DNA of 47,741 nt from Armatimonadota bacterium (GTDB lineage Bacteria > Sysuimicrobiota > Sysuimicrobiia > Sysuimicrobiales > Sysuimicrobiaceae), in NCBI GenBank assembly GCA_025060455.1, contig JANXBY010000064.1, forward strand, positions 1 through 47,741. The letters run 5' to 3'. The position numbers and the translations under genes were made by a program. Below the pieces are notes generated by a model. That model was given only the letters and a program-made list of their open reading frames with translations, ran no database searches and was not told where the DNA came from. Within the stretch, counting starts at the first letter, position 1, and each line of letters opens with the position of its first letter. Below are positions 1 through 47,741 of this stretch, piece after piece.

Positions 1-554
1 GCCAGCCGGTCGCAGTCCACCGCTACCACCCGTGCCCCCAACTTCGCCGCCGCAATGGCGAGGATTCCGGAACCTGTGCCCACGTCCACCACCCGCACCC
101 CCGGCCGAACGAGGGCCGGAAGCGCCTGCAGGCACAGGCGCGTGGACTCGTGCAGGCCCGTGCCGAAGGCCATCCCGGGGTTGAGTACCACCACCACGGC
201 GCCGGTGCGCCGGGCGGTAGCCCAGGGCGGGCGGATCAAAAACCGGCCCACCCGAAAGGGCCGGAAGTGGCGCCTCCACGCGGTCTCCCACGCCTGCCCT
301 GGGATCGTGCGGGCCTGCACTCGCCTGGGACCGGGGTCCAGGCCCCAGACGCGCAGCTGCCGGATGCGGGCCCGCAACGCTTCAACGCACCGCCGCGACA
401 CCGCGTCCGCGGGCAACCACGCCACCAGCCGCACCCCGTCGCCGGCCCGCTCCTCCACGTAGCCTGGGGCGACCTCCAGCAGCTGTGCGCCGGCCGCCTC
501 CGCGGCCTCCCGGGAGGTCACCACGGAGACTTCCAGCCACCGGCTGGCCCTCAC
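1..554 (-). CDS. prmA: Ribosomal protein L11 methyltransferase (partial, C-terminus outside window)
   Basis: SAM-dependent enzyme that trimethylates ribosomal protein L11. The visible 184 residues carry the family signature [14 protein letters not shown] (family form NPGxAFGTGxHxTT) and then the SAM-binding loop [20 protein letters not shown]. The start is the GTG at 554, which overlaps the dnaJ stop (GTGA), so it is translationally coupled downstream of dnaJ. The C-terminal part of the methyltransferase domain lies beyond position 1. The neighbour is typical: prmA follows dnaJ in many Gram-positive-type genomes. Confidence 0.93.
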
Positions 555-1645
555 GATAGGAGATCCTTCACCCGGTCCGACAGCCGGCGGCGCTGTGGCT
601 TGACCTGCAGGCCCATGCTCCTGGCGAGCTCCACCAGCAGCCTGCGCTGCTCGCCGGTGAGGTGGCGCGGCACTTCTACCTTCACGCGGAAGTGCAGGTC
701 GCCGCGCCTGCCCTGCAGGTCTGGCATCCCGCGGCCCTTCAGCGTCACCACCTCCCCGGGCTGGACGCCGGCCGGCACCGCCAGCCGCTCGGGCCCCTCC
801 AGGGTGGGTACCTCCACCTCGTCGCCCAGGGCCGCCTGGACCATGGACAGCGTGAGGTCCGCGTACAGGTCCTTCCCCTTGCGGCGGAACACCGGGTGCG
901 GAGCCAGGCGGACGACCACGTACAGGTCTCCCCGAGCTCCTCCGTAAAGCCCGGCTTCGCCCTCGCCGGCGACCCGGAGCGTGGTGCCGTCCTCCACACC
1001 CACCGGGATTCGCACGGTCACCGTGCGCTGGGCCTGCACCCGGCCGGCACCCTCGCAGCGCCCGCAGGGGTTCACCAGCACCCTGCCCTCGCCTCCGCAC
1101 CGAGGGCAGGTGGTGATCTGGGTGAAGTGGCCGAAGGCAGTCCGCCGCGAGTACCGCAGCTGGCCGGACCCTCTGCAGGACGGGCACTCCCGCAGCCCGC
1201 CACCGCGCTCCGCTCCGGTGCCGAAGCAGGAGGGGCACGTCTCCAGGCGCGTGACCTCCACGGTCCGCTCTGCACCGCTTGCGGCTTCCTCCAGGGTCAC
1301 CTCCAGGTCGTACCGCAGGTCCGCGCCCCGCTGCGGAGCCTGCTCCGTCCGGGGCGCGGGCCCCCCGAAGAAGGCCTCGAACAGCTCCTCGAAGGGGCTG
1401 CGGAAATCAAAGGGCCCTGCCGCCGGCGAAACCCGCCGCCCCGCGCGGTCGTACTCCGCCCGCTTCTGCGGGTCGGACAGCACCTGATAGGCCTCGTTGA
1501 TCTCCTTGAAACGCTCTTCCGCCAGTGGGTCGTCCTTGCGCACGTCCGGGTGGTACTCCCGGGCCAGGCGCCGGTAGGCGGCCTTGATCTCCTCTAGGGA
1601 GGCGTCCGGTGGCACGTTCAGGATCTCGTAGTAGTCGCGCGCCAT
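551..1645 (-). CDS. dnaJ: Chaperone DnaJ (type I Hsp40)
   Basis: Co-chaperone that stimulates DnaK ATPase and binds unfolded protein in the cytoplasm. The 364 residues begin MARDYYEIL at an ATG at 1645. The J domain spans residues 1-70 with the HPD motif at 32-34. A short linker with little of the usual Gly/Phe repeat follows. Four zinc-binding repeats follow at about 135-200 ([32 protein letters not shown]), then the C-terminal beta-barrel substrate domains. It lies directly downstream of hrcA, but grpE and dnaK, the usual genes between them, are absent here. It could be read from the CIRCE-controlled hrcA promoter. Confidence 0.96.
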
Positions 1646-1755
1646 AGCCTGTCTTCCGGCACCTTCCGGTGAGATCCCCCCCTGACGGGGCGCCACTCAG
1701 TAGGGTACTCCAACAGCGACCAACGCCGCCGCGCGCCGCGCCACTTCCGGCCCCC

Positions 1756-2802
1756 TCAGACCGTGCGGCTCAGGGTGTGGGAAAGGGTCTGTGCCAGGTA
1801 GCGGACGAGGGCAATGGTGCGTGCGTACGGCATGCGGGTGGGGCCCACGACGCCCACCACCCCTGCGGGCCGTCCCCGGACCCGGTACGCCGCCGCCACC
1901 ACGCTGCACCCCCACATGCCGTCCACGGGGTTCTCCCGGCCGATCCGTACGTGCACGTCGCAGGGGGCCGGGAGCAGCACGTCCCGCAGGGTCTCCTCCC
2001 GATCCAGGGCTGCCAGGACCGGCCGGGCCCTGTGGACGTCCTGGAACTCCGGCTGCTTGAGGATGTTGGACACGCCATCCACGAAGAACCGAACCCCCGC
2101 CCGCACGCCTCCGTGCCGGCGCAGCTGGGCCAGCACCGCGTTCACCAACTCCTGCCGGCCGGGAAGGGCTGCTGCCGCCTGCTGCGCCACCGCCTCGGTG
2201 ATCTCCGACAGCGGAAGTCCCCTCAAGGCCCGCGTCAGCACCTGGGAAACCTGACGCAGCTCTTCTTCCGTGGCTGGCCGCTGCAACCGCACCACCCGCT
2301 GTTCGGAAGCCCCCTCCGCCACCACCACCAGCAGCGCCCGGTCGTCCGCCAGGGGGATCAGGTGCAGGTGGCGCAACCGGCGCGGCCCACCCGGGGTGCT
2401 GGCCACGGAAGGGTAGTCGGTCAGGGCAGCGAGGGTGTGGGCTGCCTCCTCCAGGGCGTCCTCGGCGTGATCCTTGGCCTGCATGCGGCGGCGGATGCGC
2501 TCCCGCTCGGCAGGGGTGAGGCGGTGGTCCTCGGGAGGAGGTACCTGCCCTGCCATCAGGCGGTCCACGTACAGGCGGTAGGCCCGGTCTGTGGGCACCC
2601 GCCCGGCGGAGGTGTGCGGCTGGTACAGGTAGCCCATCTCCGTGAGAGCGTGCATACCAAGGCGGATGGTGGCTGCACTGACTCCGAGCCCGTACCGGTG
2701 GCACAGAGCTTCGGACGCCACGGGCTCAGCCCGGGCCACGTATTCCTGGATGACCGCCCACAGGATCTGATGCTTCCGCGCGTCCAGCTCGTGCGCCAGC
2801 AT
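1756..2802 (-). CDS. hrcA: Heat-inducible transcription repressor HrcA
   Basis: Repressor of class I heat-shock genes; it binds CIRCE and is stabilised by GroEL in characterised bacteria. The 348-residue protein has an N-terminal winged helix and the family hallmark MGYLYQPHTSAGRVPTD, followed by the GAF-like domain. An ATG at 2802 gives the usual N-terminus (MLAHELDARKHQIL). A GTG nine bases upstream, at 2811, is in frame and better spaced from the GGAG in the CIRCE spacer, so the true start could be 2811. A perfect CIRCE abuts the start, which indicates autoregulation. Confidence 0.95.
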   Translation of the reverse strand: MLAHELDARKHQILWAVIQEYVARAEPVASEALCHRYGLGVSAATIRLGMHALTEMGYLYQPHTSAGRVPTDRAYRLYVDRLMAGQVPPPEDHRLTPAERERIRRRMQAKDHAEDALEEAAHTLAALTDYPSVASTPGGPRRLRHLHLIPLADDRALLVVVAEGASEQRVVRLQRPATEEELRQVSQVLTRALRGLPLSEITEAVAQQAAAALPGRQELVNAVLAQLRRHGGVRAGVRFFVDGVSNILKQPEFQDVHRARPVLAALDREETLRDVLLPAPCDVHVRIGRENPVDGMWGCSVVAAAYRVRGRPAGVVGVVGPTRMPYARTIALVRYLAQTLSHTLSRTV

Positions 2803-2804
2803 GG

Positions 2805-2831
2805 CTAGCACTCTCGCGCTCCGAGTGCTAA
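2805..2831. promoter_or_regulatory. CIRCE operator (HrcA binding site)
   Basis: On the minus strand the sequence is TTAGCACTC, nine bases, then GAGTGCTAG, matching the CIRCE consensus TTAGCACTC-N9-GAGTGCTAA except for the last base. It ends two bases before the hrcA ATG. The nine-base spacer contains GGAG, the only plausible Shine-Dalgarno sequence for hrcA, so a bound repressor or an RNA hairpin would cover the ribosome site. Confidence 0.95.
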
Positions 2832-2842
2832 GCTCCGCGCCC

Positions 2843-2871
2843 ACGGTAGCACCCGCCCTGCGGGCCGTCAA
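2843..2871 (-). promoter_or_regulatory. Sigma-A type promoter of hrcA-dnaJ
   Basis: The -35 box TTGACG (2866-2871) and extended -10 box TGC-TACCGT (-10 hexamer at 2843-2848) are 17 bases apart. Predicted initiation lies just upstream of CIRCE, the normal operator position. The -35 box overlaps the murJ stop codon. Confidence 0.65.
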
Positions 2872-4409
2872 GCGCGGGGGGACACGGCTCCGCGCCGGAA
2901 CACGCCCAACACCACCTGCAGCTCCTCGGTGCGGGCCACCGCGTTCGCGACCAGGTACACCACCGCCCCAGCGCCCAGGCCGCACCCCAGCTGGAACAGC
3001 TGGCCCCGCAGCCGCTCGGGATCCACCCAGGCGCCCGCCGCGTGGGCCGCGGCCCACGCGGCCACGCCGCACAGCGCCGCCGCGGCCGCAGCCCTGGCCA
3101 CGGTGCTGCCCACCCGCCGCCCCTCCAGGGAGCCCAGCCGCCCGCGGGCCAGCCACAGGAGTACCGCCACATTGACCGTGGACACCGCGGAGGTCGCCAA
3201 GGCGATACCCACAAACCCCCACCACCGCATGCACACCCAGTCCAGCGCCGCGTTCAACACCACCATGCCCGCGCCCACCCGCACGGGTGTGGCCATGTCG
3301 TGAAGGGCGTAAAACACCCGGGTGACCACCGTGTAGCACGCCACCGACACCAGCCCGACCCCGTAGGCGGCCACCCCGGAGGCCACCGCCGCGGTGGCCT
3401 CCGGGGTGAAGGCGTAGCGCTCGAACAGTACCCGCACCACGAGATCCGGCACCGCGGCGTACACCGCCAGCACGGGTGCTGTGGCGAACACCGCGGCCCG
3501 CAGCCCCAGGGACGCGGTCCGGCGCAGGGCCTCCAGGTCGCCGGCGCTCGCGTGGCGGGATAGGTGCGGGAAGATGGCTGTGGCGATGGAGATGGCGAAG
3601 AACCCCACGGGCGCCTGCACCACCTCGTACGCATAGTCCAGCACCGCCACCGGGTTCACCGGGCCCGCGGGCAGGTAGGACGCGAACACCCGGTCCACGT
3701 AGCTGTTCACCTCCACCACCGCCAGCCCCAGCATGGCAGGCAGGGCCAGGCGCACCACCTCCCGCAGGGCGGGGTGCCGCAGGTCCAAGCGCGGTCGGAA
3801 GCGCAGGCCCGCGCCCGCCGCCGCGGGCAGCTGGGCCGCGCACTGTGCCGCAGTACCCAGCACCCACGCCACGGCCAGCCCGTGAATCCCCCACACGGGC
3901 GCCAGGGCCACGGACGCCCCGATGATCACCGCGTTGAACAACAGCGGAGCGATGGCCGGAACGGTGAACTGCTGGTGAGACTGCAGGTATCCGGCGAGGA
4001 ACAGCGACAGCCCGAGGAAGAACATCGCCACGAACAGGATGCGCGTGAGCTCCACGCTCAGCTCCACAAGCTCCGGGGACCTGGAGAACCCCGGCGCTGC
4101 CAGGGGGATCAGCCACGGCGCCAGCAGCTGACCTGCCACCACCATGCCCAGGCCCACCACCAGCACCAGGCTCAGCAGGTTGCTCACCACCCGGTCCGTC
4201 TCCTCCGGGTCCCCGCGGGTGAGGTACCGGCTGATGGTGGGAATGAACACGATGCTCAGGGTGCCGCCCAAGAGGAGCCGCTGAACGAAAAACGGGACCG
4301 AGTACGCTACCACGTACGCCGCCTTGGCGTCCCCCGCGCCGAACAGGGCCGCCACGGTGGCTTCCCGCATCACGCCCAGCAGGCGGCTGGCCACCGCCGC
4401 GATGGCCAT
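2868..4409 (-). CDS. murJ: Lipid II flippase MurJ (MviN family)
   Basis: Multi-spanning membrane protein (about 14 helices) that flips lipid II across the cytoplasmic membrane for peptidoglycan synthesis. The family pattern ASRLLGVMREATVAALFGAG is at the N-terminus, followed by FFVQRLLLGGTLSIVFIP. The only ATG near the start is at 4409 (513 residues), but alignment with MurJ shows that about ten residues of helix 1 lie upstream of it. An in-frame CTG at 4478, ten bases after GGGAGGTG, would supply them. The real start is probably upstream of 4409. It diverges from rpsT. Confidence 0.9.
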   Translation of the reverse strand: MAIAAVASRLLGVMREATVAALFGAGDAKAAYVVAYSVPFFVQRLLLGGTLSIVFIPTISRYLTRGDPEETDRVVSNLLSLVLVVGLGMVVAGQLLAPWLIPLAAPGFSRSPELVELSVELTRILFVAMFFLGLSLFLAGYLQSHQQFTVPAIAPLLFNAVIIGASVALAPVWGIHGLAVAWVLGTAAQCAAQLPAAAGAGLRFRPRLDLRHPALREVVRLALPAMLGLAVVEVNSYVDRVFASYLPAGPVNPVAVLDYAYEVVQAPVGFFAISIATAIFPHLSRHASAGDLEALRRTASLGLRAAVFATAPVLAVYAAVPDLVVRVLFERYAFTPEATAAVASGVAAYGVGLVSVACYTVVTRVFYALHDMATPVRVGAGMVVLNAALDWVCMRWWGFVGIALATSAVSTVNVAVLLWLARGRLGSLEGRRVGSTVARAAAAAALCGVAAWAAAHAAGAWVDPERLRGQLFQLGCGLGAGAVVYLVANAVARTEELQVVLGVFRRGAVSPRA

Positions 4410-4516
4410 GATGCCCGCCGCCCGAGCGATCTGCCTGGGCGCCTCCGTTGCCCCGCGAACTTCCGCAGTGGGTCTCAGCCGGATGCAGCACCTCCCGCGG
4501 CGGTCGGCTGCGGATA

Positions 4517-4525
4517 TGGTACAAT
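4517..4525 (+). promoter_or_regulatory. Extended -10 promoter of rpsT
   Basis: TGG-TACAAT (hexamer at 4520-4525) matches an extended -10 element about 38 bases before the rpsT start. No convincing -35 box is visible, as expected for extended -10 promoters. Confidence 0.5.
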
Positions 4526-4562
4526 GCGCCCGGACCGACGGTGAGAGGAGGAGGGAGCCAGC

Positions 4563-4808
4563 GTGGCCAAGCGGACTCGTTCGGGGCTGAAGCGGTTGCG
4601 CCAGACGGTCAAGCGCACCCTGCGCAACCGCGCGGTGAAGTCGCGGATCAAGACCCTGACGAAGAAGGCCCGTGCCACGCGGGACCCGGAGGCGCTGCGG
4701 GCCGCGGTGAAGGCCATCGACAAGGCCGCAGCCAAGGGGATCCTCCACCGCAACACCGCGGCACGGAAAAAGAGCCGCCTGGTGAAGGCAGTCCTGCAGC
4801 CCGGCTAA
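4563..4808 (+). CDS. rpsT: Small ribosomal subunit protein S20
   Basis: Primary 16S rRNA-binding protein of the 30S subunit. The 81 residues are very Lys/Arg-rich and start (V/M)AKRTRSGLKRLRQ, with the conserved C-terminal LHRNTAARKKSRL motif. GTG start at 4563 after a purine-rich GGAGGAGG ribosome site. It is the only plus-strand housekeeping gene in the first 10 kb and ends one base before the converging holA stop. Confidence 0.96.
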   Translation: MAKRTRSGLKRLRQTVKRTLRNRAVKSRIKTLTKKARATRDPEALRAAVKAIDKAAAKGILHRNTAARKKSRLVKAVLQPG

Positions 4809-4809
4809 A

Positions 4810-5859
4810 CTACCCCAAACGCCGCGGACCCCGGTCCCCCGCACCTTCCGCGTTCATGGGTAGGTCCTCGGCGCGGGCCTGCGGACGTGCGCCGGCGCCG
4901 CACAGCTGCACCACCAGCTGTTGCACCGACACCTCCGGCACCCCCACCGACATCTTCAGCTGAAGGTCGGTCCGCTCGATGCGCTGGTACAGCTCCGCCA
5001 GCCGCTCCCTCCCGAGCCGCCTCACCTGCTCCTGGTAGCGGCCGTACAGCCACGCACGGCTGCTCAGCACCTCACGCACCTGCACCGGCGTCGCCCTCTT
5101 CGCCCACAGTGCCTGCGCGTACAGCAGGGCGCGGAAGTGGGAGGCCAACAGCGCCACCAAGCCTACCGGGCTTTCCCGCTGCAGCAGCGTGTGCAGCGCC
5201 CGCAGCGCGGCCACAGCATCCCCCGCGGCCACCGCGTCCGTGAGGGCGAACACGGACACCTCGGCACCGTGGGAGGCCACCGCCTCCACGTCCCGAACGT
5301 CCACCACGGGGCGGTCCACAGCATACGCGGCCAGCTTGTCCACCTCCCGCGCCAGGGCGTGCAGGTCTGTCCCCACGGCAGCCACCAGGGTCCGGGCCGC
5401 TTCCCCCGTGATCCGCTTGCCCAGCTGCTGCATGCGGGAGGCCACCCAGCGCGCCGCCCCGCGGGGGTCCAGGGGGCGCGCTTCTACCACCTCCGCCACG
5501 CGCTGCAGCACCGCCCACAGCCGTCGCCGGCGATCCAGAGAAGCCGCCTCCAGAACCAGCACCGAGGGCGGGGACCCTGCCTCGAGGTAGCTGGCCAGCC
5601 GGTCCTGCGCCTGGGTCGGCATGCGGTCCACCTCCCGCACCACCACCACACGCCGGTCCCCGAAGAAGGGTAAGGTGTCCGCCCGCGTGAGGATCTCCAG
5701 CACGTCCACCTCGCCTGCGTCCAGCTGGTCCAGGTTCAGGGCTCTTTCCTCCGGGCGCAGGTGAGCACCGACGATCCGGTCCACCTCTTGCCTCCGCAGC
5801 CACGACTCCTCCCCCACCACCGCGTACACCCGCACCTCGGCGGCACGGCCCGCGCTCAT
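4810..5859 (-). CDS. holA: DNA polymerase III delta subunit
   Basis: Clamp-loader subunit that opens the beta clamp. The 349 residues show the family pattern: an early VYAVVGEESWLRRQEVDRIV segment, a central region VVVVREVDRMPTQAQ, and the C-terminal helical collar with LLASHFRALLYAQALWAKR and ERTDLQLKMS. The ATG at 5859 overlaps the DUF3006 stop (ATGA). The comEC-holA pairing is common in Gram-positive-type bacteria and supports the call. It converges on rpsT with a one-base gap and no visible terminator. Confidence 0.9.
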   Translation of the reverse strand: MSAGRAAEVRVYAVVGEESWLRRQEVDRIVGAHLRPEERALNLDQLDAGEVDVLEILTRADTLPFFGDRRVVVVREVDRMPTQAQDRLASYLEAGSPPSVLVLEAASLDRRRRLWAVLQRVAEVVEARPLDPRGAARWVASRMQQLGKRITGEAARTLVAAVGTDLHALAREVDKLAAYAVDRPVVDVRDVEAVASHGAEVSVFALTDAVAAGDAVAALRALHTLLQRESPVGLVALLASHFRALLYAQALWAKRATPVQVREVLSSRAWLYGRYQEQVRRLGRERLAELYQRIERTDLQLKMSVGVPEVSVQQLVVQLCGAGARPQARAEDLPMNAEGAGDRGPRRLG

Positions 5860-6089
5860 GAGCCTTCTCCCTCCAGCTCGCGCACCTGCCGGCGGACCCG
5901 TAGCCGCCAGGGGTTCGGAGCCAGCTGCACCTGGATCCGCACCCCGCTGCCCTCCCCCGTCCCTGGGGGAAGGGCCGCCCGGGGCAGGAACGCGGCCTCG
6001 CCGCCCTCCAGGATGAGGACCGCCACCTCGTCCTCTAGACGATCTACCACCCCGTACAGCACCACGCCCGCTTGGTCGCCTGTACCCAT
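5856..6089 (-). CDS. DUF3006 family small protein
   Basis: Seventy-seven residues with the DUF3006 pattern: YGVVDRLEDEVAVLILEGGE, the hydrophobic-Pro segment AAFLPRAALPPGTGEG, then a charged C-terminus. The function is unknown. The family typically lies next to ComEC/MBL-fold genes, as here. Its ATG at 6089 lies 46 bases inside the 3' end of comEC in another frame, and its stop overlaps the holA start, so translational coupling of all three genes is likely. Confidence 0.8.
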   Translation of the reverse strand: MGTGDQAGVVLYGVVDRLEDEVAVLILEGGEAAFLPRAALPPGTGEGSGVRIQVQLAPNPWRLRVRRQVRELEGEGS

Positions 6090-8335
6090 AGCGCCCTCCC
6101 GTCCGTCCGGATGGTCACTGCGCCGTCGCGGTCCGTGCGGTACAGGGCGATGCCGGCCCGCGCGTAGCGGGCCAGCACGTCCTGGTGGGGGTGTCCGTAG
6201 GGGTTCCACCGGCCCACCGACAGCACCGCCACCTGCGGAGCCACCGCCTTCAAGAACGGCTCCGAGCTGCTCGTGCGGCTCCCCTGGTGCGGGACCTTCA
6301 GCACGTGCGCCCGCAGGTTCTCGCCGGAGCTCACCAGGGACGCCTCCGCCCCCGCCTCCACGTCGCCCGGAAGCAAGAACCGGACCTCCCCGTACTGCAG
6401 GAGAGCCACCACGGAGTTCTCGTTCGCACCCGAAGGCCCCTCCCAAAGCTCGGAAGGCGGCCACAGCACCCGCAGCTCCAGCCGGCCCAAGCTGACCCGC
6501 ACACCGCGGCGCGCCAGTCGGTAAGGGATGCCGCCCTCGCGCACGGTGCGCAGGAACTCCGCGTACACCGGCGTGGGGTGCGGGTAGCCGCTGTCCAGCA
6601 CCACCCTCGCGCCGAACCGCCGCACGGCGTGCAGGAGCCCCGCCACGTGGTCCGCATGCGGGTGGCTGAGCACCGCCACGTCCAGCTTCCCGCCGCTCCT
6701 GGCGAGAAAACCCAGCAGCGGTTCTGCCTCGGGCCCACCGTCCACCACCAGCCGCTCGCCGTTCGGCCCACGGGCTACCACCGCGTCCCCTTGCCCCACG
6801 TCCAGAAACACCACCTCCGCGTACGGGGGCGGCGGCAAGGCCCGCACCCACACGGCCACGGCCGCCGCCACGGCCGCAAGCACCGCGGCTCGTCCAGGGC
6901 GCATGCGCCCCCTCCACGCCGCTACCGCCAAGGAACCACACAGGCCCAGGACCAACGCCAACGCCTTCGGGTCGGGGGCATAGGCGGTGGCTCCGGGCAG
7001 GGCCGAGACCCACCGCGCCAACCAGGCGAGGTACGCACACCCGGCCGCCGCCACCCACAGCACCGGAACCGCCGCGGGTAGCCACACCAGCCCCACCACG
7101 CCGCCCAGCAGACCCGCGGGAACCACCAACGCGGACACCGGCAGGGCCAGCACGTTCGCCACCACCGCCCACACCTGCAGCTCGCCGAAGTGCCACACCA
7201 CTAGCGGTGCTACGAACAGTTGGCAGGCCACCGCGGCTGCCAGCCCTTCCCGCACCAACCTGCTTTTCACCCGCAGGGCGTCCTCTAGGGATGGAGCCAG
7301 CCACACCAGGGCTGCGGTGGCCGCGAAGGACAGCTGAAACCCCACGTCCGCCAGCCACAGCGGCCGCACGGCCACCAGGACGGCGGCCGCGAACGCCAGC
7401 AAGGTGGGCGGGTCCACCTCCCGGCGCAACAGCCCCGCGGCCACCGCGACTCCGGCCATTATGGCCGCCCTCGCCATGGAGGGCTCCCATCCGGCCACCC
7501 ACGCGAAGGCCAGCACCGCCGCCAGCGCTCCCGCAACGCGGAATGGCCGGCGGAGCCGTCGGAGCAACAGGTAGCTGGATGCGGCCACGGTGGAGAGCTG
7601 GGCACCGGAGGCCACGAGCAGGTGCACCAGCCCGCTGCGCCGGAACGCCTCCTGGAGCTCCTGGTCCCGGACGGGAACCCCTAGCACCGCCCCGGCCAGT
7701 AGCGAGTCCAGGGGAGGCCCCAACGCCCTGCGGTACACCTCCTGCAGGGCGGTGCGGGCGGACTCCGGCCAGCGCTGCCACCACGGACCGCCCCGCCCCA
7801 CCACCCAGACACGTTCCGCCGCCACCACCGCGCGGGCGCCGTGGCGGTGCAGCCACCGCGACGGGTCAGACTGCCCAGGGTTGGTGGCCTCGGGCAGCGG
7901 CAGCAACCTGCCGCGCACCCGTACCCGGTCGCCCACGGCCACCTGGGTGCGCCCTCGTACCCCCACCCGGCTCGGCCGCGTACCCGCAGGCTGCAGCACG
8001 TGGGTGGCGTCCAGCACAAACCGGGCTCCGGAGGTGGCCGCAAAGCCTTCCACCTCCACCAAGCGACCCCCCAGGCCCGCCAGTTCGTCCGCCCGAGGCC
8101 CGGTGTGGGCCGCACCACCCACCGCGGCGCCTGCGGCTGCGGCACATGCCAGCAGCACTGCGCCCGCCAGGCGCGCGCGGCCCGCGGCCCACGCTGCCAC
8201 CAGCACCAACCCGACCGCCGCCCCGAAGGCAGGCCACGGAGGCAGCACCTGGTAGACCCCCGCCGCCGATCCGGCGACGAAGGCGACGGAGGTCCACAAC
8301 AGCGGCCGGCGTGCGTGCACCCCTCCACCCGACAC
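6044..8335 (-). CDS. comEC: DNA uptake channel ComEC/Rec2
   Basis: Competence protein that moves single-stranded DNA across the cytoplasmic membrane. The 763 residues contain an N-terminal DUF4131 region with two or three helices (about 10-60) and a soluble OB-like part. The polytopic Competence domain follows (about 215-480), then a C-terminal metallo-beta-lactamase-like domain with FLDVGQGDAV and the metal motif SHPHADH. It looks intact. GTG start at 8335. Other competence genes (comEA, pilus genes) are not in this window, so competence itself is an inference. Confidence 0.93.
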   Translation of the reverse strand: MSGGGVHARRPLLWTSVAFVAGSAAGVYQVLPPWPAFGAAVGLVLVAAWAAGRARLAGAVLLACAAAAGAAVGGAAHTGPRADELAGLGGRLVEVEGFAATSGARFVLDATHVLQPAGTRPSRVGVRGRTQVAVGDRVRVRGRLLPLPEATNPGQSDPSRWLHRHGARAVVAAERVWVVGRGGPWWQRWPESARTALQEVYRRALGPPLDSLLAGAVLGVPVRDQELQEAFRRSGLVHLLVASGAQLSTVAASSYLLLRRLRRPFRVAGALAAVLAFAWVAGWEPSMARAAIMAGVAVAAGLLRREVDPPTLLAFAAAVLVAVRPLWLADVGFQLSFAATAALVWLAPSLEDALRVKSRLVREGLAAAVACQLFVAPLVVWHFGELQVWAVVANVLALPVSALVVPAGLLGGVVGLVWLPAAVPVLWVAAAGCAYLAWLARWVSALPGATAYAPDPKALALVLGLCGSLAVAAWRGRMRPGRAAVLAAVAAAVAVWVRALPPPPYAEVVFLDVGQGDAVVARGPNGERLVVDGGPEAEPLLGFLARSGGKLDVAVLSHPHADHVAGLLHAVRRFGARVVLDSGYPHPTPVYAEFLRTVREGGIPYRLARRGVRVSLGRLELRVLWPPSELWEGPSGANENSVVALLQYGEVRFLLPGDVEAGAEASLVSSGENLRAHVLKVPHQGSRTSSSEPFLKAVAPQVAVLSVGRWNPYGHPHQDVLARYARAGIALYRTDRDGAVTIRTDGRALWVQATKRAWCCTGW

Positions 8336-8383
8336 TCCGAAGACTGAACGTGGCCGGGCCAGGTTTTCGACAGCGGCCTGTGA

Positions 8384-10312
8384 TTACCGACGCTGGCGGA
8401 CTTCCTCCATCACCTGGGCGACGAACTGCTCCAGGGGGAGGCTGCCCAGCTCCCCCCGGCTGCGGTGGCGCACCGCCACGGTGCCCGCTTCCTGCTCGCG
8501 GTCACCCACCACCAACATGTAGGGCACCTTGCTCACCTGCGCGTCCCGGATCTTCTTGCCGACCTTCTCGCTCCGCAGGTCCGCCTCCGCCCGCACCCCC
8601 GCTTCCCGGAGCCGGTCGCGCACCTGCCTGGCGTACTCCCCGTGACGGTCCGCCACGGGCAGCACCCGGACCTGCTCCGGTGCCAGCCACAAGGGGAACG
8701 CGCCCGCGTGGTGTTCGATCAGGATGCCGAGGAAGCGCTCCAGGGAGCCCAACAGCGCCCGGTGGATCATCACAGGGCGGTGGGGGCGGTTGTCCTCGCC
8801 CACGTAGGTGAGGTCGAAGCGCTCGGGCAACACGAAGTCCAGCTGCACGGTGGTGAGCTGCCACTTCCGGCCCAGGGCGTCGTGGAAGTACACGTCGATC
8901 TTCGGGCCATAGAAGTTCGCCTCCCCGAGCGCCCGGGTGTAGGCGCCTCCGTGGCGCCGCAGGGCGGACTCCAGGGCCTGTTCCGCCCGGTCCCAAACCT
9001 CCGGCGCGCCCGCGTACTTCTCCGGCCGCGCGGGGTCCCGCACGGACAGCATCACCTCGTACGCCTCGAACCCGAAGGCGCGGTGCACGGAAAACGCCAG
9101 CCCCAGCAACGTGAGGATCTCCTCCTCGATCTGGTCCGGCCGGCAGAAGATGTGGGCGTCGTCCTGGGTAATCATGCGGACGCGCAGCAGCCCGTGCAGC
9201 ACCCCGGACCGCTCGTACCGGTACACGGTGCCAAACTCCGCCAGGCGCACCGGTAGCTCCCGGTAGCTGCGGGTGCGGCTGGCGTAGATGGCCACATGGA
9301 AGGGACAGTTCATGGGCTTGACCAGGTAGCGCTGGCCCTCCAGCTCGATCCCGCTGAACATGTTGTCCCGGTACCAGCTGAGGTGGCCGCTGCGCTCCCA
9401 CAGCTCCTCCCGGGCCACGTGGGGCGTGTACACCCACTCGTAGCCGTGCCGGTCCAGCTCCGCCCGCAGGAACTCCTCGATGCACCGCCGCACCACCGCG
9501 CCCCGGGGGTGCCACAGCACCAGCCCGGGGCCGATGCTGTCCTCGATGCTGAACAGCTCCAGCTCCCTCCCCAGCCGGCGGTGGTCGCGCCGCTTCGCCT
9601 CCTCCAGCCGCTGCAGAAACGCCTGCAGCTGCGCGGCCTCCGGAAAGGTGATGCCGTACACCCGCTGCAGCATCTCCCGCCGCTCGTCCCCGCGCCAGTA
9701 CGCGCCACTGCAGCCCAGGATCTTGATGGCGCGGATGAGCCCCGTGCGGGGCAGGTGCGGGCCCCGGCACATATCCAGGAAGCCGTCCTGACGGTAGAAG
9801 GACACGGGGTCGTCGGGGATCCCCTCCAGCAGCTCCAGCTTGTACCGCTCCCCCATCTCCCGGTACATGCGCACCGCCTCGTCCCGGGGAATCTCCACCC
9901 GTTGGATCACCTGGTCCCGGGCCGCGAGCTCGCGCATGCGGGCCTCGATGCGCTGCAGGTCTTCCGGCTCCAGGGGGCGTCCCACGTCGATGTCGTAGTA
10001 GAACCCGTCCTCCACGGGTGGCCCGATGGCCAGCTTGGCCTGGGGGAACAGCTCCTTCACGGCCTGCGCCAGCAGGTGGGCGGAGGAGTGCCAGTAGATC
10101 TGCCGGCCCTCGGGATCCTCGAACCGTAAAAACCGCACCTCCGCGTCGTGCTCCAGCCGCGCGCTGAGATCCCGGGCCTGGCCGTCCACCACCGCGGCCA
10201 GGACTTCCTCCTCACCCCGCAGGCGGGCCACCTCCTGCAAGGAGGTGCCCGCGGCCACCTCCAGCTGGGAGCCGTCCGGAAACCGCACCCGGACCGTCTT
10301 CGAGCCTTCCAC
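8384..10312 (-). CDS. thrS: Threonyl-tRNA synthetase
   Basis: Charges tRNA-Thr with threonine. The 642 residues have the full bacterial layout: TGS domain (about 1-63), editing domain with H75-x3-H79 and C182-x3-H186, class II catalytic core with the zinc Cys in KPMNCPFH, and an anticodon-binding domain from about 540. GTG start at 10312 preceded by AGGAGGTG with good spacing. Upstream lies a T-box leader, so expression should rise when uncharged tRNA-Thr accumulates. Confidence 0.97.
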   Translation of the reverse strand: MEGSKTVRVRFPDGSQLEVAAGTSLQEVARLRGEEEVLAAVVDGQARDLSARLEHDAEVRFLRFEDPEGRQIYWHSSAHLLAQAVKELFPQAKLAIGPPVEDGFYYDIDVGRPLEPEDLQRIEARMRELAARDQVIQRVEIPRDEAVRMYREMGERYKLELLEGIPDDPVSFYRQDGFLDMCRGPHLPRTGLIRAIKILGCSGAYWRGDERREMLQRVYGITFPEAAQLQAFLQRLEEAKRRDHRRLGRELELFSIEDSIGPGLVLWHPRGAVVRRCIEEFLRAELDRHGYEWVYTPHVAREELWERSGHLSWYRDNMFSGIELEGQRYLVKPMNCPFHVAIYASRTRSYRELPVRLAEFGTVYRYERSGVLHGLLRVRMITQDDAHIFCRPDQIEEEILTLLGLAFSVHRAFGFEAYEVMLSVRDPARPEKYAGAPEVWDRAEQALESALRRHGGAYTRALGEANFYGPKIDVYFHDALGRKWQLTTVQLDFVLPERFDLTYVGEDNRPHRPVMIHRALLGSLERFLGILIEHHAGAFPLWLAPEQVRVLPVADRHGEYARQVRDRLREAGVRAEADLRSEKVGKKIRDAQVSKVPYMLVVGDREQEAGTVAVRHRSRGELGSLPLEQFVAQVMEEVRQRR

Positions 10313-10321
10313 AACCTCACC

Positions 10322-10554
10322 TCCTGAAAAGCCGGTGCGCCCCGTCCTGGGACGGGGCGCACCCGCGGTTCCACCCAGGTTCCCGCTCTCCGGCGGGCCC
10401 TCTCGCGCGCTGTCTCGGGTGCACCCGGCGGGCCTACTGCAAGGTTCGGCCCGCGGCTCCGAGGGGGTACCGCGCAGCCTCCCGCGGGAGTTCGCAGCCC
10501 TCCTCCCTCTCTGCGGCGGGGCCGGGCGGCGCGGCGTGTCCTCTTCCTCGCCTC
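10322..10554 (-). promoter_or_regulatory. T-box riboswitch leader of thrS
   Basis: The 3' part of the leader carries the T-box sequence GGGTGGAACCGCGGG (10376-10362), which binds the tRNA acceptor end, followed by a terminator hairpin. The 5' half has the Stem I-like AGAGAGGGAGG element. The triplet ACC at 10468-10466, in GGTACCCCCTCGGAGC, is a candidate Thr specifier codon. The specifier assignment is tentative; the T-box itself is clear. Confidence 0.9.
10327..10363 (-). terminator. T-box regulated intrinsic terminator
   Basis: A perfect 13-bp stem (GGTGCGCCCCGTC paired with GACGGGGCGCACC, loop CCAG) is followed by GGC and TTTT, just before the thrS ribosome site. Its 5' arm overlaps the last bases of the T-box sequence, as expected for the antiterminator/terminator switch. 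Confidence 0.9.
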
Positions 10555-10560
10555 GACGCC

Positions 10561-10589
10561 ACCATACGGGCCTGACCCTTGGGTGTCAA
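10561..10589 (-). promoter_or_regulatory. Sigma-A type promoter of thrS
   Basis: Perfect -35 TTGACA (10584-10589), 17-base spacer, -10 TATGGT (10561-10566). Predicted transcription begins near 10554, giving a leader of about 240 bases that contains the T-box. Confidence 0.75.
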
Positions 10590-10635
10590 ACCGCAGCCCC
10601 TGGTACGATCGGTGCAGACCGTCCCGGGGGCAGGC

Positions 10636-12064
10636 GTGGAGCACGAAGTCATCCTCCCTGCCGCCCGGTGGCTCGCCACGCACGGGCTGCCCGTGACCGA
10701 GCAGCTGGTGGAGCTGGAACGGTGGTGGTTCGCGACAGGGGCGCGCGGTGTCTGAGGCGGTGGACCGCATGGGGACCCCCTGGCTTCAGATGTTCGGCCG
10801 GTTCGGCAACCGCGAGGACCGGGTGATGTACCCGGCCAGGCGCGGGGCCATGCGGCTGCAGGGCTACCGGGCCGGCGCGGTGTGGCACGCGCTTGCAGGC
10901 GAGGGGCTCGAGGCCTGCTTCCGCGTGGGCTACGTGACGAGCTTCTTCGATCCGGGGGTGTACGGCCTTATACCGTGTCCCTGGCTACAGCCCTGGCGGT
11001 GCACAAGTACGCGGACGCGCCCGTCCGACAACGCTACCTGCCGCCCCTGCTCCGCGCGGACGACCAGGTGTGGCAGGGCGCCACGTGGACGACCGAAGTC
11101 GGGGGAGGTTCGGACGTGGGCTCCACCGTGCAGACCCGGGCGCTACCCACGGCGCAAGGCTGGCGGCTGACGGGCGAGAAGTACTTCGCCAGCAACGTGC
11201 GCGCAGAGCTCGCCCCTGGTGGCTGCACGGCTGCCGCAGGCACGCCTTACCGCCCGCGGGCTCAACCTGTTCCTGGGGCCCCGTTGGAGGTCGGACGGCC
11301 GACTCAACTGCCTCGTACGCAGGCTCGAGGACAGGGTGGGGACCCGGTCGGTGCCCACCGGCGAGGTGGAGCTCGCGGACAGCGAGGCGTACCTGCTCGG
11401 CCGTCCGGAAGACGGCGTCCAACACGTGCTGGAAGCCCTGAACGTCTCCTGGGTGGCCAACGCGGTAGGCAGCTTGACGCAGGCTCAACGGGCTTCGGCG
11501 GAGGCTTTGGAGTTCGGCCGGCGGCGCGTGGCCTTCGGCCGGGCGGTGCTGGACGCTACACGCACAGTTCCAGGCCCACGTTTCGCGGGTACGGGCAGCC
11601 TTCTCCCTGGCCTGGCACGTGGTCCGGCGACTGGAGGAGGTCTGGAGCGAACACCCACCGTACTCGCCCCACTACCACACCTTCCGGCTGGTCACGCACC
11701 TGGCTAAGTACTGGACCGCGGAGGTGGCGTTCCAGGCCGCCCGGTAGGCGGTGGACGTTCACGCGGTGCCGGCGTGCTCGCTGAGCACGGGGTGGAGACG
11801 CTGCTGCGGGAGGCCCTGATCCTGCCCATCCGGGAAGGGATCCCTCGCCGGCAGGTGCTGGACGGCCTGGAGGCCATGCTGCACACGGGTGCCCACCACG
11901 CCCTGCTGGACGAGCTGGCCCAACTGGACTTTCCCGGCCCCGAAGCCTTGCGGCGGAGGGTTCAGGCCCACCTGGAGCTTCCGCCGGACGCCCGGGAAGC
12001 GCAGGCGGAGGAGCTGTTTGCAGAGCTGGCCCGTTTCACCGCCGACCGCCTGAGCCGCCGCTGA
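10636..12064 (+). pseudogene. Decayed acyl-CoA dehydrogenase (AidB-like subgroup)
   Basis: Fragments in all three frames join into one acyl-CoA dehydrogenase. These are an N-terminal part from 10636, FGNREDRVMYPARR, then TVSLATALAVHKYADAPVRQ and WQGATWTTEVGGGSDVGS, then RRVAFGRAVL, an HVSRVRAAFSLAWHVVRRLE segment, and a C-terminal part with LREALILPIREGI. The reading frame changes near 10753, 10968, 11213, 11550 and 11762, and a TAG interrupts it at 11745-11747. Several breaks are explained by one inserted or lost C or G in a short run. The resemblance to the AidB-like subgroup is by motif impression only. It is most likely a dead gene; read error is possible but the flanking genes are intact. 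Confidence 0.75.
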
Positions 12065-12524
12065 GATCGCGCCGCACGCCCCGGGCCGGCTTTCGGTCCG
12101 CACGGAAGGCGTCTACCACCACCTCCACCCGAGTGGGAGTCCCGTCCGGGCCCAACTGCACCGCTGCCACGTCGAACCGGCACGGGGGCGGCGGACGACA
12201 CCGCAACCCCAAGAGGTACGCCTCCGCCAGCCGTGCCAGCTGGCGCTGCTTGTGGGGGGTCACCGCCTCGAGGGGATGGCCGTGCTCGGGGCCGGTGCGT
12301 GCCTTCACCTCCACGAACACCAGCACACCCCCGTGCTCGCACACCAGGTCCAGCTCTCCGAACCGGAAGCGTACGTTGCGCGCCCGCACGCGGTAGCCCA
12401 GGCGTTCCAGGGCCCGCGCGGCGGCGTCCTCCGCCCGCACGCCGGCCGGCCGCGGGTCTGCCCCTTCGGGGGCCGGAGCCGGACGGCGCAGCCACCTCCG
12501 CAACCGCTCGACCCACCACACCAT
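12036..12524 (-). CDS. yraN: YraN family (UPF0102) endonuclease-fold protein
   Basis: Predicted PD-(D/E)xK nuclease-fold protein of unknown substrate. The 162 residues contain the family core with GELDLV followed by VFVEVKART, which supply the acidic and Lys residues of the fold. A 40-residue Arg/Pro-rich N-terminal extension makes it longer than the usual 115-130 residues, so a later start is possible. It follows rnhB, its usual neighbour, and its 3' end overlaps the end of the converging pseudogene by 29 bases. Confidence 0.88.
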   Translation of the reverse strand: MVWWVERLRRWLRRPAPAPEGADPRPAGVRAEDAAARALERLGYRVRARNVRFRFGELDLVCEHGGVLVFVEVKARTGPEHGHPLEAVTPHKQRQLARLAEAYLLGLRCRPPPPCRFDVAAVQLGPDGTPTRVEVVVDAFRADRKPARGVRRDLSGGSGGRR

Positions 12525-12595
12525 GTCCGTGGGATTCAACGCGCGGGCTGGGCGATTTGGAGTGTGGCGGGCGGGCGTCCGGCTTCCCGGGCCGT

Positions 12596-13204
12596 CTACA
12601 GCTCCCCCAGCAGCCCCCCCGACACGGCCCGCACCGGTGCGAAGGACCGGCGGTGCACCGGGCTGGGGCCCAGGCGGCGCAAGGCCTCCAGGTGGGCCGG
12701 ACACGCGTAGCCCTTGTGCTGGGCGAAGCCGTACCCGGGGAACACCCGGTCCAGCTCCACCATGATGCGGTCCCGCTCGACCTTCGCCAGCACGGAGGCC
12801 GCCGCGATACACGCCACCGTGGCGTCCCCGCCCACCAGGGCCCGCTGCGGCACCGCCACGGCCAGCCCGAAGCGGCCGTCCACCAGCACCACCGAGGGCT
12901 TCACCGAAAGGGCCTCCACCGCCCGCCGCATGGCCAGCCGCGCCGCGTGCAGGACGTTCAGGCAGTCCACCTCCTCCACGCTGGCCTGCGCCACCGCCCA
13001 GCTGACCGCGTGACGGCGGACCGCCTCTGCCACCTCCTCCCGCTCGCGGGGCGGGAGGCGCTTGCTGTCCTGCAACCCGGGGATCCGCACGCGTCCCTCC
13101 AGCACCACCGCCGCGGCCACCACGGGCCCCGCCAGGGGCCCCCGCCCGGCCTCGTCCACGCCCGCCACAGTGTCGTAGCCCGCGCGGCGGAGGCTGCGCT
13201 CCAA
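12596..13204 (-). CDS. rnhB: Ribonuclease HII
   Basis: Removes RNA primers and single ribonucleotides from DNA duplexes. The motif [20 protein letters not shown] supplies the first catalytic Asp-Glu and GRG substrate loop. [10 protein letters not shown] and [15 protein letters not shown] are the later conserved blocks. No ATG or GTG is available. A TTG at 13204 gives 202 residues with the usual N-terminus. A CTG at 13225, overlapping the lepB stop, is the other option. Confidence 0.93.
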
Positions 13205-13221
13205 GGTGTACAGGGACTGGG

Positions 13222-13863
13222 TCAGTGCACCAGGCCCACCCGGTAGGGAGGCCAGTAGACCACCACCGCCTTGCCCACCACGTTGCGCACGGGCACCAGC
13301 CCGAAGAAGCGGCTGTCCTCGCTGTTGCACCGGTTGTCCCCCATCACGAACAGGTGACCAGGCTCCACTTTCTTGGGCCCGTAGTTCTGCGGGCAGCTGG
13401 CCTCCCCCTGTGGCGGGGTTAGCTCCGGACGCGCCACGCCGTTAACCATCACCACCCCGGACCGCAGTTCTACCACATCCCCTGGCAGGCCCACCACCCG
13501 CTTGACGAAGTCCTTGCCGGGGTTGAGAGGGTAGCGGAACACGATCACGTCGCCCCGCTGGATGGGCACCAGGCGGTAGTAGAACTTCGCCACCAGGATC
13601 CGGTCACCCACCCGCAGGGTGGGCTCCATAGACCCGGAGGGGATGTAGAAGGCCTGCACCACGAAAGTGATGATCAGAAAGGCCAGGACCACCGCGAACA
13701 GCGCGGCGTCCACGGTCTCCAGGACCATGCGGCGCACCGCGGGCGGGAACAGGTACGCGCGCCGGATCACGGTGCGGGCCGCCAGCAGGGCCACGGCCAC
13801 CGCCAGGATGACCACCGGGATGCTGGGCTCCGAAAGGGACAACGGGAACGCGGCTCCTCGCAC
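13222..13863 (-). CDS. lepB: Signal peptidase I
   Basis: Membrane serine protease that cleaves signal peptides on the outer face of the cytoplasmic membrane. The 213 residues have two N-terminal membrane segments (about 13-31 and 52-72), the catalytic Ser78 in PSGSMEPTL, the general base Lys121 in [12 protein letters not shown], and the conserved [11 protein letters not shown] box. GTG start at 13863. It lies between rplS and rnhB, a position seen in many Gram-positive-type bacteria. Confidence 0.95.
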
Positions 13864-13889
13864 GGCTGCCCCGACCCGCCGGACCGGGC

Positions 13890-14231
13890 CTACCGGCGCT
13901 CCTTGATCCGGGTCTCCTTACCCACCTTCTCCCGCAGGTAGTACAGCTTGGCGCGGCGCACGCGGCCACGCCGGACCACCTCGATCCGCTCCAGCCGCGG
14001 TGAGTGCAAGGGGAAGATGCGCTCCACCCCGACCCCGTGCGAAATCCGCCGCACCGTCACCGTCTCCCGCAGCCCGCCCCCGCGCCGCGCCACCACCACG
14101 CCCTCAAAGGCCTGCACCCGCTCCCGGCCGCCCTCCACCACCTTGAAGTGCACCCGCACCGTGTCTCCCGGCCCGAACTCCGGAAGATCCCTCCGCAGCT
14201 GTTCCTGCTCCACTAGCGCGATCTTGTCCAT
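13890..14231 (-). CDS. rplS: Large ribosomal subunit protein L19
   Basis: Ribosomal protein at the 30S-50S interface. The 113 residues match the family (about 115) with [31 protein letters not shown] and the C-terminal [19 protein letters not shown] at 14231 after GGGAGCGGT. A perfect TATAAT at the trmD stop may provide an extra promoter for rplS and downstream genes. Confidence 0.96.
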
Positions 14232-14303
14232 ACCGCTCCCTCGCCCGTGGCCTTTCTCTGTGGCACGTTCCCGCGGAGCCCGCCGGGGCGGCCACAACCC
14301 CGC

Positions 14304-14309
14304 ATTATA
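14304..14309 (-). promoter_or_regulatory. Possible internal promoter (-10 TATAAT) before rplS
   Basis: A perfect TATAAT, very unlikely by chance in DNA this GC-rich, overlaps the trmD stop codon and lies about 73 bases before the rplS start. No good -35 box is seen at 16-18 bases, so it would depend on the -10 region. Confidence 0.4.
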
Positions 14310-15078
14310 CACCAGGGCTGCCCCCGCCCTGTTCCTCCCGCAGCACCTCCTCCAGCAGGGCGCGGTCCTCGTCGTCCAGCTGCGCACTCCGCAGGAGGTC
14401 GGGCCGCCGCCGCAGGGTCCTGCGGATGGCCTCCTTCCGCCGCCACCGGGCGATGGCCTGGTGGTTTCCGGAGAGCAACACCTCCGGGACCCGCAGCCCC
14501 TCGACCTCCGGCGGCCGAGTGTAGTGCGGGTGGTCCAGCAGCCCCCGGCTGAACGAGTCCTCCCGCACGGAGGCCTCGTCGCCCACCACCCCGGGGACCA
14601 GCCGCGCGGTGGCGTCCACGATGACCATGGCCGCCAGCTCGCCGCCGGTCAGCACGTAGTCGCCGATGGAGATCTCCTCCGCTCCCAGGCCCACCGCCAC
14701 CCGCTCGTCCACCCCCTCGTAGTGGCCGCACAGGATCACCAGGTGCTCCGCGCGGCTCAGCTCCTCCGCCAGCCGTTGGTTGAACAGCCGGCCCTGCGGC
14801 GAGGTGAGGAGGACCCGGCCGAGCCCGCCGGCTTCCTGCGCGATGGCGCGGCAGGCGGCGAAGAAGGGTTCCGCCTTCATCACCATGCCGGGCCCGCCCC
14901 CGTACGGGTAGTCGTCCGTGGTGCGGTGTCGGTCGGTGGTGAAGTCGCGCAGGTTCCATACCCGCACGCGGACCAGCCCCGCCCGCTGCGCCCGGCCCAG
15001 CACGCTCAGCTGCAAGGGCACAAACGCCTCGGGGAAAATGGTCACGATGTCCACCCGCAGCCTGGGCAGGTCTCCCAC
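14305..15078 (-). CDS. trmD: tRNA (guanine-N1)-methyltransferase (m1G37)
   Basis: Methylates G37 next to the anticodon and so prevents frameshifting. The 257 residues contain [12 protein letters not shown] at the N-terminus, [11 protein letters not shown], and the trefoil-knot SAM motif [16 protein letters not shown] at 15078 is used here; a later GTG before DIVTIF is also possible. A 54-base gap separates it from rimM. Confidence 0.95.
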
Positions 15079-15132
15079 CTACACCACCCCGACGCCCTGC
15101 GGCGCCCTCTTTGGGCCTTCCATGGCACCCGC

Positions 15133-15648
15133 TCAGCCCTCCACAAGGCCCGGGAGCAGCCGGACGGTGATCTGCCGGCACTCCGGGCGGACTTCCCGCA
15201 CCACCTCCCGGACCGCGGGCAGCAGCACCTCCCGGCAGCCCTTCCGCACCACGTACACGTCGTGGGCGCGCCCCCGCAGCACCCCCTGCAGGGTGCCCAC
15301 CGTCTCCCCCTCCTCCGTGACCACCTCGAAGCCCAGCAGGTCCGCCACGTAGTACGTGCCCTCCGGCAGCGGCGCGGCCTGCTCGCGGGGCACGCAGACC
15401 GCCGCTCCGCGCAGCCGTTCCGCCTCCCCTCGGTCGTCCACGCCCTGGAACTTCACGAGGAACCCCTCGCCCGCGGGCCGCACCCACTCCACCTCGCGCA
15501 CCTGTGCGCCCTGTGGTCCTTCCAGCCACACCGTGCGCAGCTCCAGCAGCCGCTGCGGGAAGTCGGTGTCCGGCACCAGCCGCACCTCCCCGCGGAGTCC
15601 GTGCGGCCGGCCCACCCAAGCCACCCGCAGCCGACCTCCGCCCGCCAT
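15133..15648 (-). CDS. rimM: 16S rRNA processing protein RimM
   Basis: Assembly factor for the 30S head that binds S19. The 171 residues carry [17 protein letters not shown] at the N-terminus and a PRC-barrel C-terminal domain ([20 protein letters not shown], then [12 protein letters not shown]). The ATG at 15648 shares one base with the ylqD stop. Its place between ylqD and trmD is the conserved order. Confidence 0.94.
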
Positions 15649-16055
15649 CAGCCGCCCCGGATCTCCATCACGATGCCGTCCTTCACCACGATCTCCGTGC
15701 GGCCCAGCTTGTGGAACAGGTTGTCGCCCACCTGGACCTCGACCTGGGCGTCCACGGTCATCTGGGGGAACTCCGTGTTCAGCTCCAGGCTGCGGGCCTC
15801 CCGCAGCCGTTCCTGCAGCTCCGCGCGCAGCGCCTCGTGCCGCTGGCGTTCCACCTCCAGCTGCTGCCGCACCGCCCGCGTCTGCGGGGTGATCTGCCGC
15901 TCCAGCTCCATGCGGCGGATCTGGGTCTCCACCTGCCCCAGGAGGTCCTCCACGCGCCGCAGGGCCTCCTCCAGCTCCCGCACGTACAGCTCCTTGAAGC
16001 TCTCCGTGACGATGGCCTTCACCACCACGGGGCGCAACAGGGTGATCTTCGTCAT
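15648..16055 (-). CDS. ylqD: YlqD family protein
   Basis: A 135-residue protein of unknown function, recognised by its start ([18 protein letters not shown]), a long charged coiled coil (about 25-95) and a small C-terminal beta region ([27 protein letters not shown]). It sits between khpA and rimM, its standard position in Gram-positive-type genomes. A ribosome or RNA-related role is only inferred from this context. Confidence 0.85.
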
Positions 16056-16064
16056 GGCGCCCTC

Positions 16065-16322
16065 CTACCGGGAGGCGTCCCGCCTGGGCCGCCCGTCCTC
16101 GATCTCCAGCAACACCACCCGGCCGCCCCGCACCCCCGCAGCCCGGACCAGGGTCCGCAGGGCCCGAGCCATGCGGCCCCCGCGCCCGATGACCTTCCCC
16201 ACGTCCTCCGGAGCCACCCGGACCCGCAGCACCGTGCCCCGGTCGTCGGAGGACTCCTCCACCTGCACCTGGTCCGGCCGCGCCACGATCCCCCGCAGGA
16301 CGTACTCCACCAGGTCCCGCAT
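16065..16322 (-). CDS. khpA: KH-domain RNA-binding protein KhpA
   Basis: Small RNA chaperone. Its 85 residues are essentially one KH domain with the nucleic-acid-binding GxxG loop in [16 protein letters not shown]. It begins [19 protein letters not shown], as the family does. It is usually found, as here, between rpsP and ylqD/rimM, and is known to pair with KhpB in characterised species. Confidence 0.92.
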
Positions 16323-16325
16323 GGC

Positions 16326-16610
16326 CTACCCCTGCTCTTTCCGGGCGGCCCGCCGCCGGTGCCACTCCTGCAGGATCCCCGTCTTCTGCAGGAGCACCCG
16401 GGCGCTGTCCGAGGGCCGGGCTCCGCGGTCCAGCCACGCGATGGCCCGCTCCGCGTCGATGTGGATGGTGGACGGTTCCGTCCGCGGGTTGTAGTGTCCC
16501 AGGATCTCGATGGACCGCCCGTCCCGGGGAGCCCGGGAGTCCGCCACCACCACCCGGTACACGGGCTGGTGTTTCTGGCCCATGCGCATCAACCGGATCT
16601 TCACCGCCAT
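16326..16610 (-). CDS. rpsP: Small ribosomal subunit protein S16
   Basis: 30S assembly protein. The 94 residues start [26 protein letters not shown] (shown in part) with the conserved [11 protein letters not shown] block and [13 protein letters not shown]. It lies 26 bases downstream of ffh and three bases before khpA. Confidence 0.96.
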
Positions 16611-16636
16611 GCTCTCCCTCCTCCGCGCGTGGTCTG

Positions 16637-17965
16637 TCAGAACGGGGGAAGAGGCAACCGCCGTCCGCGGCGCCCCATCCGCTCCAGCTCCCGCATCATC
16701 CGCTTGGCCTCCTCGAACTGCTTGAGGAGCCGATTCACGTCCTGTACCGTGGTCCCGCTGCCCCGGGCGATGCGCCGCTTGCGGCTAGCGTTCAGGATGG
16801 AGGGATCCCGGCGCTCCTGGGGCGTCATGGAGTCCAGGATGGCCTCCATCCTGCGGAACTCCCGCTCCTCCTCGGCTTCCGCGCGGCGTCCGCGCAGCCC
16901 GGAAAACCCGGGGATCAGCTCCAGCAGGGTTTCCAGCGGCCCCATGCGCCGCACCTGCCGGAGCTGCTCCCGGAAGTCCTCCAGGGTGAACTCCGCGCGC
17001 CGCAGCTTGCGCTCCAGCTCCGCGGCCCGCTCCGCGTCCACCGCCTCCCGCGCCCGCTCCGCCAGGGTGAGCACGTCCCCCATCCCCAGGATCCGGGAGG
17101 CCATGCGGTCGGGGTGGAAGGGCTCCAACGCCTCCAGCCGCTCGCCCGTGCCCACGAACAGGATGGGCCGCCCGACCGCGGACACCACGGAGAGGGCTGC
17201 CCCGCCCCGGGCGTCCCCGTCCAGCTTGGTGAGCACCACCCCGTCGATCCCCAGGGCCTCATGGAACCGCTGAGCCACGCGGACCGCCTCCTGGCCCGTC
17301 ATGGCGTCCACCACCAGCAACACGTGGTGGGCGCCTGAAGCCTCCCGCACCCGCCGCAGTTCCTGCATCAGCTCCTCGTCCACGTGCACCCTGCCCGCAG
17401 TGTCCACCAGGACGAAGTCGTAGCCCGCCTGCCGCGCGTGCTGCACCGCCTGTCGGGCCACCTCCGCGGGGTCTGCGGCCTCCTGCGCGAACACCGCCAC
17501 CCCCGCCCGCTCCCCGACCACCTGCAACTGCTGCACCGCGGCGGGCCGCTGCAGGTCCGCGGCCACCAGGAGCGGCCGGCGGCCGCGCCGGCGCAGGTAC
17601 AGGGCCAGCTTGCCCGCCTGGGTGGTCTTGCCGGTGCCGTGCAGCCCACACAGGAGGACGACCGTGGGCGGCTTCGGGGCCGGTGTGAGCTCCCGACCTT
17701 CCCCTCCGAGCAGCCGGACCAGCTCCTCGTACACCACCTGCACCACCTGCTGCGCGGGTGTCAGGCTCTTCCACACCTCGCGCCCCACCGCCGCCTCGCG
17801 CACGCGTGCCACGAACTCCCGCACCACCTGCACGTGCACGTCCGCTTCCAGCAGAGCCACGCGGACCTCGCGGAGGGCCGCGTCCACGTCCTCGGGCCGC
17901 AGCACCCCGCGCCCGCTCAGGCGCCGGAACACCGCCGTCAGCCGTTCCTGCAGGGCCTCAAACAC
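16637..17965 (-). CDS. ffh: Signal recognition particle GTPase Ffh
   Basis: Protein part of the signal recognition particle, which targets membrane proteins to FtsY. The 442 residues have the N domain (1-90), the G domain with P-loop [20 protein letters not shown] and [10 protein letters not shown], and the Met-rich M domain with [24 protein letters not shown] start at 17965; its first eight bases overlap the end of the upstream methyltransferase gene. Confidence 0.97.
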
Positions 17966-18578
17966 CGCTCACCTTCCTCCCCCGGTACACCCGGTACCCT
18001 CCGCCCCGCTCCACCTCCTCCGCCTCCCCGAACACCTCCGCCACCATCCGCCCGAGGGTCCTGGCGCCCTGCGCGGTGCGCGCCACCAGGTAGAACCGGC
18101 CGCCGGGCTTCAGGTGCGCGGGGGCCCCTTCCACCAGCGCCCGCACCACCGCCCGGCCCGCGCGGATGGGCGGGTTGGTGGCGATCACGTCGAACTTGCG
18201 TCCCTGCACGGGTGCGTACAGGTCGCCGTGAAACACCTCCACATTGGAGACCCCACAGCGCCGCGCGTTCTCCCGCGCCAGCTCCACCGCCCGCGGGTTC
18301 ACGTCCACCAACACCGCCCTTGCCCGCGGCGCCAGGGTAGCCACCACGATCCCTACCACGCCGTACCCGCAGCCCAGGTCCAAGACCTCGTCCTCGGGCC
18401 CGAATTCCAAAGCCTCCAGCAGGAGCCGGGTCCCGCGGTCCACGCCCCGGTAGCTAAAAACCCCGCGGTCGGTCACGAACCGGAAGTGGCGGCCCCGGAA
18501 CTCCAGCTCCACCACCCGCGGCCGTGAGGGCGCAAGGGGGGCCGGACTGAAGTAGTGAGTCTGTGGCCGGGCCCTCAC
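17958..18578 (-). CDS. RsmC-like class I SAM methyltransferase
   Basis: Its 206 residues match the MTS domain of 16S rRNA (guanine-N2) methyltransferases: FSYRGVDRGTRLLLEAL, SAM loop VLDLGCGYGVVG, and the N-methyltransferase motif NPPIRAG. The substrate is probably rRNA by family, but this is not proven. It starts with a GTG that overlaps the ylxM stop and overlaps ffh at its end, so it is inserted into the usual ylxM-ffh pair without breaking coupling. Confidence 0.85.
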   Translation of the reverse strand: MRARPQTHYFSPAPLAPSRPRVVELEFRGRHFRFVTDRGVFSYRGVDRGTRLLLEALEFGPEDEVLDLGCGYGVVGIVVATLAPRARAVLVDVNPRAVELARENARRCGVSNVEVFHGDLYAPVQGRKFDVIATNPPIRAGRAVVRALVEGAPAHLKPGGRFYLVARTAQGARTLGRMVAEVFGEAEEVERGGGYRVYRGRKVSGV

Positions 18579-18949
18579 ACCAGCTCCCGCAGGGCCCGGA
18601 CACGAGCCAGCAGACGCTGCCCCGCCCGGCCCGGCACGGTTCTGCGGATCTCGCCCTCTAGCCCGTCCAGCTCCCGGAGCAGCGCCTGCCGCCTGCGGTC
18701 TTCGCCCCGGGCCCGCTGCACCAGCCCCAGCAGCTCCTCGTAGCGGGCCAGCTCCGCCAGGGACCGGCGCAGGCTGTCGTGGATCGCCTGGCGGGTGACG
18801 CCCAGGCGCTCCGCGATCTCCGAAAGCGACAGGTCGTCGTGGAAGTACAGGGCCACCAGCTGCTGCTGCCGGGGGGTCAGCAGCCGCGCGTAGGCGTCAA
18901 ACAGCCGGATGACGGTCAACCGGTCGGCCAGGAGGCGGTCCGTGGCCAT
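18575..18949 (-). CDS. ylxM: YlxM/p13 family helix-turn-helix protein
   Basis: A 124-residue protein with a sigma-70 region 4-like helix-turn-helix (LTPRQQQLVALYFHDDLSLS, EIAERLGVTRQAIHDSLRR). YlxM proteins accompany ffh and are thought to modulate the signal recognition particle. Here it is the first gene of the ffh operon. A perfect inverted repeat fills its 5' leader. Confidence 0.92.
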   Translation of the reverse strand: MATDRLLADRLTVIRLFDAYARLLTPRQQQLVALYFHDDLSLSEIAERLGVTRQAIHDSLRRSLAELARYEELLGLVQRARGEDRRRQALLRELDGLEGEIRRTVPGRAGQRLLARVRALRELV

Positions 18950-18950
18950 C

Positions 18951-18978
18951 TCCTGTAAAGTCTCCCTCCTTTACAGGA
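18951..18978. repeat. Perfect 10-bp inverted repeat in the ylxM leader
   Basis: TCCTGTAAAG, an 8-base spacer, CTTTACAGGA. On the minus strand the spacer is GAGGGAGA, which carries the ribosome site for ylxM; the repeat ends one base before the ATG. It spans the predicted transcription start to the start codon, so it could be a protein operator or a translation-control hairpin. Confidence 0.8.
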
Positions 18979-18980
18979 GA

Positions 18981-19009
18981 AGGCTACCACGCCCCGGCCG
19001 CGGGATCAA
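18981..19009 (-). promoter_or_regulatory. Predicted promoter of the ylxM-ffh-rpsP-trmD-rplS operon
   Basis: -35 TTGATC (19004-19009), 17-base spacer, -10 TAGCCT (18981-18986). The boxes are only moderately good, but spacing and position before a 12-gene operon fit. Predicted initiation falls in the first arm of the inverted repeat. Confidence 0.45.
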
Positions 19010-19033
19010 CCGGGTGTTCGGGTGCAGGATGTC

Positions 19034-20449
19034 CTAGCGGTCCCTGCCTCCGCCCACGAGCCCCTGGGCCCTCCACTTGCGAAAGATCTCCAGGCACCGG
19101 CGGTGGGCCTCCTCCACCGCCTCCCGCGGGGAAGCGCGGCCCGTGGCCGCGCGGGCGAACATGTCGGGCAGCACGAAGGTGTCCAGAATCTCGCCCTCCG
19201 CGGGGTTCGCGGGGCCCGGGTAGCCCACGTTGGTGGACCACGCCTCCGCCTCCGCCAGGACCCGCAGTTTGTCGGCGGGGTTGGACTCGAAGGGATCCCG
19301 CAGCACCGCGGCCCGCAACCACCGGCGTCCCGCTTCTGGCTTTTCGGCCGCGGGCGTCCGGGCGTCTGCCACGGATCCAGGGTAGGAGGGGAAGTTGTAC
19401 AGGCGGCTGGCCAGCACCGCGTCCCGGTAGCTCTCCAGCAGCGCCAGCAGGAACTCCTTGGCCAGGTCGGGACTGCGCGCGAACCGCCACACCACCCACG
19501 CCGCGGCCTGCCCGGGCACCCACTGGGCCCGGGGACCGCGGAGGGCGCCGGTGAAGAAGATGTCGTCCGCCACCGGGAGCCGGTTCACCTGCGCGGTGCG
19601 GTACGCGGAGATGGGGTTGATGATGAAGCTGGTCTGCCGGGCGTTCAGGGCCTGGTTGTTGCTCGCCGCGTTCCAGCTCAGCACCGCAGGGTTCATCACC
19701 TCGCGGAACAGCCGGACTCCGAACTCCACCGCCCGCACGGCCTGCTCGCTGTTCAGGACCACGTTCTCCTGGGCGTCCTGCACGGAGGCCCCGAAGGACC
19801 ACAGCAGGGCCCGCACCGCCATGTTGGAGTCCAGGTCCTGGCTGAAGCCGATCCCGATGGGGATCTGGATCTCGGGAAAGCGCCGTCTGATCTCGTTGCC
19901 CACCCGCAGCAGGTCGTCCCACGTGGCCGGACCCGCGGGTGTCCCCACCGCAGCCCACACGCTGCGCAGGTAGTTGCCCGGGAACAGGATCCACCGGTCG
20001 GAAAAGCCGAAGAACTTGCGGGTGTTCGGGTTGTACACGGAACGACGGACGAGGGGCAGCATGGGCCCGAAGCGGCGCTCCGCCTCCTGGTGGACGTCCC
20101 GCAGGTCCAGCACGTGGGGCTCGAAGGCCGCGGGAGAGGTGTCGAAGAAGTAGAGGTCGTGCCCCTGCTGAGCGGCCACCTCCGCGGTGGCCCGGGGCAC
20201 CAGCTCCGCGGTGGAGATGTGGTCCACCACCACCTGGACGCCCCGCTCCCGCCCCCACCGCTCCGCGAAGGGGTCGAACCACGCGTCGAAGCTCGGGACG
20301 AAGTGGCTCACCGCCAGGATCCGCAGGGTCCGCTGTTGGGCGCGCGCGTAGCGGCGCACGAACACCGTAGGTGCCACCAGGGCCGCGGCACCCGCCGCGG
20401 CGTGCTTCAGGAACTCCCGCCGGGTGACCCGGCTGCTGCGCTGTTCCAC
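19034..20449 (-). CDS. Tat-exported extracellular solute-binding protein (ABC type, family 1-like)
   Basis: Predicted exported binding protein for an ABC importer, possibly of a sugar. A twin-arginine signal (TRREFLK, RR at 10-11) is followed by a hydrophobic AAAGAAALVAP stretch. The mature part has typical features of family 1 binding proteins: SVYNPNTRKFFGFSDRWILF and PATWDDLLRVGNEIRRRF. The GTG at 20449 is preferred because AAGGAGGTG precedes it with good spacing; an in-frame GTG at 20470 lacks one. No permease or ATPase gene is adjacent, so it is an orphan. The ligand is unknown. Confidence 0.8.
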   Translation of the reverse strand: MEQRSSRVTRREFLKHAAAGAAALVAPTVFVRRYARAQQRTLRILAVSHFVPSFDAWFDPFAERWGRERGVQVVVDHISTAELVPRATAEVAAQQGHDLYFFDTSPAAFEPHVLDLRDVHQEAERRFGPMLPLVRRSVYNPNTRKFFGFSDRWILFPGNYLRSVWAAVGTPAGPATWDDLLRVGNEIRRRFPEIQIPIGIGFSQDLDSNMAVRALLWSFGASVQDAQENVVLNSEQAVRAVEFGVRLFREVMNPAVLSWNAASNNQALNARQTSFIINPISAYRTAQVNRLPVADDIFFTGALRGPRAQWVPGQAAAWVVWRFARSPDLAKEFLLALLESYRDAVLASRLYNFPSYPGSVADARTPAAEKPEAGRRWLRAAVLRDPFESNPADKLRVLAEAEAWSTNVGYPGPANPAEGEILDTFVLPDMFARAATGRASPREAVEEAHRRCLEIFRKWRAQGLVGGGRDR

Positions 20450-20462
20450 CCGCCCCACCTCC

Positions 20463-20481
20463 TTGTCCACATTGTGGTCAA
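20463..20481. promoter_or_regulatory. Near-perfect palindrome upstream of the solute-binding protein gene
   Basis: On the minus strand TTGACCACA-A-TGTGGACAA, 9-bp arms with one mismatch around a single central base, just upstream of the AAGGAGGTG ribosome site. It has the size of a dimeric repressor operator. No regulator gene is nearby. Confidence 0.35.
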
Positions 20482-20560
20482 GATAGCCGAATACTGGACG
20501 ACTCTCCTATACCGCGTGGGCCCGCAGGCTGAGAAGGTGTTGTCCGCGCCGTGGACGAAG

Positions 20561-21811
20561 TCAGGTCCGGCCGTCCGGGACGTGGCTGCGAGCACCCGGG
20601 GATTGCGGGCGGGCCAGCGCCAGGGCGCCGCACAGCGCCACCACTCCCAGAGAGGCGAATGCCACGCCCCACCCCGCCCGGTCCAGCAGCCAGCCGAACA
20701 GCGCCGGTGAGATGGCGGTCACCACGAACCCCAAACCTGACTGCAGCGCCATGGTGGTGCCCAGCCACCGCGGGTTTGCGGACTCCGCCACCGCCGCGGA
20801 CAGGGTGCTGGACTCCGCCGTCACCAGCAGGCCGTACGCCAAGACCAGTGGCAACACCACGCCCGGGCCCAGGGGCAGCGTCCACCCCACGGTGCAGGAG
20901 GCGACCGCGGACGCCAGCAGGACGGCCACCGCGGTCTGCCGCCGCCCCGCCCGGTCGGACACCCACCCGCCCAGGGCGTTACTGGCCGCGCCCGCGAGCA
21001 GCACCACGGAGCCGAAGGCGGCTCCCCGCGCGGCGGCGGAGCTCAGGGGGACGCCCTGGGCGACCCACAACGCCGCCAGGAAGGACGACAGCCACGCCCG
21101 CATGCCAAACAGCTCCCAGTTGTGGGCCGCGTAGGCCAGCACGTACCGCATGGCGGCGCGGTTACGGAGGACCTCGCGCACCCGGACAGGGGCCCGCGGT
21201 TTGTGCGGGGGGTCTTGCGCCACCCGCCAAGCCAGAGCGAACGCGGCCAGGGGCCCCAGCCCGGGTAGCAGGAAGCTCCACCGCCACCCCCAAGGCAGCA
21301 GCGCGCCCGCCGCGGCCAGGGAAACGGCCGCGCCCACGCTGAAGCAGGCCACGTACAGCCCCACCGCCGCGCCGCGGCGCTGTGGGTCGAACCGCTCCAC
21401 CACCAGCCGCATGCCGGGCATGTACGTCCCCGCCAGCCCAGCCCCGCAGATCAGCCGCAGCGCGAAGGCGGAGGCGAAGTCCCGCGCCAGCCACGGGAAG
21501 GCCAGGTTCGCCAACCCGTTCCACAGGCTGGACAGCAGGTAGATGCGGCGCACACCCCAAACGTCCGTGAGGGTGGACAGCACCAGCACCGCGAGGGTGT
21601 ATCCCAGCTGCTGTGCGGCGAACACCGCGCCCGCCTGCCCCGCGGACATCCCCCACTCCCTCTGGAGCACGGGGAGCACCGCCGCGTAGCCCGAGAACGT
21701 GAGCATGGTGCCCACCTCTGCGGCACACAGGAGGGCTAGCCACTTCCACGGGGACTCGTCCCCGCGGGAGGCCTGGGTGGTGAGCGCGTGCCCGCTGTGG
21801 TGGGCCCTCAA
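20561..21811 (-). CDS. Major facilitator superfamily transporter
   Basis: About 416 residues with twelve predicted membrane helices in two six-helix halves. The A-motif loop between helices 2 and 3 reads STLTDVWGVRRIY, and its counterpart in the second half reads GWVSDRAGRR. No ATG or GTG is near the start. The TTG at 21811 overlaps the ftsY stop (TTGA) and would couple it to ftsY. The substrate cannot be told. It lies between ftsY and the solute-binding protein, an unusual place. Confidence 0.85.
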   Translation of the reverse strand: MRAHHSGHALTTQASRGDESPWKWLALLCAAEVGTMLTFSGYAAVLPVLQREWGMSAGQAGAVFAAQQLGYTLAVLVLSTLTDVWGVRRIYLLSSLWNGLANLAFPWLARDFASAFALRLICGAGLAGTYMPGMRLVVERFDPQRRGAAVGLYVACFSVGAAVSLAAAGALLPWGWRWSFLLPGLGPLAAFALAWRVAQDPPHKPRAPVRVREVLRNRAAMRYVLAYAAHNWELFGMRAWLSSFLAALWVAQGVPLSSAAARGAAFGSVVLLAGAASNALGGWVSDRAGRRQTAVAVLLASAVASCTVGWTLPLGPGVVLPLVLAYGLLVTAESSTLSAAVAESANPRWLGTTMALQSGLGFVVTAISPALFGWLLDRAGWGVAFASLGVVALCGALALARPQSPGARSHVPDGRT

Positions 21812-22728
21812 GCCTCGGGCAGGAGGGCGTCTACGAAGGAGTCCGGGTCGAAGGGTTCCAGGTCGTCCGGGCCCTCCCCGGTCCCCACCAGTTTCACCGG
21901 GAGCCCCAACCGGCGGCCGATGGCGAGCACCACCCCCCCCTTCGCGGAGCTGTCCAGCTTGGTCAGTACCACGCCGGTGGCCGCGGCGGCGTCCTGGAAC
22001 TGCCGGGCCTGCTGCAGGGCGTTCTGACCCGTGGTGGCGTCCAGCACCAGCAGGGACTCCCACGCGGACTGCGGCAGCTGGCGGGCCAGCACCCGCCGGA
22101 CCTTTCGCAGCTCCTCCATCAAGTTGGTTTTCGTGTGCAACCGGCCCGCGGTGTCCGCCACCAGCACGTCCGCGTGACGCGCCACCGCCGCTTGGGCCGC
22201 GTCGTGCACCACCGCCGCGGGGTCCGACCCTTCCCGGTGGCGCACCAGCTCCGCTCCCGCCCGCCGGGCCCACACCTCCAGCTGGTCGATGGCCGCGGCC
22301 CGAAAGGTGTCCGCGGCGGCCAGAACCACTCGCTTGCCCAGGCCGGTCAGGTGGCAGGCTAGCTTGCCTGCGGTGGTGGTCTTGCCCGAGCCGTTCACGC
22401 CCACCACCAGGACCACCGCGGGCGGTGGCTCCAGCTGGAGCGGCTGGGGCTGTGGGAGGAAGCTGCGCAGGACCTCCCGCAACGCCCCGCGCACCTCCTC
22501 CGGCCGCCGCAGCCCGTCCCGCACCCGGCGCCGCAGCTCCTCCACCACCTCCCCCGTCACCTCCACCCCCACGTCCGAGGCCAACAGCGCCTCCTCCAGC
22601 CGTTCGAAGAAGGACTCGTCCACCGGACGGGTGAAGGCGTCCTGCAGGTGTGCGGCGATGGCCTGCTGCGTGCGGCGCAGCCCGTCCCGGATGCGTGCCC
22701 ACAGGCCCGTGCGCCCAGCTACGTCCAC
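21808..22728 (-). CDS. ftsY: Signal recognition particle receptor FtsY
   Basis: Membrane-associated GTPase that receives ribosome-SRP complexes. The 306 residues comprise the N and G domains with P-loop [38 protein letters not shown] and [10 protein letters not shown]. The long acidic A domain of proteobacteria is absent, as in Gram-positive types. GTG at 22728 after GGAGGTGCC; it overlaps the end of the upstream OCD-family gene by ten bases. Confidence 0.95.
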
Positions 22729-23705
22729 GGCACCTCCACACCCGCCCCGTGCTCCGCGGCCCGGCGCAGGGCCAGCATGCCCACCGCCACGTCCTGCACC
22801 GCAACCCCCACGGACTTGAACAGGGTCACCTCGTCGGGGCTGCGCCGGCCCAGGGAGGGGTCTTCCACCAACGGGCCGAGCTCCACCGCGCGGTCCCAGT
22901 GGAAGGCGCCCTCCGCGGCAGCCTGGATCAGGTCTCCCGCCTCCCGCCGGGCCGCCTCCACGCTGTCCACCACCACCCGCGCTTTTGCCACCACCTCCGG
23001 CGGGATTTCCCGCATCTGCGGGGTGAAGCTGCCGATGGCATTTACGTGCGTCCCCGGGCCCAGGTCGGAGGCCGAGAACACCGGTTGGTGGCTCGGGGTC
23101 GCGGTCACCACCACCTCCGCGCCCCGCACGGCCGCCTCGGGGGAAGGGGCGGCGAACACCGACGCCCCCTGTAGCCACGGCTGCTGCCGCGCCCACACCG
23201 CGAACGACTCCCGGTGCGACGGGGTGGGGCAGTACACCCGCACCTGGGTGACCGGGCGTACGGCGCAGACGGCTTCCAGCTGCCGGCGGGCCTGCGCCCC
23301 GCAGCCGAACAGCGCCACCACCCCGGCGTCCTTGCGGGCCAGCAGCTCGGTGGCAAGCCCCGTGGCCGCGCCCGTGCGCAGGGCCGTCAGCGACGCTCCC
23401 TCCACCACGCCCAGGGGAGTGCCCGTCTCGGGATCCTGCAGCAGCACCGCGGCCTGGATGGTGGGCAGTCCCCGTCCGGGGTTTCCCGCAAACACCGTTA
23501 CCGCCTTCACCCCGAGCCCCATCCCTTCCACCGCCGCGGGCATCCACAGGGCCACGCCCGCGGGAGTCTCCACGTGCACCCGTAGGGGAACCCTCGCCCG
23601 GCCTCGGGAAAGCAGCCGGAAGGCCTCTCGGACCGCCTCGATGGCGTCCCGCATGGACACCAGGTGGTCCAGGTCCGCCGCGCTCACCACCCGCAGCCCG
23701 CCCAC
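22719..23705 (-). CDS. Ornithine cyclodeaminase / mu-crystallin family dehydrogenase
   Basis: The 328 residues fit the OCD/mu-crystallin family: an N-terminal domain with [20 protein letters not shown] and the substrate Lys region [10 protein letters not shown], then an NAD(P)-binding Rossmann domain starting [18 protein letters not shown]. Family members include ornithine cyclodeaminase, alanine dehydrogenase and ketimine reductases, and sequence alone does not choose between them. It is co-oriented with ftsY, with a ten-base overlap. Confidence 0.85.
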
Positions 23706-23733
23706 GCGCCCTCCAGGAAGCCGCCGGCTGGCC

Positions 23734-26160
23734 TCAGGCCTGCGGGGGCGGCGGTGCCTGCTGCGGCAGCTCCACGGGAATCCGGGGCACTTCCAGGGCC
23801 GCGGGCGGCGGCTCCGGAGTCGCCGGCTTCACCGGCGCGGGCAGCAGCGCCTCCTCCAGCACCTCGTCCATGTGCTCCACGAACCGGAACCGCAGCGCCC
23901 GCCGGACGTTCTCCGGGATCTCGTGCATGTCCCGTTCGTTCTCCTTGGGGAGGATCACCGTGCGGATTCCGGCCCGGTGCGCGGCGATGACCTTCTCCTT
24001 GAGCCCGCCCACGGGCAGCACCTTGCCCCGCAGGGTGATCTCCCCCGTCATGGCCACGTCCTTGCGCACGGGCCTGCCGCTGAGGGCGGAGGCCTGGGCC
24101 GTGGCCATGGTGATCCCCGCCGACGGGCCCTCCTTGGGCTGGGCGCCCGCGGGCACGTGGATGTGCACGTCGAACTTGCTGTACCAGTCCTCGTCCACCC
24201 CCAGCCGCCGGCTGCGGGACCGCACGTACGACACCGCGGCGTTGGCCGACTCCTTCATCACCTCGCCCAGCTGGCCGGTGAGGACCAGCTTGCCGCTGCC
24301 CTTCACCAGGGTTGCCTCCACCGTCACGATGTCTCCGCCGGTCTCCGCCCACACCAGGCCGGTGGCCGCGCCCACCTCGTCCTGCTTCTCCGCGAGGCCG
24401 TAGCGGAACTTGGGCGGTCCCAGGAACCGGTGCAGCATCTTCGCGGTCACCCGCTTGGGCGCCTTGGGGTCCCCTGAGGCCACCAGGGTGGCCACCTTCC
24501 GGCAGATGGTGCCGATCTCCCGCTCCAGGTTGCGGACGCCCGCCTCCCGGGTGTACTCCCGGACGATCCGCCGCAGGGCCGCGTCGGTGATCTGCAGCCC
24601 GAACCCCTCGAGGCCGTTCTCCTTCCGCTGCTTCGGCACCAGGAAGTGCTTGGCGATCCCCAGCTTCTCCTGCTCGATGTAGCCGGGGAACCGGATCACC
24701 TCCATGCGGTCCCGCAGGGCGGGCGGGATGGTGTCCAGGATGTTGGCGGTGCAGATGAACATGACCTCGCTGAGGTCAAAGGGCAGCTCCAGGTAGTGGT
24801 CGCTGAAGGCGTGGTTCTGCTCGGGGTCCAGGGCCTCCAGCAGGGCCGCGGAGGGGTCGCCCCGGAAGTCCATGCCCAGCTTGTCGATCTCGTCCAGCAT
24901 GAACACGGGGTTCTTGCTCCCCGCGGTCTTCATCCCCTGGATGATCCGGCCGGGCAGGGCTCCTACGTACGTCCGCCGGTGCCCGCGGATCTCCGCCTCG
25001 TCGCGCACCCCGCCCAGGGAGATGCGGACGAACTTGCGGCCCAGCGCCCGGGCGATGGACTTACCGAGGGAGGTCTTGCCCACCCCGGGCGGGCCCACGA
25101 AGCACAGGATGGGTCCCTTGGACTGGGGGCTCAGCTTGCGCACCGCCAGGTACTCCACGATGCGCTCCTTGGCCTTCTCCAGCCCGTAGTGGTCCTCGTC
25201 CAGGATCTTCCGGGCCTCCGGAATGTCCAGGCGGTCTTCCGTCCGCACGCTCCACGGCAGGGCGAGAATCCAGTCCAGGTACGTGCGGACCACCACCGCC
25301 TCCGCCACCATGGGCGGCATCTTCTCCAGCCGGCCCAGCTCCTCCAGGGCCTTCTCCTTCACGGGCTCGGGGAGGTTGGCGGCCTCGATCTTCTTCCGGT
25401 ACTCCTCTACCTCCGCCTGGCGTTCGTCCTTCTCGCCGAGCTCCTGCTGGATGGCTTTCATCTGCTCCTTCAGGTAGTACTCGCGCTGGGACTTCTCCAT
25501 GGACTTGCGCACGCGGTTCTGGATCTTGCGCTCCAGGTCCAGGATGTTGATCTCCCGCGCGAGTACCTGCGAGACGAACTCCAGCCGGCTGGCCACGTCC
25601 AGCTCCAGCACCTTCTGCCGCTCCTCGGTCTTCAGGGGCAGATGCTGGGCCACCAGGTCCGCGAGCTTGCCGGGCTCCTCTGCGTTCATCACCGCCATGT
25701 ACGCCTCCGGAGCCACCGTACGGCTCAGGCGCGCGTACCGCTCGAACTGGGAGGTGACCCCGCGCATCAGGGCCTCGATCTCCAGGGTCCGTTCCGTGGG
25801 GTCCTCCACGACCCGCACCTGGGCGAAAAAGAAGGGCTCCGTGTGGACGAACCCCTCCAGGTGCACCCGGACCAGGCCCTCGACCATGACCTGCAGGACC
25901 CCGTCGGGCTGCTTGCCCACGTTGAGCACCCGAGCCGCCACGCCCCACTCGTACAGGTCCTGGGGCTTGGGATCCTCCACGTTCTCGTCCCGCTGGCAGA
26001 CCAGCGCCAGCAGCCGGTCGGACTCCAGGGACCGCTCCAGGGCTCGCACCGACTTGGGCCGGCCAACCCCGAGGGCGATGGGCATGTGGGGGAGCACCAC
26101 CACGCCCTTCAGCGCCAGGACGGGCAGTTGCGTCGGGTACTGGGTCGTCTTCTGGCTCAT
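23734..26160 (-). CDS. lon: ATP-dependent protease Lon
   Basis: Cytoplasmic AAA+ serine protease for damaged and regulatory proteins. The 808 residues contain the LON substrate domain (about 10-200), a coiled-coil linker, the P-loop [13 protein letters not shown] and the protease domain with catalytic Ser in KEGPSAGIT and Lys in [11 protein letters not shown]. The C-terminus ends in an unusual Pro/Ala/Gln-rich tail of about 35 residues. ATG at 26160 after GGAGG. It lies 121 bases downstream of clpX. Confidence 0.97.
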
Positions 26161-26281
26161 GCCGAACCTCCGGCGGGCGCTCCTCCGGGCGGAGCACCCA
26201 AACCTCTACTCGTATTTACGCACACCACGCGCCCGGGATTCCAACCACCCTCCGCGCCCCGGCGGGCCCGGAGGGCACGGC

Positions 26282-27547
26282 TCACGAGGCGGGCTTCTCC
26301 TTGGCCAGCCGTTTGGCCTCCGCGGCGGTGATGAGGATGGGCCTGGCCCGGCGCTCCACGGACTCCAGGGTGATGACACAGCGCTTGATCTCGGGCCGGG
26401 AGGGGATCTCGTACATCACGTCCAGCATGATGTCCTCGAGGATGGTGCGCAGGCCCCGCGCCCCCGTGTTGCGGGCTAGGGCCTCCCGGGCGATGGCCCG
26501 CAGGGCGTCCTCGGCCACCACCAGGTCCACCCCGTCCATCTCGAGGATCTTCTGGTACTGGCGGACCAGGGCGTTCTTGGGCTCCACCAGGATGCGCACC
26601 AGGTGATCCTCCGTCAGGGGCTCCAGGGGGACCACCACGGGCAGCCGGCCGATGAACTCCGGGATGAGGCCGTAGCGCAGCAGGTCCTGGGGCATGACCT
26701 GGCGCAGCAGCTCCCCGGTGTCCCGCACCCTGGGGTTGGACTGGGCCCCGAAGCCCATGCTGGACTGGCGCACCCGGGCCTCGATGATCTTGTCCAGCCC
26801 CTCGAACGCCCCGCCGCAGATGAACAGGATGTTGGTGGTGTCCACCTGGATGAACTCCTGGTGGGGGTGTTTGCGGCCTCCCTGGGGGGGCACGTTCGCC
26901 ACCGTCCCTTCCAGGATCTTCAGGAGGGCCTGCTGGACCCCTTCCCCCGACACGTCCCGGGTGATGGAGGGGTTTTCGGACTTGCGGGCGATCTTGTCCA
27001 CCTCGTCGATGTACACGATCCCCCGCTCGGCCTTCTTGACGTCGTAGTCCGCGGCCTGCACCAGCCGCAGGAGGATGTTCTCCACGTCCTCGCCCACGTA
27101 GCCGGCCTCCGTGAGGCTGGTGGCGTCCGCGATGGCGAAGGGCACGTCCAGGATCTTGGCCAGGGTCTGGGCCAGGTGGGTCTTCCCGCACCCCGTGGGG
27201 CCGATCAGGAGGATGTTGCTCTTCTGCAGCTCCACGTCCGTGGGCCGGCGGTGCGCGATGCGCTTGTAGTGGTTGTAGACCGCCACGGAGAGGACCTTCT
27301 TGGCCCGCTCCTGGCCCACCACGTACTGGCAGAGGGTCTCGTAGATCTCGTGGGGCTTGGGCAGGCTGCGGGGGCCCCGCTCCTCCTGCTCCCCGTAGAG
27401 CTCCTCCTCCAGGATCTCGTTGCACAGCTCGATGCACTCGTCGCAGATGTACACCCCGGGACCCGCCACCAGCTTGCGGACCTGCTCCTGGCCCTTGCCG
27501 CAGAAGGAACACTTCAACCGTTCCCGCTCATCCCCGAAGCGGAACAT
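26282..27547 (-). CDS. clpX: ATP-dependent Clp protease ATPase subunit ClpX
   Basis: AAA+ unfoldase that feeds ClpP. The 421 residues begin [18 protein letters not shown]; the zinc site is C13-x2-C16 and C35-x2-C38. Walker A is [12 protein letters not shown], Walker [11 protein letters not shown], and the ClpP-binding loop region reads MGFGAQ. The internal ATG at 27547 is chosen because GGGGTC precedes it and the family starts here. It follows clpP in the tig-clpP-clpX-lon series. Confidence 0.97.
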
Positions 27548-27619
27548 GCGACCCCCTCGGCGTCCTCCTTCCCGGTCCCCGGTCACGGCTTCCCACGGAC
27601 CCAGAGCAAGTTTGCTGCC

Positions 27620-28228
27620 TCACCGCGCCAGCCGCGCCAGCTTCTCGGTGCGTGGCTCGATGACCACGTCAATGAGCCCGTACTCCTTGGCCTGCTGCGC
27701 GCTCATGTAGAAGTCCCGGTCCGTGTCCCGCTCGATGCGCTCCAGGGGCTGCCCCGTGTGCCGGGCCAGGATCTCGTTGAGGATCTTGCGCAGCTCGATG
27801 ACCTCCTTGGCCCGGATGGCGATGTCCACCGCCTGTCCCTGGGCGCCCCCCCAAGGCTGGTGGATCATAATTCGGGAGTACGGCAGGGCCCCCCGCTTTC
27901 CCTTCGCCCCCCCGGCCAAGAGCAAGGCCGCCACGGAGGCCGCCATGCCCACGCAGATGGTGGCCACGTCGGGCTGGATGTGCTGCATGGTGTCGTAGAT
28001 GGCCAACCCCGCGGTCATAGAACCCCCGGGGCTGTTGATGTACAGCTGGATGTCCTTTTCGGGGTCCTCGTAGGCCAAGAAGAGCATCTGGGCGATGACC
28101 AGGTTGGCCACCTCGTCGTCCACGACCCCGCCGAGGAAGATAATGCGCTCTTTGAGCAGCCGCGAGTAGATGTCGTACGCCCGCTCGCCCCGGGCGCTCT
28201 GCTCCACCACGATGGGGACCAGGGTCAC
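27620..28228 (-). CDS. clpP: ATP-dependent Clp protease proteolytic subunit
   Basis: Serine protease barrel partner of ClpX. The 202 residues have the catalytic Ser98 in [11 protein letters not shown], His123 in [10 protein letters not shown], and the Asp in [29 protein letters not shown] is the conserved substrate region. GTG at 28228 overlaps the trigger-factor stop (GTGA). Confidence 0.97.
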
Positions 28229-29514
28229 GGCTGTCCCTCCTCCCCTACCTCCGACGCCGCCTTCACGGCGCCCCCGGAGGCGTGTTCCACCAGGAACGCC
28301 GCCGCCCGTCGGCGCCGCAGGGACGCCCGCAGGCGGCGCATCCCGCCCGTGCGCTCCAGCAGCTCCCGCACCTCCTGGGCGCTACGGCCGCTCCCCTCCG
28401 CCAGGTTCTGGACCGCCTGGTCCACCTCCTCTTCGGAGGGCTCCAGCCCCTCCGCGTCCGCCACCGCTTCCAGCACCAAGCGGGTGCGGACCCTGGACTC
28501 CGCCTGCGGGCGCAGCTCCTCGTGCACCTGCTCCGCGGTCTTTCCGACCAGCTGCAGGTACCGCTCCCACGAAATCCCCCGGCGCCGCAGCTGCTCTGCG
28601 AGGTCGTCCAGCAGCTCGTGGACCTCTGCGTGCACCAGGCTCTCCGGGAGCTCCACCTGCGAACCGTCCACCACCGCCTTCAGCACCCGGTCCTCGTACT
28701 CCGCCCGGGCCTGCGCGCTGGCCTGTGCCTGCAGCCTTGCCCGCAGGTCCTCCCGTAGCTCCTCCAGGGTCCGGTGGTCGCTGGCGGTCTGCGCGAAGCT
28801 GTCGTCCAGGGCCGGAAGCTCCCGCAGCCGAACCTCCACCACGGAGAACCGCACCACTCCCGCCTCCCCTTCCCACTCCACCTGGTCCCCCGCGGACCGT
28901 CCCTCCAACAGCGCGCTGAGCCCCTCGGGGGTCTCCGCGCCCCCGACCTCCAGCATCATCTCCCGCCCCCGGGTGAACCGGCGCTCGCCCTCGGGGGCTT
29001 CCACCACCTCCACCAGCACGAAGTCGCCTCGCCCGGCGGGCCCCTGTTTGGGTAACAGCTGCGCGTACCGGGCCCGCAGCGCCTCCAACGTCCGCTGGAC
29101 CTCCTCGTCGCCCACCCGCGGTTCCTCGAAGGGGAGCTGCAGGGCCCGGTAGTCGGCGAGCTTCACCTCGGGCTCCACCTCCACCCGGGCCACCACGCGC
29201 AGTGGCTTCCCCTCCTCGATGCGGGCCTCCTCGAACGTGGGCCGGCTGATGGGCCGCAGGCCGGCCTGGCGCACCGCCTCCCGGTACGCCTCCGGCAGCA
29301 GCCGCTCCAGGGCCTCCTCGTACACCGCCTCCCGGCCCACGTACCGCTCCACCACGGGCCGCGGTGCCCGGCCGGGCCGGAACCCGGGGATGCGGGCCCT
29401 CTGGCTCACCCTGGCGACCCCCTGGGCCACCGCCCTGGCCACCCGGTCCTCGGGGACCTCGATCTCCAGCACCGCGGTGCTGCCCGGCTCCCGCCGGACG
29501 CTCAACACCCTCAC
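28225..29514 (-). CDS. tig: Trigger factor (ribosome-bound chaperone/PPIase)
   Basis: First chaperone to meet nascent chains at the ribosome exit. The 429 residues show the ribosome-binding domain with the signature [19 protein letters not shown], then the FKBP-like PPIase domain (about 150-245) and the helical C-terminal arms. GTG at 29514 after GGAGGAGG. It starts only 20 bases after the tRNA-Leu gene and may share its transcript. Confidence 0.95.
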
Positions 29515-29534
29515 CTTCTGACCTCCTCCAGCCG

Positions 29535-29619
29535 TGGTGCGGGCGGAGGGATTTGAACCCCCACGGGCCGAACCCACGGGATCCTAAGTCCCGCGCGTCT
29601 ACCGTTCCGCCACGCCCGC
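29535..29619 (-). tRNA. tRNA-Leu (anticodon UAG)
   Basis: An 85-base cloverleaf with seven-base acceptor stem GCGGGCG/CGCCCGC, discriminator A and genome-encoded CCA (29535-29537). The anticodon loop CTTAGGA gives UAG (29584-29586), and the long variable arm TGGGTTCGGCCCGTG is typical of leucine tRNAs. Confidence 0.97.
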
Positions 29620-29647
29620 CGAACCTTACGCCTCCAAGAAACGTCGA

Positions 29648-29669
29648 ACCCCGCAGCTGCCTGCGGGGT
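29648..29669 (-). terminator. Hairpin between the two tRNA genes
   Basis: A 9-bp perfect stem (ACCCCGCAG/CTGCGGGGT, loop GCAG) followed by TTCGACGTTTCTT. It looks like an intrinsic terminator for the tRNA-Lys transcript, or a processing hairpin if both tRNAs are co-transcribed. Confidence 0.5.
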
Positions 29670-29688
29670 GTATGCAACCACCGTACCG

Positions 29689-29709
29689 CGCCCGCGGACC
29701 CCGCGGGCG
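29689..29709 (-). repeat. Second GC-rich hairpin downstream of tRNA-Lys
   Basis: A 9-bp perfect stem CGCCCGCGG/CCGCGGGCG with a 3-base loop, ten bases beyond the tRNA-Lys CCA end. It lacks a T run, so it may protect or process the tRNA 3' end rather than terminate. Confidence 0.45.
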
Positions 29710-29718
29710 GCTGCCTTC

Positions 29719-29794
29719 TGGAGGGCCGTGCAGGACTCGAACCTGCAACCTTGGGATTAAGAGTCCCCTGCTCTACCAGTTGAGCTAACGGCCC
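29719..29794 (-). tRNA. tRNA-Lys (anticodon CUU)
   Basis: A 76-base cloverleaf with acceptor stem GGGCCGT/ACGGCCC, D arm GCTC...GAGC, anticodon loop CTCTTAA giving CUU (29759-29761), and T arm GCAGG-TTCGAGT-CCTGC. CCA is encoded. The discriminator base is T, unusual for lysine tRNAs, and the top pair of the anticodon stem (27-43) is G-A. Confidence 0.95.
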
Positions 29795-29800
29795 ACCGGG

Positions 29801-29829
29801 ATTTTAGCAACGGCCCTGCGGGGTGTCCA
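29801..29829 (-). promoter_or_regulatory. Sigma-A type promoter of tRNA-Lys
   Basis: -35 TGGACA (29824-29829), 17-base spacer, -10 TAAAAT (29801-29806), each matching five of six consensus bases. The -10 box ends only six bases before the first base of the mature tRNA. Confidence 0.75.
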
Positions 29830-29856
29830 GAACGCCGTCGGGACCCTCCTTCGCCC

Positions 29857-31536
<1,680 letters not shown>

Positions 31537-31563
31537 GCCACCACCTCCCCCGACTGCCTGCCG

Positions 31564-32550
31564 CTACGCCTGCGCCTTGAGCCGCCGGACTTCCTCCGTG
31601 AGCTTGGGCACGATCTGGAACAGGTCTCCCACCACGCCCAAGGTGGCCACCTGGAAGATGGGCGCGTTCGGGTCCTTGTTGATGGCCACGATGTACTTGG
31701 ACCCGGACATGCCCGCCAGGTGCTGGGGGGCCCCCGAGATCCCCACCGCGATGTACACCGTGGGGCTCACGGTCTTGCCCGTCTGGCCGATCTCGTAGTC
31801 GTGGGGTACCCAGCCGCTGTCCACGGGCGGGCGGGAAGAACCCACTGCGGCGCCCAGCTCCGCGGCCAGCTGGTCCAGCAGGGCGAAGTTCTCCGGGCCG
31901 CGCAGCCCGCGGCCGCCCGAGACGATGATCTCCGCCTCGGTGAGAGAGACCCTTTCCCGCTGCAGGGACCGGGTCTCCACCAGCTCGACTTTCGGTGGGG
32001 CCACCTCCACCGCCACCCGCTCCACCTCCGCGGTGCGGCCTTGCTGGCGCCCCGCAGGGCTGAACACCTTGGGCAGCACCACCGCCAGGTGAGGCCCACC
32101 GCCCACGTACTCCACCGTCCCCATGACCTTGCGGGTGTACATGGGCCGCCGGGCCAGCAGCCGGCCTTCTTCCACCCACAGGTCCTCCACGTCTGTGGCG
32201 ATCCCCGCGCCCAGCCGCGCGGCCACCCGCGGCGCGCAGTCCCGGCCCCAGGCGGTGGAAGGCAACAGGACCAGCCCGGGCGACCGGCCCTGCACCAGGT
32301 CGGCCAGGACCTGCGTGTACGCCTCGGTGCTGTAGGTGGCAAGATGGGGGTGCTCCACGTGCAGTACCCTGTCTGCCCCGTACTCGCCCAGGCGCTCAGC
32401 TAGCTCTGCCAGCCCGTGGCCCAGCACGACGGCCACCAACAGTCCCCCTGTGGTATCCGCGAGCTCCCGGCCCTTGCCCAGTAGCTCCAGAGTGATGCGG
32501 CGGGGGCTGTCTGCCGCGTGGTCGGCCACCACCCACACGTCGTAGCCCAT
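31564..32550 (-). CDS. etfA: Electron transfer flavoprotein alpha subunit
   Basis: FAD-binding half of ETF, which accepts electrons from acyl-CoA dehydrogenases. The 328 residues end with the family FAD signature [38 protein letters not shown] and [12 protein letters not shown] at 32550 is preferred because GAGGTG precedes it by six bases; a GTG at 32559 is also in frame. It lies directly after etfB and before the mutase in one operon. Confidence 0.94.
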
Positions 32551-32560
32551 GTCCGTCACC

Positions 32561-33349
32561 TCACAGCACCTTGGCGGTGTCCTGCAGGAACTGGGCGATC
32601 AGCCGCGCGCCCTCCTCCGGGGATTCGGGGGTTACCACCCGGCCTGCTTCGCGGCGCGGCGGCGGGTCGAACCGCGCGTACCGGACCCGAGCCGCCGCCG
32701 CACCCACCTGAGCAGGGTCCAGGCCGAGGTCCTGCAGGCTCAGGGTGCGGATCTCCTTGCGCTTGGCCTTCATGATGCCTGGAAGGGTCGGGTACCGGGG
32801 CTCGTTGATGGTGCGCTCCACCGTGAACACCGCGGGCAGGGGGACCCGGAGCACCTCCACTCCTCCCTCGACCTCCCGCTCCACGGTGGCAACCCCGTCC
32901 CCGATCTCCAGCTTGGCGATGGCCGTGGCCTGAGCCAGCCCCAGGTACTCCGCCAGCGCCGCCCCGACCACGGAGGCGTTGTCGTCCGTGGCCAGCCGCC
33001 CGCACAGGACCAGGTCGTGCGGCATCCTGCGGACCACCTCCGCCAGCACGCGGGAAACCCCTAGGTGGTCTGCGCCCTCCAGAGCCGGGTCCCACACGTG
33101 GACCGCCTCGTCCGCGCCCATGGCGAGCGCGGTGCGCAGGGCTTCGGTCGCCCTCGGGGGACCCACGCACACCACCGTCACCGTCCCACCGTGCCTTTCC
33201 CGCACCCGCAGGGCCTCCTCCACCGCGTGCTCGTCGTAGTAGTTGAGGATCCAGTTGAGCCCCTGCTCGTCGATGCCGCTCCCGTCGGCCCTCACCCGGA
33301 TCGGCTGCTCGGTGTCCGGTACCTGTTTGACGCACACCACCACGTCCAT
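32561..33349 (-). CDS. etfB: Electron transfer flavoprotein beta subunit
   Basis: AMP-binding partner of EtfA. The 262 residues begin MDVVVCVKQVPDTEQPIRV with the LNWILNYYDEHAVEEALR block and the family signature region GVEVLRVPLPAVFTVERTIN followed by RYPTLPGIMKAKRKEI. ATG at 33349 after GGAGG. A predicted promoter with a TetR-type palindrome lies in the short gap to the upstream dehydrogenase gene. Confidence 0.94.
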   Translation of the reverse strand: MDVVVCVKQVPDTEQPIRVRADGSGIDEQGLNWILNYYDEHAVEEALRVRERHGGTVTVVCVGPPRATEALRTALAMGADEAVHVWDPALEGADHLGVSRVLAEVVRRMPHDLVLCGRLATDDNASVVGAALAEYLGLAQATAIAKLEIGDGVATVEREVEGGVEVLRVPLPAVFTVERTINEPRYPTLPGIMKAKRKEIRTLSLQDLGLDPAQVGAAAARVRYARFDPPPRREAGRVVTPESPEEGARLIAQFLQDTAKVL

Positions 33350-33362
33350 GCGCGCCTCCTAC

Positions 33363-33376
33363 CAAACGTTCGTTAG
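33363..33376. promoter_or_regulatory. TetR/PaaR-type operator before etfB
   Basis: The palindrome CAAACGTTCGTTAG matches the consensus CNAACGNNCGTTNG that I recall for the Thermus TetR-family regulator PaaR (phenylacetate, CoA-ligand sensing). It overlaps the predicted -10 box of the etfB promoter, so a bound repressor would block transcription of etfB-etfA-mutase. Confidence 0.6.
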
Positions 33377-33400
33377 ATCAAGCCAGAAGATTGCGGGCAA
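33372..33400 (-). promoter_or_regulatory. Predicted promoter of etfB-etfA-mutase
   Basis: -35 TTGCCC (33395-33400), 17-base spacer, -10 TCTAAC (33372-33377), four of six matches each, inside the 3' end of the upstream dehydrogenase gene. The overlap with the palindrome raises its credibility. Confidence 0.4.
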
Positions 33401-34517
33401 TCACCAGCCGCTGGATCTCCGACGTACCCTCGTAAATCTCTGTGATCTTGGCGTCGCGGAAGTACCGCTCCACGGGATAGTCCTTGATGTACCCGTAACC
33501 CCCGAAGATCTGCACGCCCTGGTGGGCGGCGAACATGGCCGTCTCGGAGGCGAACAGCTTGGCCATGGACGCTTCCGCGGTGCACCGCCGGCCCTGGTCT
33601 CGCAGCCACGCCGCCCGCAAGGTCAGCAGCCGTGCGGCCTCGATGCGGGTGGCCATGTCCGCGATCTTCCACTGGATCGCCTGGAACTCCGCGATGGGCC
33701 GGCCGAACTGGCGCCGCTGCCGGGCGTACGCCACGCCGTCCTCGAGCGCCGCCCGGGCGATCCCTACCGCCTGGGCCGCGATGCCGATGCGGCCTCCGTC
33801 CAGGGTCGAGAGGGCCACCTTGAACCCCTCGCCCCGGGCTCCCAATAGGTTTTCCCCGGGCACCCGGCAGTCCTCCAGGAGCACCTCGCAGGTGGAGGCG
33901 GCCAGCAACCCCATCTTGCGCTCCACCTTTCCCACGGAGATCCCCGGGAAGTCCCGTTCCACGATGAAAGCGGAGATGCCCCGGGGCCCAGGCTCCGGCT
34001 CGCTGCGCGCGTACACGATGAACACCCACGCCTCCCGGGCGTTGGTCACGAAGGCCTTCGTGCCGTTCAGCACCCACCGGTCCCCGTCCAGGCGGGCGGT
34101 GGCCTGCAGGGAGGCGGCGTCCGAACCCGCCTGGGGTTCGGTCAGGCAGTAGCACCCGATCTCACGTCCGGAGGCCAGCACGGGCAGGTACCGGCGCCTC
34201 TGCTCCTCGGTGCCGTACCGCAGAATGGGGTCGCACACCAGCGAGTTGTTCACCGACATGATGGCGGCGGTGGAAGCGCACGCCCGGGCCACCTCTTCCA
34301 TGGCCAGGACGTAGGCCACGTGATCCATCCCGGCGCCGCCGTACTGCTCGGGCACCGTCACACCCATCAGCCCCAGCTGGGCTAAGCCCTGCACGATCTC
34401 CGTTGGGAACCTGTGTTCGGCATCCAGCTGAGAGGCCACGGGCAGGATCTCCCGGGTGGCGAACTCCCGCGCGGTCTGCTGTACCAGTCGGTGCTCCTCG
34501 GTGAGGTGGAACTCCAC
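33378..34517 (-). CDS. Short/branched-chain acyl-CoA dehydrogenase
   Basis: FAD enzyme that makes trans-2-enoyl-CoA and passes electrons to ETF. The 379 residues carry YCLTEPQAGSDAASLQATA and the C-terminal GYGYIKDYPVERYFRDAKI. The catalytic Glu is E363 in IYEGTSE, as in butyryl- and 2-methyl-branched-chain dehydrogenases. At the isovaleryl-CoA dehydrogenase Glu position (helix G) there is G242 (LDGGR), so a canonical isovaleryl enzyme is unlikely despite the leucine-pathway neighbours. GTG at 34517 after AGGAGG. With etfBA and the mutase downstream, butyryl-CoA or isobutyryl-CoA is the best-fitting substrate. Confidence 0.9.
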   Translation of the reverse strand: MEFHLTEEHRLVQQTAREFATREILPVASQLDAEHRFPTEIVQGLAQLGLMGVTVPEQYGGAGMDHVAYVLAMEEVARACASTAAIMSVNNSLVCDPILRYGTEEQRRRYLPVLASGREIGCYCLTEPQAGSDAASLQATARLDGDRWVLNGTKAFVTNAREAWVFIVYARSEPEPGPRGISAFIVERDFPGISVGKVERKMGLLAASTCEVLLEDCRVPGENLLGARGEGFKVALSTLDGGRIGIAAQAVGIARAALEDGVAYARQRRQFGRPIAEFQAIQWKIADMATRIEAARLLTLRAAWLRDQGRRCTAEASMAKLFASETAMFAAHQGVQIFGGYGYIKDYPVERYFRDAKITEIYEGTSEIQRLVIARNLLA

Positions 34518-34544
34518 GCCGGCCTCCTGTGCAAGTCCGTGCCC

Positions 34545-34574
34545 ATGGTAGTCGCTCCCACCCGCGGCGGGCAA
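34545..34574 (-). promoter_or_regulatory. Predicted promoter of the acyl-CoA dehydrogenase gene
   Basis: -35 TTGCCC (34569-34574), 18-base spacer, -10 TACCAT (34545-34550), about 28 bases before the GTG start. The -35 box is the same as the one proposed before etfB. Confidence 0.4.
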
Positions 34575-34594
34575 CCGACGCGCAGGGAAAGCCG

Positions 34595-34619
34595 CCCCGG
34601 GCGGTGTAACCGTCCGGGG
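34595..34619. repeat. Inverted repeat before the leucine-degradation operon
   Basis: CCCCGG-G-CGGT, loop GTA, ACCG-T-CCGGGG: 11 paired positions as RNA, counting one G-U pair. It ends one base before the first possible GTG start and contains the G-rich ribosome site. It could be an operator for this operon or for the divergent pair, or a translation-control hairpin. Confidence 0.5.
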
Positions 34620-34620
34620 G

Positions 34621-36237
34621 GTGAGGTATGTGGAGCGCATCCGGTCCCAGGTGCGCACGGACAGCGAGGTGTTCCGGGAGAACGAGGCGTACCACCGGGC
34701 CCTGGCCCAGCAGCTGCGGGAACGGCTCCAGCAGGTGCGGCGGGGCGGCGGCGAGCGGGCCCAGCGGCGCCAGCGGGAGCTGGGCAAGATGACCGCAAGG
34801 GAGCGCATCGACCACCTCCTGGATCCCGGTTCGCCGTTCCTGGAGCTGTGCCCCCTAGCCGGGTGGGGGATGTACGACGGCGAGGCCCCCAGCGCGGGGA
34901 TCGTCACCGGAATCGGCCGGGTCAGCGGAGTGGAGTGCGTGATCGTGGCCAACGACGCCACGGTCAAAGGCGGCACGTACTTCCCCATGACGGTGAAGAA
35001 GCACCTGCGGGCGCAGGAGGTGGCGCTGCAGAACCGGCTCCCGTGCATCTACCTAGTGGACTCCGGGGGCGCCTACCTGCCCCTGCAGGCGGAGGTGTTC
35101 CCCGACCGCGACCACTTCGGCCGCATCTTCTACAACCAGGCCCGCATGAGTGCCCTGGGGATCCCACAGATCGCCGCGGTGATGGGATCCTGCACCGCAG
35201 GCGGCGCGTACGTGCCCGCCATGAGCGACGAGGCGGTCATCGTGCGGGGCACGGGCACCATCTTTCTGGGTGGGCCACCCCTGGTGAAGGCGGCCACGGG
35301 AGAGGACGTGACCGCGGAGGAGCTGGGGGGTGCGGACGTGCACGCCCGCCGGTCGGGGGTCGTGGACCACTACGCGGAGTCCGACGAGCACGCCCTGCAG
35401 ATCGTCCGCCAGATCGTCGCGACCCTGAACCGCCGGAAGACCGTGGACCTGGACGTGGCCACGCCGGAGGACCCCTACTACGACCCCCAAGAGCTGTACG
35501 GGATCCTGCCCCGGGACCTGCGGCAGCCCTACGACGTACGAGAGGTGATCGCCCGTCTCGTGGACGGCAGCCGGTTCGCGGAGTTCAAGGCCCTGTACGG
35601 CACCACCCTCGTGTGCGGGTTCGCCCGTATCCACGGTATGCTCGTGGGGATCGTCGCCAACAACGGGGTCCTGTTCGTGGACAGCGCGGAGAAGGGCGCG
35701 CACTTCGTCGAGCTGTGCGGGCAGCGGCGGGTGCCCATCGTGTTCCTGCAAAACATCACGGGCTTCATCGTGGGACGCCAGTACGAAGCTGCGGGCATCG
35801 CCCGCGCGGGCGCCAAGATGGTGCACGCCGTGGCCACCAGCAACGTCCCCAAGTTCACCGTGATCGTGGGCGGGTCGTACGGGGCGGGCAACTACGCCAT
35901 GTGCGGCCGCGCCTACGAACCACGGTTCCTCTGGATGTGGCCCAACGCCCGCATCAACGTCATGGGCCCCGAGCAGGCCGCGGGTGTTTTGGTCACCGTG
36001 AAGCGCGACCAGCTGGCCCGGGAGGGCAAGACGCTGTCGGAGGAGGAGGCGGAGGCCATCGCCCGCCCCATCCTGGAGAAGTACGAGCGGGAGGGTAACC
36101 CGTACTACAGCACCGCCCGGCTGTGGGACGACGGGATCCTGGACCCGCCCACCACCCGGGACGTGCTGGGTCTGGCGCTGTCTGCGGCCCTCAACGCGCC
36201 CATCGAGCCCATGAAGCCAGGCGTGTTCCGGATGTAG
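34621..36237 (+). CDS. liuB: Methylcrotonyl-CoA carboxylase beta (carboxyltransferase) subunit
   Basis: Transfers carboxyl from carboxybiotin to 3-methylcrotonyl-CoA in leucine breakdown. The 538 residues hold two crotonase-fold halves. Blocks diagnostic for this subgroup rather than propionyl-CoA carboxylase are [37 protein letters not shown] and [20 protein letters not shown]; the C-terminal half has [18 protein letters not shown] at 34621 is used; GTG at 34630 has better ribosome-site spacing. First gene of a five-gene operon. Confidence 0.92.
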
Positions 36238-36239
36238 CC

Positions 36240-37016
36240 GTGGCGGACGTGCTGCGGGTGCAACCGCGGGACGGCCGGCTGGACGTGGTCCTGAACCGGC
36301 CGCAGGTGCACAACGCCCTGAACCCCGACCTGCTGGCAGCCCTGGTGGAGGCCTTCCGGCAGGCCGCCGTACGGGAGGACGTGCGGTACGTGGTGATCTC
36401 CGGGGAAGGCGCGTCCTTCTGCGCGGGCGCGGACCTGGAGTGGATGAGGCAGGCAGCTGCCGCGTCGCTCGAGGAAAACCAGCAGGACGCCAGCCGGGTG
36501 TTTGATGCCCTGGAGGCGGTGGCCCACTGCCCCAAGCCCGTGGTAGCGCGGGTACACGGGGCGGCCCTGGGTGGCGGGGTGGGGCTGGTGGCGGCCTGTG
36601 ACCTGGCGGTGGCCACGCCCGCGGCCACCTTCGGCCTCACGGAGGTGCGGCTGGGCCTGGTGCCCGCCATGATCCTCCCCTTCCTTTTGAGGAAGGTGCA
36701 CCGGTCCGCCCTGCCCTGGGCCATCCTCACCGGTAGCCGCTTCCCCGCTACCCGCGCCTTGGAGCTGGGGCTGGTGCACGCGGTGAGCGACGACCCCGAC
36801 GGGGTGGTGCAGGAGTGGGGAGCCGCCTTCCTGGCCGCCGGCCCCAACGCCCTGGCCGAAGCCAAGCGGCTGCTGCGAACCCTGCCCCACCTGGCGTGGG
36901 ACCAAGCCCGGGAGGAGGCGGTCCGCGCCATCGCCGCGGCGCGGGTCAGCCCCGAAGGACAGGAGGGCATGCGGGCGTTTTTGGAGCGGCGCAGGCCCGC
37001 GTGGTCCGGACCGTGA
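36240..37016 (+). CDS. liuC: Methylglutaconyl-CoA hydratase (enoyl-CoA hydratase family)
   Basis: Hydrates 3-methylglutaconyl-CoA to HMG-CoA. The 258 residues have the crotonase oxyanion-hole segments SFCAGADLEWMR and HGAALGGGVGLVAACDLAVA. The ADLEWMR form and the position between carboxylase subunits favour the leucine-pathway hydratase over fatty-acid crotonase. GTG at 36240 lies two bases after the liuB stop; the stop overlaps the next start (GTGA). Confidence 0.85.
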   Translation: MADVLRVQPRDGRLDVVLNRPQVHNALNPDLLAALVEAFRQAAVREDVRYVVISGEGASFCAGADLEWMRQAAAASLEENQQDASRVFDALEAVAHCPKPVVARVHGAALGGGVGLVAACDLAVATPAATFGLTEVRLGLVPAMILPFLLRKVHRSALPWAILTGSRFPATRALELGLVHAVSDDPDGVVQEWGAAFLAAGPNALAEAKRLLRTLPHLAWDQAREEAVRAIAAARVSPEGQEGMRAFLERRRPAWSGP

Positions 37017-38497
37017 CGCCTCCCTTCTCGAAGCTGCTGGTGGCCAACCGCGGGGAGATCGCGGTGCGGGTGATCCGGGCCTGTCGGGAGCTGGGGATCC
37101 GGACCGTGGCGGTGTACTCCCAGGCCGACGAGGACTCCCCTCACGTGGCACTGGCGGACGAAGCCGTCCCGCTGGGTCCTCCGGAGCCCGAGGCGTCGTA
37201 CCTGGACGTGGGAAAGCTGGTGGACGCCGCGCGGAGGACGGGCGCGGAGGCGGTCCACCCCGGTTACGGTTTCCTGGCGGAGAGCGCGGAGTTCGCCCGA
37301 GCCTGCGAGGAAGCGGGCTTGGTGTTCGTCGGCCCTCCCTCGGAGGTGATCGCGTCCCTGGGCGACAAGGATCGCGCCAGGCGGCTGGCCGAGCGGCTGG
37401 GAATCCCCACAGTGCCGGGACACCCCGCCGCGGACGACGACACCCTCGAGCGTGCCGCCTGCGCTCTGGGGTTCCCCGTGCTGCTCAAGGCCGCGGCGGG
37501 CGGCGGAGGCCGGGGCATGCGGGCGGTGTACAACCCGAGCGAGTTCCGCGAGGCGCTGGCCTCCGCCCGCCGGGAGGTGCGGGCCAGTTTCGGGGACGAC
37601 GCGGTGCTGCTGGAGAAGTACCTGGACCGGCCCCGCCACGTGGAGGTGCAGGTGGTGGCGGACCGGTACGGTGACGTCGTCCACCTGGGAGAGCGGGAGT
37701 GCAGCGTACAGCGCCGCTACCAGAAGGTGGTGGAGGAGTCGCCCTCCCCCGCGGTGGACCCACACCTGCGCTCGCAGCTGGCCGACGCGGCGGTGCGTCT
37801 GGTCCAGGCCGCAGGGTACGTGAACGCCGGCACCGTAGAGTTCCTGCTGGATCGCGGCGGGCGCTTCTACTTCCTGGAGGTGAACACCCGGCTTCAGGTG
37901 GAGCACCCCGTCACCGAGCTGGTCACCGGCGTCGACCTGGTACACCTGCAGCTGTGGGTGGCAGCCGGACGGCGGCTGCCACTGCGGCAGGAGGAGGTGA
38001 GTTGGCGCGGCCACGCGGTGGAAGCCCGGGTCTACGCCGAGGACCCCGAGCGGGACTTCTCCCCTTCTCCGGGCCCCGTCCTGCTGTTGCGGGAGCCGCA
38101 CCTGCCCGGAGTCCGGGTAGACTCCGGCGTGCGACAAGGCCAGCACGTGCCCGTGCACTACGACCCCATCCTGGCCAAAGTGGTGGCGTGGGCTCCCGAC
38201 CGCCCCACCGCGGTGGCACGGCTCGCGCAGGCCCTGCAGGAGTACGTGTTGCTGGGCCCCCGCACCAACCTCGACTTCCTGCTGGACGTGGTCACACACC
38301 CCGCCTTCGTGTCCGGTGTGCTGTCCACGCGATTCCTCGAGGAGGAGTTCGCAGCCTGGCAGCCTCCGCCCCCCCCACCGGAGGCGGTGGCGGTGGCCGC
38401 GGCCCTGCTCGCCCGCCGGCCGCCCGAGCGTTCCGCCGTGGCCGCCATCCCGCCTGCGGACCCTTGGGAGAGACTTTCAGGAAGCCGGTTTCCGTGA
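37013..38497 (+). CDS. liuD: Biotin carboxylase part of methylcrotonyl-CoA carboxylase alpha (split gene)
   Basis: ATP-grasp enzyme that carboxylates biotin. The 494 residues start FSKLLVANRGEIAVRVIRAC (from residue 5), with the Gly-rich loop AAAGGGGRGMR, HVEVQVVADRYG, ECSVQRRYQKVVEESPS and EVNTRLQVEHPVTELVTG. It ends soon after DPWERLSG, where full-length alpha subunits continue into the BT and biotin-carrier domains. Those domains are encoded by the next gene in another frame, with a four-base overlap. By content this operon's carboxylase is for methylcrotonyl-CoA. Confidence 0.9.
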   Translation: MTPPFSKLLVANRGEIAVRVIRACRELGIRTVAVYSQADEDSPHVALADEAVPLGPPEPEASYLDVGKLVDAARRTGAEAVHPGYGFLAESAEFARACEEAGLVFVGPPSEVIASLGDKDRARRLAERLGIPTVPGHPAADDDTLERAACALGFPVLLKAAAGGGGRGMRAVYNPSEFREALASARREVRASFGDDAVLLEKYLDRPRHVEVQVVADRYGDVVHLGERECSVQRRYQKVVEESPSPAVDPHLRSQLADAAVRLVQAAGYVNAGTVEFLLDRGGRFYFLEVNTRLQVEHPVTELVTGVDLVHLQLWVAAGRRLPLRQEEVSWRGHAVEARVYAEDPERDFSPSPGPVLLLREPHLPGVRVDSGVRQGQHVPVHYDPILAKVVAWAPDRPTAVARLAQALQEYVLLGPRTNLDFLLDVVTHPAFVSGVLSTRFLEEEFAAWQPPPPPPEAVAVAAALLARRPPERSAVAAIPPADPWERLSGSRFP

Positions 38498-38991
38498 GCG
38501 CCGCGCGGCTGCAGTTGGCCTCCGGCCCGTGGCGCGGGGCGGTAGAGGTGCACACCGCCGGGGACGAGTACGTCATCCGCGCTGGAGCACGGGAGGTGCG
38601 CGTGCGGCTGGTGGAGCTGGACACAGGCCGGGTGCACGCCACCGTGGACGGGCGCCGCCTCGTGTTGTTCTGCGCCCGGCAGGGCGAGGCGGTCCAGCTG
38701 CACTTTGCAGGCCGGGTGTACACCTTCCGCCAGGCCCGCGACGAGCCGCAGGCGCCAGTGGTGTCGGCGGAGGGGGACGTGCGCGCGCCGATGCCGGGGG
38801 TCGTGACCCGGGTGCTGGTCCAGCCGGGCGACCAGGTGCACCCAGGCCAGCCGCTGTACGTCCTGGAGGCGATGAAGGTGGAGACCGTGGTGCGCGCCCC
38901 CCGCGCCGCGCGGGTGCGGCGGGTGCTGGCGGCCGCCGGGGAGCAGGTGGAAGGGGGTGCTACGGTGGTGGAGCTGGAGGTGGAGCGTTGA
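38494..38991 (+). CDS. Biotin carboxyl carrier part of the same carboxylase alpha (split gene)
   Basis: The 165 residues contain a beta-rich BT-like linker domain (about 1-85) and a biotinyl domain with the biotin attachment motif EAMKVE (Lys128). In single-chain alpha subunits this follows the biotin carboxylase directly; the two lengths sum to about 659 residues, normal for the intact protein. GTG at 38494 overlaps the upstream TGA. The break could be true gene fission or one lost or gained base. Confidence 0.9.
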   Translation: MSAARLQLASGPWRGAVEVHTAGDEYVIRAGAREVRVRLVELDTGRVHATVDGRRLVLFCARQGEAVQLHFAGRVYTFRQARDEPQAPVVSAEGDVRAPMPGVVTRVLVQPGDQVHPGQPLYVLEAMKVETVVRAPRAARVRRVLAAAGEQVEGGATVVELEVER

Positions 38992-39908
38992 TCCCATTGG
39001 GGAACCTGCCGGAGTCGGTGCGGGTGGTGGAGGTGGGCCCTCGAGACGGCCTGCAGAACGAGCCGGAACACGTACCCACGGACGTCAAGGTGGCCTTCAT
39101 CGAGGCCCTGGCGGAGGGAGGGCTGAGGTGGATCGAGGTGGGCTCGTTCGTGCGGCCGGACCGCGTGCCGCAGATGGCAGACACCGTGGAGGTGTTCCGG
39201 CGTTTGAAACCCCGGCAGGACGTCACGTACCTCGCCCTGGTGCCCAACCTGCGCGGGCTGGAGCGCGCCGCGGCCTGTGGGGTGCGTGCGGTGGCGGTGT
39301 TCACCGCCGCCACCGACGCCTTCGCGCAGGCCAACATCGGGACCACGGTGGAGGGATCCCTACGGACCTTCCGCGAGGTGGTGGCGACGGCGCGGGAGGC
39401 CGGGATGCTGGTTCGGGGCTACGTGTCGGTGGCGTGGTGGTGCCCGTACAGCGGCCGCGCTGACCCCCGACGCGTACGCGAGGTGGTGCTGGAACTGCTG
39501 GAGATAGGGTGCGCGGACGTGGGCGTGGCGGACACCGTGGGTGCGGCGACACCCCGGGAGGTCCAGGAGCTCCTGGAGCTCCTCCTGCGGGACGTCCCCG
39601 CGGACCGCGTCGGCGTGCACTTCCACGACACGCGGGGCACGGCACTGGCCAACGTGTTGGCGAGCCTGCAGATGGGTATCGCCACCGTGGACGCCTCCGC
39701 GGGCGGGCTGGGAGGTTGTCCCTTCGCGCCGGGAGCTCTGGGCAACGTCAGCACCGAGGACGTGGTGTACATGCTGGAGGGGATGGGCGTCCGCACGGGG
39801 GTCGACCTTGAGCGGCTGTGCGCGGCCAGCCGCCTGCTGGAAGCACACCTGGGCCGCCGTCTTCCGTCCCGCTACCTCCAGGCCGGACCGCCGCGGCAGT
39901 TGACCTGA
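38988..39908 (+). CDS. liuE: Hydroxymethylglutaryl-CoA lyase
   Basis: Cleaves HMG-CoA to acetyl-CoA and acetoacetate, the last leucine step. The 306 residues show EVGPRDGLQNE (15-25), metal-binding HFHDTRGTALAN, and the catalytic Cys244 in GGLGGCPFAPGALGN. The TTG at 38988 overlaps the carrier stop (TTGA) and follows GGAGGTG with good spacing; a second TTG nine bases later is possible. Last gene of the operon. Confidence 0.93.
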   Translation: MIPLGNLPESVRVVEVGPRDGLQNEPEHVPTDVKVAFIEALAEGGLRWIEVGSFVRPDRVPQMADTVEVFRRLKPRQDVTYLALVPNLRGLERAAACGVRAVAVFTAATDAFAQANIGTTVEGSLRTFREVVATAREAGMLVRGYVSVAWWCPYSGRADPRRVREVVLELLEIGCADVGVADTVGAATPREVQELLELLLRDVPADRVGVHFHDTRGTALANVLASLQMGIATVDASAGGLGGCPFAPGALGNVSTEDVVYMLEGMGVRTGVDLERLCAASRLLEAHLGRRLPSRYLQAGPPRQLT

Positions 39909-39911
39909 GTC

Positions 39912-39931
39912 ATCCGGCTCCCGCCGGATGG
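39912..39931 (+). terminator. Hairpin terminator of the leucine-degradation operon
   Basis: Perfect 8-bp stem CATCCGGC/GCCGGATG with loop TCCC, starting four bases after the liuE stop. No T run follows, so termination strength is uncertain. Confidence 0.5.
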
Positions 39932-40005
39932 ACGTGGCCCGAGCCCGTCCGTCAGTTTACAGTCAGGAAAATCTGAGAAGTCGGATTCCTCCAGTCTGGT
40001 TGCCA

Positions 40006-40152
40006 ATGAGGCGCGGAGTGGAGCGTCGCAACGGCTCCCGGTGGCGGGTGGCAGACAAGGTCTGGTTCTGGCTGGTGGCTAGTAACCTCTTCTTCTTGGT
40101 CGTGTACCTGGTCTGGGGTGCGTGGGACGTGCTGCGCATCCCGGCCCGTTAG
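40006..40152 (+). CDS. Small single-helix membrane protein, likely oxidase subunit IIa-like
   Basis: Forty-eight residues: a basic N-terminus (MRRGVERRNGSRWRVADK) and one membrane helix (VWFWLVASNLFFLVVYLVWG). It lies directly before subunit II and subunit I genes. In Thermus ba3 oxidase a one-helix subunit IIa of similar size is encoded in the same position, so the assignment rests on size, topology and context, not on sequence motifs. No strong ribosome site is seen before the ATG. Confidence 0.6.
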   Translation: MRRGVERRNGSRWRVADKVWFWLVASNLFFLVVYLVWGAWDVLRIPAR

Positions 40153-40189
40153 GAACCTGTCCATGAAGGACTGGAACGGGCGAACCGAC

Positions 40190-40231
40190 GGCGCGGGGCC
40201 CCGGTCCCCAAAGATCGCGCCAGCAATTTTT
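40190..40231 (+). terminator. Possible attenuator between the small subunit and coxB-like gene
   Basis: GGCGCG pairs with CGCGCC (40190-40195 with 40216-40221) with a smaller GGG/CCC stem inside, followed by AGCAA and TTTTT. It may partly terminate and set different levels of the small protein and the oxidase core, or be a processing site. Confidence 0.35.
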
Positions 40232-40252
40232 GCGTGGTCTAGGAGGTAAGGC

Positions 40253-40777
40253 GTGTCGCCGGGCGCGTGGTGGGAGGAACCAGTCCACTCCCTCGAGCGG
40301 GTGTGGGTGGGGCTCGCGTTTCTCATCGCCGTGGTGTTCTTTTCCGCCAGCATGCTGGTCTGGCACCGATTCGGCTCCCAGAACGTGACCGGCCGCGCCT
40401 ACCGGGTCAGCCCTCAGGCCTACCAGGCGGAGGTGGAACGCTTCGTGCAGCGGTACAAGGTGGGAGAGGAAGGGGGGCAGCCCGTGGTGGCCCCGCCTCC
40501 CGGCAGCGACGTCTACGTGCTGGCCCAGCGCTTCCGGTTCTACCCCATACTGCTGCTCAAGGCCGGAGAGCGGTATATGCTGCACGTGGCGAGCATCGAC
40601 TACCTGCACGGGTTCAGCATCACCCAGCCCCACGTGTGGAACTTGCAGCTGTACCCGGGCTACGAATGGGTGGTGCCCGTCGTGCCGCGCCATCCCGGCA
40701 CCTACCACATGGCGTGCAACGACTTCTGCGGGGTCGGCCACGAGATGATGCTCGGGAAGATCGTCGTGGAGAGGTGA
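40253..40777 (+). CDS. Heme-copper oxidase subunit II with CuA site
   Basis: Membrane-anchored electron-entry subunit. The 174 residues have one N-terminal helix (about 17-37), a linker, and a cupredoxin domain with all CuA ligands: His119, then C155-x3-C159-x3-H163-x2-M166 (CNDFCGVGHEMM). A single anchor helix and short length resemble ba3-type subunit II. GTG at 40253 after a strong AGGAGGTAAGG. The CuA site means that it takes electrons from a soluble periplasmic donor; no cytochrome c gene is seen, but a blue copper protein is encoded 6 kb downstream. Confidence 0.92.
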   Translation: MSPGAWWEEPVHSLERVWVGLAFLIAVVFFSASMLVWHRFGSQNVTGRAYRVSPQAYQAEVERFVQRYKVGEEGGQPVVAPPPGSDVYVLAQRFRFYPILLLKAGERYMLHVASIDYLHGFSITQPHVWNLQLYPGYEWVVPVVPRHPGTYHMACNDFCGVGHEMMLGKIVVER

Positions 40778-40780
40778 GCC

Positions 40781-42490
40781 ATGGCCGGGTTCGCGGAGAC
40801 GGAGTCCAGGGTCTGCCCGGTCACGGGGTTCCGGGTGCACCAGGCCGCAGAAGACCTCGTGAAGGCCAACGCGGTAGCCGCGGTGGTGGCCCTCCTGCTG
40901 GGCGGGGTGGCCGCGGTGGTGGTGCTGTTCACCCGGTGGATGGGCGCCTTCCCGCCGGAGGCCTTCTACCAGTACCTGGCTCTGCACGCGTGGAACATGC
41001 TCATCTTCTGGATTATCTTCTTTGAGATCGCCCTCCTCCACTTCGCGGGCAGCATCATGCTGAACACCCGGCCTGCAAGTCCCGCCGCGGGCTGGATGGC
41101 CTTCGGCCTCATGGCGCTGGGCGCCCTGATGGTGAACCGGGCGGTGCTCACCAACCCTCTGAACCACCTCTCCTTCCAGCCGTACCCCCCGCTGCGCGGG
41201 ACCCCGGACTTCTATCTGGGGACTATCCTGTTCGCCGTGGGGGCGCTGGTCGGGGTAGGGCTGTTCTTCGCCACCGTGTACAAGGCGTACCGCGAGGGCA
41301 ACCACCAGGGCCCTTTGCCCCTGGTGGTGTTCGGCGCCTTCGTGGCCGCGGTGCTGGCGGTGGGCACCCTGCTAGTGGGCGCGCTGGCCTTCGTACCTGC
41401 CTTGCTGTGGTCCGCGGGGCTGCTGGTGCACCTGGATCCCTTCCTCTGGAAGCTGGTGTACTGGGGTTTTGCCCATCCGTCCCAGCAAATCAACCTGGCT
41501 GCCACGGTAGCGGTGTGGTACCTGCTGGCCCAGCTCACCGTGGGCGGCTACACGCCGAGCGAGAAGGTCTCCCGTGCCGCCTTCGTCCTGTACCTGGTCG
41601 CCATCAACCTGGGGAGCGCCCACCACCTGCAGACGGAACCCAGCGGGGCACTGTCGGTGGGGTGGAAGTGGATCAACACGGGCTATCTGATGCACCTGGC
41701 GGTGCTCGGGAGCATGATCCACGCGTTCGCAGTACCGGGCAGCGTAGAGGTGGGCCAACGGCTGCGGGGCTACACCCGAGGGCGGTTTGAGTGGCTGGTG
41801 CGGGGCCCGTGGCACAACCCGGCCTTCACGAGCCTCGTCCTTTCGGTGGCTCTGTTTGGCTTCCTCGGGGGCATCACCGGGGTGATCGCGGGCACCGAGC
41901 AGCTCAACCTGAAGTGGCACAACACCACCGGTATCATGGGTCACTTCCACGGAACGGTGGTGGCGGGTACCACCCTGGCGTTCATGGGGATCACGTGGTA
42001 CGTGCTGCCCCTCATCTTTCGTCGGCGGGTGGTGGGCGAGCGTTGGGCCCGGTGGCAGCCGTGGCTATTCGGGGTCGGCGTCGGCCTTCTGGTTCTAGCC
42101 TACACGCAGCTGGGCGTGCGGTACGGGCTTCCACGGAAGCAGCCGGACGTCTTCCGGTTCCGGGGGTTGCCCCTGGCCTTCCCGTGGCCCGACGAAGTCT
42201 ACCGACTCCTGGCGGTGGCCGGGGTCGGCGGGCTGTTGGCCCTGCTGGGCGGCGCGGTGTTCGTGGTCCTCGTGGTGGCCACGATCCTGTTCGGAAAGCG
42301 GCTCACGGACGAAGAATTGCGCCGGCAGTACGCGCTGCCGTCTTTCGGCGGCAACCCGGGGCACGGGGTGACGGAAACTCCCGCGGTCCCCGGTACCTTC
42401 GCCCTGTGTCTGCTGTTCGCGGCTTTCTTCGTCCTCACGTATCTAGGCAACTACTGGAACCTCTCCCGCTCTTGGCCCATCGGGGGCTAA
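40781..42490 (+). CDS. Heme-copper oxidoreductase subunit I without active-site tyrosine
   Basis: The 569 residues have 12 or more helices and all six metal-binding His: H69 (low-spin heme), H232 (CuB, WGFAHPSQQ), H281-H282 (CuB, GSAHHLQTEP), H388 and H390 (high- and low-spin heme, MGHFHGT). The cross-linked Tyr of A/B-type oxidases (HPxxY) is replaced by Gln236, and the helix VII Tyr of C-type oxidases (HHLHY) by Thr285. It is therefore either a nitric oxide reductase-like member of the superfamily or a divergent oxygen reductase. It starts three bases after subunit II. Confidence 0.9.
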   Translation: MAGFAETESRVCPVTGFRVHQAAEDLVKANAVAAVVALLLGGVAAVVVLFTRWMGAFPPEAFYQYLALHAWNMLIFWIIFFEIALLHFAGSIMLNTRPASPAAGWMAFGLMALGALMVNRAVLTNPLNHLSFQPYPPLRGTPDFYLGTILFAVGALVGVGLFFATVYKAYREGNHQGPLPLVVFGAFVAAVLAVGTLLVGALAFVPALLWSAGLLVHLDPFLWKLVYWGFAHPSQQINLAATVAVWYLLAQLTVGGYTPSEKVSRAAFVLYLVAINLGSAHHLQTEPSGALSVGWKWINTGYLMHLAVLGSMIHAFAVPGSVEVGQRLRGYTRGRFEWLVRGPWHNPAFTSLVLSVALFGFLGGITGVIAGTEQLNLKWHNTTGIMGHFHGTVVAGTTLAFMGITWYVLPLIFRRRVVGERWARWQPWLFGVGVGLLVLAYTQLGVRYGLPRKQPDVFRFRGLPLAFPWPDEVYRLLAVAGVGGLLALLGGAVFVVLVVATILFGKRLTDEELRRQYALPSFGGNPGHGVTETPAVPGTFALCLLFAAFFVLTYLGNYWNLSRSWPIGG

Positions 42491-42494
42491 GCAG

Positions 42495-43934
42495 TTGTTC
42501 GCGAGGTCAGGGGCGCGCGCGGCTTCGGAAGAATGGCTAGCCCTCGCTGCGGCCGCTGCAGCCGTCGCGGGGGCGCTGGCGCTGCTGGTCACCGCGGCGC
42601 GGTTGCCCCTCCCCGGCGGGCTGGTCTCTACCACCGCCTTCTACAGAGCCCTGGTGGCACACGTCACCTTTTCCCTTGTGGTGTGGCTCCTCAGCGGCAG
42701 CGTGGCGCTGGCCCTGCACCGCGGCCACTGCCAGGCGCCGCCGCAGGCCCTTGGGGCGGCCTACGTCGGAGCCGCCCTCATCTTCACAGGCGCCCTCCTG
42801 CCCGGCCGGCCGGTGGTGGTGGACTACCTGCCGTACGTGGACTCCCCCAGCTACCTGGCCGGCTACGGCCTGTTCGCCGCCGGGGCGGCCTTCGCCCTGG
42901 GATGGGCGGCCTGGAAGGGGTCAGGTCATCCCATAGGGCCTCGGTGCCTTGCTGTCGCCTACCTGGCGACCCTGGTCGCGGTCGCCTGCGGGCTCCTCCG
43001 TGTAGGCGGCACCTCTCCCGCCGCGGCGGTGTGGGGAGCCGGTCACGCCCTCCAGTTTGTGTACGTGACCGCCCTCGCCCTCGCGTGGTATGAGCTGGCG
43101 TGGCCTTCTTCGGCCGTCACGCAGCCAGAACCCCCTCTGTCGTGCCTAGCGTTCCGACTCGGTGCCGCGCTGGCGTGGATCCCTGCCCTCCTATACTTCC
43201 TTCCCGACGCCGCACAGCTGCCCCGTTGGGCGGCCGCCAACGCGGCCATGGGATTCGCCCTGAGCATCCCCACCGCCATCCACCTGGTGCTGCTGGCGCC
43301 CCGGCTCACCCACGTGTCGGGCGTGGAGGGCGTTGCACTCCGGTGGTCGGTGGCCTCGTATGCCCTCGGTGGCGTGCTGGCCCCCGTGGAAGCTCCCAAC
43401 ACGCTACAGGTCACAGCCCACTACCACGCCATGCTGGTGGGAGGGGTGACCATGGCTTTCATGGGCGCCGCCCACCGGATGCTCCGCAGTTTCGGCCGAC
43501 CGGTGGACGAACCCTCCGGCCGGCTGCAGCTGCACCTGTTCGGAGCCGGGGTCGTGTTGACGGTGGCGGCCCTGCTGGTGGCCGCCGGCCACGGGTTGCC
43601 GCGCAAAGCGTACCTCTCCGGCGCGCACCTGTGGCCCGTGCCGGTGCTACTTCTGGGCGGGGCAGCCTTGCTCGCCAGCGTGGGCGGTGCCTGGTTTCTC
43701 CTGGGCATTTGGCGGCCGCTGCGGGTCGCGGGCTCCTACCCGGTTCGCCGCGCCCGCCCGGCCCCAGCAGCTCAGACGGAGCCCGCCAGCGGCCCCGGCC
43801 GGCTGCTGGCAACACGCCCCGCCCTCCGTAACGCCCGCCGGAGGCAGGCAGTTGACGCGCCTGATCCCTGGGCCGCCCACCGAGCCTCCACCAGCACCAC
43901 CACTTGCGTGTCCGGCCGTCCCCGGCTAGACTAA
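42495..43934 (+). CDS. Second heme-copper oxidase-like subunit lacking the CuB His-His pair
   Basis: The 479 residues, from a TTG at 42495, form about 11-12 membrane helices. They align with the preceding subunit I through H56 (helix II), H184 in WGAGHALQ (helix VI) and AHYHAMLVGGVTMAFMG (helix X, H309/H311). Where subunit I has the CuB pair HH in helix VII, this protein has A231-L232 (WIPALLYFLPD), so a normal CuB site cannot form. The last 60 residues are Ala/Pro/Arg-rich and of unclear status. It may be a structural or heme-only partner of the oxidase. Confidence 0.8.
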   Translation: MFARSGARAASEEWLALAAAAAAVAGALALLVTAARLPLPGGLVSTTAFYRALVAHVTFSLVVWLLSGSVALALHRGHCQAPPQALGAAYVGAALIFTGALLPGRPVVVDYLPYVDSPSYLAGYGLFAAGAAFALGWAAWKGSGHPIGPRCLAVAYLATLVAVACGLLRVGGTSPAAAVWGAGHALQFVYVTALALAWYELAWPSSAVTQPEPPLSCLAFRLGAALAWIPALLYFLPDAAQLPRWAAANAAMGFALSIPTAIHLVLLAPRLTHVSGVEGVALRWSVASYALGGVLAPVEAPNTLQVTAHYHAMLVGGVTMAFMGAAHRMLRSFGRPVDEPSGRLQLHLFGAGVVLTVAALLVAAGHGLPRKAYLSGAHLWPVPVLLLGGAALLASVGGAWFLLGIWRPLRVAGSYPVRRARPAPAAQTEPASGPGRLLATRPALRNARRRQAVDAPDPWAAHRASTSTTTCVSGRPRLD

Positions 43935-44092
43935 GGCACGTGAACCGTCGGCAGACTGCAGCGTTCTTCGCCCCGCGGCAGTGCATCTGTCCCCGGCGGG
44001 GGCACAGGCGGTAGATCGGCCGCCTGACCTCCGCAGCTCCTGGCGTTTTAGCCTCACAGACAACCAAAACTGACACCGTTTCGAGGTGTGCC
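43935..44092 (+). other. Intergenic region before the sulfur genes
   Basis: A 158-base non-coding gap, the only sizeable one in the island. It holds a 7-bp hairpin CAGGCGG/CCGCCTG (44005-44026) and a locally AT-richer stretch before tusA (GCGTTTTAGCC and CAACCAAAACT). No consensus promoter is convincing, but the sulfur genes probably start here. Confidence 0.4.
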
Positions 44093-44386
44093 ATGGATGC
44101 GCGTGCCGTCGCGCACACGACAGCTGTACAGGTGGAAGACGAACGGCCAACCCAGGTGGCGGTGTTGGACTGCCGCGGCCTGCTGTGCCCCCTACCCCTG
44201 CTGAAGACCCAGCAGGCGGTGGCCGACCTGCAGGACGGGCAGGTCCTCGAGGTGTGGACCACCGACCCCCAGTCTGAGGGGGATCTGCGCGCGTGGGCGC
44301 AGGCAGCCGGCCACCAGGTGACGCCCCTGCCGCCCCAGGACGGCGTGTACCGGTTCCACCTGCGCAAAGGACCTTCGGGGAGGTGA
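44093..44386 (+). CDS. tusA: TusA-family sulfur carrier protein
   Basis: Cytoplasmic persulfide carrier of 97 residues. The diagnostic CPxP motif is C32-P33-L34-P35 in LDCRGLLCPLPLLKTQ, where C32 carries the sulfane sulfur; a second Cys (C27) lies five residues earlier. A 20-residue N-terminal extension precedes the domain. ATG at 44093 after GAGGTG. First of five co-oriented sulfur/copper genes. Confidence 0.92.
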   Translation: MDARAVAHTTAVQVEDERPTQVAVLDCRGLLCPLPLLKTQQAVADLQDGQVLEVWTTDPQSEGDLRAWAQAAGHQVTPLPPQDGVYRFHLRKGPSGR

Positions 44387-44392
44387 CGCGCC

Positions 44393-45175
44393 GTGCACCG
44401 GTGGGCGGGCGTGTTGCTGGCCCTTCTGATGAACGGCTTCCTGGTGGGCCAGATGTGGGTGGTGCGGGGCGCCGCCCTGTCCCCCGGGCCCGCAGAGGCG
44501 GTGGTGGTGCGAGAGGACGAGGTCCACCGGCGGCCGGTGAAGGCCGGTGAGCGGACGGTGCTGGAGGTGTCGACCACAGGGTTGCTGGAGGTGGTGGTGT
44601 ACGAGCGCACAGGCGACGCTCGGGAGCTCGAAGAGTTCCGGGCTGGGAGGGTGCCGCGGACCGCGAAGGTCTTCTCGCAGGTCCGGGAGCTGAGCTACCC
44701 GCTTTCCAGCGTGACTGACACCGAGTTCTACGTGCGGGTGCGGCACCTGCGGCCGGGCGAGACCCGCCTCCGGTACGTGCCGGGGCTGGTGGACGAGGCG
44801 ATGGCCCGCCTGCGCAAGGGGGAGAACCTGGTGCGCAACCGCGGTGTGGTGGTGGTCGAGGGCGGGCGGCTGACCATGCCGGTCTACCAGCTGGTGCCGG
44901 GGACGGTGGTGCGGGTGGAGGTGCAGTCCGGCAGAGGCGTGGTAGGGCTGTTGAAGACGCGGGACTACCTGGACGTGCGGGACGGCCGGGCGACGGTGGC
45001 AGGCCGCTGCACGCCGCAGGCGTGTGTGGAGGCCTCCTCCGGCCGGGCGGTGCTGGAGGTGGCGGTGGGGGACTACGACGACCGCTACCTGGTGGCAGAA
45101 GGGCAAGGGTTGGTGTTCACCTACCGGGTGGTGGCCACCCCAGAGGTGCTGAACCACATCTCCAGCTGCACGTGA
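44393..45175 (+). CDS. Exported beta-rich protein of unknown function
   Basis: Not recognised. The 260 residues begin with a hydrophobic segment (about 4-28) that is a signal peptide or anchor. The rest looks like two similar beta-sandwich units: about 45-135 (AGERTVLEVSTTGLLEVVVY) and 150-255 (PGTVVRVEVQSGRGVVGL). The only cysteines in the mature part are GRCTPQACVE and a Cys next to the C-terminus (SSCT). GTG start after GGGGAGGTG. It lies between tusA and the sulfide dehydrogenase, so a periplasmic sulfur or copper role is inferred from position only. Confidence 0.75.
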   Translation: MHRWAGVLLALLMNGFLVGQMWVVRGAALSPGPAEAVVVREDEVHRRPVKAGERTVLEVSTTGLLEVVVYERTGDARELEEFRAGRVPRTAKVFSQVRELSYPLSSVTDTEFYVRVRHLRPGETRLRYVPGLVDEAMARLRKGENLVRNRGVVVVEGGRLTMPVYQLVPGTVVRVEVQSGRGVVGLLKTRDYLDVRDGRATVAGRCTPQACVEASSGRAVLEVAVGDYDDRYLVAEGQGLVFTYRVVATPEVLNHISSCT

Positions 45176-45188
45176 AAGGAGGGTTTGC

Positions 45189-46454
45189 ATGGACCGGTTG
45201 ACCCGGCGGCAGGTGCTGAAGGTGCTGGGCGGGGCCACAGTGGCCGCCGCCACGGGAGGGTTCACAGGTCAGCTGTTGGGCTGGGCCACCGCGCAGGAGC
45301 CCAGCCGGCCGCTGCTTCCCCGTCCGGGCCGGCGGGTGGTGATCGTGGGGGCGGGAATCAGCGGGGCCATGTGCGCCCGCACCCTGCGCAAGCTGGCCCC
45401 GGACGTGGAGGTGGTGGTGCTGGAGCGCAACCCCACCTACGTGTCGGGGCCGTCCCACGTGGACTACGTGGTGGGCCTGGAGGATGCCAGGAAGGTGACG
45501 GTGACCTTCGACGCCCTAGTGCGGGACGGGGTGAGGGTGATCCGGTCTCCGGCCACCGGCCTGCGGCTGCAGGATAACCGGGTGCTGACCCCGCAGGGGT
45601 TTGTGGAGTACAGTGTGCTGGTGCTGGCCACGGGGTTGGTGCCGGCGGAGCACGAGGTGCGCAACCTGCTGGAGAACCGCCGGCTCAGCCCGCACGCGTG
45701 GACGTGGGCGGGGACGGTGGAGCTGCGGCGGGCGGTGGAGGCGTTTTCGGGGGGCACTTTCGTCCTTACCGTGCCCCCGCCCCCGTACAAGTGCCCTCCC
45801 GGTCCCTACGAGGTGGCGTGCCTGGTCCAGGAGTACTGGCGGGCCAAAGGGGTTCGGGCGGAGGTGGTGGTGCTGGACAGCAACGACCGACCGCAGCCGC
45901 CTCTGTTGGCGGACCTGTGGCGGCGGGTCCTGCAGGAGCGCGGCATCACCTACAAGCCCAGCTTCAAGGTGGTGGAGCTGGACCCCACAAGCCGCGTGCT
46001 GATCTCCGACCGGGGCGAGCGGCAGCGGTTTGACCTGGCCAGCGTGATCCCGCCCCAGCGGGCGCCCCTGTTCATCGAGGAAGCAGGATTGGGCGGTCCC
46101 TTCGTGCCCATCGACCCTGCCACGTGGCGGAGCCGGGCCCAAGAGAACCTGTACGCCTTGGGCGACGTAGCCGCCTCTCCGTACACCAAGAGCGCCTTCA
46201 CCGCTTTCCTGCAGGGACGCAACGCCGCCTACTTCATCGCCCGCGCCTTGGGTCGGGACCGTGGCGAGCCCGACCCGGTGTTCAACCAGTGCTGGCCGTT
46301 CGTCTCCAGTAAGGAGGCACTGTTCGTGGAGGTGGCTTGGGACAAGGAAGGCCGGCCGATCCCGGCCCGCAATCGGACCGGCGCACCCAGCGCCCAGCAC
46401 GTGAAGGACCGCAAGCAGTGGGAGTACGGGCTGTTGCGCGCAGTGTACGGATGA
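45189..46454 (+). CDS. FCSD-type sulfide dehydrogenase flavoprotein, Tat-exported
   Basis: Flavoprotein subunit of flavocytochrome c sulfide dehydrogenase type. The 421 residues have a Tat signal (TRRQVLK, RR at 6-7), an FAD loop VIVGAGISGA (51-60) and an FCSD-like C-terminal region. Active-site cysteines are C202 in YKCPPGPYE and C368 in FNQCWPF, corresponding to the FCSD redox pair. The Cys that binds FAD covalently in Allochromatium FCSD is absent (TYVSGPSHVDY), so FAD is probably non-covalent. No cytochrome c subunit is adjacent. ATG after AAAGGAGGG. Confidence 0.88.
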   Translation: MDRLTRRQVLKVLGGATVAAATGGFTGQLLGWATAQEPSRPLLPRPGRRVVIVGAGISGAMCARTLRKLAPDVEVVVLERNPTYVSGPSHVDYVVGLEDARKVTVTFDALVRDGVRVIRSPATGLRLQDNRVLTPQGFVEYSVLVLATGLVPAEHEVRNLLENRRLSPHAWTWAGTVELRRAVEAFSGGTFVLTVPPPPYKCPPGPYEVACLVQEYWRAKGVRAEVVVLDSNDRPQPPLLADLWRRVLQERGITYKPSFKVVELDPTSRVLISDRGERQRFDLASVIPPQRAPLFIEEAGLGGPFVPIDPATWRSRAQENLYALGDVAASPYTKSAFTAFLQGRNAAYFIARALGRDRGEPDPVFNQCWPFVSSKEALFVEVAWDKEGRPIPARNRTGAPSAQHVKDRKQWEYGLLRAVYG

Positions 46455-46882
46455 GACCAAGTTCCGCGCTCCCCATTGCCGTGGCGGTGGTCGTCGTCGC
46501 GGCCTCGGCCGTCGCGGCCCTGTCCTGGAGGCGCGCTCCCCCGTCTCCCCGGGAGGCCCACGGTGCCTTCTACGTCACCGCGGACCCCGGCATGCGGTTC
46601 GGGGGTCGGGTGCCGGGACCGCCCCTACGGGCCCGGGTTGGCCAGCCGGTCGAGGTGGTGTTGGAAAACCGGGATACCGTGGCGCATGATCTGTGGGTGG
46701 TGGCCGCAGACGAGCGTGCCCCCTACCTTGAGCCTGCGTTTCCAGGAGCCCGCACCCGGCTGCTGGGACCTGGGGAGCGGGAGGAGATCCAGTTCACCCC
46801 CACCCGGCCGGGCCGGTACCGGTACGTGTGCACCGTACCCGGCCACGACGGGGCTATGTTCGGGGAGTTCGTGGTGGAGTGA
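46451..46882 (+). CDS. Membrane-anchored or exported blue copper protein (cupredoxin)
   Basis: A 143-residue protein with an N-terminal hydrophobic helix (about 7-25) and a plastocyanin-like domain. All four type-1 copper ligands are visible: His79 (TVAHDLWV), Cys127, His132 and Met136 (CTVPGHDGAM). It is therefore a likely one-electron carrier in the periplasm. The ATG overlaps the FCSD stop (ATGA), so it is made together with the sulfide dehydrogenase and may be its electron acceptor. Confidence 0.9.
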   Translation: MRPSSALPIAVAVVVVAASAVAALSWRRAPPSPREAHGAFYVTADPGMRFGGRVPGPPLRARVGQPVEVVLENRDTVAHDLWVVAADERAPYLEPAFPGARTRLLGPGEREEIQFTPTRPGRYRYVCTVPGHDGAMFGEFVVE

Positions 46883-47741
46883 GCCAGCCCGCCCTGGCAC
46901 TGCTGGTGCTGGCCACCTCCCTGGCCACCGCCGCGGTGGCGTGGCAGCTGGAGCTGCGGTCTGCCGCGGTGCTGCTCCTCCTGGGCTTGGGCTACGGGTT
47001 TGCCTTCCAGCGCAGCCGACTTTGCTTTGCCTCGGCCTTCTACGGCAACCGGGCGCTGCTGAGGGGCATCCTCCTGGGGCTTGCGGTGGCCTCGGTGGGC
47101 TCTGCGCTGGTCGTCCACCTCGGGTGGAACCGGCCTCCCCGGCTGCCCTTCGGGCTGCACACCTTACTGGGGTCGTTTTTGTTCGGGTTTGCCATGCCGT
47201 TTGCGGGAGGGTGCATGACGGGCACCCTGTACCGCGTGGGCTCCGGGCAGCCCAAGTCTCTGGCCGCCTTCCTGGGAATCCTGGTCGGCAACGGGCTGGG
47301 TGCGGCGTACGCGTGGCCAGTCACCGAGCGCCTGATGAGCTGGGCCAGCTCGTTTTCCCTTGCGGAGGTGGTGGGGCTGTGGCCTGCCACCCTGCTGAAT
47401 TTGGCCGTCCTGGGCGTCCTGTACACGCGGTTGAGGCCCGCACACCCCGAACCCGCCACCCGCCTGTCCCTGCTGGCTCCCTGGCCCGCGTGGCTGGGAG
47501 GCCTGGTGGTGGCAGTGCTGTTCACCGCGCAGTTCGCCTACCACTCTGCCCTGGGCGTCCAGCTGCCGCTGGCACGGTTCAGCCTGTGGGCGACGCATGC
47601 CGCTGGAGCGGACACCGGAGGTCTGGCGTGGATCCGGTTCTGGGGTGATCGGCTGCCTGCCCTGGACCCCGGGTTCCACCTGGACGTGGGTCTCGTCACC
47701 GGAAGCCTGGTGGCGGCCCTGCTGGCCGGGGAGTTTGTGGG
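46879..47741 (+). CDS. YeeE/YedE family sulfur transporter (partial, 3' end outside window)
   Basis: Polytopic membrane protein of the family that includes the thiosulfate importer TsuA. A GTG at 46879 overlaps the cupredoxin stop; 287 codons are visible. Family marks are GFAFQRSRLCFASAFYG with Cys49 and AGGCMTGTLYRVGSGQ with Cys112; the conserved cysteines line the thiosulfate path in TsuA. It may import thiosulfate or reduced sulfur to TusA. The C-terminus is cut by the window end. Confidence 0.88.
   Translation, partial: MSQPALALLVLATSLATAAVAWQLELRSAAVLLLLGLGYGFAFQRSRLCFASAFYGNRALLRGILLGLAVASVGSALVVHLGWNRPPRLPFGLHTLLGSFLFGFAMPFAGGCMTGTLYRVGSGQPKSLAAFLGILVGNGLGAAYAWPVTERLMSWASSFSLAEVVGLWPATLLNLAVLGVLYTRLRPAHPEPATRLSLLAPWPAWLGGLVVAVLFTAQFAYHSALGVQLPLARFSLWATHAAGADTGGLAWIRFWGDRLPALDPGFHLDVGLVTGSLVAALLAGEFV

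Follow-up and report, generated by a model that had tools for sequence, protein, structure and literature searches.

The window, that is, the whole stretch of DNA that was analysed, is a single contig of 47741 bp (C69) from an assembly of 2.26 Mb that is 95% complete. Toward its 3' end it carries an operon with a CuA subunit (40253-43934), which lies 5' of tusA, and a set of sulfur-related genes in which a flavoprotein of the flavocytochrome c sulfide dehydrogenase (FCSD) type is followed by a cupredoxin. The contig stops at 47741 within yeeE. The features are as follows:

39928-40152, + strand: small membrane protein of 74 aa, first gene of the eNOR-type module (homologue directly 5' of subunit II in G001, G003, G006, G007 and G009)
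40253-40777, + strand: subunit II with a complete CuA site, H119, C155, C159, H163 and M166 (TIGR02866, E 2.5e-9; ligand motif kept in 6 genomes)
40781-42490, + strand: heme-copper subunit I, eNOR-type, with Gln236 (PF00115, E 9e-52; alignment to ba3 structures)
42495-43934, + strand: second, divergent COX1-like subunit (PF00115, E 8e-8; alignment)
44093-44386, + strand: TusA-like sulfurtransferase with CPLP motif (PF01206, E 6e-23; kept in 5 genomes)
44393-45175, + strand: 260-aa protein of no known family (no Pfam match)
45189-46454, + strand: FCSD-type flavoprotein with TAT signal, Cys202 and Cys368 (PF21706, E 1e-19)
45447-45449, + strand: codon of Gly87, at the covalent-FAD Cys position of canonical FCSD (alignment)
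46451-46882, + strand: membrane-anchored type-1 cupredoxin with H79, C127, H132 and M136 (PF00127, E 1e-6)
46879-47741, + strand: YeeE/YedE (TsuA-like) transporter, cut by the contig end (PF04143, E 2e-28)

An earlier note on this DNA had named TusA, an FCSD flavoprotein, a complete type-1 cupredoxin, a YeeE/YedE transporter and a CuA operon, and domain matches and ligands bear out the entire set. The gene overlap that it described is real, since the flavoprotein stop and the cupredoxin start share 4 bp in the sequence ATGA, and a junction of the same kind links the cupredoxin stop (46880-46882) to the start of yeeE at 46879. Its statement that no CxxCH protein is encoded from 40.0 kb to the window end was also correct, as the motif is absent from all six frames between 36 kb and 47741. 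On the far side of the reductase genes, the segment 31564-39908 encodes acyl-CoA dehydrogenase, ETF, a biotin-dependent carboxylase, enoyl-CoA hydratase and HMG-CoA lyase, a set that resembles leucine degradation and part of which also borders the operon in relatives. The 260-aa protein, which is kept between tusA and the flavoprotein gene, has an N-terminal membrane helix, two beta-rich repeats and invariant Cys206, Cys211 and Cys259, one of which is the penultimate residue. Its AF2 model (pLDDT 86) found no meaningful fold match in the PDB (TM <0.3), and a kinship to SoxYZ was rejected after profile comparison gave no match.

The window flavoprotein has the FCSD-type fold and central domain. 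Among solved structures its best relatives are flavin subunits of FCSD, with 123-134 bits for 3vrd, 1fcd and 5n1t (134 for 3vrd); SQR scores 55 bits. In alignment, the redox cysteine pair of FCSD falls on Cys202 and Cys368. The best NCBIfam match is type III or selenoprotein-type SQR at 132 bits, far under the 525-bit cut-off, yet trees place the protein with FCSD: a clade formed by the window protein and those of G001, G004, G006 and G016 is sister to cytochrome-linked FCSD, and the window protein stands apart from its own genome's two SQR-like paralogues, with no SQR grouping recovered. A selenocysteine reading, raised by the selenoprotein SQR match and by an in-frame TGA in some relatives, was rejected: the TGA of G016 lies 5' of the conserved region and the G014 gene is frameshifted. 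The window clade retains the two redox cysteines. At the covalent-FAD position, alignment reveals Gly in five of five window-clade members and Cys in ten of ten canonical members, and loss of this attachment residue could mean an altered reaction. PF09242 (FCSD-flav_bind) gives no match to the window protein at E 0.1, yet the C-terminus aligns; the same search across the organism's own genome gave no match anywhere, controls included, and so carries no information. An AF2 model of the flavoprotein had a pLDDT of 40 and was set aside.

Two loci from another phylum, L118 and L119, join the window branch with moderate support (85/84). PF09242 matches the L118 protein at 6e-4, and L119 retains the covalent-FAD Cys. 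At both loci (L118 376-3052 and L119 5330-8448), a SoxYZ fusion and a YeeE-like transporter lie near the FCSD-like gene. In L119 the gene beside that of the flavoprotein encodes a Rieske-like protein, and L118 has a similar, unrecognised neighbour; neither locus has a heme gene adjacent to the FCSD-like gene, and the monoheme cytochrome of L119 lies ~3 kb 5'. These loci possibly represent a second non-heme FCSD arrangement.

FCSD is described as a flavoprotein-cytochrome pair, and the canonical enzymes need their cytochrome subunit. How regular is this pairing at the level of gene order? A c-type cytochrome is fused, adjacent or no more than two genes away in 35 of 35 canonical (cytochrome-type) FCSD loci, comprising 3 plasmid loci, 5 from a profile search of 386 genomes and 27 from a second phylum, which agrees with the earlier note's premise that FCSD is normally paired with a cytochrome. 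At all 27 loci of the second phylum a diheme cytochrome of ~200 aa is fused to the FCSD gene or directly 3' of it, and the cupredoxin of the window therefore occupies the usual cytochrome slot. The fused case among the 27 is L107, where flavoprotein and diheme cytochrome form a single 655-aa open frame. A TusA-domain protein, YeeE, FCSD and the diheme cytochrome stand side by side in L082, and the same set occurs in G126. Because L082 holds this sulfur gene set together with a diheme cytochrome, the reading of the cupredoxin as a cytochrome replacement becomes stronger.

The cupredoxin gene is immediately 3' of the FCSD-like gene in 4/4 loci, and the four type-1 ligands are complete and identical in 4/4 orthologues. 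Two genera, g1 and g2, differ in detail: the junction is an ATGA overlap in g1 and probably a CTGA start in g2, and sequence inspection shows an anchoring N-terminal hydrophobic segment in g1 and a lipobox-like motif in g2. G016 has an intact-looking flavoprotein orthologue with neither an adjacent cupredoxin nor an in-frame TAT leader. The nearest cupredoxin paralogues in the phylum form a tandem with a larger cupredoxin-like gene, and in two genomes flagellar genes are close by; this gene context gave no functional lead. The position and conservation of the cupredoxin suggest that the flavoprotein may rely on copper in place of heme to carry its electrons.

The phylum sample comprises 43 genomes, all in one order and spread over several families; Sysuimicrobiota (CSP1-3) consists of one class and one order (PMC11604079), and the 43-genome phylum would match it. 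The arrangement is conserved with a contiguous operon in G001 (= L016), G004 and G006, and for this reason it is not a product of chance. G003 is consistent with it, as one of its contigs breaks off within the 260-aa gene and another resumes within yeeE, such that the gap falls where the FCSD and cupredoxin genes are expected. The earlier note had named as refuting evidence a cytochrome c gene just past 47741 or one recurring in homologous loci, and the relatives supply neither. What follows yeeE in G001, G004 and G006 is a nitrite oxidoreductase (NXR) in the order nxrA, nxrB, nxrC and chaperone, and nxr genes follow yeeE in G003 too; no heme c motif protein was called in the operons of these four genomes. 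NxrA is TAT-type and 1165-1180 aa long in G001, G004 and G006, with the G001 protein scoring 940 bits against Kuenenia NXR-A, and NxrB has 379 aa. The NxrC-like subunit is of the heme-b type (105 bits against Kuenenia NXR-C for the G006 protein) and is followed by matches to the type II DMSO-reductase chaperone. TAT-type NxrA, NxrB and NxrC thus stand next to the sulfur module directly in G001, G004 and G006, and across the contig break in G003. The window's own MAG yielded no nxrA, which fits the contig break and is not proof of it; the NXR linkage is drawn from the relatives. In G005, of the same family, broken nxrA and nxrB remnants (L066 10773-13839, G005:C2) in a complete genome mark a recent loss of nitrite oxidoreductase, and this genome has no orthologue of the window flavoprotein.

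Within Sysuimicrobiota, the NxrA of Kaftiobacteriaceae and Humicultoraceae had previously been grouped with periplasmic NXR. Like the periplasmic NXR clusters of Kuenenia, Nitrospira and Nitrospina, the operon combines a TAT-type NxrA with NxrB, a heme-b NxrC, a chaperone and a nearby cupredoxin gene; those clusters differ in that they include cytochromes c together with a bd-like oxidase. Earlier work described cupredoxin-like proteins in NXR clusters and proposed that copper may take over from heme carriers there (PMC3578206). One hypothesis is that the cupredoxin belongs to the NXR and passes nitrite electrons from the heme b of NxrC to eNOR or another oxidase, with the flavoprotein acting as an independent sulfide scavenger. 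NXR is indeed in the operon of 4/4 relatives whose far end is assembled, and the Nitrospina, Nitrospira and Kuenenia clusters supply a precedent (PMC3578206). However, no cupredoxin was called beside four NXR loci in other families of the phylum (G014, G016, G020 and G038), and it is the flavoprotein gene with which the cupredoxin gene overlaps; nxr lies on the far side of YeeE. We regard exclusive service to the NXR as unlikely, and favor a cupredoxin that takes electrons from the flavoprotein and also serves the NXR.

Upstream, the earlier note had seen a CuA-type terminal reductase. The CuA site is complete, but subunit I would suggest NO rather than O2 as the substrate. The criterion for eNOR is a Gln at the site otherwise held by the cross-linked Tyr (PMC8756737), and Gln236 of the HPSQQ motif, which is kept in 6 genomes, aligns with the cross-linked Tyr of the ba3 oxidase HPIVY; all six His are present (H69, H232, H281, H282, H388 and H390). 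The enzyme thus carries the signature of eNOR, a predicted NO reductase. Like eNOR with its cupredoxin/CuA subunit II, it has the Gln, the six His and a CuA subunit II directly 5', a likeness drawn from the genes; unlike eNOR, it adds the divergent second COX1-like subunit and the small 5' membrane protein. The second subunit keeps some heme-ligand His but not the pair in helix VII. Both this subunit and the 74-aa protein are conserved in the eNOR modules of G003, G006 and G007, and the window copy of the subunit has a longer C-terminus unrelated to that of its relatives, possibly the result of a frameshift.

Does the cupredoxin deliver its electrons to this CuA site? A strict version of the earlier proposal holds that sulfide, flavin, cupredoxin and, in the neighbouring terminal reductase, the CuA site form one dedicated pathway. 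The modules adjoin in G000, G001, G003 and G006, and the CuA site is intact. However, the eNOR module is found without the flavoprotein in G007 and G009, which are of other genera (the G009 copy is cut by the contig end), and an opposite-strand oxidoreductase-like gene lies between the eNOR module and tusA in G004 and G006 (genus g2). In G004, moreover, deletions have removed subunit II and much of subunit I, a frameshift affects the second subunit and the remnant is joined to a truncated HMG-CoA lyase gene (L049 12005-14646, G004:C3), with tusA to nxr intact and no other intact eNOR copy found in that genome. This loss could be an artefact of assembly or genuine decay; in the latter case, the unit of flavoprotein, cupredoxin and NXR can do without the eNOR-type reductase. 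The eNOR is a separable module, and because it stands alone elsewhere, is split off in g2 and is damaged in G004, electron delivery to CuA is uncertain. The cupredoxin-to-CuA step is the weaker part of the earlier proposal, and a single dedicated pathway is, in our judgment, improbable.

A third hypothesis draws on cytochromes encoded in trans. At least five c-type cytochromes are encoded at two other loci of the genome. At one of them a diheme protein accompanies a bc-type complex, and a FixO-like protein accompanies a cbb3-like oxidase; at the other, two monoheme proteins belong to a copper-handling cluster. The organism is therefore not free of cytochrome c, and the flavoprotein electrons could go to such a protein, leaving the copper protein without a role as partner. 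The need of canonical FCSD for a cytochrome subunit favors this; however, none of these cytochromes is FccA-like and next to a flavoprotein gene, the slot holds a cupredoxin in 4/4 loci, and the nearest two outside relatives (L118 and L119) also have no adjacent cytochrome, which leaves this explanation quite unlikely. A chain without cytochrome c, as the earlier note put it, accordingly holds for the locus and not for the genome. TusA has roles in molybdenum cofactor biosynthesis. Very unlikely is a non-respiratory unit in which TusA, YeeE and the flavoprotein supply sulfur or handle persulfide (for instance to mature the molybdenum cofactor or to protect the NXR from sulfide) and the flavoprotein keeps thiols oxidised, for although TusA, with that role, and a TsuA-like transporter flank the flavoprotein and the covalent FAD link is lost, the TAT signal should put the flavoprotein in the periplasm and TusA is cytoplasmic, the cupredoxin is left unexplained, and G126 has the TusA-domain/YeeE/FCSD set with a diheme cytochrome.

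We hypothesize instead that the locus is the 5' part of an NXR operon with a sulfur-redox arm, in which the flavoprotein reduces a cupredoxin that also serves the NXR, and we consider the case for this whole explanation to be evenly balanced. The operon would read tusA, 260-aa protein, FCSD-like flavoprotein, cupredoxin, yeeE, nxrABC and chaperone, with most of its products predicted to be periplasmic or membrane-bound. The TAT-exported flavoprotein would most likely use its FAD and Cys202/Cys368 to oxidise sulfur in a reduced form, be it sulfide, persulfide or a related thiol, and would pass electrons to the anchored cupredoxin, which would replace the diheme cytochrome of canonical FCSD and probably also serve the NXR. 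From there, electrons would go on to an acceptor of high potential; where the eNOR-type reductase is intact, its CuA is a plausible candidate, and elsewhere another carrier would serve. YeeE and TusA would handle the transport and relay of sulfane sulfur. We infer the flavin-to-copper step from position, overlap, conservation and the lack of any other adjacent carrier, and the terminal acceptor is likewise a deduction; sulfide would be the substrate by analogy with the sister family. The sulfide-to-flavin-to-cupredoxin part of the earlier proposal is thus well motivated by slot and position, with the qualification that the operon runs into NXR and that the cupredoxin may serve it too or instead.

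Relative to known flavocytochrome c sulfide dehydrogenases (FccAB / SoxEF), the window protein shares the FAD fold, the redox Cys pair with a CPPGPYE motif, the periplasmic leader, the sister position in trees and, in G126, the company of TusA and YeeE. It differs in having no cytochrome subunit, a cupredoxin in the slot, Gly for the covalent-FAD Cys, no PF09242 match at E 0.1 and an NXR operon in place of a Sox/Fcc operon. In the literature searched, with subscription papers mostly outside the search, nothing relevant was found on FCSD with a copper partner, and no NXR cluster was found with TusA, an FCSD-like flavoprotein or eNOR; nor was a precedent found there for a cupredoxin that takes the cytochrome slot beside an FCSD-type flavoprotein, or for the place of such a pair in an NXR operon. 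A more far-reaching model, which we put forward tentatively and as somewhat doubtful, is that a branch of FCSD swapped cytochrome c for a blue copper protein (elsewhere perhaps a Rieske-like protein) and was, in this phylum, wired into an NXR operon, such that sulfide-type and nitrite oxidation would share a copper carrier leading to an NO-reducing CuA-type enzyme. If true, a conserved, copper-partnered branch of FCSD would mean that the electron partner of this family is exchangeable, and NXR operons would gain a testable sulfur input. Surveys that require fccA, or that call such flavoproteins SQR, would then miscount sulfide oxidation in uncultured bacteria.
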